Positions 1 to 64,000 of a stretch of DNA of 64,000 nt are shown piece after piece (within the stretch, counting starts at the first letter, position 1; each line of letters starts with the position of its first letter). Source of the stretch: Luteimonas terricola (lineage in GTDB: Bacteria; Pseudomonadota; Gammaproteobacteria; Xanthomonadales; Xanthomonadaceae); NCBI RefSeq assembly GCF_004352845.1, contig NZ_SJRX01000001.1:682001-746000 (forward strand), given 5' to 3'. The position numbers were made by a program, and so were the translations under genes. The notes under the pieces are model-generated. The model was not told the origin of the DNA. It was given only the letters and a program-made list of their open reading frames with translations, and did no database searches.

Positions 1-665
1 CCTTCGTCCAGAGCCAACCAGTCGAGGGACAGGCGCGCACCCAGCCCGGCCCCGGCATGGCGTGCGTCGACGCTGTCGAAGCCGCCGCCCGACAGCGCCA
101 GCTCGCCTTCGAGGCGCATCGCGCCGTCTTCGGGAACGTGCGTGCGCAAACGCCCGTCGAGGCGACCTTCGCCCAGGCGCACGTCGGCCCACGCGCGCTC
201 CGCGAGCGCCTGCGCCCAGGCCACCGGCACTTGCGCCAGGTCGATGGCGAACAGGTCCTGGGCCGCGTCGGTGCGCTGGAGCGCAAGCCGCGCACCGCGT
301 CCGTCCGACAGCGAAGCCTCGATGCCGCCCGCCGGCAGCGCCAGCGCGAGCCGCAGCGGCGCACCCTGCCCTTCGCGCAGTTCGCCGTCGCAGCGCCATC
401 CCCCGGCGCCGTCGCGACGCAGCGGGCAATGCCAGGCCAGCCGTTCGAAGCGATAGCCCAGGTCGGGCGCATGCGCGCTGCGTGCGGTGATCCGCAGGTC
501 GCCCTCGGACGCGCCTGCCGGCCATGCCAGGCGCACCTCCACGCCTTCCAGCGTGGCCACCGGCGTGGACACCTGTGCCACGCGCGCCACCAGCGCGCGG
601 GCGTCCGCCGCGCTGGCGGGCAGCAGCGCAAACAGTCCAAGCAGGGTTAAGATCCACGCTGGCAT
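1..665 (-). CDS. Secreted protein, 5' part only, possibly AsmA/YdbH-like
   Basis: This reading frame opens at an ATG and runs without a stop off the left edge of the window, so only about the first 221 residues are seen. The N-terminus (MPAWILTLLGLFALLPASAA) is a clear Sec signal peptide with a likely cleavage after ASA. The rest is rich in Leu, Ala, Gly and Arg, with alternating polar and apolar stretches typical of long beta-strand proteins, and a segment around residues 170-200 that reads like the repeats of AsmA/YdbH-type envelope proteins. The family assignment is a weak inference because the diagnostic C-terminal half is missing. It is divergent from the receiver-Hpt gene with 34 bp between the two starts. 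Function unknown; export to the envelope is the only firm statement. Confidence 0.6.
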   Translation of the reverse strand, partial: MPAWILTLLGLFALLPASAADARALVARVAQVSTPVATLEGVEVRLAWPAGASEGDLRITARSAHAPDLGYRFERLAWHCPLRRDGAGGWRCDGELREGQGAPLRLALALPAGGIEASLSDGRGARLALQRTDAAQDLFAIDLAQVPVAWAQALAERAWADVRLGEGRLDGRLRTHVPEDGAMRLEGELALSGGGFDSVDARHAGAGLGARLSLDWLALDE

Positions 666-699
666 GGCTGCCAGAATAGCGACAGGAGCGTCTGCGCCG

Positions 700-1422
700 A
701 TGAAGCCCCGCATCCTGCTGGTCGAGGACGACCACACCACCGCGGCATTCCTCGCCGCCGCGGCCGAGGCGTTACCCGCCTGCGTCGACACCGTCGGCTC
801 GCGCGCGGCCGCATGCGTACAGGCCGCCAACATCGCGTATTCGCTGTGGCTGATCGACGCCCACCTGCCCGATGGCGACGGCACCGGCCTGCTCGCTGAA
901 CTGCGTGGCCTGGGCCTCTCCACTCCCGCGATCGCACACACGGCCGCGCGCGAGGACGCGCTGCACCAGGCGCTGCACGACGCCGGCTTCGACGCGGTGC
1001 TGGTGAAGCCGCTGACGGCGGCGGCGCTGCGCGCTGCGCTGGCGGGGGCGCTCGCGGGACGCAGGTCGTCGCGCGTCGCCGAACCCCCGCCCGGCAGCGC
1101 GGGCGGTCCCGGGCCGGCACCGCAGGCCTGGGACGATGCCGCGGCCCTGCGCGCGCTCAACGGCGAGCGTGCCCACGTCGACGCGCTGCGCCAGCTGTTC
1201 CTGGCGGAACTGCCCGCAGCCCGCGCGCTGGTGGTGTCCTCCGCAGGCAGGGGTGACCAGGACGTCCTGCGCGATGTGCTGCATCGCCTGCGTGCAAGCT
1301 GCGGCTTCGTGGGCGCGGCGCGCCTCGGGCAGGCGGTGATCGCGCTCCAGGACGCACCTGCGTCGGCGGAGGCGCTGGCGTGGTTCGACGCCGCGGCTCA
1401 GGAGCTCTCGCCGCCGTCCTGA
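700..1422 (+). CDS. Response regulator receiver fused to an Hpt phosphotransfer domain
   Basis: The 240-residue protein has an N-terminal receiver domain (about residues 3-120) with the acidic pair D10-D11, phospho-acceptor D53, T81 and K103 all in place. A Pro/Gly-rich linker (about 126-142) leads to a C-terminal histidine phosphotransfer helix bundle, where H195 lies in a [13 protein letters not shown] stretch matching the usual Hpt motif. There is no output (DNA-binding or enzymatic) domain and no kinase domain, so it should act as an intermediate in a phosphorelay, passing phosphate between a hybrid kinase and another regulator. No partner is encoded next to it in this window. Its 3' end overlaps the 3' end of convergent recO by 25 bp. 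The domain call rests on motifs and is firm; the pathway is unknown. Confidence 0.85.
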
Positions 1423-2153
1423 GCCACCGGCGGCGCGGACACGCGGCCCAGCTCCCCCAGCAGCTGCCACGAGGCCAGCGGCCGACCGCCGAGATGCGCC
1501 TCCAGCACTTCGCGCAGCACCCGGCGCAGGCCGCCCAGGTCTTCCACAGGCGGGGCGGTATCCGCCGCGAGCGCCAGCAGCGCGCGCCCGGTGGCCGTGC
1601 GCCCACGCTCGCCGCCGCGCTCGCCACGCACGCGTACCGGCCCGTGCCCGGGATCCAGGCGGTAGCGTGCGGCCGCGTCGATCGGATCGCCGTCGCCCTC
1701 GTGCGCGTAGTCCAGCCCGACGCCGGTGGCGTCGAGCAGGTCGCGTTCGAAGCGGCGCAGGGTCCAGGCCAGCGGCTCGCCGGCGGCCAGGCGCGCGCGC
1801 AGTTCGCCATAGGTCGCGTAAAGCTCGGGCTGCGGATCCTGCCGCGGCGCCAGGCGCAGCACGAGCTCATTGGCGTAGAAGCCCGACAGCATGGCCTCGC
1901 CCTGCAGCCGCGGCGCGGCATCGAGCGCCTCGGCGGCGTTCAGGTGCGCCAGCTCACCGCGCAGCACGGCGTCGAAGCGGATGTGCTGCAGCGGCTGCAG
2001 CGCCGCGCGCAGCGCCTGCCGGCGGGGGCCGCGCACGCCGCGCGCGACCAGGCCCAGGCGTCCGTGTTCCGCGCACAGGACCTCGACCAGCAGGCTGGTT
2101 TCGCGCCAGGGCCGGGCGTGGAGGACATAGGCGTGTTCGCCGAGGATCCGCAT
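1398..2153 (-). CDS. recO: DNA repair protein RecO
   Basis: RecO works with RecF and RecR to load RecA on SSB-coated single-stranded gaps and anneals complementary strands. The 251-residue product begins with the OB-fold region typical of the family (start followed by [16 protein letters not shown]) and continues into the helical C-terminal domain, with the usual [12 protein letters not shown] and LRRFERDLL helices. I see no CxxC zinc-binding cysteines in the C-terminal half, as in other gammaproteobacterial RecO. It is the last gene of the rnc-era-recO run, the same order as in Escherichia coli. A short GTAG-type palindrome lies in the 51 bp between era and recO, and the tail overlaps the convergent receiver-Hpt gene. 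Confidence 0.93.
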
Positions 2154-2162
2154 AGGAACATT

Positions 2163-2188
2163 GTAGGAGCGGCTATGGCCGCTCCTGC
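2163..2188. repeat. REP-like palindrome of the GTAG class
   Basis: A GTAGGAGCGGC arm, a 4-base TATG loop and a near-complementary GCCGCTCCTGC arm lie between the stop of era and the start of recO. The GTAG head followed by a GC-rich hairpin is the standard form of repetitive extragenic palindromes mobilised by REP-associated tyrosine transposases in pseudomonads and xanthomonads. Its place inside an operon suggests it may affect mRNA stability or folding between the two genes. No transposase of that class is visible in the window. Confidence 0.6.
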
Positions 2189-2204
2189 AGTTGCAGACCC
2201 GTGG

Positions 2205-3128
2205 TTATTGGTCGTAGCCGAAGCTGCGCAGCGCGGCCTCGTCGTCGGACCAGCCGGCGCGGACGCGTACGAAGGTCTCGAGGAAGACCTTGCAGCCGAA
2301 GAGTCGCTCCATCGACAACCGTGCCTTGCTGCCGATCTCGCGCAGGCGCAGGCCGCCCTTGCCGATCACGATCGCCTTCTGGCCGTCGCGCTCCACCCAT
2401 ACCACCGCGCCGATGCGCAGCAGCGGGCCGGACTTCGACACGTCCTCGGTGAACGACTCGATCTCGACCGTGGTCGAATACGGAAGCTCGGCGCCGAGCT
2501 GGCGCATCAGCTGCTCGCGCAGCAGCTCGGCGGCGAGGAAGCGCTGGCTCTTGTCGGTGATCTCGTCCTCGTCGAAGGCCGGCGGACCCTCCGGGACCAG
2601 GGCCAGGAGCTCGGCGACCAGGGCGTCCAGCCCGGTGCGCTTGAGCGCGGATACCGGATGCACGCCCGCGAACTCGCGGCCTTCGGTGGCCTTCTGCAGG
2701 TAGGGCAGCAGCGCGGCCTTGTCGCGGATGCGGTCGACCTGGTTCACCACCAGCACCACCGGCACCTTCGCATCGCGCAGCGCTTCGTAGGCCAACGTGT
2801 CCTCTTCGTCCCAGCGTCCCGCCTCGACCACCAGCACCGCGGCGTCCACGCCCTCGAGCGCGCCACGCGCGGCCCGGTTCATCATCCGGTGCATGGCGGT
2901 GGCCGACTGGCTGCGCTGCCCGCGGTGGATGCCGGGCGTGTCGACCAGCTGCAGCTGGCCACCGGGGAAGGTGGCGATGCCCAGCAGCCGGTGGCGCGTG
3001 GTCTGCGGGCGGTTGGAGACGATGCTGACCTTGGCGCCCACCAGGGCATTGACCAGGGTGGACTTGCCGACGTTGGGCCTGCCGACGATGGCGACCGCGC
3101 CGCTGCGGCTGGCGCCTTGGATGTTCAT
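2205..3128 (-). CDS. era: GTPase Era, 16S rRNA processing and 30S assembly
   Basis: Era binds the 3' end of 16S rRNA and couples GTP hydrolysis to small-subunit maturation. The 307-residue protein has the P-loop GRPNVGKST near residue 15, the switch region QTTRHR, the DTPG motif, and NQVD as the G4 motif, followed by a C-terminal KH domain (about residues 210-300, with [13 protein letters not shown] as its RNA-binding loop). The start chosen is the ATG that overlaps the rnc stop codon as ATGA. The frame stays open further upstream, but that part lies over rnc. Overlap with rnc implies translational coupling, and recO follows downstream. Confidence 0.97.
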
Positions 3129-3805
3129 GTCTTGGTGGATTCCAGTTGGGCGAGCGCCGCGGAGGCGGCGTCCTGTTCGGCGGCGCGGCGGGAGCTGCCG
3201 CTGCCTTCGGCGGTGAGTGTGGGCTCGGTCAGCACGCAGCGCACGTGAAAGATCCGCGCGTGCTCCTCGCCGCCCTCGGAGAGCAGCTCGTAAGCCGGCA
3301 GCGGGCGCTGGCGTGCCTGCAGCCACTCCTGCAGCCGGGTCTTGGGGTCCTTGCCGATGCCGCCGGCGGGAAGGGCCCCGATATGCGGCTCGAACCAGGG
3401 CATCACGGCCCCGCGGCAGGCCTCGAAGCCGACGTCGAGGTAGATCGCGCCGACCACGGCCTCCAGCGCGTCCGACAGGATCGAGTCGCGGCGGTGGCCG
3501 CCGGACTTCATCTCGCCGGGGCCGAGGGTGATGCGCGCGCCCAGGTCCAGGTCGCGCGCGATCCGCGCCAGCGACGACTCGCGCACCAGTTCCGCCCGTG
3601 CGCGGGTCATGGCGCCTTCGTCGGCCTTGGGCCAGCGCAGGTACAGCGCCTCGGCGACGATCAGCCCGACCAGGGCATCGCCGAGGAATTCCAGGCGCTC
3701 GTTGTGGGGCGCGCCGGCGCTGCGGTGCGTCAGCGCCTGCGCCAGCAGCGCGGGATCGCGGAACACATGGCCCGCGATGCGCGCATCGGCATCAGTCGAC
3801 CGCAC
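3125..3805 (-). CDS. rnc: Ribonuclease III
   Basis: RNase III cuts double-stranded RNA and processes the rRNA precursor and some mRNAs. The 226-residue protein shows the signature [17 protein letters not shown] near residue 36, the catalytic [13 protein letters not shown] segment near residue 110, and a C-terminal double-stranded RNA-binding domain starting near KTRLQEWLQ and ending in a basic and alanine-rich helix. Length and domain order match the family. It overlaps the upstream DUF4845 gene by 14 bp and shares an ATGA with era, so lepB, DUF4845, rnc, era and recO look like one transcription unit. Confidence 0.97.
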
Positions 3806-4172
3806 CGGCCCTGGTCAGCATCTGCGTGGACTCGAACTTGCCCACCACGTCGAGATTGCCGATCAGCGGCTTGCGGACCTCGTACCGGACGTCCATCTGC
3901 CAGCCGGCGCCGACGCGCTTGATCTTGACGTGTTCGGGCTTCACGTTCTCCGAGTAGCTGATGTACAGCCGGCGGAAGAACAGGTCCTGGATCTTGCGCG
4001 GGTCGGTGTTGGCTATGCCCGGCTCGTTGGCCAGGCCCTTCATCGCCGAGCGCACGCTGTAGTACTCCGAGTACATCGGGAACAGCTTCATGCCGACGTA
4101 GGCGAACAGCCCCACCACGGCCAGCACGATGATGAACCCGAGCAGGGTGATGCCGCGTTGCGAATTCCTCAT
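3792..4172 (-). CDS. DUF4845 single-pass membrane protein
   Basis: This 126-residue protein begins with a pilin-like basic N-terminus (MRNSQRG) followed by one hydrophobic helix (about residues 8-28). The soluble remainder matches the DUF4845 family, which is repeatedly found between lepB and rnc in beta- and gammaproteobacteria. Its role is not established. The position suggests a link to protein export or envelope biogenesis, but that is inference from neighbours. The 3' end overlaps rnc by 14 bp and lepB lies 58 bp upstream. Confidence 0.85.
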
Positions 4173-4230
4173 TGCCCCTCTCCCCTCGTTCCCCGATGTG
4201 GTCGTTTGGTGCCAGCCAGGCTCTGCGGCA

Positions 4231-5022
4231 TCACAGGCGCGTGCCGATGCGGTTGAAGTCGACGCCGCCGGCGGCGCTGTCGAAGTTCATCCACACCAGG
4301 AACGCCTTGCCGCGGAGCTGTGATTCCGGCAGCGTGCCCCAGAAGCGGCTGTCGTCGCTTCTATCACGATTGTCGCCCATCACGAAATATTCGCCCGCCG
4401 GCACGGCCCACTCGCCCACGCCGTGGTTGGTGAAGAGCGGGCTGTCGATCTCGAGCACTTCGTGACGGCCGTTGCCCAGGTCCTCGGCCAACAGGGTGGC
4501 GCCGGTCATTTCCTCGCCCCGGCCCTTGCCCACGTAGGCGCCGATGGCCTGGTACGCGGACGGCTCGCCGTTCACGTACAGGACGTTGTCGCGGTAGGCG
4601 ATGCGGTCGCCGGGCAGGCCGACCACGCGCTTGATCCAGTCCTGGTCGGGATACTGCGGCGGCCGGAACACGACCACGTCGCCGCGCTCGGGCAGGCCGA
4701 TGTCGACGATCTTCTTGTTGTTCACCGGCAGCCGCAGGCCGTAGGCGAACTTGTTGACCAGGATGAAGTCGCCGATCAGCAGCGTCGGCATCATCGAGCT
4801 CGACGGGATCCGGAACGGCTCGGCCACGAAGCCGCGCAGCAGCAGCACCGCGGCCAGGATCGGGAAGAAGGCGCGGGCGTAATCGACCACGACCGGCTCG
4901 CGGTCTTCGTCGAGCAGCCCGGCGCGCGCCTTGCGCGCCTTGGCGAAGAACAGCCGGTCGAGCAGCCATATGAGGCCGGAGGCGAAGGTCAGGATGACCA
5001 GCCCGAGTTCGAACCACTTCAT
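4231..5022 (-). CDS. lepB: Signal peptidase I
   Basis: LepB removes signal peptides from exported proteins at the outer face of the inner membrane. The 263-residue protein has two N-terminal membrane helices (about residues 5-25 and 52-68), the catalytic serine S76 in PSSSMMPT, and the general base K131 in DWIKRVVGLPGD, followed by the GDNRDRSDDSR box near the C-terminus. Length fits a typical enzyme. It lies 37 bp downstream of lepA, the arrangement seen in E. coli, and upstream of DUF4845-rnc. Confidence 0.96.
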   Translation of the reverse strand: MKWFELGLVILTFASGLIWLLDRLFFAKARKARAGLLDEDREPVVVDYARAFFPILAAVLLLRGFVAEPFRIPSSSMMPTLLIGDFILVNKFAYGLRLPVNNKKIVDIGLPERGDVVVFRPPQYPDQDWIKRVVGLPGDRIAYRDNVLYVNGEPSAYQAIGAYVGKGRGEEMTGATLLAEDLGNGRHEVLEIDSPLFTNHGVGEWAVPAGEYFVMGDNRDRSDDSRFWGTLPESQLRGKAFLVWMNFDSAAGGVDFNRIGTRL

Positions 5023-5059
5023 GCGCGCACCCCGCCGGCGACGCGCCCTGCGCCCGCCG

Positions 5060-6868
5060 TCACTTGTTGTCCACCTGGAGCACCGCGAGGAAGGCTTCCT
5101 GCGGGATTTCGACGCGACCGACCTGTTTCATGCGCTTCTTGCCTTCCTTCTGCTTCTCCAGAAGCTTCTTCTTGCGCGAGATGTCGCCACCATAGCATTT
5201 GGCCAGCACGTTCTTGCGCAGCGCCTTGACCGAGGTCCGGGCGATGATCTGCGAGCCGATCGCGGCCTGGATCGCGACGTCGAACTGCTGCCGCGGGATC
5301 AGTTCCTTCATCCGCTCGGTGAGGTCGCGGCCGCGCCGATCGGCGTGGCTGCGGTGGACGATGATCGACAGCGCGTCGACCTTGTCACCGTTGATCAGCG
5401 TGTCCACGCGCACGAAGGGGCCGGCATCGAAGCGCACGAAGTGGTAGTCCAGCGAGGCATAGCCGCGCGAGACCGACTTCAGGCGGTCGAAGAAATCCAG
5501 TACCACCTCGGCCATCGGCAGTTCGTAGCTGATCTGCACCTGGCTGCCGAGGTACTGGATGCCGATCTGGCTGCCGCGCTTCTCCTCGCACAGGGTGATC
5601 ACGTTGCCGACGTAGTCCGGCGGCGTGAGGATGTTGGCGCGGATGATTGGCTCGCGCACCTCTTCGATCTTGTTGGCCGGCGGCAGCTTGGCGGGGTTGT
5701 CGAGCGACATCACCTCTCCGTCGGTCTGCAGCACCTCGTACACCACCGTCGGCGCGGTGCTGATGAGGTTGAGGTCGTACTCGCGCTCCAGGCGCTCCTG
5801 CACGATCTCCATGTGCAGCATGCCGAGGAAGCCGCAGCGGAAGCCGAAGCCCATCGCCTCCGAGCTTTCCGGCTCGAAGCGCAGCGCGGCGTCATTCAGT
5901 CGCAGCTTGTCGAGCGCTTCGCGCAGGTCCGGGTAGTCATCGGCGTCCACCGGGAACAGGCCGGAGAACACACGCGGTTGCATCTCCTGGAAGCCTGGCA
6001 GCGGCCCGGGCGCCGGGTCCGACGCCAGCGTCAACGTGTCGCCGACGGGAGCGCCGTGCACGTCCTTGATGCTGGCATTGATCCAGCCCACCTCGCCCGC
6101 GCGCAGGACCGGCATGTCCTTGCGCTTCGGTGTGAACACGCCGACCTTGTCGACCAGGTGGGTGCGTCCGGTCGACATCACCAGGATCTTGGCGCCGGCC
6201 TTGATCTCCCCCTGCATCACGCGCACCAGCGAGACCACGCCCAGGTAATTGTCGAACCAGGAGTCGATGATCAGCGCCTGCAGCTTGTCGGTGTCGCGCG
6301 GCTGCGGCGGCGGGATGCGGTGGACGATGGCCTCCAGCACGTCCTCGACGTTGAGGCCGGTCTTGGCGCTGACCGCCACCGCGTCGGAGGCGTCGATGCC
6401 GATCACCGCCTCGATCTCGGCCTTCGCACGCTCGATGTCGGCCGTGGGCAGGTCGATCTTGTTGAGCACCGGTACCACTTCCAGGCCCTGCTCCACCGCG
6501 GTGTAGCAGTTGGCCACCGACTGCGCTTCCACGCCCTGCGCGGCATCGACCACCAGCAGCGCGCCCTCGCAGGCGGCCAGCGAGCGGCTGACCTCGTAGC
6601 TGAAGTCGACGTGCCCGGGGGTGTCGATGAAATTGAGGTGGTAGGTCTCGCCGTTGCGCGCCGTGTAGGGCACCGACACCGACTGCGCCTTGATGGTGAT
6701 GCCGCGCTCGCGCTCGATCGGGTTGTTGTCGAGCACCTGCGCTTCCATCTCGCGCGCGGTCAGGCCACCGCAGATCTGGATGATGCGGTCGGCAAGCGTC
6801 GACTTGCCGTGGTCGACGTGGGCGATGATGGAAAAGTTGCGGATGTTCCGCATCTGGTCTGGAGGCAT
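5060..6868 (-). CDS. lepA: Elongation factor 4 (LepA)
   Basis: LepA/EF4 is a ribosome-binding GTPase related to EF-G, proposed to back-translocate ribosomes or aid initiation and 30S biogenesis. The 602-residue product carries the P-loop AHVDHGKST, the DTPGHVDF box and NKIDLP, then the EF-G-like domains and the lysine-rich C-terminal tail ([19 protein letters not shown]). Two ATG codons are possible, giving [11 protein letters not shown] or MRNIRN. I chose the longer because xanthomonad homologues carry five extra residues there. The gene precedes lepB as in enterobacteria and follows degQ after 118 bp. Confidence 0.96.
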
Positions 6869-6940
6869 GGGGGGTCGCAGGCGGGGCCGTATCGGGCCGG
6901 GTGGCGTCGAACGGAACATTGTCGCACAGCCCGCCGGGCT

Positions 6941-6967
6941 CCCTTCCCCCGCAAGGCGGGGGGAGGG
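6941..6967. repeat. CCCTTCCCCCGC palindrome, copy 1
   Basis: A 12-base arm CCCTTCCCCCGC, a 3-base AAG loop and a right arm pairing with it (one G-T wobble) form a stable hairpin just after the degQ stop codon. Near-identical hairpins occur after fadJ and after pilZ in this window, so it is a small dispersed repeat family that sits at gene ends. A role as a terminator or RNA-stability element is inferred from placement; there is no long T run. Confidence 0.65.
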
Positions 6968-6986
6968 TGTCACCGGGACCGCTTCT

Positions 6987-8498
6987 TTACTCGGCCTCTT
7001 CCCGCGGAGTCACCGCGATGAACTGGGTCCCGCCGCTGCGGTTGCGAACCAGCAGCATCACGGTTTCCCCGGCCTTGACCTTGCCGAGCTCGCGGTCGAG
7101 CGCGGCCGGGGTGGCCACGTTGACGCGGCCGACCTGCAGGATCACGTCCCCCGGCTGGATGCCGGCGCTGCGCGCCGCCAGGCCTTCGACGCGGGCCACG
7201 GCCACGCCTTCGTCGGGCTTGAGGTCGAGCCTGCGACGCTGCTCGGCGCCGAGCTCGCTGCCGACGACGCCCAGCGGATTGCTCTGCTGCGCCGCCGGCG
7301 CGCGTGCCGAGGAGCGCGGGCTGGCGGCGGCCAGGCCCTCGTCGAGCTCATCCAGGGTCACGGTGAAGTCGCGGAGGCGGCCTTCACGCCAGACCTTCAT
7401 GGTGACGCGGCTGCCCGGCGCGCGCGCGCCGATCATCGGCGGCAGGTCGCTGGACTGGTTGATGCGGGTGCCGTCGACCTCGCGGACCACGTCGCCGCGC
7501 TCGATGCCGGCCTTCTCCGCCGGGCCGCCCTGGATGACGTCGACCACCAGCGCACCGCGGGTGTCGGGCAGGCCCAGGCCCTTCGCGTCGTCGGCCCGGA
7601 TCTCCTGCACCTGCACGCCCACCTGGCCGCGACGCACCTGGCCGGTGTCCTTGAGCTGCTCGGCGACGTTCATCACCACGTCGATCGGGATCGCGAAGCT
7701 GACGCCCATGTAGCCGCCGGAGTTGGAGAAAATCTGCGAGTTGATGCCGATCACCTCGCCGCGGGTGTTGAGCAGCGGACCGCCGGAGTTGCCGCGGTTG
7801 ATCGCGACGTCGGTCTGGATGAAGGGCACGTAGCGCTGGTTGGCGTAGCGGTTGGCGCGGCCCACGGCGCTGACGATGCCCGCGGTGACCGACTGGTCGA
7901 AGCCGAACGGCGAGCCGATCGCGACCGCCCACTGGCCGGGCTTGACGTCATTGGCGTCGCCCGCGCGCAGGAAGGGCAGGCCCTCGGCGTCGATCTTCAG
8001 CACCGCCACGTCGGACTGTTCGTCACTGCCGACGACCTCGGCGGTGAAGCCGCGGCGGTCGGGCAATGTCACCTTGACTTCACTGGCGTTGGCGACGACG
8101 TGGTGGTTGGTGATCACGTAGCCGTCGGTGGAGATCAGGAAGCCGCTGCCCATCGACATGCCGCCGCGCCCACCCGGATCCTGCGGAACGCCGGGGAACG
8201 GCATGCCGGGGCCGAAGAAGCGGCGGAAGAACTCGGGCATCTCGTCGGGCATCTGCTGCGCCTGACGGTTGCCTCTGGGGCCCATGGTGACCTCGATATT
8301 GACCACCGCCGGGGCGACGCGATCGACCAGGCGGGTGAAATCGGGAAGGCCGGTGACCAGCGGTGTGGATGCGGGCGCGGTGGCGGCGGAAGCGGCCTGC
8401 TCCTGCTGCGACTGCGCGGTGGCGGCCGGGATCACGACGGCCGCCGTGCCGGCGGCAGTGAGGGCGACCAGGGCAAGGGCGTAGGCAGGAGATTTCAT
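6987..8498 (-). CDS. degQ: Periplasmic DegP/DegQ/MucD-type serine protease with two PDZ domains
   Basis: This HtrA-family protease degrades or holds misfolded periplasmic proteins and, in pseudomonads as MucD, restrains the sigma-E response. The 503-residue protein has a signal peptide (cleavage near AATAQS), a trypsin-like domain with catalytic H133, D163 and S238 (in GNSGGPLL), and two PDZ domains (about residues 285-380 and 405-495). It is the third gene after rpoE and rseA, the xanthomonad mucD position, so it is very likely part of the sigma-E regulon. A 10-bp stem hairpin lies in the 93 bp upstream. Orthology to MucD rather than DegQ is favoured by context; the symbol is approximate. 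Confidence 0.92.
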
Positions 8499-8554
8499 CG
8501 GGGAGTGGGCCTCGACAGGGACATGGGAACGAAACGGGAATCGGATCCGCCGGT

Positions 8555-8579
8555 CGCAGGCGCGACTGACGCGCCTGCG
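8555..8579. other. Intercistronic hairpin between rseA and degQ
   Basis: A perfect 10-bp stem CGCAGGCGCG/CGCGCCTGCG with a 5-base loop sits in the gap after the rseA stop. There is no T-rich tail on either strand, so it is better read as a processing or stability hairpin that could set different levels of the regulators and the protease than as a terminator. Confidence 0.5.
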
Positions 8580-8591
8580 GCGATCGCGAGC

Positions 8592-9659
8592 TTATCGGGA
8601 CGGGTCGGACCCGAGCTCGGGGGCGGGTGGTTCATCCACCCCGGCCTCGGGCTCCGGCCGCGCGACGTTGTCATCCGCGCGACGTGCAGCGTTCGGATCC
8701 AGCCGCGGCTGGAACGGGGCGAACGCTTCGGCCTGCGGCAGGCCATAGCGGGCGGCGAACGGCTGCGCGCCCGCCAGGCCCGGCAGCACCGCGCGCGGCC
8801 AGGGCCGCGTGGTCGCGGCCGGCAGCGCGCCGAACAGGGCATCCCCGTCCATGGCGGCCGACGGCATGGCCGCAAACAGCGACACGCCCGGGTCGGCAGC
8901 GGCAGGCACGGAGGCCCCGGGAACGACGGCCGGCGGCGGCGAAGCAGCCGCCACGGCGCGCAACGGCGGAGCCTCGGCGGCCGCCTGCGAGCGCCTCACG
9001 GCGGCGCGCTGGGACTGGCTGCGGGTGCTGTTGCGCTCCGCGGCGCGGCGCGGCACTTCGGCCACCGCGACCGCCATCGGTGCGGCAGCAGCGGCCAGCA
9101 GGGCCGCCGCGTTGTCCGGTGCGGATGTCGACTCCTGGGGCGGTGCCGCGGTGTCGCCGGCATCGGCCAGCGCGACCGGCGGCGCGTTCTGCACCAGGGC
9201 CGGCGCGGAGCGCGCAGGGCTGGCGGCCTCGACCAGCTCCGGCGCCTGCGCGTCGGGCAGCTGCCGGGCCATGAACAGCGCCACCAGGGCCATCGACGCG
9301 GCCAGCGCGCCGCCGCCCCAGCGAAGCAGGCGGTGCGGGCGCTGCGGGCGGGTGCCGACGGCGGACGCGGTCACCCCGCCCGCCGCAGGCGCGGCAATCG
9401 CCGCCGCCACCCGCTGCGAAAAATCGGCCGGCAGCAGCGCGTGGCCGTGGCCGCGCAGCAAGTCGCCACAGACCTGCCAGCGCTCCCAGCACGCGGCGAG
9501 TTCGTCGTCGTGCTGCAGGCGGCGCAGCATGAAGCGCGCCTGGTCCGGGGACAGCTCGCCGTCGAGCATCGCCGACAGCTGCCGACGGTTGTGGGCGTAC
9601 AGCTTGTCCGGCGGCGCCACTTCGAAATCGATATCGATGTTGTCGTTGTCGTGGGTCAT
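8592..9659 (-). CDS. rseA: Anti-sigma-E factor RseA-like membrane protein
   Basis: RseA-type proteins hold sigma-E at the inner membrane and release it after regulated proteolysis. The 355-residue protein has an N-terminal RseA domain (about residues 20-100, with RRQLSAMLDGELSPDQARF and a conserved CWERW segment), one membrane helix (about 131-150), and a long Ala/Pro-rich periplasmic tail. It starts 7 bp after the rpoE stop, so the pair is co-expressed. The tail is much longer and of lower complexity than that of E. coli RseA (216 residues), and no rseB or rseC follows, so periplasmic sensing probably differs. Family assignment is from the N-terminal domain and position. Confidence 0.88.
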   Translation of the reverse strand: MTHDNDNIDIDFEVAPPDKLYAHNRRQLSAMLDGELSPDQARFMLRRLQHDDELAACWERWQVCGDLLRGHGHALLPADFSQRVAAAIAAPAAGGVTASAVGTRPQRPHRLLRWGGGALAASMALVALFMARQLPDAQAPELVEAASPARSAPALVQNAPPVALADAGDTAAPPQESTSAPDNAAALLAAAAAPMAVAVAEVPRRAAERNSTRSQSQRAAVRRSQAAAEAPPLRAVAAASPPPAVVPGASVPAAADPGVSLFAAMPSAAMDGDALFGALPAATTRPWPRAVLPGLAGAQPFAARYGLPQAEAFAPFQPRLDPNAARRADDNVARPEPEAGVDEPPAPELGSDPSR

Positions 9660-9666
9660 CTCGTGC

Positions 9667-10311
9667 TCATCGCGCCGCGCGGTCGGGCGCGGATCCGGTG
9701 TCCATCAGCGGCTTGAGCTCCAGGTCAATCGCTTCGCGGGCGCGGAAGATGCGCGAGCGGACGGTACCGATCGGGCAATCCATGCGCGTGGCGATCTCCT
9801 CGTAGCTCAGGCCCTCGACCTCGCGCAGGGTGATGGCCATGCGCAGCTCTTCGGGCAGTGCTTGGACCGCGCGCAGCACCGTTTGTTCCATCTGCTGGCG
9901 CATCAGTTCACGTTCGGGCGTGTCGTTGTCGCGCAGGCCGATGCCGGAATCGAAATGTTCGGCATCCTCCAGGTCCACGTCGTCGGTGGGCGGGCGGCGA
10001 TTGCTTGCGACCAGGTGGTTCTTGGCGGTGTTGACGGCGATGCGGTGCAACCAGGTGTAGAACTGCGCGTCGCCGCGGAAATTGCCGATCGCGCGATACG
10101 CACGGATGAAGGTTTCCTGCGCGACGTCCTGGCATTCGCTCCAGTCCCGCACGTAGCGCCCCACCAGTGCGGCCACCCGGTGCTGGTACTTGCGCACCAG
10201 CAGGTCGAACGCCGCCATGTCGCCGCGCTGGACGCGGCGGACGAGGTCCTGGTCGAGTTGCGGGCTGTCGATTGGCGGGCTGTCGATTGGCGTGTCGTCG
10301 ATTTCGGCCAT
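9667..10311 (-). CDS. rpoE: RNA polymerase sigma factor RpoE (sigma-24 class)
   Basis: This ECF sigma factor directs the envelope stress response. The 214-residue protein has sigma region 2 (about residues 30-100, with RYVRDWSECQDVAQETF and FYTWLHRIAVNTAKNHL) and region 4 (about 145-195, with LREVEGLSYEEIA and CPIGTVRSRIFRARE). The N-terminus before region 2 contains a tandem IDSPP-IDSPQ repeat from two perfect 15-base units. The start is fixed by a GAGGAG ribosome site and a promoter 40 bp upstream that resembles sigma-E's own consensus, so autoregulation is likely. RseA and the DegP-like protease follow on the same strand. Confidence 0.96.
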   Translation of the reverse strand: MAEIDDTPIDSPPIDSPQLDQDLVRRVQRGDMAAFDLLVRKYQHRVAALVGRYVRDWSECQDVAQETFIRAYRAIGNFRGDAQFYTWLHRIAVNTAKNHLVASNRRPPTDDVDLEDAEHFDSGIGLRDNDTPERELMRQQMEQTVLRAVQALPEELRMAITLREVEGLSYEEIATRMDCPIGTVRSRIFRAREAIDLELKPLMDTGSAPDRAAR

Positions 10312-10350
10312 CGGCCGGTGCTCTCCTCGGGACCGGCCCTGGGACCGGAG

Positions 10351-10378
10351 ATTGACCTTCACACTGCGGAAAAGTTCC
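10351..10378 (-). promoter_or_regulatory. Sigma-E-type promoter of rpoE
   Basis: On the minus strand, GGAACTT (-35, at 10372-10378) is followed after 16 bases by GTCAAT (-10, at 10351-10356), close to the established sigma-E form GGAACTT-N15/16-GTCAA. Transcription would start about 33 bases before the rpoE ATG. The -35 lies inside the palindrome GCGGAA-AAG-TTCCGC. This supports direct autoactivation of the rpoE-rseA-degQ unit. Confidence 0.75.
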
Positions 10379-10506
10379 GCACTGCAGGATGATCTGGGGT
10401 CACGTTCACCGTCCCGCAAGCCGCGGTGGACATCCGGGGCATTTGACGCGGGTGAAACGGACTCTGGATCATAGGCAGTTCCCCGTACTCTGACGGATGG
10501 TTCCGC

Positions 10507-12561
10507 ATGATTGCTGGCCTCGATGGTCTGCGCTTCAGCCACTGGCAAGCCGAGCAGCGCCCCGACGGCGTCGTCCTGCTGACATTCGACCGCGCCGGCG
10601 AGTCGGTCAACACCTTCGCGCAGGACGTGCTGGTCGAACTCGACGCACTGCTCGAACGCCTGGCCCTGGACCCGCCGAAGGGGCTGGTGCTGCGCTCGGG
10701 CAAGGCGCGCGGCTTCATTGCCGGCGCGGACATCCGCGAGTTCGCCGAGTTCGACGCCAAGGGCACGATCGGCGATTCGATCCGCCGCGGCCAACAGGCC
10801 TTCCAGCGCCTGGCCGAACTGCCCTGCCCCACGGTGGCCGCGATCCACGGCTTCTGCATGGGCGGGGGCACCGAGATCTCGCTGGCCTGCCGCTACCGCG
10901 TCGCCAGCAACGATCCGTCCACGCGCATCGGCCTGCCCGAAGTGAAGCTGGGCATCTACCCGGGCTGGGGCGGCAGCGTGCGCCTGCCGCGCCTGGTCGG
11001 GACGCCGGCGGCGATGGACATGATGCTCACCGGGCGCACGCTGTCGGCGTCGGCAGCCAAGGGCATCGGCCTGGTGGACCGGGTCGTGGAGCCGGCGCAG
11101 CTTGTCGAGGCCGCGGTCGCGCTTGCGCTGAAGGGCGAGGTACGGCCGTTCAAGCAGCGCTTCATGGGCTGGCTCACCAATATCTGGCCCGCGCGCCAGC
11201 TGCTGGCGCCGATGCTGGTCAAGCAGGTCGCGCGCAAGGCCCGCAGGGAGCACTATCCCGCGCCTTATGCGCTGGTCGAGACCTGGCGCCGCACCGGCGG
11301 CGGCATCCAGAAGCGCCTGACGGCCGAGCGCAAGTCCGTGGTGAAGCTTGCCGGCACCCCGACCGCGCGCAACCTGACCCGCGTGTTCTTCCTGCAGGAG
11401 CGGCTGAAGGCCCTGGGCGGCAAGGACAGTGGCATCGCACGCGTGCATGTGGTCGGCGCCGGCGTGATGGGCGGCGACATCGCGGCCTGGGCGGCATACA
11501 AGGGCTTCGAGGTCACGCTGCAGGACCGCGAGCAGGTCTATATCGACAAGGCCATGGCGCGCGCGCAGGCGCTGTTCGCGAAGAAGGTGAAGGTGGAGGC
11601 GAAGCGGCCCGAGGTCGCGGCGCGACTGAAGTCGGACCTCGCCGGCGAAGGCGTGGCCGGTGCGGATCTCGTGATCGAGGCGATCGTCGAGCAGCCCGAG
11701 GCCAAACGCGCGCTCTACGCGGGCGTGGAGCCGAAGCTCAAGGCCGACGCCCTGCTCACCACCAATACCTCGTCGATCCCGCTGGACGAGCTGCGCACCG
11801 GCCTTGTCCGCCCGGCGCAGTTCGCCGGCCTGCACTACTTCAACCCGGTGGCGATGATGCCGCTGGTGGAGATCGTGCGCCACGACGCCATGGACGCCGA
11901 CACCGAGCGCCGCCTGGCCGCGTTCTGCAAGGCGATCGACAAGCTGCCCGTGCCCGTGGCCGGCACGCCGGGTTTCCTGGTCAACCGGCTGCTGTTCCCG
12001 TACATGCTCGAAGCCGCGACTGCGTACTCCGAAGGCATTCCGGGCGCGGTGATCGACCGCGCGGCGGTGAAGTTCGGCATGCCGATGGGCCCGATCGAGC
12101 TGATCGACACCGTGGGCCTGGACGTAGCCACCGGCGTGTGCGCCGAACTCGCGCCCTTCCTCGGCCTGCCGGTTCCGGCGTCGCTGTCGACGCCACCGGA
12201 AGCCGGCAAGCGCGGCAAGAAGGACGGCAAGGGCCTGTACACCTGGGAAGACGGCAAGCCGAAGAAGCCCGAGGTGCCCAAGGATTACAAGGTGCCGGCC
12301 GACCTCGAGGACCGCCTCATCCTGCCGCTGGTCAATGAAGCCGTCGCCGCGCTGCACGAGGGCGTGGTGGCCGACGGCGACCTGCTCGACGCGGGCGTGA
12401 TCTTCGGCACCGGCTTCGCGCCGTTCCGCGGCGGTCCGATCCAGTACCTGCGCGAGAGTGGCGTGGATGCCGTGCTGCTGCGGCTCAAGGCGCTGCAGGC
12501 GACACACGGCGACCGCTTCGCGCCGCGGCCGGGTTGGGATTCACCCGCGCTGCGGAAATAG
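10507..12561 (+). CDS. fadJ: Bifunctional enoyl-CoA hydratase/3-hydroxyacyl-CoA dehydrogenase
   Basis: This FadB/FadJ-type alpha subunit catalyses the hydration and NAD-linked oxidation steps of fatty acid beta-oxidation. The 684-residue protein has an N-terminal crotonase domain with the oxyanion hole and both catalytic glutamates (GGTEIS near residue 120 and LPEVKLGI near 144), then a dehydrogenase half starting at the NAD-binding VVGAGVMGGDIA (about 318) with HYFNPVAMMPLVEIV and the C-terminal helical domain. It is slightly shorter than E. coli FadB (729). No thiolase gene is next to it, so it is not in a fadBA operon. It is divergent from rpoE across 195 bp; a TTGACG at 10443 with a weak GATCAT 18 bases on is a possible promoter. 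Confidence 0.93.
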   Translation: MIAGLDGLRFSHWQAEQRPDGVVLLTFDRAGESVNTFAQDVLVELDALLERLALDPPKGLVLRSGKARGFIAGADIREFAEFDAKGTIGDSIRRGQQAFQRLAELPCPTVAAIHGFCMGGGTEISLACRYRVASNDPSTRIGLPEVKLGIYPGWGGSVRLPRLVGTPAAMDMMLTGRTLSASAAKGIGLVDRVVEPAQLVEAAVALALKGEVRPFKQRFMGWLTNIWPARQLLAPMLVKQVARKARREHYPAPYALVETWRRTGGGIQKRLTAERKSVVKLAGTPTARNLTRVFFLQERLKALGGKDSGIARVHVVGAGVMGGDIAAWAAYKGFEVTLQDREQVYIDKAMARAQALFAKKVKVEAKRPEVAARLKSDLAGEGVAGADLVIEAIVEQPEAKRALYAGVEPKLKADALLTTNTSSIPLDELRTGLVRPAQFAGLHYFNPVAMMPLVEIVRHDAMDADTERRLAAFCKAIDKLPVPVAGTPGFLVNRLLFPYMLEAATAYSEGIPGAVIDRAAVKFGMPMGPIELIDTVGLDVATGVCAELAPFLGLPVPASLSTPPEAGKRGKKDGKGLYTWEDGKPKKPEVPKDYKVPADLEDRLILPLVNEAVAALHEGVVADGDLLDAGVIFGTGFAPFRGGPIQYLRESGVDAVLLRLKALQATHGDRFAPRPGWDSPALRK

Positions 12562-12596
12562 AACGCAAGACTGCGCTCTCTCCCGAAGCCCGACCC

Positions 12597-12622
12597 TCTT
12601 CCCCCGCATTGCGGGGGGAAGG
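12597..12622. repeat. CTTCCCCCGC palindrome, copy 2
   Basis: The arms CTTCCCCCGC and GCGGGGGGAAG around a 3-base loop lie in the 63 bp between the convergent ends of fadJ and the TPR lipoprotein gene. The element is of the same family as the hairpins after degQ and pilZ and could serve as a two-way terminator. Inference from placement and base pairing. Confidence 0.65.
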
Positions 12623-12624
12623 GA

Positions 12625-14331
12625 TCAGAGACGCGAGGCGGTCAGTTCGATGTCGGCGTTCTTCCAGGCTTCGGCAAAGCGGCGGTCCGCCTCGCCCGCC
12701 TCGTCCGCCTTGCGCTGCGCCTTCAGGCTCTCCGCCAGGCCGAACAGCGACCAGCCGTTGCCGGGATTGCGGCGGAGTTCCTCGCGGTAGACCTGCTCGG
12801 CATCCCCCGGACGCCCCGCGGCCAGCAGCACCGCGCCCAGCGAGTGCCGCACCGGTGCGTGCCAGCCCGGCGGCTCGTCATACGGAATGCCGTCCTCGAT
12901 GGCCGTTGCTTCGCGCAGCGCCGCCACGGCGGCGTCATCGTCGCCGCGGGCGGCGGCGAGCTCCGCGGTGAGCATGCGTTCGGCGATCCGCGCCGCGTGG
13001 GCCAGCGGATAGCGGTCCCAGACCATCAACTCGTCCATCAGCGGGTCGGCGGCAAGCGGACGCAGCGCGGCGAGATGCCCGTCGGCATCGTCCAGCCGCG
13101 ACTGCCGCACGGCCGCCATGCCCCGCGCGTAGTTCCAGATCACGGTGACATAGGGCAGGTCCTGCGCGGGATTGGGCGCATTGGCGATCTCGTCCCAGCG
13201 GCCGAAGCGCACGCGCTCGAACCAGGGCGTCATCCAGTAGTGCTGCAGGCCGGCGAAGCCCGGCTGGCGCATCAGGTCCTGCAGGTCGGTGCGCTCGGCG
13301 GTGTGTCGCGCGGCCTCGCCGGCAAGCGCGCTGTTGCCCTCCATGCTGGCCGCGAACCACAGGAAGTGGTGGTTGTGCGGCACATAGCCCAGCGGGTACA
13401 CGCCCTGCACGTTGCCACGACAGATCGCGAGGTAGGCGTCGTCGGCCTCGATCGCACGCTGGTTCGCGAGCACGGCGTCGTGCCAGCGTCCGACCCGCGC
13501 ATAGATGTGCGCGGGCATGTGCACCAGGTGACCCGACCCCGGCACCAGATCACGCAGGCGGTCGGCGGCGACGGCGCCCCGCTGCGGGTCGGCCGAGGCT
13601 TCGACCGCATGCACGTACAGGTGCAGGGCCCCTGCATGCTCGGGATTGCGCTCGATCACCGACTCCAGCACATCGACGATCTCGGCGGTGTGGCCTTTCG
13701 GTCGCAGCGCCTGGTCGTAGTAGTTCCACGGCTGCAGGTCCATGAGCGCCTCGGCGTGGAACACCGCGGCGTCGAGATCGTCCGGGCGCTGCGCCATCAG
13801 CGACCGGGTGGCCTTGGCATACGCCTCGTCCAGTGGACGCCGATCTTCGGGGGGCTCGGCTGGCGTCGCGTAGCGCGTCGACAATGCCTCGATGAACGCC
13901 TGCTCGCGCGCGTCGGCGCCGGGTGCCAGTTCGCGCGCCCGCTGCAGCCGGTCCCAGGCGTCGGCGCTGTCGCCGGGGTCCATCGCGGCGTTGACGTGCG
14001 GCCCGAGCACCAGGGACGCACCCCACCAGCACATCGCGCATTCGGGGTCGAGCTCGGTGGCCTTGAGGAAGGAGCGCTCAGCGGCGTCGTGGTTGAAGCC
14101 GTAGGTCAGCGCCAGGCCCTGGTCGAACCAGCGCTGCACGTCGGGATGCTTGCTGGTGACCGGGAAGCTGTAGTTGCCCAGTCCATCGAGCAGCACCGCG
14201 CCGACCAGCGCCATTTCCGGAGGCGAGACCACCGGCTCGGCCGCCACGGGCGGCGCTTGCCTGCAGCCGATGCAGGCGGTCGCGATCAGGCTTGCAGCGA
14301 ACGAAAGGGCGATGGTGCGTTGGAGGTTCAT
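12625..14331 (-). CDS. TPR-repeat lipoprotein of unknown function
   Basis: The 568-residue protein starts with a signal peptide ending in a probable lipobox (ATAC, with C20 as the lipidated residue). The start is set by an AGGAG ribosome site 8 bases before the ATG. The body is almost all helical with repeated Ala-Leu-Tyr patterns typical of tetratricopeptide repeats (for example around residues 70-125, 220-260 and 500-560). A conserved-looking CxxCWWG segment (C98, C101) lies in the first repeat unit, with no following His, so it is not a haem c site. Proteins of this kind are widespread in xanthomonads and have no assigned role. Envelope location and protein-protein binding are the likely features. 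Confidence 0.75.
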   Translation of the reverse strand: MNLQRTIALSFAASLIATACIGCRQAPPVAAEPVVSPPEMALVGAVLLDGLGNYSFPVTSKHPDVQRWFDQGLALTYGFNHDAAERSFLKATELDPECAMCWWGASLVLGPHVNAAMDPGDSADAWDRLQRARELAPGADAREQAFIEALSTRYATPAEPPEDRRPLDEAYAKATRSLMAQRPDDLDAAVFHAEALMDLQPWNYYDQALRPKGHTAEIVDVLESVIERNPEHAGALHLYVHAVEASADPQRGAVAADRLRDLVPGSGHLVHMPAHIYARVGRWHDAVLANQRAIEADDAYLAICRGNVQGVYPLGYVPHNHHFLWFAASMEGNSALAGEAARHTAERTDLQDLMRQPGFAGLQHYWMTPWFERVRFGRWDEIANAPNPAQDLPYVTVIWNYARGMAAVRQSRLDDADGHLAALRPLAADPLMDELMVWDRYPLAHAARIAERMLTAELAAARGDDDAAVAALREATAIEDGIPYDEPPGWHAPVRHSLGAVLLAAGRPGDAEQVYREELRRNPGNGWSLFGLAESLKAQRKADEAGEADRRFAEAWKNADIELTASRL

Positions 14332-14442
14332 GGGGGGTCTCCTGCAACGGATGACACTCCCTGACCAACGCGCGGAATATTCCGGGGCGGACACCGGGAA
14401 GGATTCCGTGGGGTTGCCCCCCATCCGCCCCCGTTAAGGGCA

Positions 14443-14467
14443 CCTTCCCCCACAGGCGGGGTGAAGG
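14443..14467. repeat. CCTTCCCCC palindrome, copy 3
   Basis: The arms CCTTCCCCCAC and GCGGGGTGAAGG form an imperfect hairpin right after the pilZ stop codon. It is a degenerate member of the hairpin family also seen after degQ and fadJ. Its position at a 3' end again suggests termination or transcript protection. Confidence 0.55.
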
Positions 14468-14480
14468 GCGCGCGCCCGGG

Positions 14481-14840
14481 TTACATCGTGTGGGTGGCCT
14501 TGTCGGCGTTCAGGGTGCCGGCCAGCAGGGTCTCGATCTTGCCCTTCACGTTCTCGCCTTCGGCGGTGTCGGCGAACTGCACGCCGATGCCGGCCGTGCG
14601 GTTGCCCTGCGCGCCCGGCGGCGTGACCCAGACCACCTTGCCCGCGGCGGGCAGGCGTTCGTTGGACTCGGGCAGGGTCAGCAGCACGAAGACCTCGTCG
14701 CCGATGAAATAGCGGCGCGTGGTCGGCACGAAGATGCCGCCGTGCTTGAGGTAGGGCATGTAGGCCGCGTACAGCTGGGCCTTGTCCTTGACCGCCAGGG
14801 ACAGGATGCCCTGCCGCGCGCCACCACCGGTTGCACTCAT
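14481..14840 (-). CDS. pilZ: Type IV pilus biogenesis protein PilZ
   Basis: PilZ is needed for assembly of type IV pili and contacts PilB and the c-di-GMP enzyme FimX in xanthomonads. The 119-residue single-domain protein contains the core beta-barrel motif (GIFVPTTRRYFIGDEVFV, then TAGIGVQF). The N-terminal RxxxR and the D/NxSxxG motifs needed for c-di-GMP binding are not present in usual form, which agrees with the founding PilZ being a non-binder. The start chosen overlaps the holB stop as ATGA and has an AAGGGG ribosome site. It is the last gene of the fab-mltG-tmk-holB-pilZ run. Confidence 0.93.
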   Translation of the reverse strand: MSATGGGARQGILSLAVKDKAQLYAAYMPYLKHGGIFVPTTRRYFIGDEVFVLLTLPESNERLPAAGKVVWVTPPGAQGNRTAGIGVQFADTAEGENVKGKIETLLAGTLNADKATHTM

Positions 14841-15880
14841 CGCATCATTCCCCTTGCCTTGTCGCCGGCCGCGTCGCGCCATGCGAGCAGCAGGTCCACC
14901 ACTGCCAGATCGGCGCGGATCGTGCTGCGCAGCAGCTCGCGCGTGCGGTTGGCGGTATCGAACCAGGCGGCCAGCTTCCGGATTCGCATCGGATCGGTCA
15001 AGCCGACGGCCTGGTCGCGCGACAGGTCGGCCGCGTGCAGCAGGCGCTGCATCGCCAGTTCATCGGCGGTCCAGGCCTTGGCGACCTCGAGCGGCGACGC
15101 CGAATTCGACGCGATCTTGGCGAGGTCGGCCGCGACCTCCCGGCGCAGCGCCAGGCCGCCATCGCGCAGCCAGGCATCGGCGAGGCCGGGATGGCCACGG
15201 GCGGCGGCCAGCGCCTCGGTGGCCGCGGCGGCCGGGTGGCCCTGCGCATTCAGCCAGGCCATCGCTTCGTCGGCCGGCGGCAGGCGGAACTCCAGGCGCT
15301 GGCAGCGGCTGCGGATGGTCGCGGGCAGGCGCGCGGGATTGGCGCAGACCAGCCACAGGTAGCGGCCGGGCACCGGCTCCTCGAGCGTCTTGAGCAGGGC
15401 GTTGGCCGCGGCATCGTTCATGTCGTCGGCCGGATCGATGATCGCGACCTTGGCGCTGCCGTACTGCGGCGTGGTGGACAGGCGCACCGACAGCTCGCGC
15501 ACCTGGTCGACCGGGACCACCGTCATCTGCCGGGGCGGCGACGGCGTGTGCCGCCAGGCATGGCCGACGAAGATGGCATCGGGGTGGCCCGGATGGCCCC
15601 AGGGCTGCGACAGCGAACCGTCCGGGCGCTGCTCCAGCGGATCCTTCTGCGAACGCGCGTGGTAAAGCGTACAGGCGCGGCACTGCCCGCAGGGACGCGC
15701 CACATGGTCGGTCGACAGGCACAGCACGCGCTGCGCGAGGCGCTCGGCCACCAGCCGCTTGCCGAGCATCGCCGGGCCGCAGAACAGCAGTGCGTGGCCC
15801 ATGCGCCCCGCGTCCAGCGCGGCGGCGGCGTGGTCGTGCATGCGCTGCTGCCAGGGCGCGAGCGCGGCGTCGAGGCTCAT
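14837..15880 (-). CDS. holB: DNA polymerase III delta' subunit
   Basis: HolB is the rigid stator of the clamp loader. The 347-residue protein shows the AAA+ fold with a degenerate P-loop (GPAMLGKR), the zinc-binding cysteine cluster (CLSTDHVARPCGQCRACTLY region), and the [10 protein letters not shown] and RSRC motifs near residues 135-175. The family lacks ATP hydrolysis, and the altered P-loop here agrees with that. The start is the ATG that overlaps the tmk stop as ATGA, and the gene shares another ATGA with pilZ, so the three are translationally coupled. Confidence 0.95.
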   Translation of the reverse strand: MSLDAALAPWQQRMHDHAAAALDAGRMGHALLFCGPAMLGKRLVAERLAQRVLCLSTDHVARPCGQCRACTLYHARSQKDPLEQRPDGSLSQPWGHPGHPDAIFVGHAWRHTPSPPRQMTVVPVDQVRELSVRLSTTPQYGSAKVAIIDPADDMNDAAANALLKTLEEPVPGRYLWLVCANPARLPATIRSRCQRLEFRLPPADEAMAWLNAQGHPAAAATEALAAARGHPGLADAWLRDGGLALRREVAADLAKIASNSASPLEVAKAWTADELAMQRLLHAADLSRDQAVGLTDPMRIRKLAAWFDTANRTRELLRSTIRADLAVVDLLLAWRDAAGDKARGMMR

Positions 15881-16518
15881 GCCGCCTCCGTGAAGTCGCG
15901 CAGCGCCGCGACGGCCACCGCCACGACATCGTCGACCGGGCGCGATGCGTCGACCACGCGGAAGCGCTCCGGCTCGGCAGCGGCACGCGCCAGGAAGGCC
16001 GCGCGCACGCGTTCGAAGAAGGCGTCGCGCTCGCTCTCGATGCGGTCGGGCCGCCGGTCGCGGCCCTGGATGCGCGCGCGTCCCGCCGCGACATCGATGT
16101 CGAGCAGCAGCGTCAGGCCCGGGCGGATGCCGACCACGCGCCGCTCGAGTGCGGCGATGAAATCCTGGTCCAGCCCGCGCCCGCCGCCCTGGTAGGCGTA
16201 GCTGGAATCGGTGAAGCGATCGCACAGCACCCATGCGCCGCGCTCAAGCGCAGGCAGCACGGTCGCGCGCACGTGCTGCGCGCGCGCGGCGAACATCAGC
16301 AGCAGCTCGGTCTCCGCCGACACCGCCTCGTCGCCGGGGTGCAGCAGCAGGCCGCGGATCTTCTCCGCCAGCGGCGTCCCACCGGGCTCCCGGGTGACGA
16401 GCACTTCGCGGCCGGAAGCCTCGAGCTCCGCGCGCAGCGCGGCCAGCACCGTGGTCTTGCCGGCGCCCTCGCCGCCTTCCAGCGACACCAGGCGCGGATG
16501 CATGGGCAGCGCGCTCAT
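15877..16518 (-). CDS. tmk: Thymidylate kinase
   Basis: Tmk phosphorylates dTMP to dTDP for DNA synthesis. The 213-residue enzyme has the P-loop EGGEGAGKTT near residue 15, the VTREPGGTPLAEKIR segment that binds dTMP, DRFTDSSYAYQGGGRG with the catalytic DR pair, and a lid region near residues 145-155. Size matches the family. It overlaps mltG upstream and holB downstream by 4 bases each, the order known from E. coli (yceG-tmk-holB). Confidence 0.97.
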   Translation of the reverse strand: MSALPMHPRLVSLEGGEGAGKTTVLAALRAELEASGREVLVTREPGGTPLAEKIRGLLLHPGDEAVSAETELLLMFAARAQHVRATVLPALERGAWVLCDRFTDSSYAYQGGGRGLDQDFIAALERRVVGIRPGLTLLLDIDVAAGRARIQGRDRRPDRIESERDAFFERVRAAFLARAAAEPERFRVVDASRPVDDVVAVAVAALRDFTEAA

Positions 16519-17561
16519 CGCGGGCCGTGCCGTTCGCGGTAGCGGCGCACGTACTGGCGCACGGCGGCGTTGTGCGCCTGGAGCGTCGGCGAGAACACAT
16601 GGCGGCCGCTGCCGTCGCCGATGGCGACGAAGTACAGCGCGTCGGTCTCCTCCGGCTGCGTGGCCGCGCGCAGCGCGTGGGCGCCGACCATCGCGATCGG
16701 GGTCGGCGGCAGCCCGTCGCGGGTATAGGTGTTGTACGGCGTGTCGGTGAGCAGGTCGCTGCGGCGGATGTTGCCGTCGAAGCCCGCACCCATGCCGTAG
16801 ATCACCGTCGGGTCGGTCTGCAGGCGCATGCCGATGCGCATGCGACGGGTGAACACGCCGGCGATCATCGGCCGCTCTTCGGCGATGCCGGTCTCCTTCT
16901 CGACGATGGAGGCCAGCACCAGCGCCTCCTCGGGCGTATCGATCGGAAGGCCGTCCGCGCGCGCCTGCCAGGCCGCGTCCAGGGCGCGATCAAGGTCGGC
17001 GGCGGCGCGGCGCAGCAGGTCGATGTCGGTGTCGCCGCGGTCGTAGGCGTAGGTCTCGGGCAGGAAGCGGCCTTCGGGATGCACGCCCTCGCGGCCGATC
17101 ATCGCCATCAAGGCCGCGTCATCGACCTCGTGCAGGGTCCGCACCAGAGGCTCGGCACGGCCCAGCGCGGCGCGCAGCTCGCGGATGCTCCAGCCTTCGA
17201 CGATGGTGAAATGGTGGCGGACCACCTTGCCATCGCGCATGTGCTCGAGCAGCTGGATCGGGGTGATGCCGGGCTCCAGCGCGTACTCGCCGACCTGGAT
17301 GCGGCCCCCGGTGTCCTGCAGGCGCACCAGCAGGCGCCATTCGAGGTCCCGCCCGGCGTCGATGCCCTGCGAGCGCAGGCGCGCAACCACGCGCGGCAGC
17401 GTGTCGCCGCGCTCCACCATCAGGTTGTCGCCGGCTTCGACGCCCGGGAGCGGGGCGTTGGCGAAGCGCTGGAAGCCACTCCACGCCCACCAGCCGGCCG
17501 CGCCCGCGGCCAGGGCGGACAGTACGAACAGGACCAGGACGATGCGCTTGAGCGCCTTCAT
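16515..17561 (-). CDS. mltG: Endolytic murein transglycosylase MltG
   Basis: MltG (YceG) cuts nascent glycan strands at the outer face of the inner membrane and so helps end peptidoglycan polymerisation. The 348-residue protein has one N-terminal membrane helix (about residues 7-27), a LysM-like segment, and the YceG catalytic core, with the active-site glutamate in ASIVEKETG (about residue 220) and the downstream QTDPTVIYG motif. It follows pabB after 72 bp and shares ATGA with tmk. Confidence 0.95.
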   Translation of the reverse strand: MKALKRIVLVLFVLSALAAGAAGWWAWSGFQRFANAPLPGVEAGDNLMVERGDTLPRVVARLRSQGIDAGRDLEWRLLVRLQDTGGRIQVGEYALEPGITPIQLLEHMRDGKVVRHHFTIVEGWSIRELRAALGRAEPLVRTLHEVDDAALMAMIGREGVHPEGRFLPETYAYDRGDTDIDLLRRAAADLDRALDAAWQARADGLPIDTPEEALVLASIVEKETGIAEERPMIAGVFTRRMRIGMRLQTDPTVIYGMGAGFDGNIRRSDLLTDTPYNTYTRDGLPPTPIAMVGAHALRAATQPEETDALYFVAIGDGSGRHVFSPTLQAHNAAVRQYVRRYRERHGPR

Positions 17562-17633
17562 GGCGCGGTCTCGACGGTGCGGTCGGGGGTCGGATGCATG
17601 CGTCGAAGGATACCGTGCCGGCCGCGGTGCCGG

Positions 17634-19004
17634 TCAGGCACCGATCGCCTGCAGCATGCCGCGGGCCTTGATCCTGGTCTCGTCGAGCTCATGCTCCGGG
17701 TCTGAGTCGGCGACGATGCCCGCGCCGGTGTTGAAGCGCAGCGCGTCACCACACACCTCGGCGCTTCGGATCAGGATGTTGAGGTCGAGGTCACCGCTGC
17801 GGTCCAGCCAGCCCATGGCGCCGGTGTAGGCGCCGCGGCCAACGCCTTCCAGCTCGGCGATGATCTCCATGCAGCGCACCTTGGGCGCGCCGGTGATGGT
17901 GCCACCCGGGAACACCGCGCGCAGCACCTCGCCCGGCGTGGCATCGGCGCGCAGGCGGCCGCGGACGTTGCTGACGATGTGATGCACGTGGGCATAGCTC
18001 TCCACGACCATCAGTTCATCGACCTCGACGCTGCCCGCGCTGCAGACGCGGCCGAGGTCGTTGCGTTCCAGATCGACCAGCATCACGTGCTCGGCGCGTT
18101 CCTTGGCATGGCCGATCAGCTCGCGGATGCGGCCCGCCTCGTCGTCGCCTTCCAGGCGCGGCCGGGTGCCGGCGATGGGCCGGGTCTCGATGATGTCGCC
18201 GCGCACCGAGACCAGGCGTTCGGGCGAGGCGCTGACCACGGCGCCAGCAGCACCGAGGTCGAAGAGGCCGGCGAAGGGCGCGGGATTGGCGCGGCGCAGG
18301 CGTTCGTACAGAACCGCCGGTGCCAGCGGCGCGTCGAAGCGCGCCTCCCAGGCGCGGGACAGGTTCACCTGGAAGACGTCACCGGCGCGGATGTACTCCA
18401 GCGCGCGGGTGACGGCGGCGATGTAGTCGTCGCCCGGTGCTTCCGTGCACGCGAGCAGGGCCGGCCAGGGCTGCGGTTTCGCGCCGGCGCGTCCGGTCGA
18501 CGCGCGCGCGCCGGCCGCGGCGTCGGCAAGGACCGCATCCAGCAGGGCTTCAGCGCCCTCCTCGGCCACCACGACCATCTCCCCGCTCACCCTGTCGCGC
18601 AACACCGCGACCGGACAGCGGCAGGCCACGGCCACCGGCAATTCGCCGCGGGCCGCGGGCAGGTCCAGTACCGGCTCGACCTCCGCGGCCAGCTCATACG
18701 CCAGCAGCAGCGCCCAGCCGCCCTGGAACGGCCACGGAGACGCCCGGGGCGCTTGGCGCAGGGCCTGCCAGTCCGCGTCCAGTGCGCGCAGGAAGTCGTT
18801 GCCGGCGGGCGTGCCGTCGGTACGACGCGTGATGCCGTCCCGCCCCAGCGACAGGCGGTCACCATCCGCCACCAGCAGCATGTCCCAGCGCCCCTGGGCG
18901 GTGCCCGAGGCGACGGATTCAAGCAGCAGCGGATAGCGCCCGGGGGCGTGCCGCTGCAGTGCGAGCAGGTCGATGCCGGGCGCCAGCGCGCGGACGCGGG
19001 TCAT
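17634..19004 (-). CDS. pabB: Aminodeoxychorismate synthase component I
   Basis: PabB, with the glutaminase PabA, converts chorismate to aminodeoxychorismate, the precursor of p-aminobenzoate and folate. The 456-residue protein has the chorismate-binding C-terminal domain with the PIAGTRPR motif, VMLVDLERNDLGRVC, and the ITGAPKVRCMEII box near residue 370. I placed the start at an ATG preceded by GGAAG; a GTG two codons earlier is an alternative. It sits between fabF and mltG, the site taken by pabC in E. coli, so the folate link of the locus is kept with a different enzyme. TrpE is excluded by context and by the PabB-like N-terminus, though not absolutely. Confidence 0.9.
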   Translation of the reverse strand: MTRVRALAPGIDLLALQRHAPGRYPLLLESVASGTAQGRWDMLLVADGDRLSLGRDGITRRTDGTPAGNDFLRALDADWQALRQAPRASPWPFQGGWALLLAYELAAEVEPVLDLPAARGELPVAVACRCPVAVLRDRVSGEMVVVAEEGAEALLDAVLADAAAGARASTGRAGAKPQPWPALLACTEAPGDDYIAAVTRALEYIRAGDVFQVNLSRAWEARFDAPLAPAVLYERLRRANPAPFAGLFDLGAAGAVVSASPERLVSVRGDIIETRPIAGTRPRLEGDDEAGRIRELIGHAKERAEHVMLVDLERNDLGRVCSAGSVEVDELMVVESYAHVHHIVSNVRGRLRADATPGEVLRAVFPGGTITGAPKVRCMEIIAELEGVGRGAYTGAMGWLDRSGDLDLNILIRSAEVCGDALRFNTGAGIVADSDPEHELDETRIKARGMLQAIGA

Positions 19005-19037
19005 GTGCACTTCCGCCGCCCCGGGGTGGCACCGTGA

Positions 19038-20276
19038 TCAGATACGGCGGAACACCAGGCTGCCGTTGGTCCCGCCGAAGCCGAAGGAGTTCGACATCGC
19101 CACGTCCACCTGCTTTTCGCGCGCGGTGTGCGGCACGTAGTCGAGGTCGCAGCCCTCGGAAGGATTGTCGAGGTTGATGGTCGGCGGGATGACGCCGGTG
19201 TGCAGCGCCATGGTCGAGAACACCGCCTCGACGCCGCCCGCGGCGCCCAGCAGGTGCCCGGTCATGGATTTGGTCGAGCTGACCATCACCTTGCGCGCAT
19301 GCGCGCCAAGCACGCTCTTGATGCCCATGGTTTCGGCCAGATCGCCCTGCGGCGTCGAGGTGCCGTGGGCGTTGATGTAACCGAGCGCGGAGGGATCGAT
19401 GCCGGCGTCGCGGATCGCGGCCACCATGCAGCGCGCGCCGCCCTCGCCGTTCTCGCTGGGCGCGGTCATGTGGTACGCATCGCCGCTCATGCCGAAGCCG
19501 GCGAGCTCGGCGTAGATCCGCGCACCGCGCGCCTTCGCGCGCTCGTATTCCTCGATCACCAGCACGCCGGCACCGTCACCCATGACGAAGCCGTCGCGGC
19601 CCTCGTCCCAGGGACGCGAGGCCCTCTCGGGCTCGTCATTGCGGGTCGACAGCGCCTTCATCGCGCAGAAGCCGCCCAGCGACGTGGGCGTGGTGGCGAA
19701 CTCGGCGCCGCCGGCGATCATGGCGTCGGCATCGCCGTACTGGATCATGCGCATCGCCAGGCCGATGTTGTGGGTGGCCGTGGTGCATGCGGTGACCGCG
19801 GCGATGTTCGGGCCCTTGGCGCCGGTCATCATCGAGACCTGGCCGGCGATCATGTTGATGATGGTGCTGGGCACGTAGAACGGCGAGATCCGGCGCGGGC
19901 CGCTCTCGTGGTACTTGATCGCGGTTTCCTCGATGCCCTTGAGGCCGCCGATGCCGGCGCCGATGGCCACGCCGATGCGCTCGGGATCGTCCGCGGCGAC
20001 GTCGAGGCCGGCGTCGGCCAGCGCCATCATCGCCGCCGCCACGCCGTAGTGGACGAAGGGATCCATCTTCTTGACGTCCTTGGCCGCGATCCACTGCGTG
20101 GGATCGAAGCCCTTGACCTCGCCCGCGATGCGCGTGGCGAACGCCGAGGCGTCGAAATTGGTGATCGGGCCGATGCCCGAACGGCCGTCCACGATGCCCT
20201 GCCAGGACGAGGCCAGGTCATTGCCAAGCGGCGACAGGATGCCGAGGCCGGAGATGACGACGCGACGCTTGGACAT
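19038..20276 (-). CDS. fabF: 3-oxoacyl-ACP synthase II
   Basis: FabF condenses malonyl-ACP with acyl-ACP in fatty acid elongation. The 412-residue protein carries the nucleophilic cysteine in VTACTTATHN (about residue 164) and the two histidines of the triad in NAHGTST and SMTGHLLGA, plus the FGFGGTN tail. The start has an AGGAG ribosome site 7 bases upstream. It follows acpP after 113 bp containing a hairpin, which may lower its expression relative to the carrier protein. Confidence 0.96.
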   Translation of the reverse strand: MSKRRVVISGLGILSPLGNDLASSWQGIVDGRSGIGPITNFDASAFATRIAGEVKGFDPTQWIAAKDVKKMDPFVHYGVAAAMMALADAGLDVAADDPERIGVAIGAGIGGLKGIEETAIKYHESGPRRISPFYVPSTIINMIAGQVSMMTGAKGPNIAAVTACTTATHNIGLAMRMIQYGDADAMIAGGAEFATTPTSLGGFCAMKALSTRNDEPERASRPWDEGRDGFVMGDGAGVLVIEEYERAKARGARIYAELAGFGMSGDAYHMTAPSENGEGGARCMVAAIRDAGIDPSALGYINAHGTSTPQGDLAETMGIKSVLGAHARKVMVSSTKSMTGHLLGAAGGVEAVFSTMALHTGVIPPTINLDNPSEGCDLDYVPHTAREKQVDVAMSNSFGFGGTNGSLVFRRI

Positions 20277-20319
20277 GGGAGCTCCTGGACGGTTGTGCAC
20301 GCCGCCGCGCGGCGTGCCG

Positions 20320-20352
20320 GAAACGCCCGAGGCCGCATCAGCGGCCCCGGGT
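20320..20352 (-). terminator. Possible attenuator between acpP and fabF
   Basis: On the minus strand after the acpP stop, CCCGGGGCCGC and GCGGCCTCGGG pair around a TGAT loop and are followed by CGTTTCC. The short T run makes it a weak terminator candidate. It would fit the need for far more ACP than FabF from one transcript. Read from base pairing only. Confidence 0.4.
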
Positions 20353-20389
20353 TTTGTGCTCGGTGCGGCGCGATGCGCCGCCTGGCGAG

Positions 20390-20629
20390 TCAGGCCTTGA
20401 CGTGGGCCTTCACGTAATCGATCGCCTGCTGCACCGAAGTGATCTTCTCGGCTTCTTCGTCGGGGATCTCGCACTCGAATTCTTCTTCGAGCGCCATCAC
20501 CAGCTCGACGGTGTCGAGGGAATCGGCACCCAGGTCGTCGACGAAGGAGGCGCTGGCGCTGACCTCGTCTTCCTTGACGCCCAGTTGTTCGACGACGATC
20601 TTCTTGACGCGCTCTTCGATGCTGCTCAT
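20390..20629 (-). CDS. acpP: Acyl carrier protein
   Basis: ACP carries growing acyl chains on a phosphopantetheine arm. The 79-residue acidic protein has the attachment serine in the invariant DSLD motif (about residue 36), followed by the acidic recognition helix [11 protein letters not shown]. Length and sequence are typical. It lies between fabG and fabF, each gap being 113 bp, longer than elsewhere in the cluster, which leaves room for its own promoter, as in other bacteria. Confidence 0.98.
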
Positions 20630-20742
20630 TGGTATTTGGCTCCGGTGGAGGCTGTTGCGGTGGGTAGTGTAAGGGATTCGCGTGGGGGTGGTACGGGCCG
20701 ATTCCGTCCCTTTTCATTCAAGGACTTGGCGGCCGTCTTGCA

Positions 20743-21486
20743 TTACGGCATGTACATGCCGCCGTTCACGTGCAGGGTTTCACCGGTGATGTAGCCGGCA
20801 TCGGGTCCGGCCAGGAAAGCGACCGCCCGGGCGATGTCCTCCGGCTCTCCGAGGCGGCCCAGCGCGACCTGCGCGGTCAGTCCCGACTTGATGTCATCGG
20901 ACAGGTCGCGGGTCATGTCGGTGGCGATGAAGCCCGGCGCGACCACGTTGACGGTGACGCCCCGGCTGCCGATCTCCTTCGCCAGCGACTTGCTGAAGGC
21001 GATGACGCCAGCCTTGGCGGCGGCATAGTTGGCCTGGCCGGCATTGCCGGTCACGCCGATCACCGAGGCGATGTTGATGATGCGGCCGCGGCGCGCCTTC
21101 ATCATCCCGCGCATCACCGCCTTGCTGCTGCGGTAGACGCTGGTGAGGTTGGTGTCGAGGATGGCCTGCCAGTCCTCGTCCTTCATGCGCATCAGCAGGT
21201 TGTCGCGGGTGATGCCGGCGTTGTTGACCAGGATCGAGATCGCGCCGATGTCGTTGCCCACGGCGTCGATCAGCGCCTCGATCGCGCCGGCCGCGGTGAC
21301 GTCGAGCACGCGGCCGTGGCCGCCCTGCCCCGCCAGCCGCTCACCGATCGCCCGGGCACCGGCCTCGCTGGTCGCGGTACCGACCACCGTCGCGCCACGC
21401 GCGGCCAGTTCGTCGGCAATCGCCGCGCCAATGCCGCGGCTTGCGCCTGTCACCAGCGCGATCTCGCCTTTCAGTTCCTGGGTCAT
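20743..21486 (-). CDS. fabG: 3-oxoacyl-ACP reductase
   Basis: FabG reduces 3-oxoacyl-ACP with NADPH. The 247-residue SDR enzyme has the TGASRGIG nucleotide-binding motif near residue 14, NNAG near 88, the catalytic Ser-Tyr-Lys set (Ser in NIASVIG, Tyr and Lys in ANYAAAKAG), and the FIATDMTRDL and HVNGGMYMP segments near the end. It follows fabD after a 178-bp gap that is almost entirely one copy of the inverted-repeat element. Confidence 0.96.
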   Translation of the reverse strand: MTQELKGEIALVTGASRGIGAAIADELAARGATVVGTATSEAGARAIGERLAGQGGHGRVLDVTAAGAIEALIDAVGNDIGAISILVNNAGITRDNLLMRMKDEDWQAILDTNLTSVYRSSKAVMRGMMKARRGRIINIASVIGVTGNAGQANYAAAKAGVIAFSKSLAKEIGSRGVTVNVVAPGFIATDMTRDLSDDIKSGLTAQVALGRLGEPEDIARAVAFLAGPDAGYITGETLHVNGGMYMP

Positions 21487-21508
21487 ATGTCTTCGCCTGT
21501 GTCAGTTA

Positions 21509-21663
21509 GAGCTTTTTTGCCACGGATTTGCGCGGATTACACGGATCGGGCCGAGGCAAGATTGTCACCGCAAATCCTTCTGTGAAAAAAGCAGATGCGG
21601 AGCACGGTGTTCGGACTGGCCTCGCCCCGATCCGTGTAATCCGCGCAAATCCGTGGCTAAAAA
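21509..21663. mobile_element. MITE-like inverted-repeat element, copy 1 (fabG-fabD gap)
   Basis: Two 38-base arms (21513-21550 and 21626-21663) pair with one mismatch around a 75-base asymmetric core. The arms are built from a roughly 11-base unit, GCCACGGATT then RCGCGGATT then ACACGGATC. The core is recognisably the reverse complement of the core of the copy on the other side of fabD, so this is a defined element rather than a chance palindrome. It codes for no transposase and would need one supplied in trans. Transcribed, it would form a very long hairpin between fabD and fabG. Confidence 0.75.
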
Positions 21664-21664
21664 T

Positions 21665-22609
21665 TCAGCTTTTCCACTCTGCCAAGGCCGCATCGAAGTC
21701 AGCAGCGGTGCCGAGCGCGCGGGCTTCGAGGGATTTGTCGATGCGGCGGGCGAGGCCGGTGAGGACCTTGCCGGGGCCGCATTCGGCGATGCGGGTGACG
21801 CCGCGGGCGGCCAGGGCCTGGACGCAGTCGGTCCACTGCACCGGGAGGTAGAGCTGGCGCACCAGGGCGTCGCGGATGGCGTGGACGCCGTCGTGCACTT
21901 CGGCATCGACGTTCTGCACCACCGGCAGCGACGGCTCGCTCCAGGACAGGCCGGACATCGCTTCGGACAGGCGGTTGGCGGCTTCGCGCATCAGCGGCGT
22001 GTGCGAGGGCACGCTGACGGCCAGCTTCACCACCTTGCGCACGCCCTTGGCGGCCAGCAGCTCCAGGGCGCGGTCGACGGCGGCGGCGTGGCCGCCGATC
22101 ACCACCTGGCCGGGCGAGTTGAAGTTGGCCGGCACCACCACCTCGTCGCCCGATGCTTCGACACAGGTCTCGCGCACCAGCGCGTCCTCGGCGCCGATGA
22201 CCGCGGCCATGGCGCCGGTGCCGGCGGGCGCGGCGTCCTGCATCAGCTGGCCACGCAGGCGCACCAGGCGTGCGGCATCGGCCAGCGGCAGCGCGCCGGC
22301 GGCCACCAGCGCGGAGTACTCGCCAAGACTGTGGCCGGCAAGCACCGACGGCGCGGCACCGCCCGCGGCCTGCCATGCGCGCCACACGGCGACGCCTGCC
22401 GCCAGCAACGCAGGCTGGGTGTATTCGGTGCGGTTGAGCTGGCTGTCGTCGGCATCCTGCGACAGCGCCCAGAGATCGATGCCCGCGCCGTCCGAGGCTT
22501 CGGCGAACGCGTCACGCACCGCCGTACCGCGCGCGGCGAGGTCGGCCAGCATGCCCGCGGACTGCGAGCCTTGGCCTGGGAACACGAAAGCAAGCTGGGA
22601 TGCGATCAA
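21665..22609 (-). CDS. fabD: Malonyl-CoA:ACP transacylase
   Basis: FabD loads malonate on ACP for chain elongation. From the TTG at 22609 the product is 314 residues, the usual family length, beginning LIASQLAFVFPGQGSQ. It holds the active-site serine in AGHSLGEYSA (about residue 93), the catalytic histidine in VPSHTPLM (about 202), and the QNVDAEVHD region. No ATG fits: the first in-frame ATG upstream lies inside the neighbouring repeat element. The ribosome site before the TTG is poor (GGACCG). The gene is flanked by inverted copies of one MITE-like element and is cut off from fabH by a terminator hairpin, so it may be expressed separately. Confidence 0.93.
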   Translation of the reverse strand: MIASQLAFVFPGQGSQSAGMLADLAARGTAVRDAFAEASDGAGIDLWALSQDADDSQLNRTEYTQPALLAAGVAVWRAWQAAGGAAPSVLAGHSLGEYSALVAAGALPLADAARLVRLRGQLMQDAAPAGTGAMAAVIGAEDALVRETCVEASGDEVVVPANFNSPGQVVIGGHAAAVDRALELLAAKGVRKVVKLAVSVPSHTPLMREAANRLSEAMSGLSWSEPSLPVVQNVDAEVHDGVHAIRDALVRQLYLPVQWTDCVQALAARGVTRIAECGPGKVLTGLARRIDKSLEARALGTAADFDAALAEWKS

Positions 22610-22740
22610 GCGTACGGTCCAATTCAAAAAGCCGGAGGATGATAAGGGCGAACGCCCCGCTTCGTCTGTACCCGGCCGTATTGACCGGATCCGCGAACCC
22701 TGCCCTTGCCGCAGCTCAACGTGCTCTGGAGCGCTGCAAA

Positions 22741-22895
22741 GAGCCTTTGCCACGGATTAACGCGGATTACGCGGATCGGAACGAGGCCAGCCCGGATGCC
22801 ACGCCCTGCATCAGCTTTTTCCTGTAAGGATCTGCAATCACAACCTTGCCTCGGCCGGATCCGTGTAATCCGCGTAAATCCGTGGCAAAAAGCTC
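22741..22895. mobile_element. MITE-like inverted-repeat element, copy 2 (upstream of fabD)
   Basis: The element begins GAGC and ends GCTC. Its arms (about 22745-22779 and 22855-22891) carry the same CCACGGATT-CGCGGATT-CGGATC units as copy 1, with several mismatches between arms. The 75-base core aligns over its full length with the core of copy 1 when reverse-complemented, with a shared start CCGAGGCAAG and end CTGGCCTCG. The two copies thus face each other across fabD. Confidence 0.75.
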
Positions 22896-22910
22896 TTTCC
22901 AGCCACGCAG

Positions 22911-22940
22911 ACAAGCAAAGGGCCGCGAAGAACGCGGCCC
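22911..22940 (-). terminator. Rho-independent terminator after fabH
   Basis: On the minus strand, GGGCCGCG and CGCGGCCC form an 8-bp stem with a TTCTT loop, followed by TTTGCTTGT, starting 25 bases after the fabH stop codon. A terminator here would separate yceD-rpmF-fabH from fabD onward. Confidence 0.7.
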
Positions 22941-22964
22941 TGGCCTTGCGGGATGTGGTGCGGC

Positions 22965-23957
22965 TCAGTAGCGCAGCAGCGCCGAGCCCCAGGTGAATCC
23001 ACCGCCGAAGGCTTCCAGCAGCAGCAGCTGGCCGCGCTGGACCTTGCCCGAGCGCACCGCTTCGTCGAGCGCCAGCGGCACCGAGCCCGACGAGGTGTTG
23101 CCGTGCCTGTCGACGGTGACGATCACGCGCTCCATCGGCATGTCCAGGCGCTTGGCCGTGGCCTCGATGATGCGCAGGTTGGCCTGGTGCGGGATCAGCC
23201 AGTCGATGTCGTGGCGGTCGACGCCATTGGCTTCGAGCGTCTCCTCGACGATGGCGTCGAGCGCACGCACCGCGTACTTGAACACGTCGCTGCCGGCCAT
23301 CTGGATGCGCACGCCGGCGTTCTTCTCGTTTTCCTTGAACCCGACCGACACCCCGACCGGGTTCCACAGCAGTTCCTTCTTGGCGCCGTCGGCGTGCAGG
23401 TGGGTGCTGAGGATGCCGGTCTCGGTGTCGGCCTTCAGCACCACCGCGCCTGCGCCGTCGCCGAACAACACGGCTGTGGTGCGCTCGCTCCAGTCGACCA
23501 TGCGGCTGAGCGTTTCCGAGCCGATCACGAGCGCGGTCTTCACCGAGCCCGAAACGATGAACTTCTCGGCCACGCTGAGCGCGTAGATGAAGCCCGAGCA
23601 CGCGGCATTGACGTCGAAGGCCGGGCAGCCGGCCACGCCCAGGCGCGCCTGCACCAGGCAGGCGGTGGACGGGAAAATGAGGTCCGGCGTCGTAGTGCCG
23701 ACGATGATCAGGTCGATCTCGGAGGCATCGGTGCCGGCGGCTTCCAACGCGCGCAGGGCGGCGTGGACGGCCAGGTCGCCCGTGGTCTCGCCCTCGGCGG
23801 CGATGTGGCGCTGGCGGATGCCGGTGCGCGAGGCGATCCACTCGTCCGACGTGTCGACGAACTTTGCCAGGTCGTCGTTGGTCAGGACCTTGGACGGCAG
23901 GTAGCTGCCTGTCCCTGCAATGCGCGCATAGATGCGCTGTGCGGCGGGCTCACTCAT
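22965..23957 (-). CDS. fabH: 3-oxoacyl-ACP synthase III
   Basis: FabH starts fatty acid synthesis by condensing acyl-CoA with malonyl-ACP. The 330-residue protein has the catalytic cysteine in [11 protein letters not shown] (about residue 119), the histidine in [10 protein letters not shown] and the asparagine in RHGNTSSGS. The start is the ATG giving [13 protein letters not shown], a few residues before the family core. It follows rpmF after 112 bp containing a palindrome but no plsX gene, which usually lies between the two in other gammaproteobacteria. A terminator follows it. Confidence 0.95.
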
Positions 23958-24041
23958 GTCAAGGACGGACCTCGCGTGTTGCTGGGCGCCGATCATGGCA
24001 CCGGCGGGCGCGCGGCGCACACGGCGCCACGGCCAGGGCAT

Positions 24042-24062
24042 CGCCCGTCACGGTGACGGGCG
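24042..24062. repeat. Perfect palindrome between rpmF and fabH
   Basis: CGCCCGTCAC-G-GTGACGGGCG is a perfect 10-bp inverted repeat with a 1-base centre, placed 8 bases after the rpmF stop. It could form a hairpin on the transcript or be an operator for a dimeric regulator. There is no T tail, so it is not a standard terminator. Confidence 0.45.
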
Positions 24063-24069
24063 CGCGGGA

Positions 24070-24264
24070 TCAGTCTTCCTCGGCCACCTTGCTCTTGGGC
24101 ACGATGACCTGGCGGCCACGATAGAAGCCGTCCGCGGTCATGTGGTGGCGCAGGTGGGTCTCGCCCGAGGTCGGGTCGGTCGACAGCTGCTTCGCCGACA
24201 GCGCGTCATGCGCACGACGCATGCCGCGGCGGGAGGGGGAGACTCGGGACTTCTGTACAGCCAT
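24070..24264 (-). CDS. rpmF: 50S ribosomal protein L32
   Basis: L32 is a small component of the large ribosomal subunit. The 64-residue product starts [21 protein letters not shown], the standard L32 head, and ends in an acidic tail. It is cysteine-free, so it lacks the zinc ribbon found in some L32 forms. It follows yceD after 30 bp, the widely conserved yceD-rpmF pair. Confidence 0.97.
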
Positions 24265-24294
24265 GGGATTGCTCCAGCAACGGAATGGGGTTGA

Positions 24295-24819
24295 TCAATC
24301 GTTCTTCTTCAGCGATGCCAACGCCGCGAACGGGTTGGCCTGCGCTGCTTCGTCGGCGGCGACCGGCCAGTCGCGTTCGACGCTTTCCGACCCCGGCGAC
24401 ACCGGTACCACCGGCACGGCCAGGATCAGCTCATCTTCCACCAGGTCGAAGGGGCGGATGGCGCCGTCTCCGGCCACGGCCAAGGCTTCATAGCCCGGCG
24501 GCAGCGCGGCTTCGGCAGCCTCGTCCCCCTCGTCCTCGGCCCGCAGCAGCCCCAGCCGCTGCACCAGCGACACCGGGAGCACGAAGCGCTGCAGCGTACG
24601 CTGGCAAAGCAGCGGCAGCTGCGCTTCGATTCCCAGCTCGACGTAGGGCACCTGCAGCGCGTCGCGGTCGAAGGACAGCGTGTACGCCACCTCGCCCTCG
24701 GCGTCGACCAGTGCCTCGCGCAGGCGTGGCAGAGCGGACAGCGGCAGGCGTCCTGCGAACTCCCGCCGGGCCGCAACCATGCGCCAAGCGTCCAATACCT
24801 CGGGCACGTCTGCGGACAT
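24295..24819 (-). CDS. yceD: YceD (DUF177) protein linked to 23S rRNA accumulation
   Basis: Members of the YceD/DUF177 family are needed for normal 23S rRNA levels in bacteria and plant plastids. The 174-residue protein has the usual acidic character, a REFAGRLPLSALPRLREAL segment, central LCQRTLQRFVLPV and the C-terminal NPFAALASLKK motif that typifies the family. I chose the ATG giving MSADVPEVLD, since upstream sequence is low in coding character. It is the first gene of the rpmF-fabH run and divergent from a small membrane protein gene across 134 bp. Confidence 0.9.
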   Translation of the reverse strand: MSADVPEVLDAWRMVAARREFAGRLPLSALPRLREALVDAEGEVAYTLSFDRDALQVPYVELGIEAQLPLLCQRTLQRFVLPVSLVQRLGLLRAEDEGDEAAEAALPPGYEALAVAGDGAIRPFDLVEDELILAVPVVPVSPGSESVERDWPVAADEAAQANPFAALASLKKND

Positions 24820-24953
24820 AAGCCGCGGAATGTTAGGCCTCGGACTGCCCGCTGTCAAACAGGCCCGCACCGTGAAACCCTTGCCGTGGCGGGCAATTTG
24901 CCATCGCGGGCGGTCCCCCGGCAGACTGCGGGGCCGCAAGCGAGGCCTCCGGT

Positions 24954-25313
24954 TTGACCCCGACACTGCTGTTGATCGCCGTCACCGCGCTGATAGCCTG
25001 GCTCATCCTGCGCCGCCGGATCGGCCTGCACCGCCACCAGCGGGCGATGGCCGGCGTCCTGGACGCGGCCGACGCCCTGGAATCGAGGCTTCGCACCGCG
25101 CGCAGCGAGATCGAGGCCGTCGCCGGCGAAGGCCAGGACCCGGTGCGCGAAGCGCTGCAGGAAATGTTGCGCCAGCGGCTGTGGCTGCAGCAGCACGGCG
25201 CGGCCGCTTCGCCGGGCCAGCTGGATGCGGTGCGGGCGTCCATCGACGGCGCGCGTGCGCGCATCGACCAGCAGCTCCAGCGTATCGAACGCGCCCGGGC
25301 CTCGCAGCCGTGA
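24954..25313 (+). CDS. Small membrane-anchored coiled-coil protein
   Basis: This 119-residue product begins at a TTG preceded by GAGG. It has one N-terminal membrane helix (about residues 3-19), a basic patch (RRRIGLHRHQR), then a long charged helix predicted to be coiled coil, with Arg, Glu, Gln and Ala at heptad-like spacing (about 30-118). I do not recognise a named family. The stop overlaps the start of maf as GTGA, so the two are translated together, and the gene is divergent from yceD. A structural or scaffolding role at the inner membrane is the most that can be said. Confidence 0.65.
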   Translation: MTPTLLLIAVTALIAWLILRRRIGLHRHQRAMAGVLDAADALESRLRTARSEIEAVAGEGQDPVREALQEMLRQRLWLQQHGAAASPGQLDAVRASIDGARARIDQQLQRIERARASQP

Positions 25314-25891
25314 GCGACCCCGCCAGGCTGGTGCTGGCCTCGACCTCGCCCTACCGCCGGGAGCTGCTCGCCCGGCTGCAGCTGCCGTTCGACACCGTCC
25401 GCCCCGAGGTCGACGAGACCGCACTCGACGGCGAGACCCCGACCGCCCTCGCCCTGCGCCTGGCCGTGGCCAAGGCCGCAGCGGTGGCCGCGCTGCGCCC
25501 CGACGCGCGCGTGATCGGCTCCGACCAAGTCGCGGATTTCGGCGGCGCGGCGATGGGCAAGCCCGGTGGGCGCGCGGCCGCGATCGCGCAGCTCGAGGCC
25601 ATGTCCGGATCCAGCGTGGCCTTCCGCACCGCGGTGGCCGTGGCATCGGGCGGCGCCGTCACCAGCGCGCTGGACACGACCCTGGTGCATTTCCGCCGCC
25701 TCGGCCGTGCCGAGATCGAGCGCTACGTCGACCTGGAGCAGCCCTTCGACTGCGCCGGCAGCTTCAAGTCCGAGGGCCTGGGCATCACCTTGTTCGATGC
25801 GATCGAAAGCCGCGACCCCACCGCCCTGGTGGGCCTGCCGCTGCTGGAAACCATCCGCCTGTTGCGCGAATCCGGACTGGCCCTGCCCTGA
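25310..25891 (+). CDS. maf: Maf-family nucleoside triphosphate pyrophosphatase
   Basis: Maf proteins hydrolyse non-canonical or methylated nucleoside triphosphates (the YceF subgroup prefers m7GTP) and limit their entry into nucleic acids. The 193-residue protein begins at GTG and has the signature LVLASTSPYRRELL at residues 6-19, the VDE motif, the SDQVADF loop with catalytic Asp near residue 70, and KSEGLGITLFDAI towards the end. In E. coli, yceF is also beside yceD-rpmF, which supports the YceF type; here it is divergent from them. It overlaps the preceding gene by 4 bases and converges on the GT39 gene, with 3 bp between. Confidence 0.93.
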   Translation: MSDPARLVLASTSPYRRELLARLQLPFDTVRPEVDETALDGETPTALALRLAVAKAAAVAALRPDARVIGSDQVADFGGAAMGKPGGRAAAIAQLEAMSGSSVAFRTAVAVASGGAVTSALDTTLVHFRRLGRAEIERYVDLEQPFDCAGSFKSEGLGITLFDAIESRDPTALVGLPLLETIRLLRESGLALP

Positions 25892-25894
25892 GGG

Positions 25895-27751
25895 TCAGTG
25901 CCCGGCAGCGGTGACCACGATGCGCTGCTCCGACCAGTCCTCGACGCTGCCGTCCCGGCCGTGCAGGCGCAGGCCCAGCCAGTGCGCGCCCGCGCTGCCG
26001 GGCGGCAGCTCGACGGTCGCGGCGAAGCCGACGCGTGGATGGGTGGCATCGGTGGAGATGTCCCAGTAGTCGGCCACTCCGGGACTGTGGATCCCGTACT
26101 CGGCCTGCGCCACGACGCGGCCATCGAGCATCACTTCGACGCGTTCGATACCCACGCCATCCTTGAACGCCCAGCCTTCGACCGTGAAGCTCCGGTCCAG
26201 CCTGGCGTCGGCCGCCGGGCTGTCGAGCCAGGCCATTGCGGGGAGCGTGCACGCATCCGGGTCTGCTTTTTCCTCTCGGGCGTCCATCGCGAACAGCAGG
26301 AAACGGGTGCGTCCGTGGTCGACGTTGAGCACCCGCGGCGGCGGCAGCGGTCCGAAGCGCCGGCACAGCGCGTGATAGCGCAGCAGCAGGTGCTTGTATT
26401 CAACCTCACTGGCAGCGACCACCAGCAGCACCGGCCCACCCGGATCGGTGGCGCCGGTCGCCTCCAGGCCCCAAAGGCGCAGCTGCGGAGCGCGACCGTG
26501 CTGCCGGTTGACCGGATGCTCGAGCACCTCGATCGAGGGATCGCCCAGCGCGAAGCCGAGCTCGGCACCGACCTTGAAGTTGTCCGCCACCAGGCGCGTG
26601 CCTTCGGGCATGCCTTCGCGCACCTCGCGCACGCCGTCGGCCAGCACGTCCCAACCGGAAAAGTTCGACGGATACCACTTCAACGATGCGGTCCGCGCGC
26701 GCAGTTCGGGCATCGAGACCAGCGCGTAATAGCCGAGCACGGCGGCCAGCCCGGCACCCGCGGTGCCCCAGGCCAGCGCGCGCAGCCAGCGTGGCCAGCG
26801 CAGCAGCAGGGCCGGCAGCAGGGGCAGCAGTGCTACCAGTCCCGGCAGCGGCCAATGGAAGCTCACGCGTTCGGTGTCGGCGAAGAAGCCGAGCACGAAG
26901 AAGCCGAGCACCATCAGGCCGCCCGACAGCGCGATGAACCGCACCGGTTCGCTGTCGGCACGGGCGCCGCGCCAACCGGCCCACAACAATCCCGCGAACA
27001 GCAGGGGCGTCGCCACCAGCGTCTGGATGGCGATGAACCAGGCGCCATCGGCCTGCCACGCCCAGGGGTGGCGGTCGACCAGTTGGAAGCGCAGGCCGGC
27101 CTCGGCGTTCTCGAAGTTCCAGGCCAGCAGCGGCGTCCATGCCGCGGCGCCGAAAGCGATCGCGATCCAGAGTCGTGGATCGCGCAGGGCCTGCCTTCCC
27201 TGGGGCAACAGCAGCAACGCAAGCGCGCCAACGCCGATCACCGCCGCGAAGCGATAGTGGCTCAGCGCGCCCATGGCCAAACCGAGGGCCAGCTGCAGTG
27301 CGGGGCCATATCCAACCTTGCGCAGCAATCGGGTGCCGGCATCCAGGCACAGCAGCGTGGCCACGACCATCGCCGTGTCCGGCAGCGCCATCAGCCCCAG
27401 CGAACCCGCCAGCGGCAGCAGCAGCGCGGCGATGCCCGCCTGCCAGCCCATCCGCTCGCCGAACTCCCGCGCGGTGATGCGCATCACCAGCCACGGCACG
27501 AGGGACGCCAGCAGCAGGAACGGCATGCGCAGCGCCAGCGTGCCCTCGCCGAAGACCGAAGTGCCGATGCGGATCAGCCACGCGGTCAGTCCCGGCAGGT
27601 CGGAGTATGCCCAGGCAAGGTGCCTGCTCTCCTGCCAGTAGAAGGCCTCGTCCACGAACAGCGGCAGCCGCGCGGCCAACACCGCCTTGAGCAGCAGCAG
27701 TGCACACCACAGGGCGACGAAGGTCGCACGCGCGTCGATCTTTTCCCGCAT
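25895..27751 (-). CDS. GT39/ArnT-like membrane glycosyltransferase with C-terminal beta-domain
   Basis: The 618-residue protein has about 10-11 membrane helices over residues 8-355. The first periplasmic loop carries the acidic motif DEAFYW (residues 34-39), placed as the catalytic acidic residue of the PMT/ArnT family that uses polyprenyl-phosphate sugars. After the last helix comes a soluble region: a mixed segment (about 360-495) and a C-terminal stretch (about 505-615) with a beta-sandwich pattern (FTVEGWAFKDGVGIERVEV, VGFAATVELPPGSAGAHWLGL). The target could be lipid A, glycan or protein; nothing in the sequence decides. It is convergent with maf and divergent from the moxR gene (47 bp). 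Confidence 0.82.
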   Translation of the reverse strand: MREKIDARATFVALWCALLLLKAVLAARLPLFVDEAFYWQESRHLAWAYSDLPGLTAWLIRIGTSVFGEGTLALRMPFLLLASLVPWLVMRITAREFGERMGWQAGIAALLLPLAGSLGLMALPDTAMVVATLLCLDAGTRLLRKVGYGPALQLALGLAMGALSHYRFAAVIGVGALALLLLPQGRQALRDPRLWIAIAFGAAAWTPLLAWNFENAEAGLRFQLVDRHPWAWQADGAWFIAIQTLVATPLLFAGLLWAGWRGARADSEPVRFIALSGGLMVLGFFVLGFFADTERVSFHWPLPGLVALLPLLPALLLRWPRWLRALAWGTAGAGLAAVLGYYALVSMPELRARTASLKWYPSNFSGWDVLADGVREVREGMPEGTRLVADNFKVGAELGFALGDPSIEVLEHPVNRQHGRAPQLRLWGLEATGATDPGGPVLLVVAASEVEYKHLLLRYHALCRRFGPLPPPRVLNVDHGRTRFLLFAMDAREEKADPDACTLPAMAWLDSPAADARLDRSFTVEGWAFKDGVGIERVEVMLDGRVVAQAEYGIHSPGVADYWDISTDATHPRVGFAATVELPPGSAGAHWLGLRLHGRDGSVEDWSEQRIVVTAAGH

Positions 27752-27798
27752 CCGGCAACGACCTCGTTACACTTCAATGGACTCTCACGGAGCACGGC

Positions 27799-28752
<954 letters not shown>

Positions 28753-28754
28753 GC

Positions 28755-29729
28755 ATGGTGCGCGGGCGGCTGGCCGGCCTGCGTGCACGCCTCGGTTCGC
28801 TGGCGCGTCCGCGGGGGCCGGAGTCGCTGCCGGTCGCCTTCGACCGCCGCCGCATCTACGTCCTGCCGACCGCCTTCGGCGCCTTCTTCGTCGCCCTGCT
28901 GGCGGTGATGCTGCTCGGCGCGTTGAACTACAACAACAACCCGGCCCTGCTGCTGGCCCTGCTGCTGGCCGGTGCCGGCAACACCAGCCTGTTCGCCGCG
29001 CACCTGCAGCTGTCGGGACTGCGCGTGGTCGCCGTCGACGCCGAGCCGGTGCCGGCGGGTGCGCCGCTGACGCTGCGCGTGCACCTGCGCGCCGATCCCG
29101 CGCGCGCGCGCCGCGGCCTGCGCCTGGCGCTGGGCGGCGCGAAGACCTTCGCCTCGCTGGTCGACGGCGCCGGCGAGGCGCGCCTGGCGCTGCCCACCCG
29201 GCAGCGCGGCTGGCTGCGTCCGGGCCGCATCACGATTTCGACCACGCGCCCGCTCGGCATCGCGCGCGCCTGGGCATACGCCTGGCCTGCCGAGCCGCTG
29301 CTGGTGTATCCCCGGCCCGAAGCCGAGGGACCGCCGCTGCCGCAGGGTGCCGGCGATGCGCCGCAGGCACGACTGCATCCGGCCGGCGACGACGTGCACC
29401 ACCTGCGCGCCTACCGCCGCGGCGACTCGCGCCGAGCGATCGCCTGGAAGCCGTCCGCGCGGCGCGGGGCGCTGCTGGTGCGCGAGTACGAGCAGCCGCA
29501 GGGTGCCGACGTGGTGCTGGACTGGTCGACGCTGGCCCTGGCGTACGAGGACCGCATCCGCCGCCTGGCGCGTTGGGTGGACGATGCCGAGCGCGAAGGC
29601 CGCCGCTACCGGCTGCAGTTGCCGCGGCAGGCGATCGGCCCTGGCCGCGGCGCCGTCCATCGCCATGCCTGCCTGCGCGCGCTGGCGCTCATGCCCTTCG
29701 CAGCGGAAGGGGGTGCCGGCCATGGCTGA
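28755..29729 (+). CDS. DUF58 membrane protein
   Basis: This 324-residue protein has two membrane helices near the N-terminus (about residues 32-52 and 57-72) and the DUF58 core towards the C-terminus, with the conserved GDDVHHLRAYRRGDSRRAI and WKPSARRGALLVREY segments (about 210-245). DUF58 proteins pair with MoxR ATPases and often with transglutaminases; the biochemical role is unresolved. It starts 2 bases after the moxR stop and overlaps the transglutaminase gene by 8 bases, so the trio is one operon. Confidence 0.9.
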   Translation: MVRGRLAGLRARLGSLARPRGPESLPVAFDRRRIYVLPTAFGAFFVALLAVMLLGALNYNNNPALLLALLLAGAGNTSLFAAHLQLSGLRVVAVDAEPVPAGAPLTLRVHLRADPARARRGLRLALGGAKTFASLVDGAGEARLALPTRQRGWLRPGRITISTTRPLGIARAWAYAWPAEPLLVYPRPEAEGPPLPQGAGDAPQARLHPAGDDVHHLRAYRRGDSRRAIAWKPSARRGALLVREYEQPQGADVVLDWSTLALAYEDRIRRLARWVDDAEREGRRYRLQLPRQAIGPGRGAVHRHACLRALALMPFAAEGGAGHG

Positions 29730-31671
29730 GCCACGCCGCCGCAGCCTGGCGCTGGACCCGCAGGCGCGCGCGTGGACGCAGACCGCCGCGGCCGCCTGCC
29801 TGCTGCCGCTGCTGCTGCAGCTGCCGGGACCGCTGGCCGCCGGCCTGGCCGTGGTCGCGGCGGTGGTCAGCGCGCTGTCGTGGCGGCGCCGGCTTCCCGG
29901 CGCGCTGCGCCTGGTGCTCTCGGTCGCGCTCATCGCGCTGGTGCTCGCCCAGTCACGCTTCGGCTTCGGCCGCGACACCGGCTGCGCGCTGCTGGCGGCC
30001 ATGCTCGCGCTCAAGCCGATGGAACTCAGCACGCTGCGCGACGGACGCAGCCTGCTCGGCTTCGCGCTGTTCGCACCGTTCGCGACCTTCCTGCTCGACC
30101 AGGGGCCGCTGAGCCTGCTCCTGGGCCTGGCCGGCGCGCTGGCCGCGCTGGCCGCGATGCTGCGCCTGGCCGAACTGGAAAGCGGCGAAGCCATGCCCGT
30201 GCGCCCCCGCGAGCGGCTGCGCCGGGTCGGGGCGATGGCCGCCATCGGCCTGCCGCTGGCCCTGGCCGCGTTCTGGCTGTTCCCGCGCATGGCCACGCCG
30301 CTGTGGGGCGTTCCCGAGCGCGCGATCGCCCGCACCGGGCTGTCGGACACCATGCGGCCCGGCGAGTGGGTGGACATGATGGCCGACGACACCCCCGCGC
30401 TGCGCGTCACCTTCGACGGCCCCACCCCGCCGACCTCGGAGATGTACTGGCGCGGGCCGGTGCTGTGGGATTACGACGGCCGCGAGTGGACCGCCTCGCG
30501 CTGGTTCAGCGCCCTGCCGGCCGCCGCCGTCGAACACGGTGATGTCCGCTACAGCTACCAGGTCGAGGTGGAGCCGACCGATCGCCGCCTGCTGGTCGCG
30601 CTGGAACTGCCCATCGATACGCCCGAAGGGACACACCGCACTTACGACCACACGCTGTCCACCCGCCGCCCGCTGACGTCGGTCACGCGCTGGCGGATGA
30701 CGTCGGGCGCGCCGGCCACGTTCGACGCCGAGCTGCGCCCGCTCCTGCGCAGCGCCGCACTGCGCCTGCCCGACGGCTTCAACCCGCGCACGCTGGCGCT
30801 GGCGCAGCAGTGGCGCGCGGAGGCCGGTGAAGGCGCGCGCGCCGATGCCGCGATCGTCGACCGCGCGCTGTCCTGGGTGCGCGCGGAGTTCGCCTACACG
30901 CTGACCACGCCGCTGCTCGGCCGCCATGCCGTCGACGAGTTCCTGTTCGACCACCAGGAAGGCTTCTGCGAGCACTACAGCTCCGCCTTCGTGGTGCTGA
31001 TGCGCGCGTCCGGGATCCCGGCGCGCGTGGTCACCGGCTACGTCGGCGGCTACCGCAATCCGATCGGCAGCTACTGGATCGTGCGCCGCTCGGATGCGCA
31101 CGCCTGGGCGGAAGTCTGGCTACCCGGCCGCGGCTGGGTGCGCGTGGACCCCACCGCGGCGGTGGCGCCCGAACGGATCTACGACACGATCGCCGACGGC
31201 GCCACGCGCGGCCCCGCCGGGCTGCAGGCGCTGGCGCCGATGCTGGGCGTGGGCGACTGGATGCGACGGGGCTGGAACGACCTCGTGCTCGGTTTCGACG
31301 CCGATCGCCAGCAGCGCATCCTGCGCGCCTTCGGCGGCCGCGACCTCGGCGGCGGCCAGCTGGCCCTGCTGTTCGCACTGGTCGCAGGCCTTGCGCTGGC
31401 CGGCATGCTCTGGCTGGTCGCACGCGGCGAACGCGAGCGCGACCCGGTGCTTCGCGCCTGGCACCGCCTCGGGGGGCGCTACCGGCGCCTGGGCCTGGAG
31501 CGGCGGCCGCATGAGACCGCGACCGCCTGGGCGGCGCGCGTGGTGGAGGTGCGCCCGCAGGCCGCCGCGCTCACCTCCCTCACTGCGCGCTTCAGCCTTT
31601 GGCGCTACGCTCCCGGACACGAGGGCGAGGCACGCGCGTTGCTGCGCGACCTGCGCGCGCACCGCCCCTGA
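29722..31671 (+). CDS. TgpA-like membrane transglutaminase (DUF3488-transglutaminase)
   Basis: The 649-residue protein has about six N-terminal membrane helices (residues 20-190), a periplasmic transglutaminase-like domain, and one more helix (about 555-575) before a cytosolic tail. The catalytic cysteine is in EGFCEHYSSAF (about residue 416), the histidine in SDAHAWAEVW and the aspartate in WVRVDPTAA. The same build as Pseudomonas TgpA, which is essential there and linked to the cell envelope. It overlaps the DUF58 gene by 8 bases. Substrate unknown. Confidence 0.92.
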   Translation: MAEPRRRSLALDPQARAWTQTAAAACLLPLLLQLPGPLAAGLAVVAAVVSALSWRRRLPGALRLVLSVALIALVLAQSRFGFGRDTGCALLAAMLALKPMELSTLRDGRSLLGFALFAPFATFLLDQGPLSLLLGLAGALAALAAMLRLAELESGEAMPVRPRERLRRVGAMAAIGLPLALAAFWLFPRMATPLWGVPERAIARTGLSDTMRPGEWVDMMADDTPALRVTFDGPTPPTSEMYWRGPVLWDYDGREWTASRWFSALPAAAVEHGDVRYSYQVEVEPTDRRLLVALELPIDTPEGTHRTYDHTLSTRRPLTSVTRWRMTSGAPATFDAELRPLLRSAALRLPDGFNPRTLALAQQWRAEAGEGARADAAIVDRALSWVRAEFAYTLTTPLLGRHAVDEFLFDHQEGFCEHYSSAFVVLMRASGIPARVVTGYVGGYRNPIGSYWIVRRSDAHAWAEVWLPGRGWVRVDPTAAVAPERIYDTIADGATRGPAGLQALAPMLGVGDWMRRGWNDLVLGFDADRQQRILRAFGGRDLGGGQLALLFALVAGLALAGMLWLVARGERERDPVLRAWHRLGGRYRRLGLERRPHETATAWAARVVEVRPQAAALTSLTARFSLWRYAPGHEGEARALLRDLRAHRP

Positions 31672-31705
31672 CGCCGGCACGCGCCGGGACCCATCGGAGA
31701 CCCCC

Positions 31706-32188
31706 ATGCGCATCCGCAACCTGCCCGCACTGGCCGCCACCGCGCTGCTGGCCGCCTGCGCCACCCATCCAGCACCGCTGCAGGGCGACTACGCGCCGCT
31801 CACGGCGCGCGATGCCGCCGAGGTCGACGCCAGCGGCAGCGTGGTGCGCTGGGGCGGACGCATCGTCCAGGTCGAACCGCGCGCGGACAGCACCTGCTTC
31901 GAGATGGTGTCCACGCGCCTGGACCACTTCGGCCGCCCCTATCGGGCCGACGGCGATGCCGGCGGCCGCTTCATCGCGTGCCGCACCGGCTTCTACGACC
32001 CTGCGGTGTTCGAACGCAATCGCGAGGTGACCTTCACCGGGCGCCTGGCCGGGCACGAGAGCCGCAGCATCGGTGGCTACAACTATCGCTTCCCGCTGCT
32101 CGACACCGACGTCGTCTACCTGTGGCCCAAGCGCGGGCACGTCATCGTCACGCGCCCTGCGCCGTGGCCCTGGTGGGGCTACTGGTAA
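31706..32188 (+). CDS. Slp-family outer membrane lipoprotein
   Basis: The 160-residue protein has a short signal peptide with lipobox LLAAC (C18 lipidated). The mature part matches Slp, the starvation-inducible lipoprotein family, with a WGGRIVQVEPRADSTCFEM segment, a RPYRADGDAGGRFIACR segment and a C-terminal YNYRFPLLDTDVVYLWP. Two cysteines in the mature domain (in STCFE and FIACR) could pair. It follows the transglutaminase gene by 34 bp and may be the last member of the moxR operon. Residue +2 is Ala, not Asp, so sorting to the outer membrane is expected. Confidence 0.88.
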   Translation: MRIRNLPALAATALLAACATHPAPLQGDYAPLTARDAAEVDASGSVVRWGGRIVQVEPRADSTCFEMVSTRLDHFGRPYRADGDAGGRFIACRTGFYDPAVFERNREVTFTGRLAGHESRSIGGYNYRFPLLDTDVVYLWPKRGHVIVTRPAPWPWWGYW

Positions 32189-32201
32189 GCGGGCTGCGCC
32201 A

Positions 32202-32549
32202 TCAGGCGGGCGTGCCGAAGCGTCCGAGCGGCGCGCCGGCCAGCAGGTGCAGGTGGATCTGGAACACGGTCTGCCCGCCGTCCCCGTTGCAGTTCATGAC
32301 GATGCGGTAGCCGTCCTCGGCCAGCCCCTCCTTCTTTGCGTACGCGGCCGCGGCCAGCGCCAGGCGACCGACGACTTCGGCCTGGCTGGCCTGCAGGTCG
32401 TTGAGCGTGGCGACGTCCACCTTCGGCACGAACAGCACGTGCACCGGCGCCTGCGGCGCGATGTCGCGGAAGGCGATGAGGTGATCGTCCTCGTAGACGA
32501 TATCGGCGGGAAGTTCGCGCCGGATGATCTTGTGGAAGATGGTGGTCAT
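32202..32549 (-). CDS. HIT-family nucleotide-binding protein with altered triad
   Basis: HIT proteins of the HINT branch hydrolyse nucleoside phosphoramidates and similar compounds. The 115-residue protein has the family head (MTTIFHKIIRRELPADIVYEDD) and the central NCNGDGGQTVFQ segment. The usual histidine triad HxHxHxx reads QIHLHLL here: the first histidine is Gln, while the middle (nucleophile) and third are kept. It converges on the Slp gene (13 bp apart) and lies downstream of recR by 62 bp. Activity is plausible but not certain given the change. Confidence 0.9.
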   Translation of the reverse strand: MTTIFHKIIRRELPADIVYEDDHLIAFRDIAPQAPVHVLFVPKVDVATLNDLQASQAEVVGRLALAAAAYAKKEGLAEDGYRIVMNCNGDGGQTVFQIHLHLLAGAPLGRFGTPA

Positions 32550-32611
32550 CGGTATCGGCACCTGCAGCAGCGTTGCGGCCGATGGTAGCGCTTTGCGCGT
32601 ACGGGCCGGCC

Positions 32612-33208
32612 TCAGGCCATCTCGCCGCGGCTGCCGAAGGCATGCGACAGCGTCCCGCGGTCGACGTACTCGAGTTCGCCGCCCAGCGGCAGGCCGTGCG
32701 CCGGCCGGCTGGGGCGCACGCCGTGCTGGCGCGCGAGCTGGGCCAGGTAGTGCGCGGTGGCCTCGCCCTCGACGGTGGGGTTGGTGGCGATGATCAGCTC
32801 CTGCACCTCGCCCTGCGCCAGGCGCTCGCCAAGCAGGTGCAGGCCGAGCTCGCGCGGGCCGATGCCGTCGAGCGGACTCAGCCGGCCCTGGAGCACGAAG
32901 TACAGGCCGCGGTAGCCGGTGGCCTGCTCGATCGCGAGGCGGTCGGCGGGCGACTCCACGGCGCAAAGCAGCTGCACGTCGCGCGAGGCGCTGGCGCAGG
33001 TCGCGCACAGCGGGGTTTCGCTGAAGTCGCGGCAGCGCTCGCAGTGGCCGATCTTCTCCACCGCTTCGCCCAGCACCTCGGCCAGGCGCCGGCCGCCGTC
33101 GCGCCCGCGTTCGAGCACGTGGTAGGCCATGCGCTGCGCGGTCTTCTGGCCGACGCCGGGCAGCACCCGGAACGCCTCGACCAGCTGTTCGAGCAGGGGG
33201 ACGCTCAC
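32612..33208 (-). CDS. recR: Recombination protein RecR
   Basis: RecR forms a ring clamp that works with RecO and RecF at gaps. The 198-residue protein has the helix-hairpin-helix head ([17 protein letters not shown]), a C4 zinc finger (CERC...CATC, about residues 57-72) and the Toprim domain ([19 protein letters not shown], about 135-155). It is third in the dnaX-ybaB-recR order, which is conserved across bacteria, 28 bp after ybaB. Confidence 0.97.
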
Positions 33209-33236
33209 GTTGCGACGGACCCGCGGCGGTGCCGGG

Positions 33237-33557
33237 TCAGAACGGCATCTTCATGCCGGGCGGCAACGGCATGCCGGCGGTGGCGGCGCCCATTTTCGCC
33301 TGCGATTCGGCGTCGATCTTGTTGCTGGCGTCGTTGAAGGCCGCCGCGATCAGGTCTTCGGCCATCTCCGGATCGGACAGCACGCTCGGATCGATACGCA
33401 CCTTGCGGCATTCCTTGCGGCCGGTCAGCGTGACCTCGACCATGCCGCCGCCGGCGCTGCCGGTGACCTCGATATTGGCCAGTTCGGCCTGCGCCTTCTG
33501 CAGGTTTTCCTGCATCTTCTGCGCCTGCTGCATCATCTGGGCGATATTCCCGCGCAT
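33237..33557 (-). CDS. ybaB: YbaB/EbfC nucleoid-associated protein
   Basis: YbaB/EbfC binds DNA as a dimer and influences nucleoid structure and gene expression. The 106-residue protein has the family head [20 protein letters not shown], a central [17 protein letters not shown] strand pair and the [14 protein letters not shown] helix. It starts 1 base after the dnaX stop and recR follows by 28 bp, so all three are one unit. Confidence 0.95.
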
Positions 33558-33558
33558 G

Positions 33559-35499
33559 TCAGTGCTCCTGTTCCTGTATGGATCTGATCGAATCCGGCAC
33601 CAGGCGCGCGCCCTGCTCCATCAGGCGCTGCACGTGCGGATCGTTGTTGAAGGTGTTCTCGGCCGCACCCTGGCGCTCGTCGCGCACGCGCTCGTTGCGC
33701 GCGTGCAGGGTGTCGCTCACGGCCGCGCCGGCTTCGAAGCGGATCTGCGGGGGCGTGCCCCACTTCGCGCCAAGCGCGCCGGCGAACTGCTGCACCAGGA
33801 AAGGCGCGCGCAGGTGGTCGTCGGACTCCGGCAGCGACAGCCGCAGCACGCTGCCGTCGAACGCGATGAAGGCGCAGCTGGCCGCGAGTTCGCGCACCGG
33901 TCCGCGTAGTTCGAGCCCTGCGACGACGTCGGGCCAGGAGGTGGCATCGATGTCGGCCGGCGCCGACGCGCCGGCACGCGGCCGTGCGGCCGGAGTGGCC
34001 GGCCGCTCCGCGGCAGTGGGAGCAGCGGGCGCTTGCGGATGCGGCGCATCGACACGCGGCGAGGGCACATCGGCGCGCGTCGACCGGGGCTCAAGCCACG
34101 GTGGCGCGTCCCCGGCTGCCGCGGGCGCACTGGGCGACATCGATGGAGGTGGCGGCTCCTGCACGCGCTGCCGGTCCGCGGCCAGCGGCAGGGGCGGCGC
34201 CGCGACAGGAGTCGGAGCCGGCTCCGCTGCTGATACAGGCGTCGTTGCCTGCGCGGTCGTCCGTGATCTGGCGCCGGCCTGCGCGGCGGCTGGCGCCGCG
34301 GACCCTTCCAGCGCCGCACGCGCCGCGGCCGCGGCCGAGCGGCCGCCACCCTGGCCGCCACCTGCACTGGCCGTTCCGCCGCTGCTTCCGCCTGCCGCCG
34401 CTCCGCCCTCGCCGGGCCGGAACGCCAGCATGCGCAGCAGACTCATCTCGAAGCCCACCCGCGCGCTCGGGGCGAGGTTGATGTCGCGGCGGCCGCCGAC
34501 CGCCATCTGGTACCAGAGCTGTATCAGCTCGGGGCGCAGCACGTCGGCCAGGTCCGTGACATCGATGCCATCGGCCTCGGCGCCGGCGCCCGGCACCAGT
34601 TGCCTCACCTGAATGCGGTGCAGCGCCTCGGCCAGCGCGTCGAGCACGCCGGCCCAGTCGGGCGAGAAGCCCGCGAGCACGTCGATCGCGGCCATCAGCG
34701 CGTCGCCGTCCTCCTGCGCCAGCGCCGCGAGCAGTGCCGCCACCTGGGTCCGGTCGACCGAACCGAGCATGGTCGCCGCCGCCTGGTCGGTCAGCGCGAC
34801 GCCCGCGCCGGCGCCGCTGTAGCCGATGGCCTGGTCGAGCAGGGACAGGCCGTCGCGCATGCTGCCGTCGGCAGCCTTCGCCAGCTGGCGCACCGCGCCG
34901 GGCTCGGCCTCGATGCCCTCGGCGGCGAGGATCTTCGCGATCTGGCCGCGGATCTGCTCTTCCTCCAGGCGCTTGAGATTGAACTGCAGGCAGCGCGACA
35001 GCACCGTCACCAGCAGCTTCTGCGGGTCGGTGGTCGCGAACAGGAACTTGACGTGCTCCGGCGGCTCTTCGAGCGTCTTCAGCAGCGCGTTGAACGCCGC
35101 CTTCGACAGCATGTGCACCTCGTCGATCAGGTACACCTTGTAGCGCCCGCGCGAGGGCATGTACTGCGCGTTCTCGATCAGCTCGCGGATGTTGTCGACG
35201 CCGGTGTTCGAGGCCGCGTCGATCTCCAGCAGGTCGATGTAGCGGCCTGCGTCGATCGCCTGGCAGGTCTCGCACTCGCCGCAGGGGTCGCTGGACGCCC
35301 CGCGTTCGCAGTTGAGGCTCTTGGCGAAGATGCGCGCGATCGTGGTTTTGCCCACGCCGCGGGTGCCGGTGAACAGGAAGGCGTGGTGGACGCGGCCGGA
35401 ATCGAGCGCGTTGACCAGCGCGCGGACCACGTGTTCCTGGCCCACCAGCTCGGCGAAACGCTTCGGGCGCCACTTTCTTGCGAGGACGAGGTAGGACAT
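33559..35499 (-). CDS. dnaX: DNA polymerase III subunits tau/gamma
   Basis: DnaX is the motor of the clamp loader and ties the polymerase cores together. The 646-residue protein has the N-terminal [14 protein letters not shown], Walker [10 protein letters not shown] (about residue 45), the zinc site ([16 protein letters not shown]), Walker B LIDEVHML and sensor I in FATTDPQK, a lid, then a long Ala/Pro/Gly-rich linker (about 375-520), and the C-terminal tau domain that meets the alpha subunit. The linker holds no A-rich slippery run, so a gamma form by ribosomal frameshift, as in E. coli, is not evident. Start fixed by homology; upstream the frame runs into non-coding repeats and a tRNA. Confidence 0.96.
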
Positions 35500-35537
35500 G
35501 GGTTCATTCTGCCATGCCGGCTGTGTGGGTCGCGAAG

Positions 35538-35618
35538 AGCTGAGGGTGTGTGGGGTACTCCGCCGGCTGACCACGTGGTGGTCTTTATGCCGGCTGCGTA
35601 CCCCACACACCCTCAGCT
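35538..35618. repeat. Large palindrome A, upstream of dnaX
   Basis: Two perfectly complementary 21-base arms (35538-35558, 35598-35618) bracket a 39-base centre with the self-paired GCCGGC at both flanks. The right half contains CTTTATGCC then TGCGTACCCCACACACCC. It is capable of a strong hairpin or cruciform. The related palindrome B lies 75 bp away. Confidence 0.75.
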
Positions 35619-35692
35619 GCCACCGCTGCCGTGGACTGGGGGGAGAGCGTCGTGCCTTTGCATTTCCCCGCGACCGGCCGCAAACGCTGCGA

Positions 35693-35767
35693 GGCGGGTT
35701 GGTGGGTGCGCAGTGGGCATAAAGGCCCGCGCAGCGGGACAGCCCACGGAGCACCCACCAACCCGCC
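35693..35767. repeat. Large palindrome B, between dnaX and tRNA-Ser
   Basis: Perfect 17-base outer arms (35693-35709, 35751-35767), nested GTGGGC/GCCCAC arms, and an inner CCCGC/GCGGG hairpin make a three-tier stem. Read on the minus strand it runs CTTTATGCC, then CAC, TGCG and CACCCACCAACCC, clearly parallel to the right half of palindrome A. The two are thus likely members of one repeat family in opposite orientation. Confidence 0.7.
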
Positions 35768-35824
35768 GTCCCGCGCGCCCACCCCGCGCCCGCGCGCCCC
35801 TGACGCCCCGACATCGATGTTCCT

Positions 35825-35854
35825 TGTCGATACATCCGCCGGAAGGCTAGAATT
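35825..35854 (+). promoter_or_regulatory. Promoter of tRNA-Ser(GGA)
   Basis: TTGTCG (35825-35830) and TAGAAT (35849-35854) are spaced by 18 bases and lie about 50 bases before the tRNA, a fair match to a sigma-70 promoter. The downstream 4.5S RNA gene may be read from it as well. Confidence 0.6.
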
Positions 35855-35905
35855 GCCGGTCCCGTGCGGCCACGCCAAGGCAGGCATGACGCACGGGCCA
35901 GGTGC

Positions 35906-35998
35906 GGAGAGGTGTCCGAGTGGTTGAAGGAGCACGCCTGGAAAGTGTGTAAGCGTCTAAACCGCGCTTCGGGGGTTCGAATCCCCCTCTCTCCGCCA
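35906..35998 (+). tRNA. tRNA-Ser(GGA)
   Basis: A 93-base class II tRNA with acceptor GGAGAGG pairing with TCTCTCC, a long variable arm, the T-arm GGTTCGAATCC and an encoded CCA. The anticodon loop CTGGAAA gives anticodon GGA, reading UCC and UCU. The 4.5S RNA gene follows after 54 bp. Confidence 0.97.
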
Positions 35999-36052
35999 GT
36001 TCCCGTTCCATCCGCGCGCCGCATGCGGCCGCGTTTCGCAGGTTTCCATGGT

Positions 36053-36154
36053 GGCCCCGTCGGCCCCTCGCGACGCTAGATCGAAAACCCCGCCAGGGCC
36101 GGAAGGCAGCAACGGTATCGATCGACGCGGGTGCCGAGGCAAGTTGGCGGGGCC
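36053..36154 (+). ncRNA. ffs: Signal recognition particle 4.5S RNA
   Basis: The apical domain of bacterial SRP RNA is unmistakable: CAGGGCCGGAAGGCAGCAACGG (positions about 36093-36114) holds the GGAA tetraloop and the asymmetric Ffh-binding loop. The flanks pair as a long rod, GGCCCCG at the 5' end with CGGGGCC at the 3' end. About 102 bases, the small bacterial type without an Alu domain. Exact ends are inferred from pairing. It lies just after tRNA-Ser and next to dnaX-ybaB-recR. Confidence 0.9.
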
Positions 36155-36162
36155 GCCTCCAT

Positions 36163-37224
36163 TCAGGGCGCCACGATGCCCAGCGCGTCGGGCTCTCGGC
36201 CCGTCTCCCAGTACTCCGACACCGTCCAGGTGGCCGTATCGAGCACCGCGATGCGGTCGGCGCCGCTGATCGCCACGAACACGCGCCCGCCCGCCGGGTC
36301 GGCGATGGCGCCGATCGGAAGCGCGGCGCGGCCAAGCATGGTCTCGTGCAGCGCCACGCCCTCGGGTTCGAGCGATACCGTGGCCACAGGCTTGCGGCTG
36401 GCGGCGTCGAACACCGACAGCGTCGCCGCGCGTGCATTGGTGACCAGCGCATGCCGACCGTCGGGGGTGAAGACCAGCCGGATCGGGAAGCCGGGGCTGG
36501 ACAGGGTGTCCAGCACGGCCAGCGACTCCGGATCGTGCACCGTCACCGTGCCGTCTTCTCGGTTGCCGACCCACACCGTGCCGTCGGGCGCGACGTCGAT
36601 GCCCTCGGCACCGGCGCCCGCAGGCGCCTCGCGCACCGCGGCGGCGCGCGCGGCGTCATCACCAGCCGCCAGGGCTGCAGCCAGGTCGACGCGTACCAGC
36701 TGCCCGCTGCCGACCTTGCTGACGTAGGCCACGCCGCCCTCGGCCGACAGCGCGACCATGTGTCCCTTGCCGGGACCGATGCCGATCACGTGCTCGACCG
36801 CGCCGGCCTCGATATCGACCACCGTCAGCGCATCGCTGCCCTCGGTCGTCGCCAGCAGGCGCCTGCCGCCGGGCAGGAAACGCAGGCCGTGGGGGTGGGT
36901 GTTCTCACCGAGCATGATCGTGCGCGAAGCACCTCCCGCGAGGTCGAGCACGGTCAGCGTGTTGCCGGGCGCGGCCGCCGTGCCGTAGTCGGCGACCACC
37001 GCTCTGCGGCGATCGGGTGCCACCGCGATCTCATGCGGCCCCTGTCCAGTCGCCGCCTCGCCCGCCTTGCCACCATCCGCCATGTCCAGGCGCCACACGG
37101 ACGCGGCCGACTTGTTGCCGACCAGCAGTTCGCCCTGGCCCTTGGGCGCGGCCGACACCGGCGCGGCGACAGCCGTCGCGCAAAACGCCAGCAGCAGTGA
37201 GTGCAGGATGCGTCGTTGGCTCAT
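36163..37224 (-). CDS. Secreted YVTN/beta-propeller repeat protein
   Basis: The 353-residue protein has a signal peptide (cleavage near VSAAPKG) and then repeated blades of about 42-45 residues with motifs such as IAVAPDRRRAVVADYG, LRFLPGGRRLLATTEGSDALTVVDI and LVFTPDGRHALVTNARAATLSVFD. These are typical of seven-bladed YVTN propellers, found in surface and periplasmic binding or enzymatic proteins. No catalytic residues can be assigned. It ends 9 bases from the 4.5S RNA gene on the opposite strand. Function unknown. Confidence 0.85.
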   Translation of the reverse strand: MSQRRILHSLLLAFCATAVAAPVSAAPKGQGELLVGNKSAASVWRLDMADGGKAGEAATGQGPHEIAVAPDRRRAVVADYGTAAAPGNTLTVLDLAGGASRTIMLGENTHPHGLRFLPGGRRLLATTEGSDALTVVDIEAGAVEHVIGIGPGKGHMVALSAEGGVAYVSKVGSGQLVRVDLAAALAAGDDAARAAAVREAPAGAGAEGIDVAPDGTVWVGNREDGTVTVHDPESLAVLDTLSSPGFPIRLVFTPDGRHALVTNARAATLSVFDAASRKPVATVSLEPEGVALHETMLGRAALPIGAIADPAGGRVFVAISGADRIAVLDTATWTVSEYWETGREPDALGIVAP

Positions 37225-37287
37225 GGCGGATCTCCGGACGATTGGGGGAGTGCGATCACTTGCTCGACCCGGCGGCGTGGCAGCTCG

Positions 37288-38046
37288 TCAGGGTGTAAGC
37301 GCTGGATGTGGCACCGGGTCGGCCAGCGCGAACGCCTCCCCGGGTCGGGCCACGCGATGCCCGCGCGCGCGCATGGCGTCGCCGTCGGCTTCGCTGGCGT
37401 AGTGGTAGAGCACGCAGCGGGCAAGCAGCTCCGGTGCGTACTCGCGTTCCAGGTCGTCGATGCCGGTGTGCGAGGGGTTGCCGCGCAGGCCGCAATCGTG
37501 GGCGATGAGCTCGCCCTGGTCCGCGGCCGCGGCCAGTGCCTCCGGGATCGGACGGGTGTCGCCGGTCCAGGCCAGGCTGCCCCGAAGCCGCAGCCCGAAG
37601 GCGGTCCGCGGCCAGTGATGGCGCGCCTCGAACACCTCCAGCCGGGCGCCGTCGTGCCAGAAGGCATCGCCGACCGGCACCACGCGGAACGCGTCCCAGA
37701 AGTTGGCACCGCCCTCGGCGAGCGCGTTGGGATACGCCGCCACGCGCCGGTGCAGCAAGGGCAGCACGTCCACCGGCACGTACAGCGGCATCCGGCCGCG
37801 ACGCCCGGGGTCGAAGTAGTTGGCCACGAACAGGCGCTCGAAGCCGGCGACATGGTCGAGGTGGACGTGGGTGACGAACAGTGCCGGCGGCGGTGCGCCA
37901 TAGTGCGCGAGATAGGCGGTCAGGCCTTCGGCGCCGCAGTCGATGGCAAGCCATGGCGCGCCGTCGCGCTCGATGGTCGCCATCGGCGACCCCAGCGACA
38001 CCGCCGACGCGCTGCCGACCCCCTGGAAGCGCAGCGCCCAGGCCAT
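37288..38046 (-). CDS. MBL-fold metallo-hydrolase
   Basis: The 252-residue protein has the metal-binding motif THVHLDHVAG (about residues 57-66), a histidine in EARHHWPRTAFG, an aspartate in AWTGDTRPIPE and a last histidine in LYHYAS, so all metallo-beta-lactamase ligands are present for a two-metal site. The layout is nearest to RNase Z/PhnP-like hydrolases, but I cannot tell the substrate. It starts 2 bases after kdkA stops and so is in the same operon. Confidence 0.85.
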   Translation of the reverse strand: MAWALRFQGVGSASAVSLGSPMATIERDGAPWLAIDCGAEGLTAYLAHYGAPPPALFVTHVHLDHVAGFERLFVANYFDPGRRGRMPLYVPVDVLPLLHRRVAAYPNALAEGGANFWDAFRVVPVGDAFWHDGARLEVFEARHHWPRTAFGLRLRGSLAWTGDTRPIPEALAAAADQGELIAHDCGLRGNPSHTGIDDLEREYAPELLARCVLYHYASEADGDAMRARGHRVARPGEAFALADPVPHPALTP

Positions 38047-38048
38047 GC

Positions 38049-38810
38049 TCAGATGCCCCGCTCCCACTGCTTGTCGTAGCCACGGCGCAAGCGGGCGAAG
38101 TCCTCGCGCACTTCGGCCTCGCTGCGCGTGCCGCGCACCTTCAGCAGCGAGCGTTCCAGCCGCGCCAGGTTGCGCGAACGCCAGGCGGTGGCCGGGATCT
38201 GCATGCGGCTGCGGTCGAAATCGATCAGCCAGCCGCGCCCGGAGTCGTCGTAGAGGACGTTGTGGGCATTGAGGTCGGCGTGGTCGAGCCCTTCGCGATG
38301 GAAGCGCGCGACCAGGCGCCCGGTGTCTTCCCAGGGCACGGCGCCGGGATCGCCGCCCGCCATGTCCGCAAGCGAGCGTACGCCCAGCAGCCGCTCCATC
38401 AGGATCGCCGCGCGGTAGGTCGGCCCCTCGCGCACGTAGGAGGCCGCGATCGGCTGCGGCACCGGCAGCTTGCGCCTGCCCAGCTCCCGCAACAGCCGGA
38501 ACTCGGCGAAGCTGCGCACGCGGTCCGCGCCGCGCCACAGGTGGCGGTCGCGGCTCACCGCCGCGGCCATGCCGCCGCGCAGGTAGTGGCGCAGCACGCA
38601 GGGTCCGTTGCTGGTGTCGTCGATGAACCAGGCGCCGCCGCGGCCGCTGCCCGACACCGGAACGGCGCGCGGCCCCCAGGCCTCGGGATCGAACCAGCGC
38701 GGGTCCGCTTGCCGCAGCTGCGTCTGGTCGAACAGAATCGAGCCGACACCGCGCCCGCCAGGTCCGGCGCGGAACGGCGTCAGGCTCTCGGTGGCGTCGA
38801 ACATTGCCAT
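38049..38810 (-). CDS. kdkA: 3-deoxy-D-manno-octulosonic acid kinase
   Basis: KdkA phosphorylates the Kdo residue of the LPS inner core, as found in bacteria with a single Kdo such as Haemophilus and xanthomonads. The 253-residue protein has the RIO/protein-kinase-like fold, with the catalytic [14 protein letters not shown] loop (about residue 180) and LIDFDRSRM as the metal-binding DFD. A second ATG two codons in is an alternative start. It is divergent from the heptosyltransferase with only 19 bp between, both being LPS core genes. Confidence 0.93.
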
Positions 38811-38829
38811 CCGTCGGAGTCTAGCAAGC

Positions 38830-39888
38830 TTGTCGCAACACGATATCGATCCCCCGCGTTCAATCTGCCTGCTGCGCCTGTCCGCGCTCGGCGACGTGAC
38901 CCATGTCCTGCCCCTGGTGCATACGCTGCAGCGGGCCTGGCCGGGGGTGGCGCTGACCTGGATCATCGGCAAGGGCGAGCAGCGCCTGCTCGAAGGCCTG
39001 CCCGGCGTGGAGTTCGTGGTCTACGACAAGAAGACCGGCCGCGAAGGCATGGGCACGCTGCGTCGTGATCTCGCGGGGCGTGACTTCGGCGCCCTGCTGC
39101 TGATGCAGCTCGCACTGCGCGCGAACCTGCTGTCGCGCGCGGTGCATGCGCGCCGCCGCATCGGTTACGACCGCGCACGTTCGAAGGAACTGCACGGGCT
39201 GTTTGTCAACGAGCGCATCCCGACGGACGCCGGCGGCCATGTGCTGGACGTGCTCGGCGCCTTCGCGCGGCCCCTGGGCCTGCGCCAGGAGCGCATCGAA
39301 TGGAATCTGCCGGTGCCCGCGGACGCCCGTGAATGGGCGCGCGCGCAGTGGCCCGGGGACGGCCAGCCGACGCTGGTGGTGTCGCCCTGCTCCAGCCACG
39401 CCCTGCGCAACTGGAGTCCGGAGCGCAATGCCGCGGTCGCCGCACACGCGGTGGCGCAGGGCTGGCGCGTGGTGCTGTGCGGCGGCCGCAGCGAACTGGA
39501 GCGGAACACCGCCGACGCCATCCTCGCCGCGGCCGGCGTGCCGCTGCTGGACCTGGTGGGCAAGGACACCCTGAAACAGCTGCCGGCCCTGCTCGAACGC
39601 GCCGACCTGGTGATGACGCCGGATTCCGGCCCCACCCACATCGCCAACGCCATGGGGACAAAGGTGCTGGGGCTGCATGCGGCCACCGATCCGGCGCGCA
39701 GCGGCCCGTACTCCGACCGGCGCTACTGCGTGGACCGCTACGACGATGCCGCGCGCCACTTCCTGGGCAAACCGGCGTCCGGGCTGCGCTGGGGCGCGAA
39801 GATCGAACGCGAGGGCGTGATGGACCTCATCACCGTGGATGATGCGATCGCCGCCTTCGAGCGCTATCGCGCGGACCACGCGCGCTGA
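38830..39888 (+). CDS. Heptosyltransferase (GT9) of LPS core synthesis
   Basis: GT9 enzymes transfer ADP-heptose to the inner core of LPS. The product is 352 residues from a TTG start; no ATG is available between kdkA and the conserved [20 protein letters not shown] head. It carries the family features: N-terminal ALGD loop, [14 protein letters not shown] in the middle, [13 protein letters not shown], and [21 protein letters not shown] (about residues 260-280) that binds the nucleotide sugar. The start has GGAG 10 bases before it. Which heptose position it adds is not clear. Confidence 0.92.
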
Positions 39889-39948
39889 ACGCCGCGGGCG
39901 CGGTTGCGGCGGCGGTCGCCGTCGCAGTGGCGCCGCAGGGCAGCGGTG

Positions 39949-40356
39949 TCAGGCCGTCGGGCCGGCGCTGTAATCCCGGTACGACTTTTCCTCGACGTAG
40001 CTCGAACCCAGCGCGAGGTTGATCGCCTTCTTGATCCGCGCGCGCTCGTCGTTCTCCAGGTAGACGCTGCGCGCCAGGCGGACGAAGGCCTCGTCGAAGG
40101 CCTGCGCCTTTTCCTTCAGGCGGACGGCGTCCTCGATCTCCCAGAGCCGCTCGTTGACCGCCTTCAGGTCGGCGCGCAGGCGGGCGATGTCCTTGCCGGC
40201 GGCCGGGTGTGCCATCCAGGTCTTCTCCAGCGCCGACAGCTCGCGGCGGACGTTGGCCAGCTTGGCCTCGTCGCTCATGCGCCCGGACTTGATCTGCAGG
40301 ATCGAGATCTTGTCGAGGAGCTCGCCAAAGGAGACGGGGACGGTGATCTCGGACAT
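39949..40356 (-). CDS. DUF6165 protein
   Basis: The 135-residue protein is almost all helical, beginning MSEITVPVSFGELLDKISIL and then a charged coiled-coil-like body rich in Lys, Glu and Arg. It matches DUF6165, a family of unknown function often found near LPS core or glycosyltransferase genes, as here. No membrane helix or catalytic motif is visible. It converges on the heptosyltransferase gene with 60 bp between. Confidence 0.8.
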   Translation of the reverse strand: MSEITVPVSFGELLDKISILQIKSGRMSDEAKLANVRRELSALEKTWMAHPAAGKDIARLRADLKAVNERLWEIEDAVRLKEKAQAFDEAFVRLARSVYLENDERARIKKAINLALGSSYVEEKSYRDYSAGPTA

Positions 40357-40403
40357 GGAAGCGGCCGGGCGTCTTCGGGGGCCGCACAGTGTAACGCCTC
40401 GTC

Positions 40404-40432
40404 TTGTCGACCCTGCTCCGTGCCCGTATCAT
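40404..40432 (+). promoter_or_regulatory. Promoter of tRNA-Ser(CGA)
   Basis: TTGTCG (40404-40409), a 17-base spacer and TATCAT (40427-40432), ending 31 bases before the tRNA. The same -35 hexamer is used before tRNA-Ser(GGA). Confidence 0.65.
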
Positions 40433-40463
40433 TGCGCACCCGGCCCACGCGGCCGGGACCACC

Positions 40464-40554
40464 GGAGAGGTGGCAGAGCGGTTGAATGTACCTGACTCGA
40501 AATCAGGCAGGCGTTTATAGCGCCTCGGGGGTTCGAATCCCCCCCTCTCCGCCA
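40464..40554 (+). tRNA. tRNA-Ser(CGA)
   Basis: A 91-base class II tRNA with acceptor GGAGAGG, a long variable arm, T-arm GGTTCGAATCC and an encoded CCA. The anticodon loop CTCGAAA gives CGA, reading UCG. It is followed at once by a terminator hairpin and by the 71-bp direct repeats. Confidence 0.97.
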
Positions 40555-40555
40555 G

Positions 40556-40592
40556 ATACGCAAAGCGCCCCGCAAGGGGCGTTTTGCGTATC
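40556..40592 (+). terminator. Terminator of tRNA-Ser(CGA)
   Basis: ATACGCAAAGCGCCCC and GGGGCGTTTTGCGTAT form a near-perfect 16-bp stem with a GCAA loop, directly after the CCA end. The inner part (GCGCCCC-GCAA-GGGGCG-TTTT) is a normal intrinsic terminator. Confidence 0.8.
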
Positions 40593-40646
40593 TGGCGGAG
40601 AGGGGGGAGCTTGATTCAACCATCCGGTTCGACCCGAAGGCGCGCA
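40576..40646. repeat. 71-bp direct repeat, copy 1
   Basis: Starts in the right arm of the terminator (GGGGCGTTTTGCGTATC), continues TGGCGGAGAGGGGGG, which is the reverse complement of the tRNA-Ser 3' end including CCA, then a 38-base segment ending GACCCGAAGGCGCGCA. It recurs base for base 132 bases downstream. Confidence 0.9.
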
Positions 40647-40707
40647 GCGCCGTAGGGCGCCCGGCCGAAGGCCGGGCCATCCCCCTGCAACAAACACACA
40701 TGACCCT

Positions 40708-40778
40708 GGGGCGTTTTGCGTATCTGGCGGAGAGGGGGGAGCTTGATTCAACCATCCGGTTCGACCCGAAGGCGCGCA
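40708..40778. repeat. 71-bp direct repeat, copy 2
   Basis: Identical over 71 bases to copy 1. It also carries the antisense tRNA-Ser tail (TGGCGGAGAGGGGGG) but has no tRNA gene next to it. The 61 bases between the copies are unrelated GC-rich sequence with a CCGGCCGAAGGCCGG hairpin. Confidence 0.9.
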
Positions 40779-40927
40779 ACCCGATCCCCACACCCCCACC
40801 ACTCCCCGTATACCATCATCCCCTGACGCCACCCCACGCACACGCCTCCGCACCACATGCCAGCTGACCTCTCCCGCCTACCGCCGCCGTTCTCCCATTC
40901 AGCCCTTCCGGGAAACGCGGCCCGCGC

Positions 40928-41632
40928 ATGATCGAGTTCGGCCATCTCACGCACGTCGGCCTGCGCCGCGAGCTCAACGAAGACACCTACTACGGCGACA
41001 GCGAGCTGGGCCTGTGGCTGGTGGCCGACGGCATGGGCGGACACGAATACGGCGAGGTCGCCAGCGCGCTGGCGCGCGAGGCGATCGTGCGCGAGACCCG
41101 CCAGGGCACGCCGCTGGCGCAGGCGATCCGCATCGCCGACGAAGAGATCATCAGCGCCTCGCGCAGACGCCAGGACGCCCTGCCCATGGGCACCACCGTG
41201 GTCGCCGCGCGCATCAGCGGCAACCGCTTCGAAGTGGCCTGGGTCGGCGACAGCCGCGTCTACATCTGGCGCGACGGCAAGCTGGCACAGCTCTCGCAGG
41301 ACCACAGCTATGTGCAGGAGCTGATCAGCCAGGGCGCGATCAGCATCGACCAGGCCCGCAGCCATCCGCACCGCAACGTCGTCACCCAGGCGCTGGGCGT
41401 GACCGATCCGCAGGCGCTCAACGTCGAGACCATGTCCGGCGAACTTGCGCCGGGCATGCAGCTGCTGCTGTGCAGCGACGGCCTCACCGAGGAGGTCGAC
41501 GACCGCGGCATCGCCCGCGTGCTCGCGCACGACGAATGCAGTGCGCAGGAATGCGTGGACGGGCTGGTGGCCGCGGCGCTCGACGGCGGCGGCTCGGACA
41601 ACGTCACCGTGGTGCTGGTGCGCCGCCACTGA
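40928..41632 (+). CDS. PP2C-family serine/threonine phosphatase
   Basis: These metal-dependent phosphatases reverse Ser/Thr phosphorylation, often paired with Hanks-type kinases (Stp/PppA type). The 234-residue protein has all PP2C motifs: RELNEDTYY, VADGMGGHEYGE (metal ligands), MGTTVVAA, WVGDSRVYIWR, CSDGLTEEVDD and GGSDNVTVVLV. No kinase gene is beside it in this window. It converges on dnaQ with 16 bp between. In some genomes such phosphatases belong to type VI secretion loci, but no such genes are here. Confidence 0.93.
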   Translation: MIEFGHLTHVGLRRELNEDTYYGDSELGLWLVADGMGGHEYGEVASALAREAIVRETRQGTPLAQAIRIADEEIISASRRRQDALPMGTTVVAARISGNRFEVAWVGDSRVYIWRDGKLAQLSQDHSYVQELISQGAISIDQARSHPHRNVVTQALGVTDPQALNVETMSGELAPGMQLLLCSDGLTEEVDDRGIARVLAHDECSAQECVDGLVAAALDGGGSDNVTVVLVRRH

Positions 41633-41648
41633 GCGCGGCGCGCCTGCC

Positions 41649-42377
41649 TCAGGCCGTGACCGCGGCCTCGTCCACTGCTTCGTCCCACAGCGCCTGCCCC
41701 GCGCGGCTGCGGATCGCATCCACGCGCGCCCGGTGCGCCTCGAGCTCGGTCGCCGGCACCGTCACGCGCGGCCGCGGAGCCAGCGCGTCCGCACGCGGGC
41801 GGTCGACGCGCGACACGGCGGATTCGGACACCACGGGACCGGCCAGGCCGAGCTCGGTCTGGCCCGCTGTCAGCGCCAGATAGACCTCGGCCAGCAGCTG
41901 GGCGTCGAGCAGCGCGCCGTGCAGCTGGCGGTGCGCATTGTCCACGCCCAGGCGGCGGCACAGGGCGTCCAGCGAGTTGCGCTGGCCGGGGAAGCGGTGG
42001 CGCGCCATTTCGAGCGAATCGAGCACCGACGCATGGTCGCGGATCCTGCCGGGGCTGACCGGCAGCAGCGAGAACTCGTTGTCCAGGAAACCGACGTCGA
42101 AGGCCGCGTTGTGGATCACCAGCTCGGCGCCGGCGATGAATTCCAGGAACTCGTCGGCGATCGCTGCGAACTTCGGCTTGTCGGCGAGGAAATCCAGGGT
42201 CAGGCCGGTGACTTCCTGCGCGCCGGGTTCGAACTCGCGCTCGGGATGGATATAGCGCTGCCAGGTACGGCCGGTGGGCCGGCGCTCGACCAGTTCGACG
42301 CAGCCGATCTCGACCACGCGGTTGCCCTTTCGCCATTCCAGGCCGGTGGTTTCGGTGTCGAGGACGATCTGGCGCAT
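41649..42377 (-). CDS. dnaQ: DNA polymerase III epsilon subunit (3'-5' proofreading exonuclease)
   Basis: DnaQ proofreads replication. The 242-residue protein has the three DEDDh exonuclease motifs: VLDTETTGLEW (Exo I, about residue 5), IHNAAFDVGFLDNE (Exo II) and HGALLDAQLLAEVY with the catalytic histidine (Exo III). The C-terminal tail that binds the alpha subunit is present. It is next to rnhA, as in E. coli, but here on the same strand 47 bp downstream of it. Confidence 0.96.
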   Translation of the reverse strand: MRQIVLDTETTGLEWRKGNRVVEIGCVELVERRPTGRTWQRYIHPEREFEPGAQEVTGLTLDFLADKPKFAAIADEFLEFIAGAELVIHNAAFDVGFLDNEFSLLPVSPGRIRDHASVLDSLEMARHRFPGQRNSLDALCRRLGVDNAHRQLHGALLDAQLLAEVYLALTAGQTELGLAGPVVSESAVSRVDRPRADALAPRPRVTVPATELEAHRARVDAIRSRAGQALWDEAVDEAAVTA

Positions 42378-42424
42378 CTGCTTCTCTGTCTGGCGTGGAC
42401 GGGGTGGTCGTGGTCGGGAACGGC

Positions 42425-42871
42425 TCAGCGGGCGGCGGCCTTGAACTTCAGGGCTTCGTTGCGCGCGAGGTCGTCGACGCGCTCGTTGTCGGGATCGCCC
42501 GAATGCCCCTTCACCCAGCGCCAGTCGATGACGTGGCGGCCGCTGGCCGCGTGCAGGCGCTCCCAGAGGTCGCGGTTCTTCACCGGGTCGCCACCGCTGG
42601 TCTTCCAGCCGCGACGCACCCAGTTGCGCATCCATTCGGTAATGCCCTGGCGGACGTACTGCGAGTCGGTGTGCAGGGTCACCTCGCAGTCCTCGGTCAG
42701 CGTCTCCAGCGCCATGATCGCCGCCATCAGTTCCATGCGGTTGTTGGTGCTCAGCGCTTCGCCGCCGACCAGCTCGCGCTCGCGCGCGCCGTAGCGCAGC
42801 AGCGCCGCCCAGCCGCCGGGACCGGGGTTGCCGAGGCAGGCTCCGTCGGTATGCACCTCCACCGCCTTCAT
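42425..42871 (-). CDS. rnhA: Ribonuclease HI
   Basis: RNase HI cuts RNA in RNA-DNA hybrids. The 148-residue enzyme has the four acidic residues: in [14 protein letters not shown] (about residue 8), the glutamate in [10 protein letters not shown], the aspartate in [10 protein letters not shown] and the last in [15 protein letters not shown], plus the basic handle near [11 protein letters not shown]. It shares an ATGA with the methyltransferase gene upstream. The order dnaQ-rnhA-yafS-gloB-mltD matches E. coli. Confidence 0.97.
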
Positions 42872-43533
42872 GCAGGTGCCGCCCCCGTCGCCATCGGCAG
42901 CAAGCGGCGCGGACGCACCGGTGTCAGGGGAACGGTGCGCCGCTCGGCACGCACCAGATAGGCGGCGCGCAGGCCCGCCCCGTGCTGACGGCGCGGCTCG
43001 GCCACGGGTTTCCAACGTGGCCCCATGCCTTCGGACACCGCCTCGGGTTCCAGGCCGGCCCGGCGCAGGAGGCGACGCCAGGACAGCGGTTCGGCCGCAT
43101 CCAGGCCCTGGCCACGCCAGCGCCAGCGATACGGGGACAGCGGATTGAGCGCGAACAGCAGGACGCGCCCGCCGGGCACCAGTACCCGCCCCACCTCTTC
43201 CAGCAGTCCGGCGCCGCGTGCGTCCGGGATCGCCACGTGCTGCAGCACTACGGTGCCGAAGGCGCCACTGGGCAGCGGCAGGGGCAGCGCGCAGGCCACC
43301 TCGCCGTCGAAGCGTTCGCCGCGGGCGTACAGGGCCAGGCCGCGGCTGCCATCGGGCCGCGGCCCAGGCGGCAGCGGCGCGAGCCACAGCCAGGGCTGCG
43401 CAGGGCGGGCCAGGAGGGCGCTTTCAACCACATCCCGCTCGCTGTCGAGCAGCACCGCGCCCTCGCTGGACGCGAACCAGGCCTGGGCTGCGTCTGGTTG
43501 ACCGGGGCGGGAACGGAACGGCATGGTCGCCAT
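42868..43533 (-). CDS. SAM-dependent methyltransferase, YafS-like
   Basis: The 221-residue protein has a methyltransferase fold in its centre, with a [13 protein letters not shown] strand and loop, [22 protein letters not shown] (the post-II motif of class I enzymes, about residues 105-126) and a Trp-rich segment. The first SAM-binding glycine motif is poorly conserved. In E. coli a similar gene (yafS) lies in the same place between rnhA and gloB, and this synteny is the main ground for the name. Two ATGs (MATMPF or MPF) are possible. The substrate is unknown. Confidence 0.82.
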
Positions 43534-43567
43534 TCTAGACGTCCCGCCCCCACCACGGGCCCCGCAC

Positions 43568-44344
43568 ATGACCCCGACCCCGTTTCCACTGCCCGCATTC
43601 GACGACAACTACATCTGGCTGCTGCCGGCGCACGGCGGGCGCGGCGCGGTGGTGGTCGACCCGGGCGACGCGGCACCGGTGCTGGCCGCGGCCGATGCCG
43701 GCGGCTGGCGCCCGCAGGCGGTGCTGCTGACCCACCATCACGGGGACCACATCGGCGGCGTGGCCGCGCTCCGCGCGCGCTGGCCGGACCTGCATGTGGT
43801 GGCGCCGGACGACAGGCGGATCCCCGTCGCCAGCCAGCGGGTCGGAGATGGCGACCGGGTGGAGGCGGCCGGCCATGCATTCGACGTGCTCGCCGTACCC
43901 GGCCATACCGTGAGCCACATCGCATTCCACGGCCATGGCCTCTTGTTTTGTGGCGACACCCTCTTCAGTCTCGGCTGCGGTCGCCTGTTCGAAGGCACGC
44001 CAGCACAGATGCTGGCGTCGCTGGACCGGCTGGCGGCCCTGCCCGGCGACACTCTGGTGTGCTGCGGGCACGAGTACACGCAGTCCAACGCCGCCTTCGC
44101 TCGGGCGGTCGACCCCGACAACCCGGCGCTGGCGCGCCGCAGCGAAGAGGTGACCACCTTGCGCAACGATTCCCTGCCCACGCTTCCGGTCACGCTCGGC
44201 GACGAACGTGCCTGCAATCCCTTCCTGCGCGTGGATGCGCCCGCGGTCCGCGCGGCGGTGGCCGCGTGGTCGGGTGACGGCGACCTGTCACGGGTCGGGG
44301 CCTTCGCCGCCCTGCGGCGCTGGAAGGACGGATTCCGCGCATGA
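43568..44344 (+). CDS. gloB: Hydroxyacylglutathione hydrolase (glyoxalase II)
   Basis: Glyoxalase II hydrolyses S-D-lactoylglutathione to D-lactate and glutathione in methylglyoxal detoxification. The 258-residue protein has FDDNYIWLL near the start, the metal motif [10 protein letters not shown] (about residue 55), [27 protein letters not shown] and [10 protein letters not shown], so all metal ligands are kept. It is divergent from the methyltransferase (34 bp) and overlaps mltD as ATGA. Confidence 0.96.
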
Positions 44345-45384
44345 CGGCGCGCACGGGCGCGGCAACGCTGGCGCTGCTGTGGGCGATCGCCGCGGGGCCG
44401 ATCGTCGCCGGCGAGGCGAGCGACACTCCTGCAGGCGAAGTCGCCCCGCTCGCCGCCCCCGCAGCCCCGGACGAACCGCTCGCGGCCGACGCGGCCGGAG
44501 GCCCGCCGGCCCAGGCCGCGCCCGCCGCCGCACCCGCGCTGGCAGCAGCCGTGGTGCCGGCGCCCGCGCGTGCGACGAACGGGGTGACGATCTACGAACG
44601 CTTCGTCGACGGCCTCGCGCAGCCGGGATGCACGGACGCCAGTCCACGCTGGCGCAGCCACTTCGCGCACGTCCCTGACCAGCTTGCCGCCGGCGACAGC
44701 GAAGTGTTGCCGCTGTTCGGCTACGTGGTCGAGGCGCTGCGCAGCGCCCATCTGCCAACCGAGTACGCGCTGATCCCCTTCGTTGAAAGCGGCTATCGCC
44801 CGGGCGCGCGCAGCAGCAGCGGACCCGCCGGCCTTTGGCAGTTCATCGCGGTCACCGCGCGCAACCACAAGATTCCGATCCGCGGTGGCTACGACGGCCG
44901 CCTTTCACCCGTCGATGCCACCCAGGCGGCCGTGCGCTACCTCAAGACCCTGCACGGCATGTTCGCCGGCGACTGGCGGCTTGCGGTGATGGCCTTCAAC
45001 GCCGGCGAATATCGCGTGCTCGGCGCCCTGCGCCGGCACGGCCAGCGCCCGGCCGACGCCGAACCCGAGGCGCTGGAGAGTCTGGCCGGCATCACCCGCG
45101 CCTATGTGCGCAAGCTGCACGCGCTGTCCTGCCTGATGGTGGAAGCCGGCGACGACGAGGAGTGGCGGCAGGCGCTGGACCGGCCGGTCGCACGCCTGGT
45201 CGCGGTCGACCTGGCCGACGAACCCGCGGGCCTGGACGGCTACGCGCGGCGCAAGGGCCTGGACGCCGCGCGCCTGCGGCGCCTCAACCCGGCGCACGCC
45301 ATCGGCAGCGGCCCGGCCGGGCGCCAGGTCCTGGTCCCGGCGGCAGCTGTCGCGACCCCACCGGCGGCGGCCGTGGCAAACTAG
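44341..45384 (+). CDS. mltD: Membrane-bound lytic murein transglycosylase D
   Basis: MltD cleaves peptidoglycan glycan strands with anhydro-muropeptide formation. The 347-residue protein has a signal peptide and an Ala/Pro-rich stretch (to about residue 75), then an SLT domain with the catalytic glutamate in [10 protein letters not shown] (about residue 145), [11 protein letters not shown] and [10 protein letters not shown]. Only one weak LysM-like segment is found at the C-terminus (about 295-335), where E. coli MltD (452 residues) has two. No lipobox cysteine is visible, so the protein may be soluble in the periplasm despite the family name. It follows gloB as in E. coli. Confidence 0.88.
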
Positions 45385-45414
45385 CCAGCTCCCTTCCATC
45401 GAGTCGATCACACC

Positions 45415-46233
45415 ATGGGATTCCTGCAGGGCAAGCGCGCACTGATCACCGGTATCGCCAGCCAGCGCTCCATCGCCAACGGCATCGCCGAAGCGATGCA
45501 CCGTGAAGGCGCCGAACTGGCCTTCACCTACCAGAACGACAAGCTCAAGTCGCGCGTCGAAGACGTCGCCTCGCGCCTGGGCGGCGGACCCGTATTCCCT
45601 CTGGACGTCACCGACGACGCCCAGATCGATGCCCTGTTCGCCGACCTCGGCACGCACTGGCCGGACGGCTTCGACATCCTGATCCACGCCATCGCCTTCG
45701 CCCCGCGCGAGGCCATCGCCGGGCAGTTCCTCGACGGCCTCACGCGCGACGCATTCTCCGTCGCCCAGGACATCTCTGCCTATTCGCTGGCCGCGCTGTC
45801 CAAGGGCGCGCGGCCGCTGATGCAGGGCCGCAAGGGCGCGGTGCTGACGCTGAGCTACCTGGGCGCCGTGCGCACCCTGCCCAGCTACAACGTGATGGGC
45901 GTGGCCAAGGCCAGCCTTGAAGCCACCATGCGCTACCTGGCCTACAACCTCGGCCCCGAGGGCATCCGCGTGAACGCGATCTCCGCCGGGCCGATCAAGA
46001 CCCTCGCGGCCGCGGGCATCGGCGGCTTCCGCAGGATCCTGGGCCATGTCGAAGCGCATGCGCCGCTGCGGCGCACGGTGAGCATCGAGGACGTCGGCAA
46101 CGTCGCCGCGTTCCTGTGCTCGGACCTCGCGTCGGGCGTCACCGGCGAGGTCACCTACGTCGATGCCGGTTACAACATCGTCAGCATGACCGGGCTGGAA
46201 GAGCCCGCGGCCACGGCCGAAGCCGCCGAATGA
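45415..46233 (+). CDS. fabI: Enoyl-ACP reductase (NADH)
   Basis: FabI carries out the last step of each fatty acid elongation cycle and is the triclosan target. The 272-residue protein is the classical FabI type: [15 protein letters not shown] nucleotide loop, catalytic tyrosine and lysine in [13 protein letters not shown] (about residues 158-166), and [13 protein letters not shown]. The C-terminus is about 10 residues longer than E. coli FabI, with an Ala/Glu-rich end. It lies away from the main fab cluster, 30 bp after mltD, and is followed by a strong terminator. Confidence 0.96.
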
Positions 46234-46280
46234 GCGACGACGCGGAACGGACGGCCTGCGGATAGCGCAGGCCCAGGACG

Positions 46281-46313
46281 GAAGAAGCCCGGCATTGCCG
46301 GGCTTCTTCGTTT
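46281..46313 (+). terminator. Rho-independent terminator after fabI
   Basis: GAAGAAGCCCGGC and GCCGGGCTTCTTC form a perfect 13-bp stem with an ATT loop, followed by GTTTCC. The AAGAAG/CTTCTT ends make it usable in both directions, and it lies 23 bases past the ppiD stop on the other strand. Confidence 0.85.
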
Positions 46314-46335
46314 CCAGGGTCGTGCCTGCTTCGCG

Positions 46336-48315
46336 TTACAGGCGCGCCTCGATCGTGGTCACGCGCATCTGCTTGCGCAGCGCGCGCAGCAGGGCCATCG
46401 CGTCCTCGTCGCCCGCCATGCGCGAGAGCTGGCCCGCGATCATGTCCCGCTCCTCGGCGCCGGCCCCGGTCACGTCACCCGGCACCACCCTGGTCACGGC
46501 GTAGACGACGATGCTGCCGTCGTCCTGCAGCACGCGACCCGCGGACACGCCACCTTCGGCCGGTTCCGGTGCGGCGAAGATGGCCTCGTTGGCCTCCGCC
46601 GACGGCATCGGCATGCCGCGGCGCATGCCCGGCAGGGCCATGTGCTGCCAGCTCCGGTCGCCGGCGATGTCGGCAAGCGCCTTGCCGTCGGCAAGCTCGG
46701 CCACGGCCGCGTCGGCCTCGGCGAGGACGGCCTGGCGGGCACGATCGACGCGGATCGCGGCGACCACCTGGTCGCGGACTTCAGCCAGCGGCCGCTCGCG
46801 CTCGGGCTGGTGGGCGGTCACCCGGATCAGCACGCTGTGGTTTGTTTCGAGCTCGATCGGATCGCTGACCGTGCCGTCCTGGACCAGGGCGTCGGAGAAC
46901 GCGGCGCGCTGCACCGCCGGATTGGCGGCGATGCCCTCACCGCCACCGCGGATGAAGGGGCCGGCCTTCTGCACCGGCAAGCCGGCCTCGCGGGCGGCCG
47001 GAGCCAGCGAGCTCGGGTTGCGATAGACCTGGTCGACCAGGCGGCCGACCAGCTCGTTGAAGCCGCGTTCGCGGTCGGAGACGGCCTGGGTCGCGGCCAG
47101 TTCCGCGCGCGCGTCCTCGAACGGCACTTCCCTGCCCTCCCGCACGTCGCGCACCAGCAGCACGTGCCAGCCGAAATCGGTCAGCACCGGATCGCTGGCG
47201 ACGCCGGGCCCGGCGGCCTGCACGGCGCGGTCGAAGGTCTCGCCCATGAGGCCCTGCTCGAGCCAGCCGAGGTCGCCACCACTGGCCTTGGAGCCTTCGT
47301 CATCGGATTCCGCGCGCGCGATGGCCGCGAAATCGGCGCCCGCGGCGCGCGCCCTGGCCGCGATCTCCTCCGCACGCACCCTGGCTGCCTCGCGCGCGTC
47401 GGCGTCGGCACCCTCGGGCACGCGCACCAGGACGTGCGACACGAGGTGTTGCGAAGGTTCGACGAAGCGCGCCTTCTCCTGCTCGTAGCGGGTCCTCAGC
47501 GTGGCCTCGTCGGCCGGGGCGGGTTCCGGCACGGCGTCGCCGAGGATCTCCACGTACTCGATCGAGACCTCCTCCGGCGCGCGGTAGTCGGCGCGGTGGC
47601 TGTCGTACCAGGCCTGGATGTCGGCGGCGGCGATCGCCCCCGTGTCCGGCGCCGGCGCCGGGACCAGCGCCATGTCGACGTCGCGCTGCTGGCCGAGCAG
47701 TTGCATAGTCCGCTCGACCTGGCCGGGGCTCGCGAACGCGGTGCCGGCGACGCGGCTGGGCAGCAGCACCATCTGCAGGCGCTCGCGGATCTCTTCCTGG
47801 TGCTGGCGCGGGGTCTGCGCGGGCACGCGGGACTGCAGCAGCATCTGGTAGCGCTGCGGATCGAAGCGGCCGTCGACCTGGAACTCGGGCATCGTCGACA
47901 CGACCTCGGCCACGCGGGCATTGCCCACCGCGACGCCGGCGTTGCGCGCGGCCAGGGCCAGCACGCTGCGGTCGACCACCTGGTCGAGCACGCGCAGCTT
48001 GTTCTCCATGAGCTCGAAGGCGCGCGCGTCGAAGGCGTCGCCCTCGGCCGCCCGCGCCTGCTGGCGGGCGCTCTCGAAGTCGCTGCGGAATTCGTCGACC
48101 GTGATCTCCTGCGAGACCCAGAACGCCTTGCGCACCGGCCAGATGTCCGGCGCGGAGCGCCACCACGACGGCGGCGCCTCGACCTTGGCGGCGTAGTTCG
48201 CCGAGCTTTGGAACAGGTACTGCTCCATGCCGAAGAAGGCGAACGGAATCGCCAGGATGATGACGATCACCAGGGCGATCCAGCCGGAGGTTTTTTCTCG
48301 GAGTGCTTGCAGCAT
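46336..48315 (-). CDS. ppiD: Periplasmic folding chaperone PpiD
   Basis: PpiD is an inner-membrane-anchored chaperone at the Sec exit. The 659-residue protein has a short cytosolic head (MLQALREKTSG), one membrane helix (about residues 12-32), an N-terminal SurA-like chaperone region (ITVDEFRSDFES) and a parvulin domain (about 290-385, with LVSHVLVRVPEGA, GGDLGWLEQGLMG and FGWHVLLVRDVREG) and a C-terminal second domain. It is downstream of hupB in the same orientation, but the tRNA pair and a terminator lie between. Confidence 0.94.
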   Translation of the reverse strand: MLQALREKTSGWIALVIVIILAIPFAFFGMEQYLFQSSANYAAKVEAPPSWWRSAPDIWPVRKAFWVSQEITVDEFRSDFESARQQARAAEGDAFDARAFELMENKLRVLDQVVDRSVLALAARNAGVAVGNARVAEVVSTMPEFQVDGRFDPQRYQMLLQSRVPAQTPRQHQEEIRERLQMVLLPSRVAGTAFASPGQVERTMQLLGQQRDVDMALVPAPAPDTGAIAAADIQAWYDSHRADYRAPEEVSIEYVEILGDAVPEPAPADEATLRTRYEQEKARFVEPSQHLVSHVLVRVPEGADADAREAARVRAEEIAARARAAGADFAAIARAESDDEGSKASGGDLGWLEQGLMGETFDRAVQAAGPGVASDPVLTDFGWHVLLVRDVREGREVPFEDARAELAATQAVSDRERGFNELVGRLVDQVYRNPSSLAPAAREAGLPVQKAGPFIRGGGEGIAANPAVQRAAFSDALVQDGTVSDPIELETNHSVLIRVTAHQPERERPLAEVRDQVVAAIRVDRARQAVLAEADAAVAELADGKALADIAGDRSWQHMALPGMRRGMPMPSAEANEAIFAAPEPAEGGVSAGRVLQDDGSIVVYAVTRVVPGDVTGAGAEERDMIAGQLSRMAGDEDAMALLRALRKQMRVTTIEARL

Positions 48316-48383
48316 GTCGGGGCACGCGTTGGACGTAGCCCGGCAGTCTAGCGCATGCCCGGCAGACGCGGTTCCGGGAGGCA

Positions 48384-48415
48384 CAAAAGAAGAAAGGCGC
48401 CCTTGCGGGCGCCTT
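48384..48415 (-). terminator. Terminator of the hupB-tRNA transcript
   Basis: On the minus strand, AAGGCGCCC and GGGCGCCTT pair around GCAA and are followed by TCTTCTTTTGTGC, a T-rich tail. It lies 12 bases after tRNA-Asp and closes the hupB-tRNA-Val-tRNA-Asp unit before ppiD. Confidence 0.85.
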
Positions 48416-48426
48416 CCTGGTGTGAC

Positions 48427-48503
48427 TGGCGGAGTGGACGGGACTCGAACCCGCGACCTCCGGCGTGACAGGCCAGCATTCTAACCAACTGAACTACCAC
48501 TCC
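48427..48503 (-). tRNA. tRNA-Asp(GTC)
   Basis: A 77-base tRNA with acceptor GGAGTGG/CCACTCC, an encoded CCA, T-arm GGTTCGAGTCC and anticodon loop CTGTCAC giving GTC. It is the last gene of the hupB-tRNA unit. Confidence 0.97.
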
Positions 48504-48538
48504 GCGTTGTCGAACCTGTTGCGAACGTCAGCCCTTGC

Positions 48539-48613
48539 TGGTGGGTGCTGAGGGGATCGAACCCCCGACCCTCTCCGTGTAAAGGAGACGCTCTACCGCT
48601 GAGCTAAGCACCC
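48539..48613 (-). tRNA. tRNA-Val(TAC)
   Basis: A 75-base tRNA with acceptor GGGTGCT/AGCACCC, encoded CCA, T-arm GGTTCGATCCC and anticodon loop TTTACAC giving TAC. Its 5' end is only 11 bases beyond the hupB stop codon, so it must be cut from the hupB mRNA. Confidence 0.97.
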
Positions 48614-48624
48614 AAGCGGGCCGC

Positions 48625-48897
48625 TTAGTTTACAGCATCCTTCAGCGCCTTGCCAGCCTTGAAGACCGGATTTTTCGAGGCGGCAATCGCGATTTCCTCG
48701 CCGGTGCGCGGATTGCGGCCGGTGCGGGCGGCGCGCTCGCGAACCTGGAAGGTACCGAAGCCGACCAGGGCCACGGTGTCGCCCTCCTTCAGGGCCTTGC
48801 CCACCGACGCCAGCACGGCATCGACGGCGCGTGCGGCATCGGCCTTGGACAGATTGGCCTCATCGGCAACGGCCTGGACCAGATCGTTCTTGTTCAT
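48625..48897 (-). CDS. hupB: DNA-binding protein HU
   Basis: HU is a nucleoid protein that bends and compacts DNA. The 90-residue protein shows the family body [20 protein letters not shown], the [19 protein letters not shown] arm with the intercalating proline, and the [11 protein letters not shown] end. The site between lon and ppiD identifies the HU-beta gene. A strong promoter lies 118-146 bases upstream and two tRNAs follow in the same transcript. Confidence 0.97.
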
Positions 48898-49014
48898 GTA
48901 TTCGGTGCTCCTGCGCGACCGACGGGTCGCTCGAATTGGTGGCGGGCCAGCGGGCGGCGTGGCCGCCGCGGCTCCGGGATCGCGTGCGGCCCCAAGCCGT
49001 TATGCGAGCGCGAA

Positions 49015-49043
49015 TTTATACCAGCGCCCCCGATGGCACGCAA
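49015..49043 (-). promoter_or_regulatory. Promoter of hupB
   Basis: On the minus strand, TTGCGT (49038-49043), a 17-base spacer and TATAAA (49015-49020). It lies just beyond the lon stop, giving a leader of about 110 bases before the hupB ATG. A good sigma-70-type match. Confidence 0.75.
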
Positions 49044-49059
49044 GAAAAACGCTGTGCCA

Positions 49060-51486
<2,427 letters not shown>

Positions 51487-51536
51487 CGGAACTCCTGGAC
51501 ATGGCGGGCGGCAGGGTGGGCGCCGCATGGGTCAGG

Positions 51537-51565
51537 TTATGGGGTTCCGCGGCGATGGATGCAAG
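51537..51565 (-). promoter_or_regulatory. Sigma-32-type heat-shock promoter of lon
   Basis: On the minus strand, CTTGCA (51560-51565), a 15-base spacer and CCCCATAA (51537-51544). The known heat-shock consensus is CTTGAA-N13/15-CCCCATNT, so the -10 is a near-perfect match and the -35 has one change. Transcription would start about 45 bases before the lon ATG. Confidence 0.75.
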
Positions 51566-51713
51566 CGCTGGAGCGCGCCGGTTGCGGGAGGCAGCGACGC
51601 GTAGCGTGTTCAGCCACGGCAAGCCCCGCGGGTGCGGCCCGGCGGGACTCGGGATCGGGGTCTGGCGGGATCGGGCCGGGCCCGGGATGACCCGGGCGCG
51701 GGCGAACGGGGCC

Positions 51714-53003
51714 TCAGTCGCCCGAGGCGGCCTTGGCCGGCGCGGCGGGGGCCGATTCGTAGATCAGGTAGGGCTCGGACCTGTGCTCGATCACCGACTC
51801 GTCGACCACGACCTTGCTCACGTTTTCCTGCGACGGCAGGTCGTACATCGTGTCGAGCAGCACCGATTCGACGATGGTGCGCAGGCCGCGGGCACCGGTC
51901 TTGCGCTTGAGCGCCTTGCGGGCGATGGCGGCGAGCGCGTCGGGGCGGAACTCGAGCTCCACGCCCTCCATCTCGAACAGCTTGCGGAACTGCTTGGTGA
52001 TGGCGTTCTTCGGCTCGGACAGGATCTTCACCAGCGCCGCCTCGTCGAGCTCCTCGAGCGTGGCGACGACCGGCAGGCGGCCGACGAACTCGGGGATGAG
52101 GCCGAACTTGATCAGGTCCTCGGGCTCGACCTCGGCCAGCACCTTGCCGACCTCGACCTTGCGCTCGCTGCTCTTGATCTTGGCGCCGAAGCCGATGCCG
52201 CCGGCCTCGGTGGAGCGCTGCTGGATGATCTTGTCCAGGCCGGCGAACGCGCCGCCGACGATGAACAGGATGTTGCGGGTATCGACCTGCAGGAACTCCT
52301 GCTGCGGGTGCTTGCGGCCGCCCTGCGGCGGCACGCTGGCGACGGTGCCTTCGATGAGCTTCAGCAGCGCCTGCTGCACGCCCTCGCCCGACACGTCGCG
52401 GGTGATCGACGGGTTCTCGCTCTTGCGCGAGATCTTGTCGATCTCGTCGATGTAGACGATGCCCTGCTGCGCCTTCTCGACGTCGTAGTCGCACTTCTGC
52501 AGGAGCTTCTGGATGATGTTCTCGACGTCCTCGCCCACGTAACCGGCTTCGGTCAGCGTGGTGGCGTCGGCCATCGTGAACGGCACGTTGAGCATCCGCG
52601 CCAGGGTCTCGGCGAGCAGCGTCTTGCCGGAGCCGGTGGGGCCGACCAGGAGGATGTTGGACTTGGCCAGTTCGACCTCGTCGTTCTTCTGCCGGCTCTC
52701 GATGCGTTTGTAGTGGTTGTACACCGCCACGGCGAGGGTTTTCTTGGCGCGCGACTGCCCGATGACGTACTGGTCGAGGACGTCGAGGATTTCCTTCGGC
52801 TTGGGTAGCGAGCTGCGGGCGCTCTGCGCCTTCTCCTCGAGCTCCTCGCGGATGATGTCGTTGCACAGCTCGACGCATTCATCGCAGATGAACACGCTCG
52901 GACCCGCGATCAGCTTGCGGACCTCATGCTGGCTCTTCCCGCAGAACGAGCAGTACAGGATCTTGCTGCTGTCGCCGGAGCGGCCTTGTCGATCTTCGGT
53001 CAT
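51714..53003 (-). CDS. clpX: ATP-dependent Clp protease ATPase subunit ClpX
   Basis: ClpX unfolds tagged substrates and feeds them to ClpP. The 429-residue protein has the N-terminal C4 zinc-binding domain (CSFCGKSQ and CDEC, about residues 19-46), Walker [13 protein letters not shown] (about 122), Walker [10 protein letters not shown], the pore loop GYVGEDVE and the IGF loop (GIGFGAKI) that docks on ClpP. It lies between clpP and lon, with 130 bp to clpP. Confidence 0.97.
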
Positions 53004-53133
53004 GCGTTCGCCAATCGGTGTATCGAGGGGGGTCGGGGTCGAGAATAGCACCCGGGCCCCGGGTCGCAAGCGCGACGGGCCCGGACTGCCGCGGCCGGGG
53101 CCGCAGCGGGGGAAGCCGGCGTCGCCGGCCTGT

Positions 53134-53760
53134 TCAGGCTGGCTGGATGGACTCTTCCGGCCGGCGCTCGAGGACTTCGTCGACCAGGCCGTAGTCGCGG
53201 GCGGCCTCGGCGCTCTTGAAATTGTCGCGCTCGGTGTCGTGCGTGACGGTTTCCAGCGACTGGCCGGTGTGGCGGGCCAGGATCTCGTTCAGGCGCTGCT
53301 TCATCGACAGGATCTCACGGGCGTGGATCTCGATGTCCGTGGCCTGGCCCTGGAAGCCGCCCAGGGGCTGGTGGATCATCACCCGCGAGTTGGGCAGCGC
53401 GTAGCGCTTGCCGGCCGCGCCGGACGCCAGCAGCAGCGCACCCATGCTGGCCGCCTGGCCGACGCAGATGGTGCTCACGTCGGGCTTGATGAACTGCATC
53501 GTGTCGTAGATCGCCATGCCCGCGGTGACGATGCCGCCGGGCGAGTTGATGTACAGGTTGATGTCCTTCTCGGGGTTCTCGGCCTCGAGGAACAGCATCT
53601 GCGCCACGATCACGTTGGCCACGTGGTCGTCGATGCCGCCGACCAGGAAGATCACCCGCTCCTTCAGCAGGCGCGAATAGATGTCGTACGCGCGCTCGCC
53701 GCGGCTGGTCTGTTCGACCACCATCGGCACGAGGTTCAGGGCCTTGGTCTGGATGCTCAT
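53134..53760 (-). CDS. clpP: ATP-dependent Clp protease proteolytic subunit
   Basis: ClpP is the barrel-shaped serine protease that partners with ClpX and ClpA. The 208-residue protein contains catalytic serine in [14 protein letters not shown] (about residue 104), histidine in [14 protein letters not shown] (about 129) and aspartate in [11 protein letters not shown] (about 178). It starts 24 bases after tig, and clpX follows. Confidence 0.97.
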
Positions 53761-53784
53761 TTCAATCCCGTGTCAGCGGAGGCG

Positions 53785-55089
53785 TCACGCCTGCGGCGCG
53801 ATCGCCTCCTGGAAGGTCAGCTGCGTGTCGGTGTGGTCGGCGCGTTCGGCGATCCAATCGATCACCTGCTCTTCCATCACCCGGTTCTGCAGTCCACTCA
53901 TAAGCTGGGGATCGTTGCGGTACAAGTCAATGACCTGCTGAGGCTCCTCGTAGGTCGAGGCGATCAGGCGCAGGCTCTCGTCCAGGCGCTTGCGGTCCAG
54001 CATCAGCTGGTGCTTGCCGGCGACCTCGCCCACCAGCAGGCCCACCAGCACGCGCTTGCGCGCGGGCTCCAGGAAATTCTTGTGCGCATCGGCCGGCGGC
54101 TCCGACGGACGACCCTGGCGACGGGCCTGCTCGGCAACCTGCTCCACCAGCGCATGCGCCTCCTGCTCGACCAGCTTCGGCGGCAGCTCGACGTGGGCAT
54201 AGGCGGCCACCAGCTGCTCGCCGACCGCGCGCCGCAGGCGGTTCATCAACGCGGCCTTCAGCTCGCGCTCCAGGTTGGTGCGGATGTCGGAGCGGAACTG
54301 CTCCATTTCGCCACTTTTGACGCCGAAGCTGCGGATGAAGGCGGCGTCGGCCTCGGGCAGCACTTCTTCCGAGACCTGCTCGGCGCGCAGGTGGACCTTC
54401 GCGGTCTTGCCGGCAAGCGACGGCACGCGCCAGCCTTCGGGGAAGGTGACCTCGATGTCCTTCTCGTCGTCCTTGGACATGCCCACCAGCGCAGACTCGA
54501 TGTCGGCGAACATCGCACCCGACCCGATCACCGACACGCCGCGCTCGGCGCCCTCGGCCGGCATCCGCTCGCCGTCCACTTCGGACCAGGTCTCGACGTC
54601 GACCGCGTCGCCCGCCTTCGCGGGACGCGTCACCGCGCTCCAGCTGCGGCGCTGCTGGCGCAGGTTCTCGATCATCCGGTCGATGTCCGCCTCGGTCACC
54701 TCGGCCACCGGGCGCTCGACCTTGAGGCCGGTGACGTCGATCTCGCCGAAGTCCGGGATCACTTCGAAAGTGGCCACGTAGGACAGGTCGTCGGCATCGC
54801 CATCGGCGGGTTCGATCTGCGGGCGGCCCGCGATGCGCAGCGCGTTCTCGCGCACGGCGCTGTCGAAGCCCTCGCGCAGCAGTCCGTCGAGCACTTCGCC
54901 GCGGACCTGCGGGCCGAAGCGCTGCTCGATCACCTTCGCCGGCACCTTGCCCGGGCGGAAGCCCTTGATGCGTGCGGTGCGAGCGATCTCGCGCAGGCGG
55001 CCACCCACCTGGTCCTGCAGGCGGTCGGCCGGCAGGCGAAAGGTCATCTTGCGTCCGAGGTTGCCGACGGTCTCGACTGAAGCTTGCAT
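53785..55089 (-). CDS. tig: Trigger factor
   Basis: Trigger factor is the ribosome-bound chaperone and peptidyl-prolyl isomerase. The 434-residue protein has the ribosome-binding GFRPGKVP motif (about residues 44-51), a central FKBP-like domain (about 150-240) and the helical C-terminal arms. Start set by an AGGAG ribosome site. It heads the tig-clpP-clpX-lon-hupB run, with 204 bp between it and the divergent tRNA cluster. Confidence 0.96.
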
Positions 55090-55224
55090 ACCCACTCCTG
55101 CAACCGCGGCCATGGCCGCGGGCGTTGGTTGTCTGGTTTGGCCGGCCTGCCGGGCAGGGCCCGCGTCCGGCGACGGAACGGAGCATTTTGACGGAATCCA
55201 GCCGCTGCCGCCAGCGCCCCCGCG

Positions 55225-55253
55225 TTGACACCGCCGGAGGCCCTCCCGACAAT
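55225..55253 (+). promoter_or_regulatory. Promoter of the tRNA-Pro/Arg cluster
   Basis: A perfect -35 TTGACA (55225-55230), a 17-base spacer and GACAAT (55248-55253), about 40 bases before tRNA-Pro. Confidence 0.75.
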
Positions 55254-55293
55254 GCCTGCGGCTACCCGCTGCGGCATCGCGGGCCGCCGTCGT

Positions 55294-55370
55294 CGGGGTA
55301 TAGCGCAGTCTGGTAGCGCGCCTGCTTTGGGAGCAGGATGTCGGGGGTTCGAATCCCTCTACCCCGACCA
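55294..55370 (+). tRNA. tRNA-Pro(TGG)
   Basis: A 77-base tRNA with acceptor CGGGGTA/TACCCCG, CCA encoded, and anticodon loop TTTGGGA giving TGG. tRNA-Arg follows after 4 bases. Confidence 0.97.
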
Positions 55371-55374
55371 CTCC

Positions 55375-55451
55375 GCGCCCGTAGCTCAACCGGATAGAGC
55401 ACCGGCCTTCTAAGCCGGTGGTTGCAGGTTCGAGTCCTGCCGGGCGCGCCA
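55375..55451 (+). tRNA. tRNA-Arg(TCT)
   Basis: A 77-base tRNA with acceptor GCGCCCG/CGGGCGC, CCA encoded, and anticodon loop CTTCTAA giving TCT, reading AGA and AGG. Confidence 0.97.
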
Positions 55452-55534
55452 GTTTTCGCCGCGGCACGTCGCACTACCGCTCCGACCGCGCTACAATGCG
55501 CGCCCCACCGGCCCAGGCCGGCGCGGACCCCAAT

Positions 55535-55612
<78 letters not shown>

Positions 55613-55632
55613 GCTTTCGTGGCCGGCAAGTG

Positions 55633-55662
55633 TTGATCCGCCGGCCGTCGCTTTGCTAAGAT
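55633..55662 (+). promoter_or_regulatory. Possible promoter of tRNA-Lys
   Basis: TTGATC (55633-55638), an 18-base spacer and TAAGAT (55657-55662), 10 bases before the tRNA. Transcription would begin nearly at the tRNA's first base. Moderate match. Confidence 0.5.
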
Positions 55663-55672
55663 TTCCCGCTCG

Positions 55673-55748
55673 GGGCCGTTAGCTCAGTTGGTAGAGCAGT
55701 TGACTCTTAATCAATAGGTCCAAGGTTCGAATCCTTGACGGCCCACCA
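55673..55748 (+). tRNA. tRNA-Lys(CTT)
   Basis: A 76-base tRNA with acceptor GGGCCGT/ACGGCCC, CCA encoded, and anticodon loop CTCTTAA giving CTT. A strong terminator follows. Confidence 0.97.
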
Positions 55749-55767
55749 AATTCCCGAGACGAGACAA

Positions 55768-55797
55768 GGGGTTGCGTGCGAACGCAGCCCCTTTTTT
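55768..55797 (+). terminator. Rho-independent terminator after tRNA-Lys
   Basis: GGGGTTGCG and CGCAGCCCC form a 9-bp stem with a TGCGAA loop, followed by six T. One of the best terminators in the window; it separates tRNA-Lys from tRNA-Leu. Confidence 0.9.
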
Positions 55798-55834
55798 CTG
55801 GACGGCCCAGGCCGTTCGCGCGTGGTGTGCTACT

Positions 55835-55919
55835 GCGAGAATGGCGGAATTGGTAGACGCCCCGGCTTTAGGTGCCGGTGCCGCAAGGCGTGGGGGTTCG
55901 AGTCCCCCTTCTCGCACCA
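55835..55919 (+). tRNA. tRNA-Leu(TAG)
   Basis: An 85-base class II tRNA with acceptor GCGAGAA/TTCTCGC, CCA encoded, a long variable arm and anticodon loop TTTAGGT giving TAG. It starts only 38 bases after the preceding terminator, leaving little room for its own promoter. Confidence 0.97.
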
Positions 55920-56006
55920 CCCGAGCCCCCGCGCATGCGCCGTTCGCACGCGCCCGTGTATCCTCCGTCGCTGGCATACGCACACCTGAACCCTTGGGGG
56001 GAATCC

Positions 56007-56768
56007 ATGCGCAGCGGCAACCCGGTCCTGTCCGAATCCACCTTCCTCGACCTTGGAAGCGGCACCGTCGTGTCCCGCGACGCCGGGGCGATGACGATCA
56101 ACGGCACGGTCAACAAGACCGCCTTCCTGCTCTTCCTGACGGTGCTCACCGCGGCCTTCGCATGGAGCCGGGCCTTCACGCCGGCCGGCGAGATCGCCCC
56201 CGGCTTCTCCGTCTACATGTGGGGCGGCCTGATCGGCGGCTTCGTCCTGGCCCTGGTCACGGTGTTCAAGAAGGAATGGGCGCCGGTCACCGCGCCGCTG
56301 TACGCCCTGGTCGAAGGCTTCTTCCTCGGCGCGGTCTCGGCGCTGTACAGCCACATGTACGAAGGCATCGTGATCCAGGCGGTGATGCTGACCTTCGCAA
56401 CCCTGTTCGCGATGCTGTTCGCCTACCGCTCGGGCTGGATCCGCGCCACCGAGAAGTTCAAGTTGGGCGTGGTCGCGGCCACGGGCGGCATCTTCCTGGT
56501 CTACCTGGCAACGATCGTGCTGGGCTTCTTCGGCGTCAACATCCCGATGATCCACGGCAACGGCATCGTCGGCATCGGCTTCAGCCTGTTCGTGATCGTG
56601 ATCGCGGCGCTGAACCTGGTGCTCGACTTCGACTTCATCCAGGCCGGCGCCGAGCAGGGCGCGCCGAAGTACATGGAGTGGTACGGCGCCTTCGGCCTGA
56701 TGGTCACCCTGGTGTGGCTGTACATCGAGTTCCTGCGCCTGCTGTCCAAGCTGCAGTCACGCAACTGA
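56007..56768 (+). CDS. Bax inhibitor-1/YccA-family membrane protein
   Basis: The 253-residue protein has about seven membrane helices and starts MRSGNPVLSESTF, the head typical of the bacterial BAX-inhibitor-1-like family. Members are thought to affect membrane protein quality control or ion leak, but the role is not settled. The start has a GGGGGGAA ribosome site. It lies 87 bp after tRNA-Leu and ends before a strong hairpin terminator. Confidence 0.88.
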   Translation: MRSGNPVLSESTFLDLGSGTVVSRDAGAMTINGTVNKTAFLLFLTVLTAAFAWSRAFTPAGEIAPGFSVYMWGGLIGGFVLALVTVFKKEWAPVTAPLYALVEGFFLGAVSALYSHMYEGIVIQAVMLTFATLFAMLFAYRSGWIRATEKFKLGVVAATGGIFLVYLATIVLGFFGVNIPMIHGNGIVGIGFSLFVIVIAALNLVLDFDFIQAGAEQGAPKYMEWYGAFGLMVTLVWLYIEFLRLLSKLQSRN

Positions 56769-56801
56769 CCGCTCGCCTCGCACCACGCACCACGCATCAG
56801 G

Positions 56802-56826
56802 AGGGCGCCCCACGGGGCGCCCTTCG
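56802..56826 (+). terminator. Terminator after the Bax-inhibitor-like gene
   Basis: AGGGCGCCC and GGGCGCCCT form a 9-bp stem with a 4-base CACG loop, followed by TCG. GC-rich and short of T, so moderately strong. Confidence 0.65.
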
Positions 56827-56856
56827 CGCATGTGGCGTTCGTGGCAACCAGAGCAA

Positions 56857-57058
56857 GAGCATTTTTGCCACGGATTTACGCGGATTTACACGGATAGAGC
56901 AAACGCAAACGCAGGGAGAAAGCGGAAGCTTCCGTCCCGCCACGACCCATTCCCGCTCCTGCTTTATCCGCGTTCATCCGCGTAAATCCGTGGCAAAAAT
57001 GCCTTTGCTCCATCAGCGGAAATCCGCGGAAAATCCGTGTGGATCCGTGGCAAAGGCT
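56857..57058. mobile_element. MITE-like inverted-repeat element, copy 3 (composite)
   Basis: The arms at 56857-56895 and 56966-57000 carry the same GCCACGGATTTACGCGGAT units as the copies by fabD, but the core is different sequence and shorter (about 70 bases). A third, degenerate arm of the same type follows (about 57012-57054). It looks like an element that was rearranged or hit by a second insertion. It lies between convergent genes, where it should do little harm. Confidence 0.7.
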
Positions 57059-57099
57059 TCTGCCTTTCGCAGCTGCAGCTGCTCCTGCAGATGCCATCG

Positions 57100-58434
57100 C
57101 TATGGGGCGCCGGGGCCCGCCGGCTCCGCTGCGAGCGCGGGTTCGCGCCGTGGCCAGGCGATGAAGCCCATCGCCACCAGCGCCAGGATCCAGCAGTAGA
57201 AGACGCTGCCCGCCAGCGCCAGCGGTGATACCGAGGCCAGGCCTGCGGCCAGCAGGATCTGCGCGCCGTAGGGCAGCAGGCCCTGCGGCACGCAGGCGAA
57301 GATGTCGAGCACGCTGGCCGCGCGCCGTGGGCTGATGCCATGCCGCTGCGCGATGTCACGCGCGACATCGCCGCTGACCAGGATCGCCACGGTGTTGTTG
57401 GCGGTGAATACGTCGGCCGTCGCCGACAGCGCCGCCATGCTGAACTCGCCGGTGCGCCGGCCCTGGTGGCCGCGCGCCAGGCGGGCGATCGTGCGTGCCA
57501 GCCACTCCAGTCCGCCGGCGGCCTTCATCAGCGCGCCCACGCCGCCGATCAGCAGCGACAGCAGCAGGATCTCGGTCATGCCTTCGAAGCCGGTCCAGAT
57601 GTCACCGGCGTACTGCACCAGGCCGTAGTCGGGCGACAGCGCCAGGCCGAAGGCGCCAGCCAGCGCCAGTCCGATCCCGAGCACCAGGATCACATCGAGT
57701 CCGCTGAGCGCGAGCGCCAGGACCAGCACATAGGGCAGCACCAGCCAGGGCGAGGTCGCCTCGTCGGTGGTGACCGGGGCCGGGTCGCCGAGGAAGGCCA
57801 GCAGCAGCATCGTCGCCAGCGCGGCCGGCAGCGCGATCTTGAAGTTCTCGCGGAACTTGTCGCGCATCTCGGCGCCCTGGCTGCGGGTCGCGGCGATGGT
57901 CGTGTCGGAGATCACCGAGAGGTTGTCTCCGAACATCGCACCGCCGATCACCGCGCCGAGCACCAGCGCGCGGTCGAGGCCGGAGGCGTCGGCCACGCCG
58001 AGCGCGATCGGCACCACGGCCGCGATCGTTCCCATCGAGGAACCGATTGCCAGCGAGATCAGCGAGGCGACCACGAACAGACCGGGCAGCAGCAGGCTGG
58101 ATGGCACCGCGCCGATGCCCAGCGTGACCACCGCATCCACCGCGCCGATCGCCTGCGACACGTAGGCGAAGGCCCCGGCCAGCAGGAAGATCAGGCACAT
58201 GGTCATGATGTTCGGGTGGCCCATCCCGCGCAGCAGGACGTCGCCGGGCTTCACGCCGCGCCGGTGCGCGATCCACGCGGCCAGGGCCAGCGCCGGCAGG
58301 ATCGCCACCGGCGCACGCAGCTGGTAGAAGCCCATCTCTTCGCCCTGCAGGGTGAAGTACAGGCCGCTGCCGAAGAACAGCGCCAGGAACAGCAGCAGCG
58401 GTGTCAGCGCGAGGGCGCTGGGACGGACATCCAT
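57100..58434 (-). CDS. nhaC: NhaC-family Na+/H+ antiporter
   Basis: The 444-residue protein has 10-11 membrane helices and the NhaC-type features: a GVADASGLDRALVLGAVIGGAMFGDNLSVISDTT segment in two parts (about residues 145-180), where polar and acidic residues lie in the membrane, and a repeat of this pattern near TADVFTANNTVAI. It should exchange Na+ for H+ or a related pair such as malate/lactate. A stand-alone gene; icd lies 160 bp upstream. Ion specificity is not readable from sequence. Confidence 0.85.
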   Translation of the reverse strand: MDVRPSALALTPLLLFLALFFGSGLYFTLQGEEMGFYQLRAPVAILPALALAAWIAHRRGVKPGDVLLRGMGHPNIMTMCLIFLLAGAFAYVSQAIGAVDAVVTLGIGAVPSSLLLPGLFVVASLISLAIGSSMGTIAAVVPIALGVADASGLDRALVLGAVIGGAMFGDNLSVISDTTIAATRSQGAEMRDKFRENFKIALPAALATMLLLAFLGDPAPVTTDEATSPWLVLPYVLVLALALSGLDVILVLGIGLALAGAFGLALSPDYGLVQYAGDIWTGFEGMTEILLLSLLIGGVGALMKAAGGLEWLARTIARLARGHQGRRTGEFSMAALSATADVFTANNTVAILVSGDVARDIAQRHGISPRRAASVLDIFACVPQGLLPYGAQILLAAGLASVSPLALAGSVFYCWILALVAMGFIAWPRREPALAAEPAGPGAP

Positions 58435-58517
58435 CGCTTTATCCGCATGAAAGGATCAGCGATTGTGGGGCCGGCCCCGGGCGCTGTCGAGCGCAGCGCC
58501 CGGAACAGCGGCGTTCC

Positions 58518-58545
58518 GGAAACGAAACGGGCGCCGAAGCGCCCG
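58518..58545 (-). terminator. Rho-independent terminator after icd
   Basis: On the minus strand, CGGGCGC and GCGCCCG pair around a stable TTCG tetraloop, followed by TTTCGTTTCC. It lies 50 bases past the icd stop and closes that gene before nhaC. Confidence 0.75.
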
Positions 58546-58594
58546 CCAGGTCGAGTACCGCGCCGCCCGTCCACGGCCGCGCGGGCTGCTCCGC

Positions 58595-59608
58595 TCAGGC
58601 CGCGAGACGGCTGGCGATGGCGCGGGCGAAGCCCATCGTGCTGCCGCTGCCGCCGAGGTCGGGGGTCAGCGAATCCTTCGCCTCCAGCGTGGCGACGATG
58701 GCGGCGCGCAGCTGCATGGCCTTGTCGGCCATGCCGATGTGCTCGAGCATCTGAGCCCCGCCCAGCAGCAGCGCGCAGGGATTGGCCACGCCCTTGCCGG
58801 CGATGTCCGGCGCCGAGCCGTGCACGGCCTCGAAGATCGCCACGTCGGCGCCGATGTTGGCGCCCGGGATCAGGCCCAGGCCACCGATCAGGCCGGCGCA
58901 CAGGTCGGAGATGATGTCGCCGAACAGATTGGTGGTCACGATCACGTCGAACTGCTCGGGGCGCATCACCAGCTGCATGCAGGTGTTGTCCACGATCATC
59001 TCGTTGCACTCGATGTCCGGGTATTCCCTGGCCACGTCGCGCGCGGCATTGAGGAACAGGCCCGAGGTCGACTTCAGGATGTTGGCCTTGTGCACCACGG
59101 TGACCTTCTTCCGTCCGGCCCTGCGCGCGAGCTCGAAGGCGTAGCGCACGATGCGCTCCGAACCCTTGCGGGTGTTGCGGGTGACCGAGACCGCCCAGCT
59201 GCCGTCGGGCGCGGTTTCCTGTCCCTCGGCGCTGTAGGCGCCCTCGGTGTTCTCGCGCACGGTGATCACGTCCACGCCCTCGGTGTAACGCGAGCGGGTA
59301 TTGGGGAACGAGGCCGCCGGGCGCACGTTGGCGTAGAGGTCGAAATGACGACGCAACTGCACGTTGATCGACGAGAAACCGTCGCCGACCGGCGTGGTCA
59401 GCGGGCTCTTGAGCGCGATCTTGTTGCGGCTGATCGAATCCAGGGTGGCCTGCGGCAGCAGCTCCCCGTGCTTTTCGAGCGCCACCAGGCCAGCGTCGGC
59501 CTCTTCATAGACGAGACCGGCGCCCAGGGCGTCGAGCACGTGCAGGGTGGCGTCCATGATCTCCGGGCCGATGCCATCGCCGCGGATGACCGTGATTGTC
59601 TGGGTCAT
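58595..59608 (-). CDS. icd: Isocitrate dehydrogenase, NAD-type
   Basis: This TCA-cycle enzyme oxidatively decarboxylates isocitrate to 2-oxoglutarate. The 337-residue protein has the family GDGIGPEIMDATL head, the substrate arm SSINVQLRRHFDLYANVRP, the ENTEGAYS loop, and NLFGDIISDLCAGLIGG with the metal-binding aspartates. In the cofactor loop, HGSAPDIAG has Asp-Ile where NADP enzymes carry Lys-Tyr, which indicates NAD. 3-Isopropylmalate or homoisocitrate dehydrogenase is less likely. The start MTQTITV is the usual xanthomonad one; an ATG five codons earlier also fits. Confidence 0.92.
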   Translation of the reverse strand: MTQTITVIRGDGIGPEIMDATLHVLDALGAGLVYEEADAGLVALEKHGELLPQATLDSISRNKIALKSPLTTPVGDGFSSINVQLRRHFDLYANVRPAASFPNTRSRYTEGVDVITVRENTEGAYSAEGQETAPDGSWAVSVTRNTRKGSERIVRYAFELARRAGRKKVTVVHKANILKSTSGLFLNAARDVAREYPDIECNEMIVDNTCMQLVMRPEQFDVIVTTNLFGDIISDLCAGLIGGLGLIPGANIGADVAIFEAVHGSAPDIAGKGVANPCALLLGGAQMLEHIGMADKAMQLRAAIVATLEAKDSLTPDLGGSGSTMGFARAIASRLAA

Positions 59609-59735
59609 TGTGTGGGGGTCCATGCTGGGGGGTGCCGGGCGCATGCGCGGGGCGCCTGGGGGGACTGGAACAGCTGCCAATTATGCCAAACGCGGCCCTG
59701 CCCTGCCGGGAGCGCGGAAGGACACGGTGATCCCA

Positions 59736-60125
59736 TCAGTCGTGCGCATGCTCCGCGGGCGCCGGCGCGCCGGCCTCGAGCTGGTCGAGGAAGTCCACGG
59801 CGCGGCGCAGGTGCGGGATCACGATGCTGCCGCCGACCACCAGCCCGATCGAGAACGCCTCGAACATGGCCTCGCGGCCCACGCCGGCCTCGCGGCAGCG
59901 GGCGACGTGGTAGCCGATGCAGTCGTCGCAGCGCAGCACCAGCGAGGCCACCAGTCCCAGCAGCTCCTTGGTGGCCACGTCCAGCACGCCGGCCTGGTAG
60001 GCCTGGGTGTCGAGCGCGAAGAAGCGGCGCACCACCTGGTTGGGTTCGGCCAGGATGCGCTCGTTCATGCGCTCGCGGAACTCCGTGAACTCCCGGATGC
60101 GGTCGTCCCCGCCGCCGGCGCTCAT
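59736..60125 (-). CDS. Carboxymuconolactone decarboxylase/AhpD-like protein
   Basis: The 129-residue all-helical protein has the CxxC-H motif of the AhpD branch: CDDCIGYH (about residues 66-73), with an upstream glutamate in TKELLGL. Such proteins act as thiol-disulfide peroxidase partners or decarboxylases. Its start overlaps the end of the glutaredoxin gene as ATGA, so a joint role in thiol redox is a fair inference. It ends in a His-rich tail (PAEHAHD). Confidence 0.88.
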   Translation of the reverse strand: MSAGGGDDRIREFTEFRERMNERILAEPNQVVRRFFALDTQAYQAGVLDVATKELLGLVASLVLRCDDCIGYHVARCREAGVGREAMFEAFSIGLVVGGSIVIPHLRRAVDFLDQLEAGAPAPAEHAHD

Positions 60126-60400
60126 GCGTCCTTGCCCGACAGCAGCGGCTCGAAGCCGCCGGCGCGGTGCAGCGCCATCATGTCGTCGTAGCCGCCGACA
60201 TGGACATCGCCGACGAAGATCTGGGGCACCGAGGTCTTCCGAGCCAGCGCGACCATGCGCTCACGCTCGGCGGGGTCGGTGTCGATCCGGACCTCGGTCC
60301 ACGCCAGGCCCTTGCTGCGCAGGAAGTTCTTGGCCGCCACGCAATACGCGCAGACGGCGCTGGTGTACAGGGTGATCTCGGGGGTGGCTTGCTCGTTCAA
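60122..60400 (-). CDS. grxC: Glutaredoxin 3-type (GrxC)
   Basis: Glutaredoxins reduce protein disulfides with glutathione. The 92-residue protein has the active site CAYC (about residues 16-19; E. coli Grx3 has CPYC), the cis-proline in TSVPQIF, and GGYDDMMALH for glutathione binding. It starts at TTG, with GGAG 8 bases upstream; no ATG fits. The proline-to-alanine change in the active site should alter redox potential. It is coupled to the AhpD-like gene. Confidence 0.92.
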   Translation of the reverse strand: MNEQATPEITLYTSAVCAYCVAAKNFLRSKGLAWTEVRIDTDPAERERMVALARKTSVPQIFVGDVHVGGYDDMMALHRAGGFEPLLSGKDA

Positions 60401-60589
60401 TGCGTTCTCCGGAAACTCTCGCGACCTGATGCTGTCAATTGTGGGGGGCCGGCGCGCCGATTTCAGCAGCCATGATCGGCCCGCTGCGTTCGACGGGCGG
60501 ATTAACGCGGTATTCACGCCCATCGCGCCCGCCGCCCCCATGCTGTTCACGCACTGCCGCGCCCCCGGTGATTGGATCCCCAGCCTCGA

Positions 60590-62170
60590 ATGCGACTGTT
60601 TCCCGCCACCCTCGCCCTCGCCCTTGCCGTGGCCATCGCCCCGGCATCGGCGCCGGCGCAACAGCGACTGCCGGATATCGGCTCGTCGGCCGCCACCGTG
60701 CTGGGACCCGCGCAGCAGCGCGAGTACGGGCAGATGCTGCTGGCGCAGCTGCGGCACTACGATTACGTGCTCGACGACCCCCTGGTCGACGCCTGGCTGC
60801 GCGGGCTCGGCAACCGCCTGGCGGCGGCCAGCGACCAGCCCGAGCAGTCCTTCACCTTCTTCATGCTGAAGGACCGTTCGATCAACGCCTTCGCCACCCT
60901 GGGCGGTTACATCGGGGCCAACGCCGGCCTTGTGCTGGCCGCCGAGAGCGAGGACGAGGTCGCCGGCGTGATCGCCCATGAGATCGCGCACGTCACCCAG
61001 GCCCACGTGCTGCGCGGGGTCGAGCGCGCGCAACGTGACAGCGTCCCGATCCTGCTGGCGATGCTCGGCGCGGTGGCTGCGGCATCGCAGTCCGACAGCA
61101 GGTCGTCGGGCAATGCCGCGATGGCGGCCATCGTCGGCGCGCAGGGCCTGATGATCCAGCGCCAGATCGACTACACCCGCTCCAACGAATCCGAGGCCGA
61201 CCGCCTGGGCATGCGCACGCTCGCGCGCAGCGGCTACGACGCCGGCGCGATGGCGCAGATGTTCGAACGCATGCAGGCCATGTCGCGCACCAACCAGGGC
61301 GGCGAACGCGAACGTATGCCCGACTACATGAGCACGCACCCGGTCACCACCACGCGCATCGGAGAGACCCGCCAGCTTGCCCAGCAGTACGGCAACGGCC
61401 AGCGCAACGCGTTCGCCACCGCCGGGCTTGCCGGAAACAACCCCCTGCTCCCACCAGGGTTGCGTCCCGGCGGGCTGGGCGGAAGCACGGCCGGAGCCCA
61501 GTTCGGCTGGGCGCGCGAACGCCTGCGTGCGCTGAGCGCAGACACGCCGACCCAGGCCATCACCGAGTACGGCCACTTCGCGCGCGTCGCCCCGCTGGAC
61601 GATGCCCAGCGCTACGGCCTGGCCGTGGCCCAGCTCGAGGCCGGCAACGGCGGCGAGGCCGCGCGCGGGTTCGAGGCGCTGCTGGAGACGCACCCCGGCG
61701 ATACCTGGCTGCTGCTCGGCCTGGCCCAGGCCCAGGCCCGCCAGGGGCGACACGCGGCCGCCGACGCCAGCTTCGAAGATCTCATCCGGCGCATGCCACG
61801 CAACCGCGCCGTGGTGCTGGGCTATGCCGAAACCCTGGTCGAACGCAGGGATGCGGAGGCGGGGCGGCGCGCCCAGGACATCCTGCGCCCGCTGATGGCT
61901 GGCGCGGGCCAGGATCCGGTGTTCCATCGCAGCTTCGCCCGCGCCAGCGAGATCGCCGGCGACCCGGTGCGCGCCGGCGAGGCCTGGGCGGAGACCGCCT
62001 TCCTCAGCGGCCGCGCCGAGCAGGCCCTGATGCAGCTCAACACCCTGCGCAGGCGCGACGACATCGACTACTACGCCCGCGCCCGTATCGATGCCCGCAT
62101 CGCCGCGATCACGCCGACCGTGCTCGAGCTCCGTCGCCAGGGCATCCGCGACCCGGACCTGCGCAAGTAG
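60590..62170 (+). CDS. bepA: Periplasmic M48 metalloprotease with TPR domain (BepA-like)
   Basis: BepA-type proteases control outer-membrane protein assembly. The 526-residue protein has a signal peptide (cleavage near APAQQ), an M48 domain with zinc motif HEIAH (about residue 137) and the third ligand in SNESEADRLGM, then a C-terminal helical TPR region (about 310-500). A TTG six codons upstream is possible, but the ATG gives the clean signal peptide. It lies 95 bp before phoB. Confidence 0.9.
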   Translation: MRLFPATLALALAVAIAPASAPAQQRLPDIGSSAATVLGPAQQREYGQMLLAQLRHYDYVLDDPLVDAWLRGLGNRLAAASDQPEQSFTFFMLKDRSINAFATLGGYIGANAGLVLAAESEDEVAGVIAHEIAHVTQAHVLRGVERAQRDSVPILLAMLGAVAAASQSDSRSSGNAAMAAIVGAQGLMIQRQIDYTRSNESEADRLGMRTLARSGYDAGAMAQMFERMQAMSRTNQGGERERMPDYMSTHPVTTTRIGETRQLAQQYGNGQRNAFATAGLAGNNPLLPPGLRPGGLGGSTAGAQFGWARERLRALSADTPTQAITEYGHFARVAPLDDAQRYGLAVAQLEAGNGGEAARGFEALLETHPGDTWLLLGLAQAQARQGRHAAADASFEDLIRRMPRNRAVVLGYAETLVERRDAEAGRRAQDILRPLMAGAGQDPVFHRSFARASEIAGDPVRAGEAWAETAFLSGRAEQALMQLNTLRRRDDIDYYARARIDARIAAITPTVLELRRQGIRDPDLRK

Positions 62171-62199
62171 CCGGGGACCCGGCCAGGTGGCTGGTGACA

Positions 62200-62228
62200 C
62201 TGTCACCAAACCGTCACCAAACCGTCGT
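62200..62228 (+). promoter_or_regulatory. Pho box upstream of phoB
   Basis: Three 11-base direct repeats: CTGTCACCAAA (62200), CCGTCACCAAA (62211) and CCGTCGTCTAA (62222). Each is a 7-base CTGTCAT-like half-site followed by a 4-base AT-richer spacer, the known PhoB-binding layout (two half-sites make one box). It begins 65 bases before the phoB start and predicts autoactivation under phosphate limitation. Confidence 0.85.
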
Positions 62229-62264
62229 CTAATGGCTGCAGTACCCGGAACGAGCGCTAAAAGC

Positions 62265-62954
62265 GTGCAGAAACGCATCCTGATCGTCGACGATGAACCC
62301 GCAATCCGCGACATGGTGGCGTTCGCCGTGCGCAAGGGCGATTACGAAGCGGTCCACGCCGGCGATGCCCGCCAGGCGCAGGAGGCGATCGCCGACCGCG
62401 TCCCCGACCTGATCCTGCTGGACTGGATGCTGCCGGGCACCACCGGAATCGAACTGGCCCGCCGCTGGCGCCGGGAAGCGCTGACCCGCGAGATCCCGAT
62501 CATCATGCTGACCGCGCGCGGCGAAGAGAACGACCGCGTCGGCGGCCTCGAGGCCGGGGTCGACGACTACGTGGTCAAACCTTTTTCCTCGCGCGAGCTG
62601 CTGGCGCGCATCCGCGCGGTCATGCGCCGTTCGCGCGACGACGACGAGGACGGCAGCGTGACCCAGGGCGAGCTGCGCATCGACGGCGCGGCGCACCGCG
62701 TGTTCGCCGGCAACGAGCCGGTGTCGATCGGTCCCACCGAGTACCGGCTGCTGCACTTCTTCATGACCCACGCCGACCGCGTGTACTCGCGCTCGCAGCT
62801 GCTCGACCACGTCTGGGGCGGCAGCGTCTACGTCGAGGAGCGCACGGTGGACGTGCACATCCGCCGCCTGCGCAAGACCCTTGAGCCCTTCCGGCTCGAC
62901 GGCATGGTGCAGACGGTGCGCGGCGCGGGTTACCGATTCTCCGCCTCGGTCTAG
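62265..62954 (+). CDS. phoB: Phosphate regulon response regulator PhoB
   Basis: PhoB activates phosphate-scavenging genes. The 229-residue protein begins at GTG; an in-frame ATG 11 codons upstream would add residues not found in homologues. The receiver has D9, D10, the phospho-acceptor D53, T83 and K105, and the C-terminal winged helix (about 135-225) shows the PhoB/OmpR pattern (SIGPTEYRLLHFF, YSRSQLLDHVWG and ERTVDVHIRRLRK). A Pho box lies upstream, and phoR follows after 9 bases. Confidence 0.96.
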   Translation: MQKRILIVDDEPAIRDMVAFAVRKGDYEAVHAGDARQAQEAIADRVPDLILLDWMLPGTTGIELARRWRREALTREIPIIMLTARGEENDRVGGLEAGVDDYVVKPFSSRELLARIRAVMRRSRDDDEDGSVTQGELRIDGAAHRVFAGNEPVSIGPTEYRLLHFFMTHADRVYSRSQLLDHVWGGSVYVEERTVDVHIRRLRKTLEPFRLDGMVQTVRGAGYRFSASV

Positions 62955-62963
62955 ACTGGCGGC

Positions 62964-64000
62964 ATGCCGCCGACTTCCAAGACTTCGTGGCAGCGGACCC
63001 TGGCCACGCTGGCCGTGGTCCTTGCCCTGGCCCTGCTTGCCGGCCTCGCCATCGGCCAGCCCTGGCCGGCCCTCGCCCTGGCTGCCCTGGCCCTGCTCGC
63101 GGTGCACCTGCTGCGCCTGCGCCGGATCATGGGCATGATCGACGCCCGCATGCGTCTACCGCCACCGCCCGCCGGCGGCGGCGGTGCCTGGGCGGGCATG
63201 GAACGCCTGCTGCATCGCGCCCGCCACGAAGTCGGTGGCCGCGAACGCCGGCTCGTGGAGATGATGCGCGCCTACCGCGCGGTCGCCATCGCCCTGCCCG
63301 ATGCCCTGGTGGTCGTCGACCGCAACACCCAGCGGGTGATCTGGTGCAACGCCGCGGCCGACAGGCTGCTTGGCCTGGACTATCCGCGTGACAAGGGCGC
63401 CAGCCTCTGCGAACGCCTGCAGCCGCTGCCCCTCGCCCACTGGCTGAGCGCCGGCCGCCATGCCGAGCCGATCATCGATGCCGCATCACCCGCGGATCCG
63501 GCGATCCGCATCAGCCTGCGCCTGATCCCCTATTCCGACGCGCTGTGGCTGCTGGTGGCCCGCGACGTCGGCAAGCTGATGCGGCTGGAGAAGATGCGCC
63601 GCGACTTCGTCGCCAACGTGTCGCATGAACTGCGCACGCCGCTGACCGTGATCCACGGCTACCTCGACATGCTCGAACCCGACGAGACCTCGGACTGGGA
63701 ACCGATCATCAGCGAGATGCGCCGCCAGTCGCAGCGCATGACCCAGCTGGTGGAGGACCTGCTGACCCTGTCCAGGCTCGAGGCCCAGGACACCATCGAA
63801 GAGGACGGGGTGGCGATGTCGCCGATGCTCGCCACCCTCCGCCGCGAGGCCGGCGCACTGAGCCAGGGTCGCCACGATGTCACCGTGGAGGACACGGCCG
63901 GCGTCGACCTCCGCGGCTCCACCCGCGAACTGCACAGCGCGTTCTCCAACCTGGTCGCCAACGCGATCCGCTACACGCCAAGCGGCGGCCGCATCGCGGT
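62964..64000 (+). CDS. phoR: Phosphate regulon sensor kinase PhoR, truncated at window edge
   Basis: PhoR phosphorylates PhoB under phosphate limitation. The 345 residues seen include two membrane helices (about 11-30 and 35-50), a PAS-like domain (about 95-200, with ALPDALVVVDR), the dimerisation domain with the phosphorylated H221 in NVSHELRTPLTV, and the start of the ATPase domain with the N-box NLVANAIRYTPSGG. The G boxes lie beyond the right edge. Typical size would be about 440 residues. Confidence 0.95.
   Translation, partial: MPPTSKTSWQRTLATLAVVLALALLAGLAIGQPWPALALAALALLAVHLLRLRRIMGMIDARMRLPPPPAGGGGAWAGMERLLHRARHEVGGRERRLVEMMRAYRAVAIALPDALVVVDRNTQRVIWCNAAADRLLGLDYPRDKGASLCERLQPLPLAHWLSAGRHAEPIIDAASPADPAIRISLRLIPYSDALWLLVARDVGKLMRLEKMRRDFVANVSHELRTPLTVIHGYLDMLEPDETSDWEPIISEMRRQSQRMTQLVEDLLTLSRLEAQDTIEEDGVAMSPMLATLRREAGALSQGRHDVTVEDTAGVDLRGSTRELHSAFSNLVANAIRYTPSGGRIA

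Follow-up and report, generated by a model that had tools for sequence, protein, structure and literature searches.

In this study, two hairpin elements that flank the presumed fabD gene in a 64,000-nt stretch of the Luteimonas terricola genome (hereafter the window) were found to be gene-less members of a dispersed family that has one gene-bearing member in the same genome. The gene in that member encodes a protein of the GxxExxY family, which, in our assessment, is most likely, if by no means certainly, the agent that disseminates or maintains the hairpins. It is a good candidate for such a spreader or keeper because it shares its arms with the hairpins and because most of the related genes examined also lie between inverted repeats. 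This link between protein and hairpins is drawn from anatomy and co-occurrence in genome sequences. The features concerned are listed in Table 1. The gene enclosed by the two copies is presumably fabD, as an earlier note on this DNA had also named it; its neighbors are presumably fabG and fabH.

Table 1. Features of the hairpin family in the window and the gene-bearing unit elsewhere in the same genome (G000).
Feature	Position	Strand	Remark
fabG	20743..21486	-	next to copy 1
Element copy 1	21508..21669	+	between fabD and fabG; A-type arms and core
Left arm of copy 1	21513..21560	+	48 nt
Core of copy 1	21561..21615	+	55 bases
Right arm of copy 1	21616..21663	-	48 nt
fabD	21665..22609	-	enclosed by copies 1 and 2; start not settled
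Element copy 2	22740..22896	-	between fabH and fabD; orientation opposite to copy 1
Left arm of copy 2	22746..22790	+	45 nt
Core of copy 2	22791..22844	-	54 bases; aligns with core 1 when inverted
Right arm of copy 2	22845..22889	-	45 nt
fabH	22965..24041	-	next to copy 2
Third family member	56857..57056 (about)		B-type arms; extra right-hand arms
GxxExxY gene-bearing unit	G000:C10:587889-588379		outside the window; between family arms

The earlier note had described two copies of one palindromic element in opposite orientation around fabD, and this description is confirmed by arms, cores and folding. The arms are complementary at 94% over 48 nt in copy 1 and at 87% over 45 nt in copy 2, and a 28-base motif of the arms has four matches in the window, with none expected from 100 shuffles. 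As the note had also stated, the cores align only with one of them reverse-complemented: in this orientation they are 69% identical with a score of 17, compared with 8 for the best of 2000 shuffles, whereas no direct-orientation alignment was found (score -9). Two of its figures had to be corrected, since the CGGAT units of the fabD copies are spaced at 10 and 9 bases rather than about 11, and the core measures about 55 bases rather than 75. Beyond the arms of both copies, a T or A run is followed by an AGAGC- or AAAGC-like end, and the fabD stop codon (21,665-21,667, minus strand) falls within the end of copy 1. In RNA folding, each copy alone forms one long hairpin (copy 1, -104 kcal/mol, z-score -14.3; copy 2, -92.6 kcal/mol, z-score -9.8), and therefore a hairpin spanning fabD is needed to explain nothing. 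A search of Rfam with the hairpin returned sub-threshold matches only, mostly to miRNA precursor models (mir-9243 at 41.5 bits, with 83 needed), which were taken as hairpin artefacts. As a side observation, positions 21,517-21,657 of the window match the mir-9243 and MIR4416 models below threshold, and bacterial contamination behind such families is a possible issue.

The earlier note had proposed searching the genome for further copies and for GxxExxY or RAYT genes with the same flanking repeats. Both searches were informative. BLAST of the assembly carrying the window (G000, 3.04 Mb) with copy 1 gave 124 matches, which fall into 39 places when matches no more than 500 bases apart are grouped; moreover, a GxxExxY gene was found between the same arms, and no RAYT gene was found in this genome. 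Two arm classes are present in G000, namely A (as at fabD) and B. Among the 20 A-arm copies, a list compiled by hand that includes three with non-aligning cores, 10 are nested within B arms at both ends, five have B arms at one end and five are free. Left and right arms match better within a copy (0.914) than expected between copies (0.886; permutation p = 0.00005, 20 copies), and it therefore seems that the palindrome is renewed or kept rather than merely inherited; in some copies, a changed base in the left arm is paired with a complementary change in the right arm. The third element of the window (at about 56.9 kb) is also present at the orthologous place in G003, and none was found there in G036. 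Separately, G015 carries a further dispersed insert, some hundreds of bases long, whose letters are similar in L114 and in the G015 counterpart of window positions 56.77-57.15 kb.

In the G000 stretches examined, 42 arm pairs were picked up by a script; two of these are inner units of arms already counted (L043 and L051), and at least one copy was missed (C10:635921). Only two of the 42 pairs span at least 300 bases, the GxxExxY unit (491 bases) and L037 (368 bases). The latter (G000:C10:647737-648104) is the longest element that looks gene-less, and it has an 81-codon open run. For L035, L048 and L056, the arm scan gave right-hand arms only, and these are likely remnants. No target-site duplication was recognized in the orthologous comparison over the 64-kb window in G003, G018, G036 and G015 or in the flanks of the 42 arm pairs, where only an inverted AAGAGC-like end and a T run were seen. 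Element boundary and target duplication are not definable at the species level because the flanks are either too diverged or too uniform.

These data bear on the term MITE-like, which the earlier note had used. It holds in that the elements are short, dispersed and gene-less, occur in many copies and have inverted ends, and in that their ends recur on a gene-bearing unit; as no target-site duplication could be defined, we do not apply the term MITE in its strict sense. A conventional MITE, derived from a DDE insertion sequence whose transposase was lost from the genome, would also present terminal inverted repeats and many gene-less copies. We nevertheless regard this origin as very improbable, given that the unit with the same ends carries a gene matching PF13366 alone and no DDE transposase, that no target duplication was recognized, and that the arms vary with the GxxExxY allele.

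Exactly one PF13366 gene was identified in G000. It encodes a 127-aa protein of the TIGR04256 family (129.8 bits with the family model, cut-off 35), in which the conserved G, E, Y, D and ExK residues of the GxxExxY family are present. The arms around this gene agree with the gene-less consensus at 40 of 42 and 36 of 42 bases. The copies at fabD are indeed gene-less, as the earlier note had said, but its statement that the mover is unknown can be narrowed to one candidate, GxxExxY. We also considered whether the gene-less cores are remnants of the GxxExxY gene; this was rejected, as their similarity to the gene is no better than that of shuffled sequence, and the gene-less copies are therefore not mere deletion products of that gene-bearing member.

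The GxxExxY gene is located between liuC-like and liuD-like genes, presumably liuC and liuD. In G003, G018, G023 and G036, it occupies the same place and is again flanked by arms, which are of A type in G000 and G036, of B type in G003 and G018, and of a third kind in G023. The liuC-liuD spacers were examined in 30 of the 41 genus genomes; by eye, all that is left in the spacer of G015 is the right arm with the final codons of the gene, and in that of G007 an apparent end of an arm. From these spacers, the gene seems to have been at this site for long and to have disappeared from some lineages. The gene-bearing unit shows no movement in the genus because each of the five members that have it carries one copy, always at this site. 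In three other species, the same spacer is occupied by a DUF559 gene flanked by CCCTCCCC...GGGGAGGG arms; the loci are L126, L134, L137 and L118 (in G028, G034, G062 and G022, respectively), and a fourth gene appears truncated by eye.

With respect to the protein, residues E34, D73, E83 and K85 (G000 numbering) are invariant in an alignment of 87 sequences (A2), from which four faulty loci and L204 were left out, the latter being apparently the same gene as L066 of the near set, whose contig has an equal length. The predicted structure (pLDDT 93.4) has a PD-(D/E)XK core fold with the conserved D and E-x-K, and by family, motif and predicted fold the protein would be a PD-(D/E)XK nuclease. The nearest solved structures to the model are SSO0001 (E = 2.4e-5), which is presumably Cas4-like, lambda-type exonucleases and, almost equal in size to the model, the Holliday junction resolvase Hjc (E = 0.002, TM 0.48 by target length). 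Cas4-like proteins, lambda-type exonucleases and Hjc act on DNA ends or branched DNA. Such a likeness, taken from a predicted model, would suit a partner of long palindromes and is a lead only. Sequence searches of solved structures gave nothing useful, PADLOC gave weak Cas4 matches (best E = 0.003), and PHROGs gave one weak match (E = 0.089) to a protein without assigned function.

The gene evolves faster than its neighbors. Among the 10 pairs of the five gene-bearing genomes, nucleotide identity is 66-80% for GxxExxY, compared with 81-91% for liuC and 84-94% for liuD, and GxxExxY is less conserved than both in 10 of 10 pairs. In the five pairs tested, the gene is under purifying selection (dN/dS 0.04-0.26, with dS near saturation). 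Its tree groups G000 with G036 (support 82/86), a grouping that is rejected by liuD (p = 0.0013) and not by liuC (p = 0.317); conversely, the liuD grouping is not rejected by the GxxExxY gene (p = 0.127). On these grounds we considered whether the gene had been exchanged horizontally together with its arms, and set this aside as suggestive only, the tree conflict not being significant (p = 0.127).

We then compared gene and repeats across the genus. All five of the genomes with a GxxExxY gene have at least six BLAST matches, compared with none of the 32 without it (37 genus members; these BLAST counts are lower bounds, about 13 candidates being scored per genome). The five gene-bearing genomes have at least 50, 44, 33, 10 and 6 matches; among the gene-free ones, G015 and G017 have at least two each, G028 at least one and the other 29 none. 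A pattern search less bound to the A type, carried out like the RAYT search in 41 genus members, whereas the gene and BLAST searches covered 37, gave 119, 114, 84, 47 and 6 matches in the five gene-bearing genomes, the lowest count belonging to G036. In the 32 gene-free genomes the median is 1, but G028 has 52 matches and no detectable PF13366 gene. The reversed control pattern had no match in any of the 41 genomes. By eye, 18 G028 loci have dissimilar centers and often imperfect arms, which fits old remnants, yet G028 stays an exception. At one of its loci (L229, contig C8, at about 12.2 kb), CGGAT-type arms enclose a CCCTCTCC-type hairpin pair, and from this arrangement one hairpin family seems to have entered another. 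It should be kept in mind that the co-occurrence of gene and repeats in the genus is not independent of descent.

RAYT was examined as a possible mover and rejected: PF01797 is absent from G000 and G036, both of which have elements. Matches to this family occur in 25 of the 41 genus members, including one each in the gene-bearing G003, G018 and G023. RAYT does not follow the elements.

The spacers around fabD were examined in 30 of the 41 genomes. Between fabH and fabD, the site of copy 2, an element is present in G000, another form of it in G003 and a scrap in G018, and no copy 2 was found in the corresponding spacers of G015 and G036. Between fabD and fabG, the site of copy 1, a palindrome is present in G000, G003, G018, G015, G036, G010 and G028, with differing arms, and none was found in, for example, G025, G029, G006 and G005. 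Because presence in the spacers differs between relatives, copies 1 and 2 represent separate events, probably of different age, and the view of the earlier note that they are two insertions rather than a local duplication is upheld. The same spacers allow another explanation to be weighed, in which the elements are host regulatory or transcript-processing hairpins (a terminator, an RNase III site or an RNA stabilizer) kept by selection in the fab operon, and GxxExxY is unrelated or secondarily attracted. This would agree with the very stable hairpins in the transcribed strand, with the better matching of arms within than between copies (p = 0.00005 for the 20 copies) and with the fabD-fabG palindrome being kept in G015, G010 and G028, all of which are without a GxxExxY gene. 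However, several of the 30 spacers examined have no palindrome, copy 2 is missing in G015 and G036, the family matches 39 places in the genome, and the class of the arm sequence at one site changes between species. Selection for a host function is thus, in our view, an improbable account of the family.

The association between GxxExxY genes and inverted arms extends beyond the genus. In 61 genomes of the genus and order (our own included), 12 GxxExxY genes were identified, 11 of which have inverted flanking arms with a score of at least 30; L067, with a score of 20, is the sole near locus below the threshold. For the broad set, we used the best 80 loci of a longer list from species genomes, labelled as 14 phyla and two unplaced; these loci lean to close relatives of the query because they were found via one peptide pattern and are the best 80 of the list. 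After three loci with flanks shorter than 120 bases were dropped, inverted flanking arms (score at least 30) were found in 62 of the 77 usable loci, and 15 were below the threshold. This score was reached by 8 of 599 control windows of the same geometry shifted along the loci, by 1 of 57 distal pairs and by 4% of 1540 pairings of flanks from different loci. In the 47 of these 62 arms in which a script found at least two units, the spacing is mostly 9 (43 cases) or 10 (23 cases) bases. The arms differ by lineage, and other families have other arm units, such as ACAGATGAAC, ACGCAAAG and CGCGAAGG.

Furthermore, the arm type at the gene tends to match the repeats elsewhere in the same genome. This was examined in 50 genomes drawn from the best 80 loci and picked by arm type, with the test classes set by script. 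Genomes with ACAGGAT arms at the gene have a median of 9 such repeats genome-wide versus 0 in those without (8 versus 42 genomes, p = 0.0008), and those with CRCGGAT arms a median of 54.5 versus 3 (6 versus 44 genomes, p = 0.001). At least five repeats without the corresponding arm at the fetched gene were observed in 7 of the 42 and 19 of the 44 genomes, respectively, and additional GxxExxY genes may be present in such genomes. In the 50 genomes, the reversed control pattern gave some matches, with single ones in G082 and G102 and with 1, 1, 1, 5 and 2 matches in G069, G071, G089, G094 and G112, respectively.

It could be argued that GxxExxY is a passenger, in which case another agent, such as a transposase or replication errors, would spread the palindromes, and their centers would be safe landing places for small selfish genes. 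Several observations could be read in this way, including the very different centers of the 18 G028 loci (by eye), the nesting in G000 (10 of the 20 A-arm copies with B arms on both sides and five on one side), the CCCTCTCC-type hairpin inside CGGAT-type arms at L229, and the DUF559 genes in the same liuC-liuD spacer of three other species. Nevertheless, only two of the 42 arm pairs of G000 span 300 bases or more (the 491-base GxxExxY unit and the 368-base L037 with its 81-codon open run), inverted arms recur in 62 of the 77 usable loci among the best 80 listed, and the arm type tends to match the repeats of the genome. We therefore consider it rather unlikely that GxxExxY is a mere passenger.

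An active role of GxxExxY could be pictured as follows. The long arms would form a cruciform, or a single-strand hairpin during replication; the GxxExxY PD-(D/E)XK nuclease would recognize the regularly spaced units and cut or trim the hairpin structure; and repair would then insert a copy of the hairpin elsewhere, in many cases at the center of an older one. What was observed in favor of this scheme are the shared arms, the association of gene and repeats in the genus and across phyla, the conserved catalytic motif, the predicted fold, the nesting and the within-copy matching of arms. The cutting, the binding specificity, the copying step and the choice of GxxExxY rather than another protein as the acting enzyme are what we infer from it. 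Against it speak the 52 pattern matches of the gene-free G028 and the low count of six in the gene-bearing G036, the loci below the arm threshold (15 of 77 and 1 of 12), the fixed single site of the gene in the genus, the target duplication looked for and not found, the lack of likeness between cores and gene, the non-significant tree conflict, the shared descent behind the co-occurrence in the genus, and the genomes with repeats of a type other than that of the arm at the gene.

Among known systems, the closest parallel is offered by RAYT genes and REP hairpins. As described by Nunvar 2010 (PMC2817692), RAYT genes always lie between two inverted repeats, co-evolve with them, evolve faster than their neighbors and correlate with repeat abundance, and Bertels and Rainey 2011 (PMC3116915) describe a single-copy gene and hairpin doublets. 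Similarly, the GxxExxY gene is flanked by two inverted repeat copies (11 of 12 near loci and 62 of 77 among the best 80 listed), is accompanied by many gene-less hairpins with which it co-varies, tracks repeat abundance (5 of 5 versus 0 of 32 genomes by BLAST, with G028 as the exception by pattern), is single-copy and evolves faster than liuC and liuD. In contrast, GxxExxY would be a PD-(D/E)XK nuclease and RAYT is a Y1 HUH enzyme (IS200/IS605-like), each arm of the present elements is a series of 9-10 base units, 40-50 bp long, instead of one short palindrome (in REPs, one with a GTAG or CGTC tag), and the hairpin elements here nest. Therefore, the present system works like RAYT/REPIN but is not a member of it because the enzyme is unrelated.

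Two other comparisons can be made. The intervening sequences of 23S rRNA are small elements with inverted ends and one gene, which encodes a four-helix-bundle protein, and the GxxExxY unit resembles them in having one gene and inverted ends; PF05635, the intervening-sequence protein, had no match in G000, but it also had none in 14 control genomes. In the DUF559 (PF04480) loci, inverted arms within the same spacer likewise enclose a single small gene, presumably nuclease-like. They differ in protein family and in arms, and comprise four loci, one of them apparently truncated. A literature search, outside of which most subscription papers lay, found no link of GxxExxY, PDDEXK or DUF559 to repeats, and in the literature found the GxxExxY family (TIGR04256/PF13366, PDDEXK_3) is mentioned only in passing.

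Taken further, GxxExxY could tentatively be viewed as a widespread bacterial class of mobile system, in which a stand-alone PD-(D/E)XK nuclease, unrelated to HUH, DDE, serine and tyrosine enzymes, would spread and renew hairpins of 9-10 base units. Such a class, which we put forward as possible rather than probable, would explain much of the interspersed repeat content of CGGAT, ACAGGAT and CGCAGAT type in many phyla, with DUF559 and its own arms as another example of the strategy. GxxExxY proteins are widespread, with no role found in print, and a concrete, testable role and a cognate DNA can now be proposed for them. The system also suggests a possible origin for interspersed hairpins in genomes without RAYT. 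Beside RAYT, it would be a second and independent example of a nuclease, present as one copy, that lives with a gene-less hairpin population, and it bears on how such gene-less populations persist.
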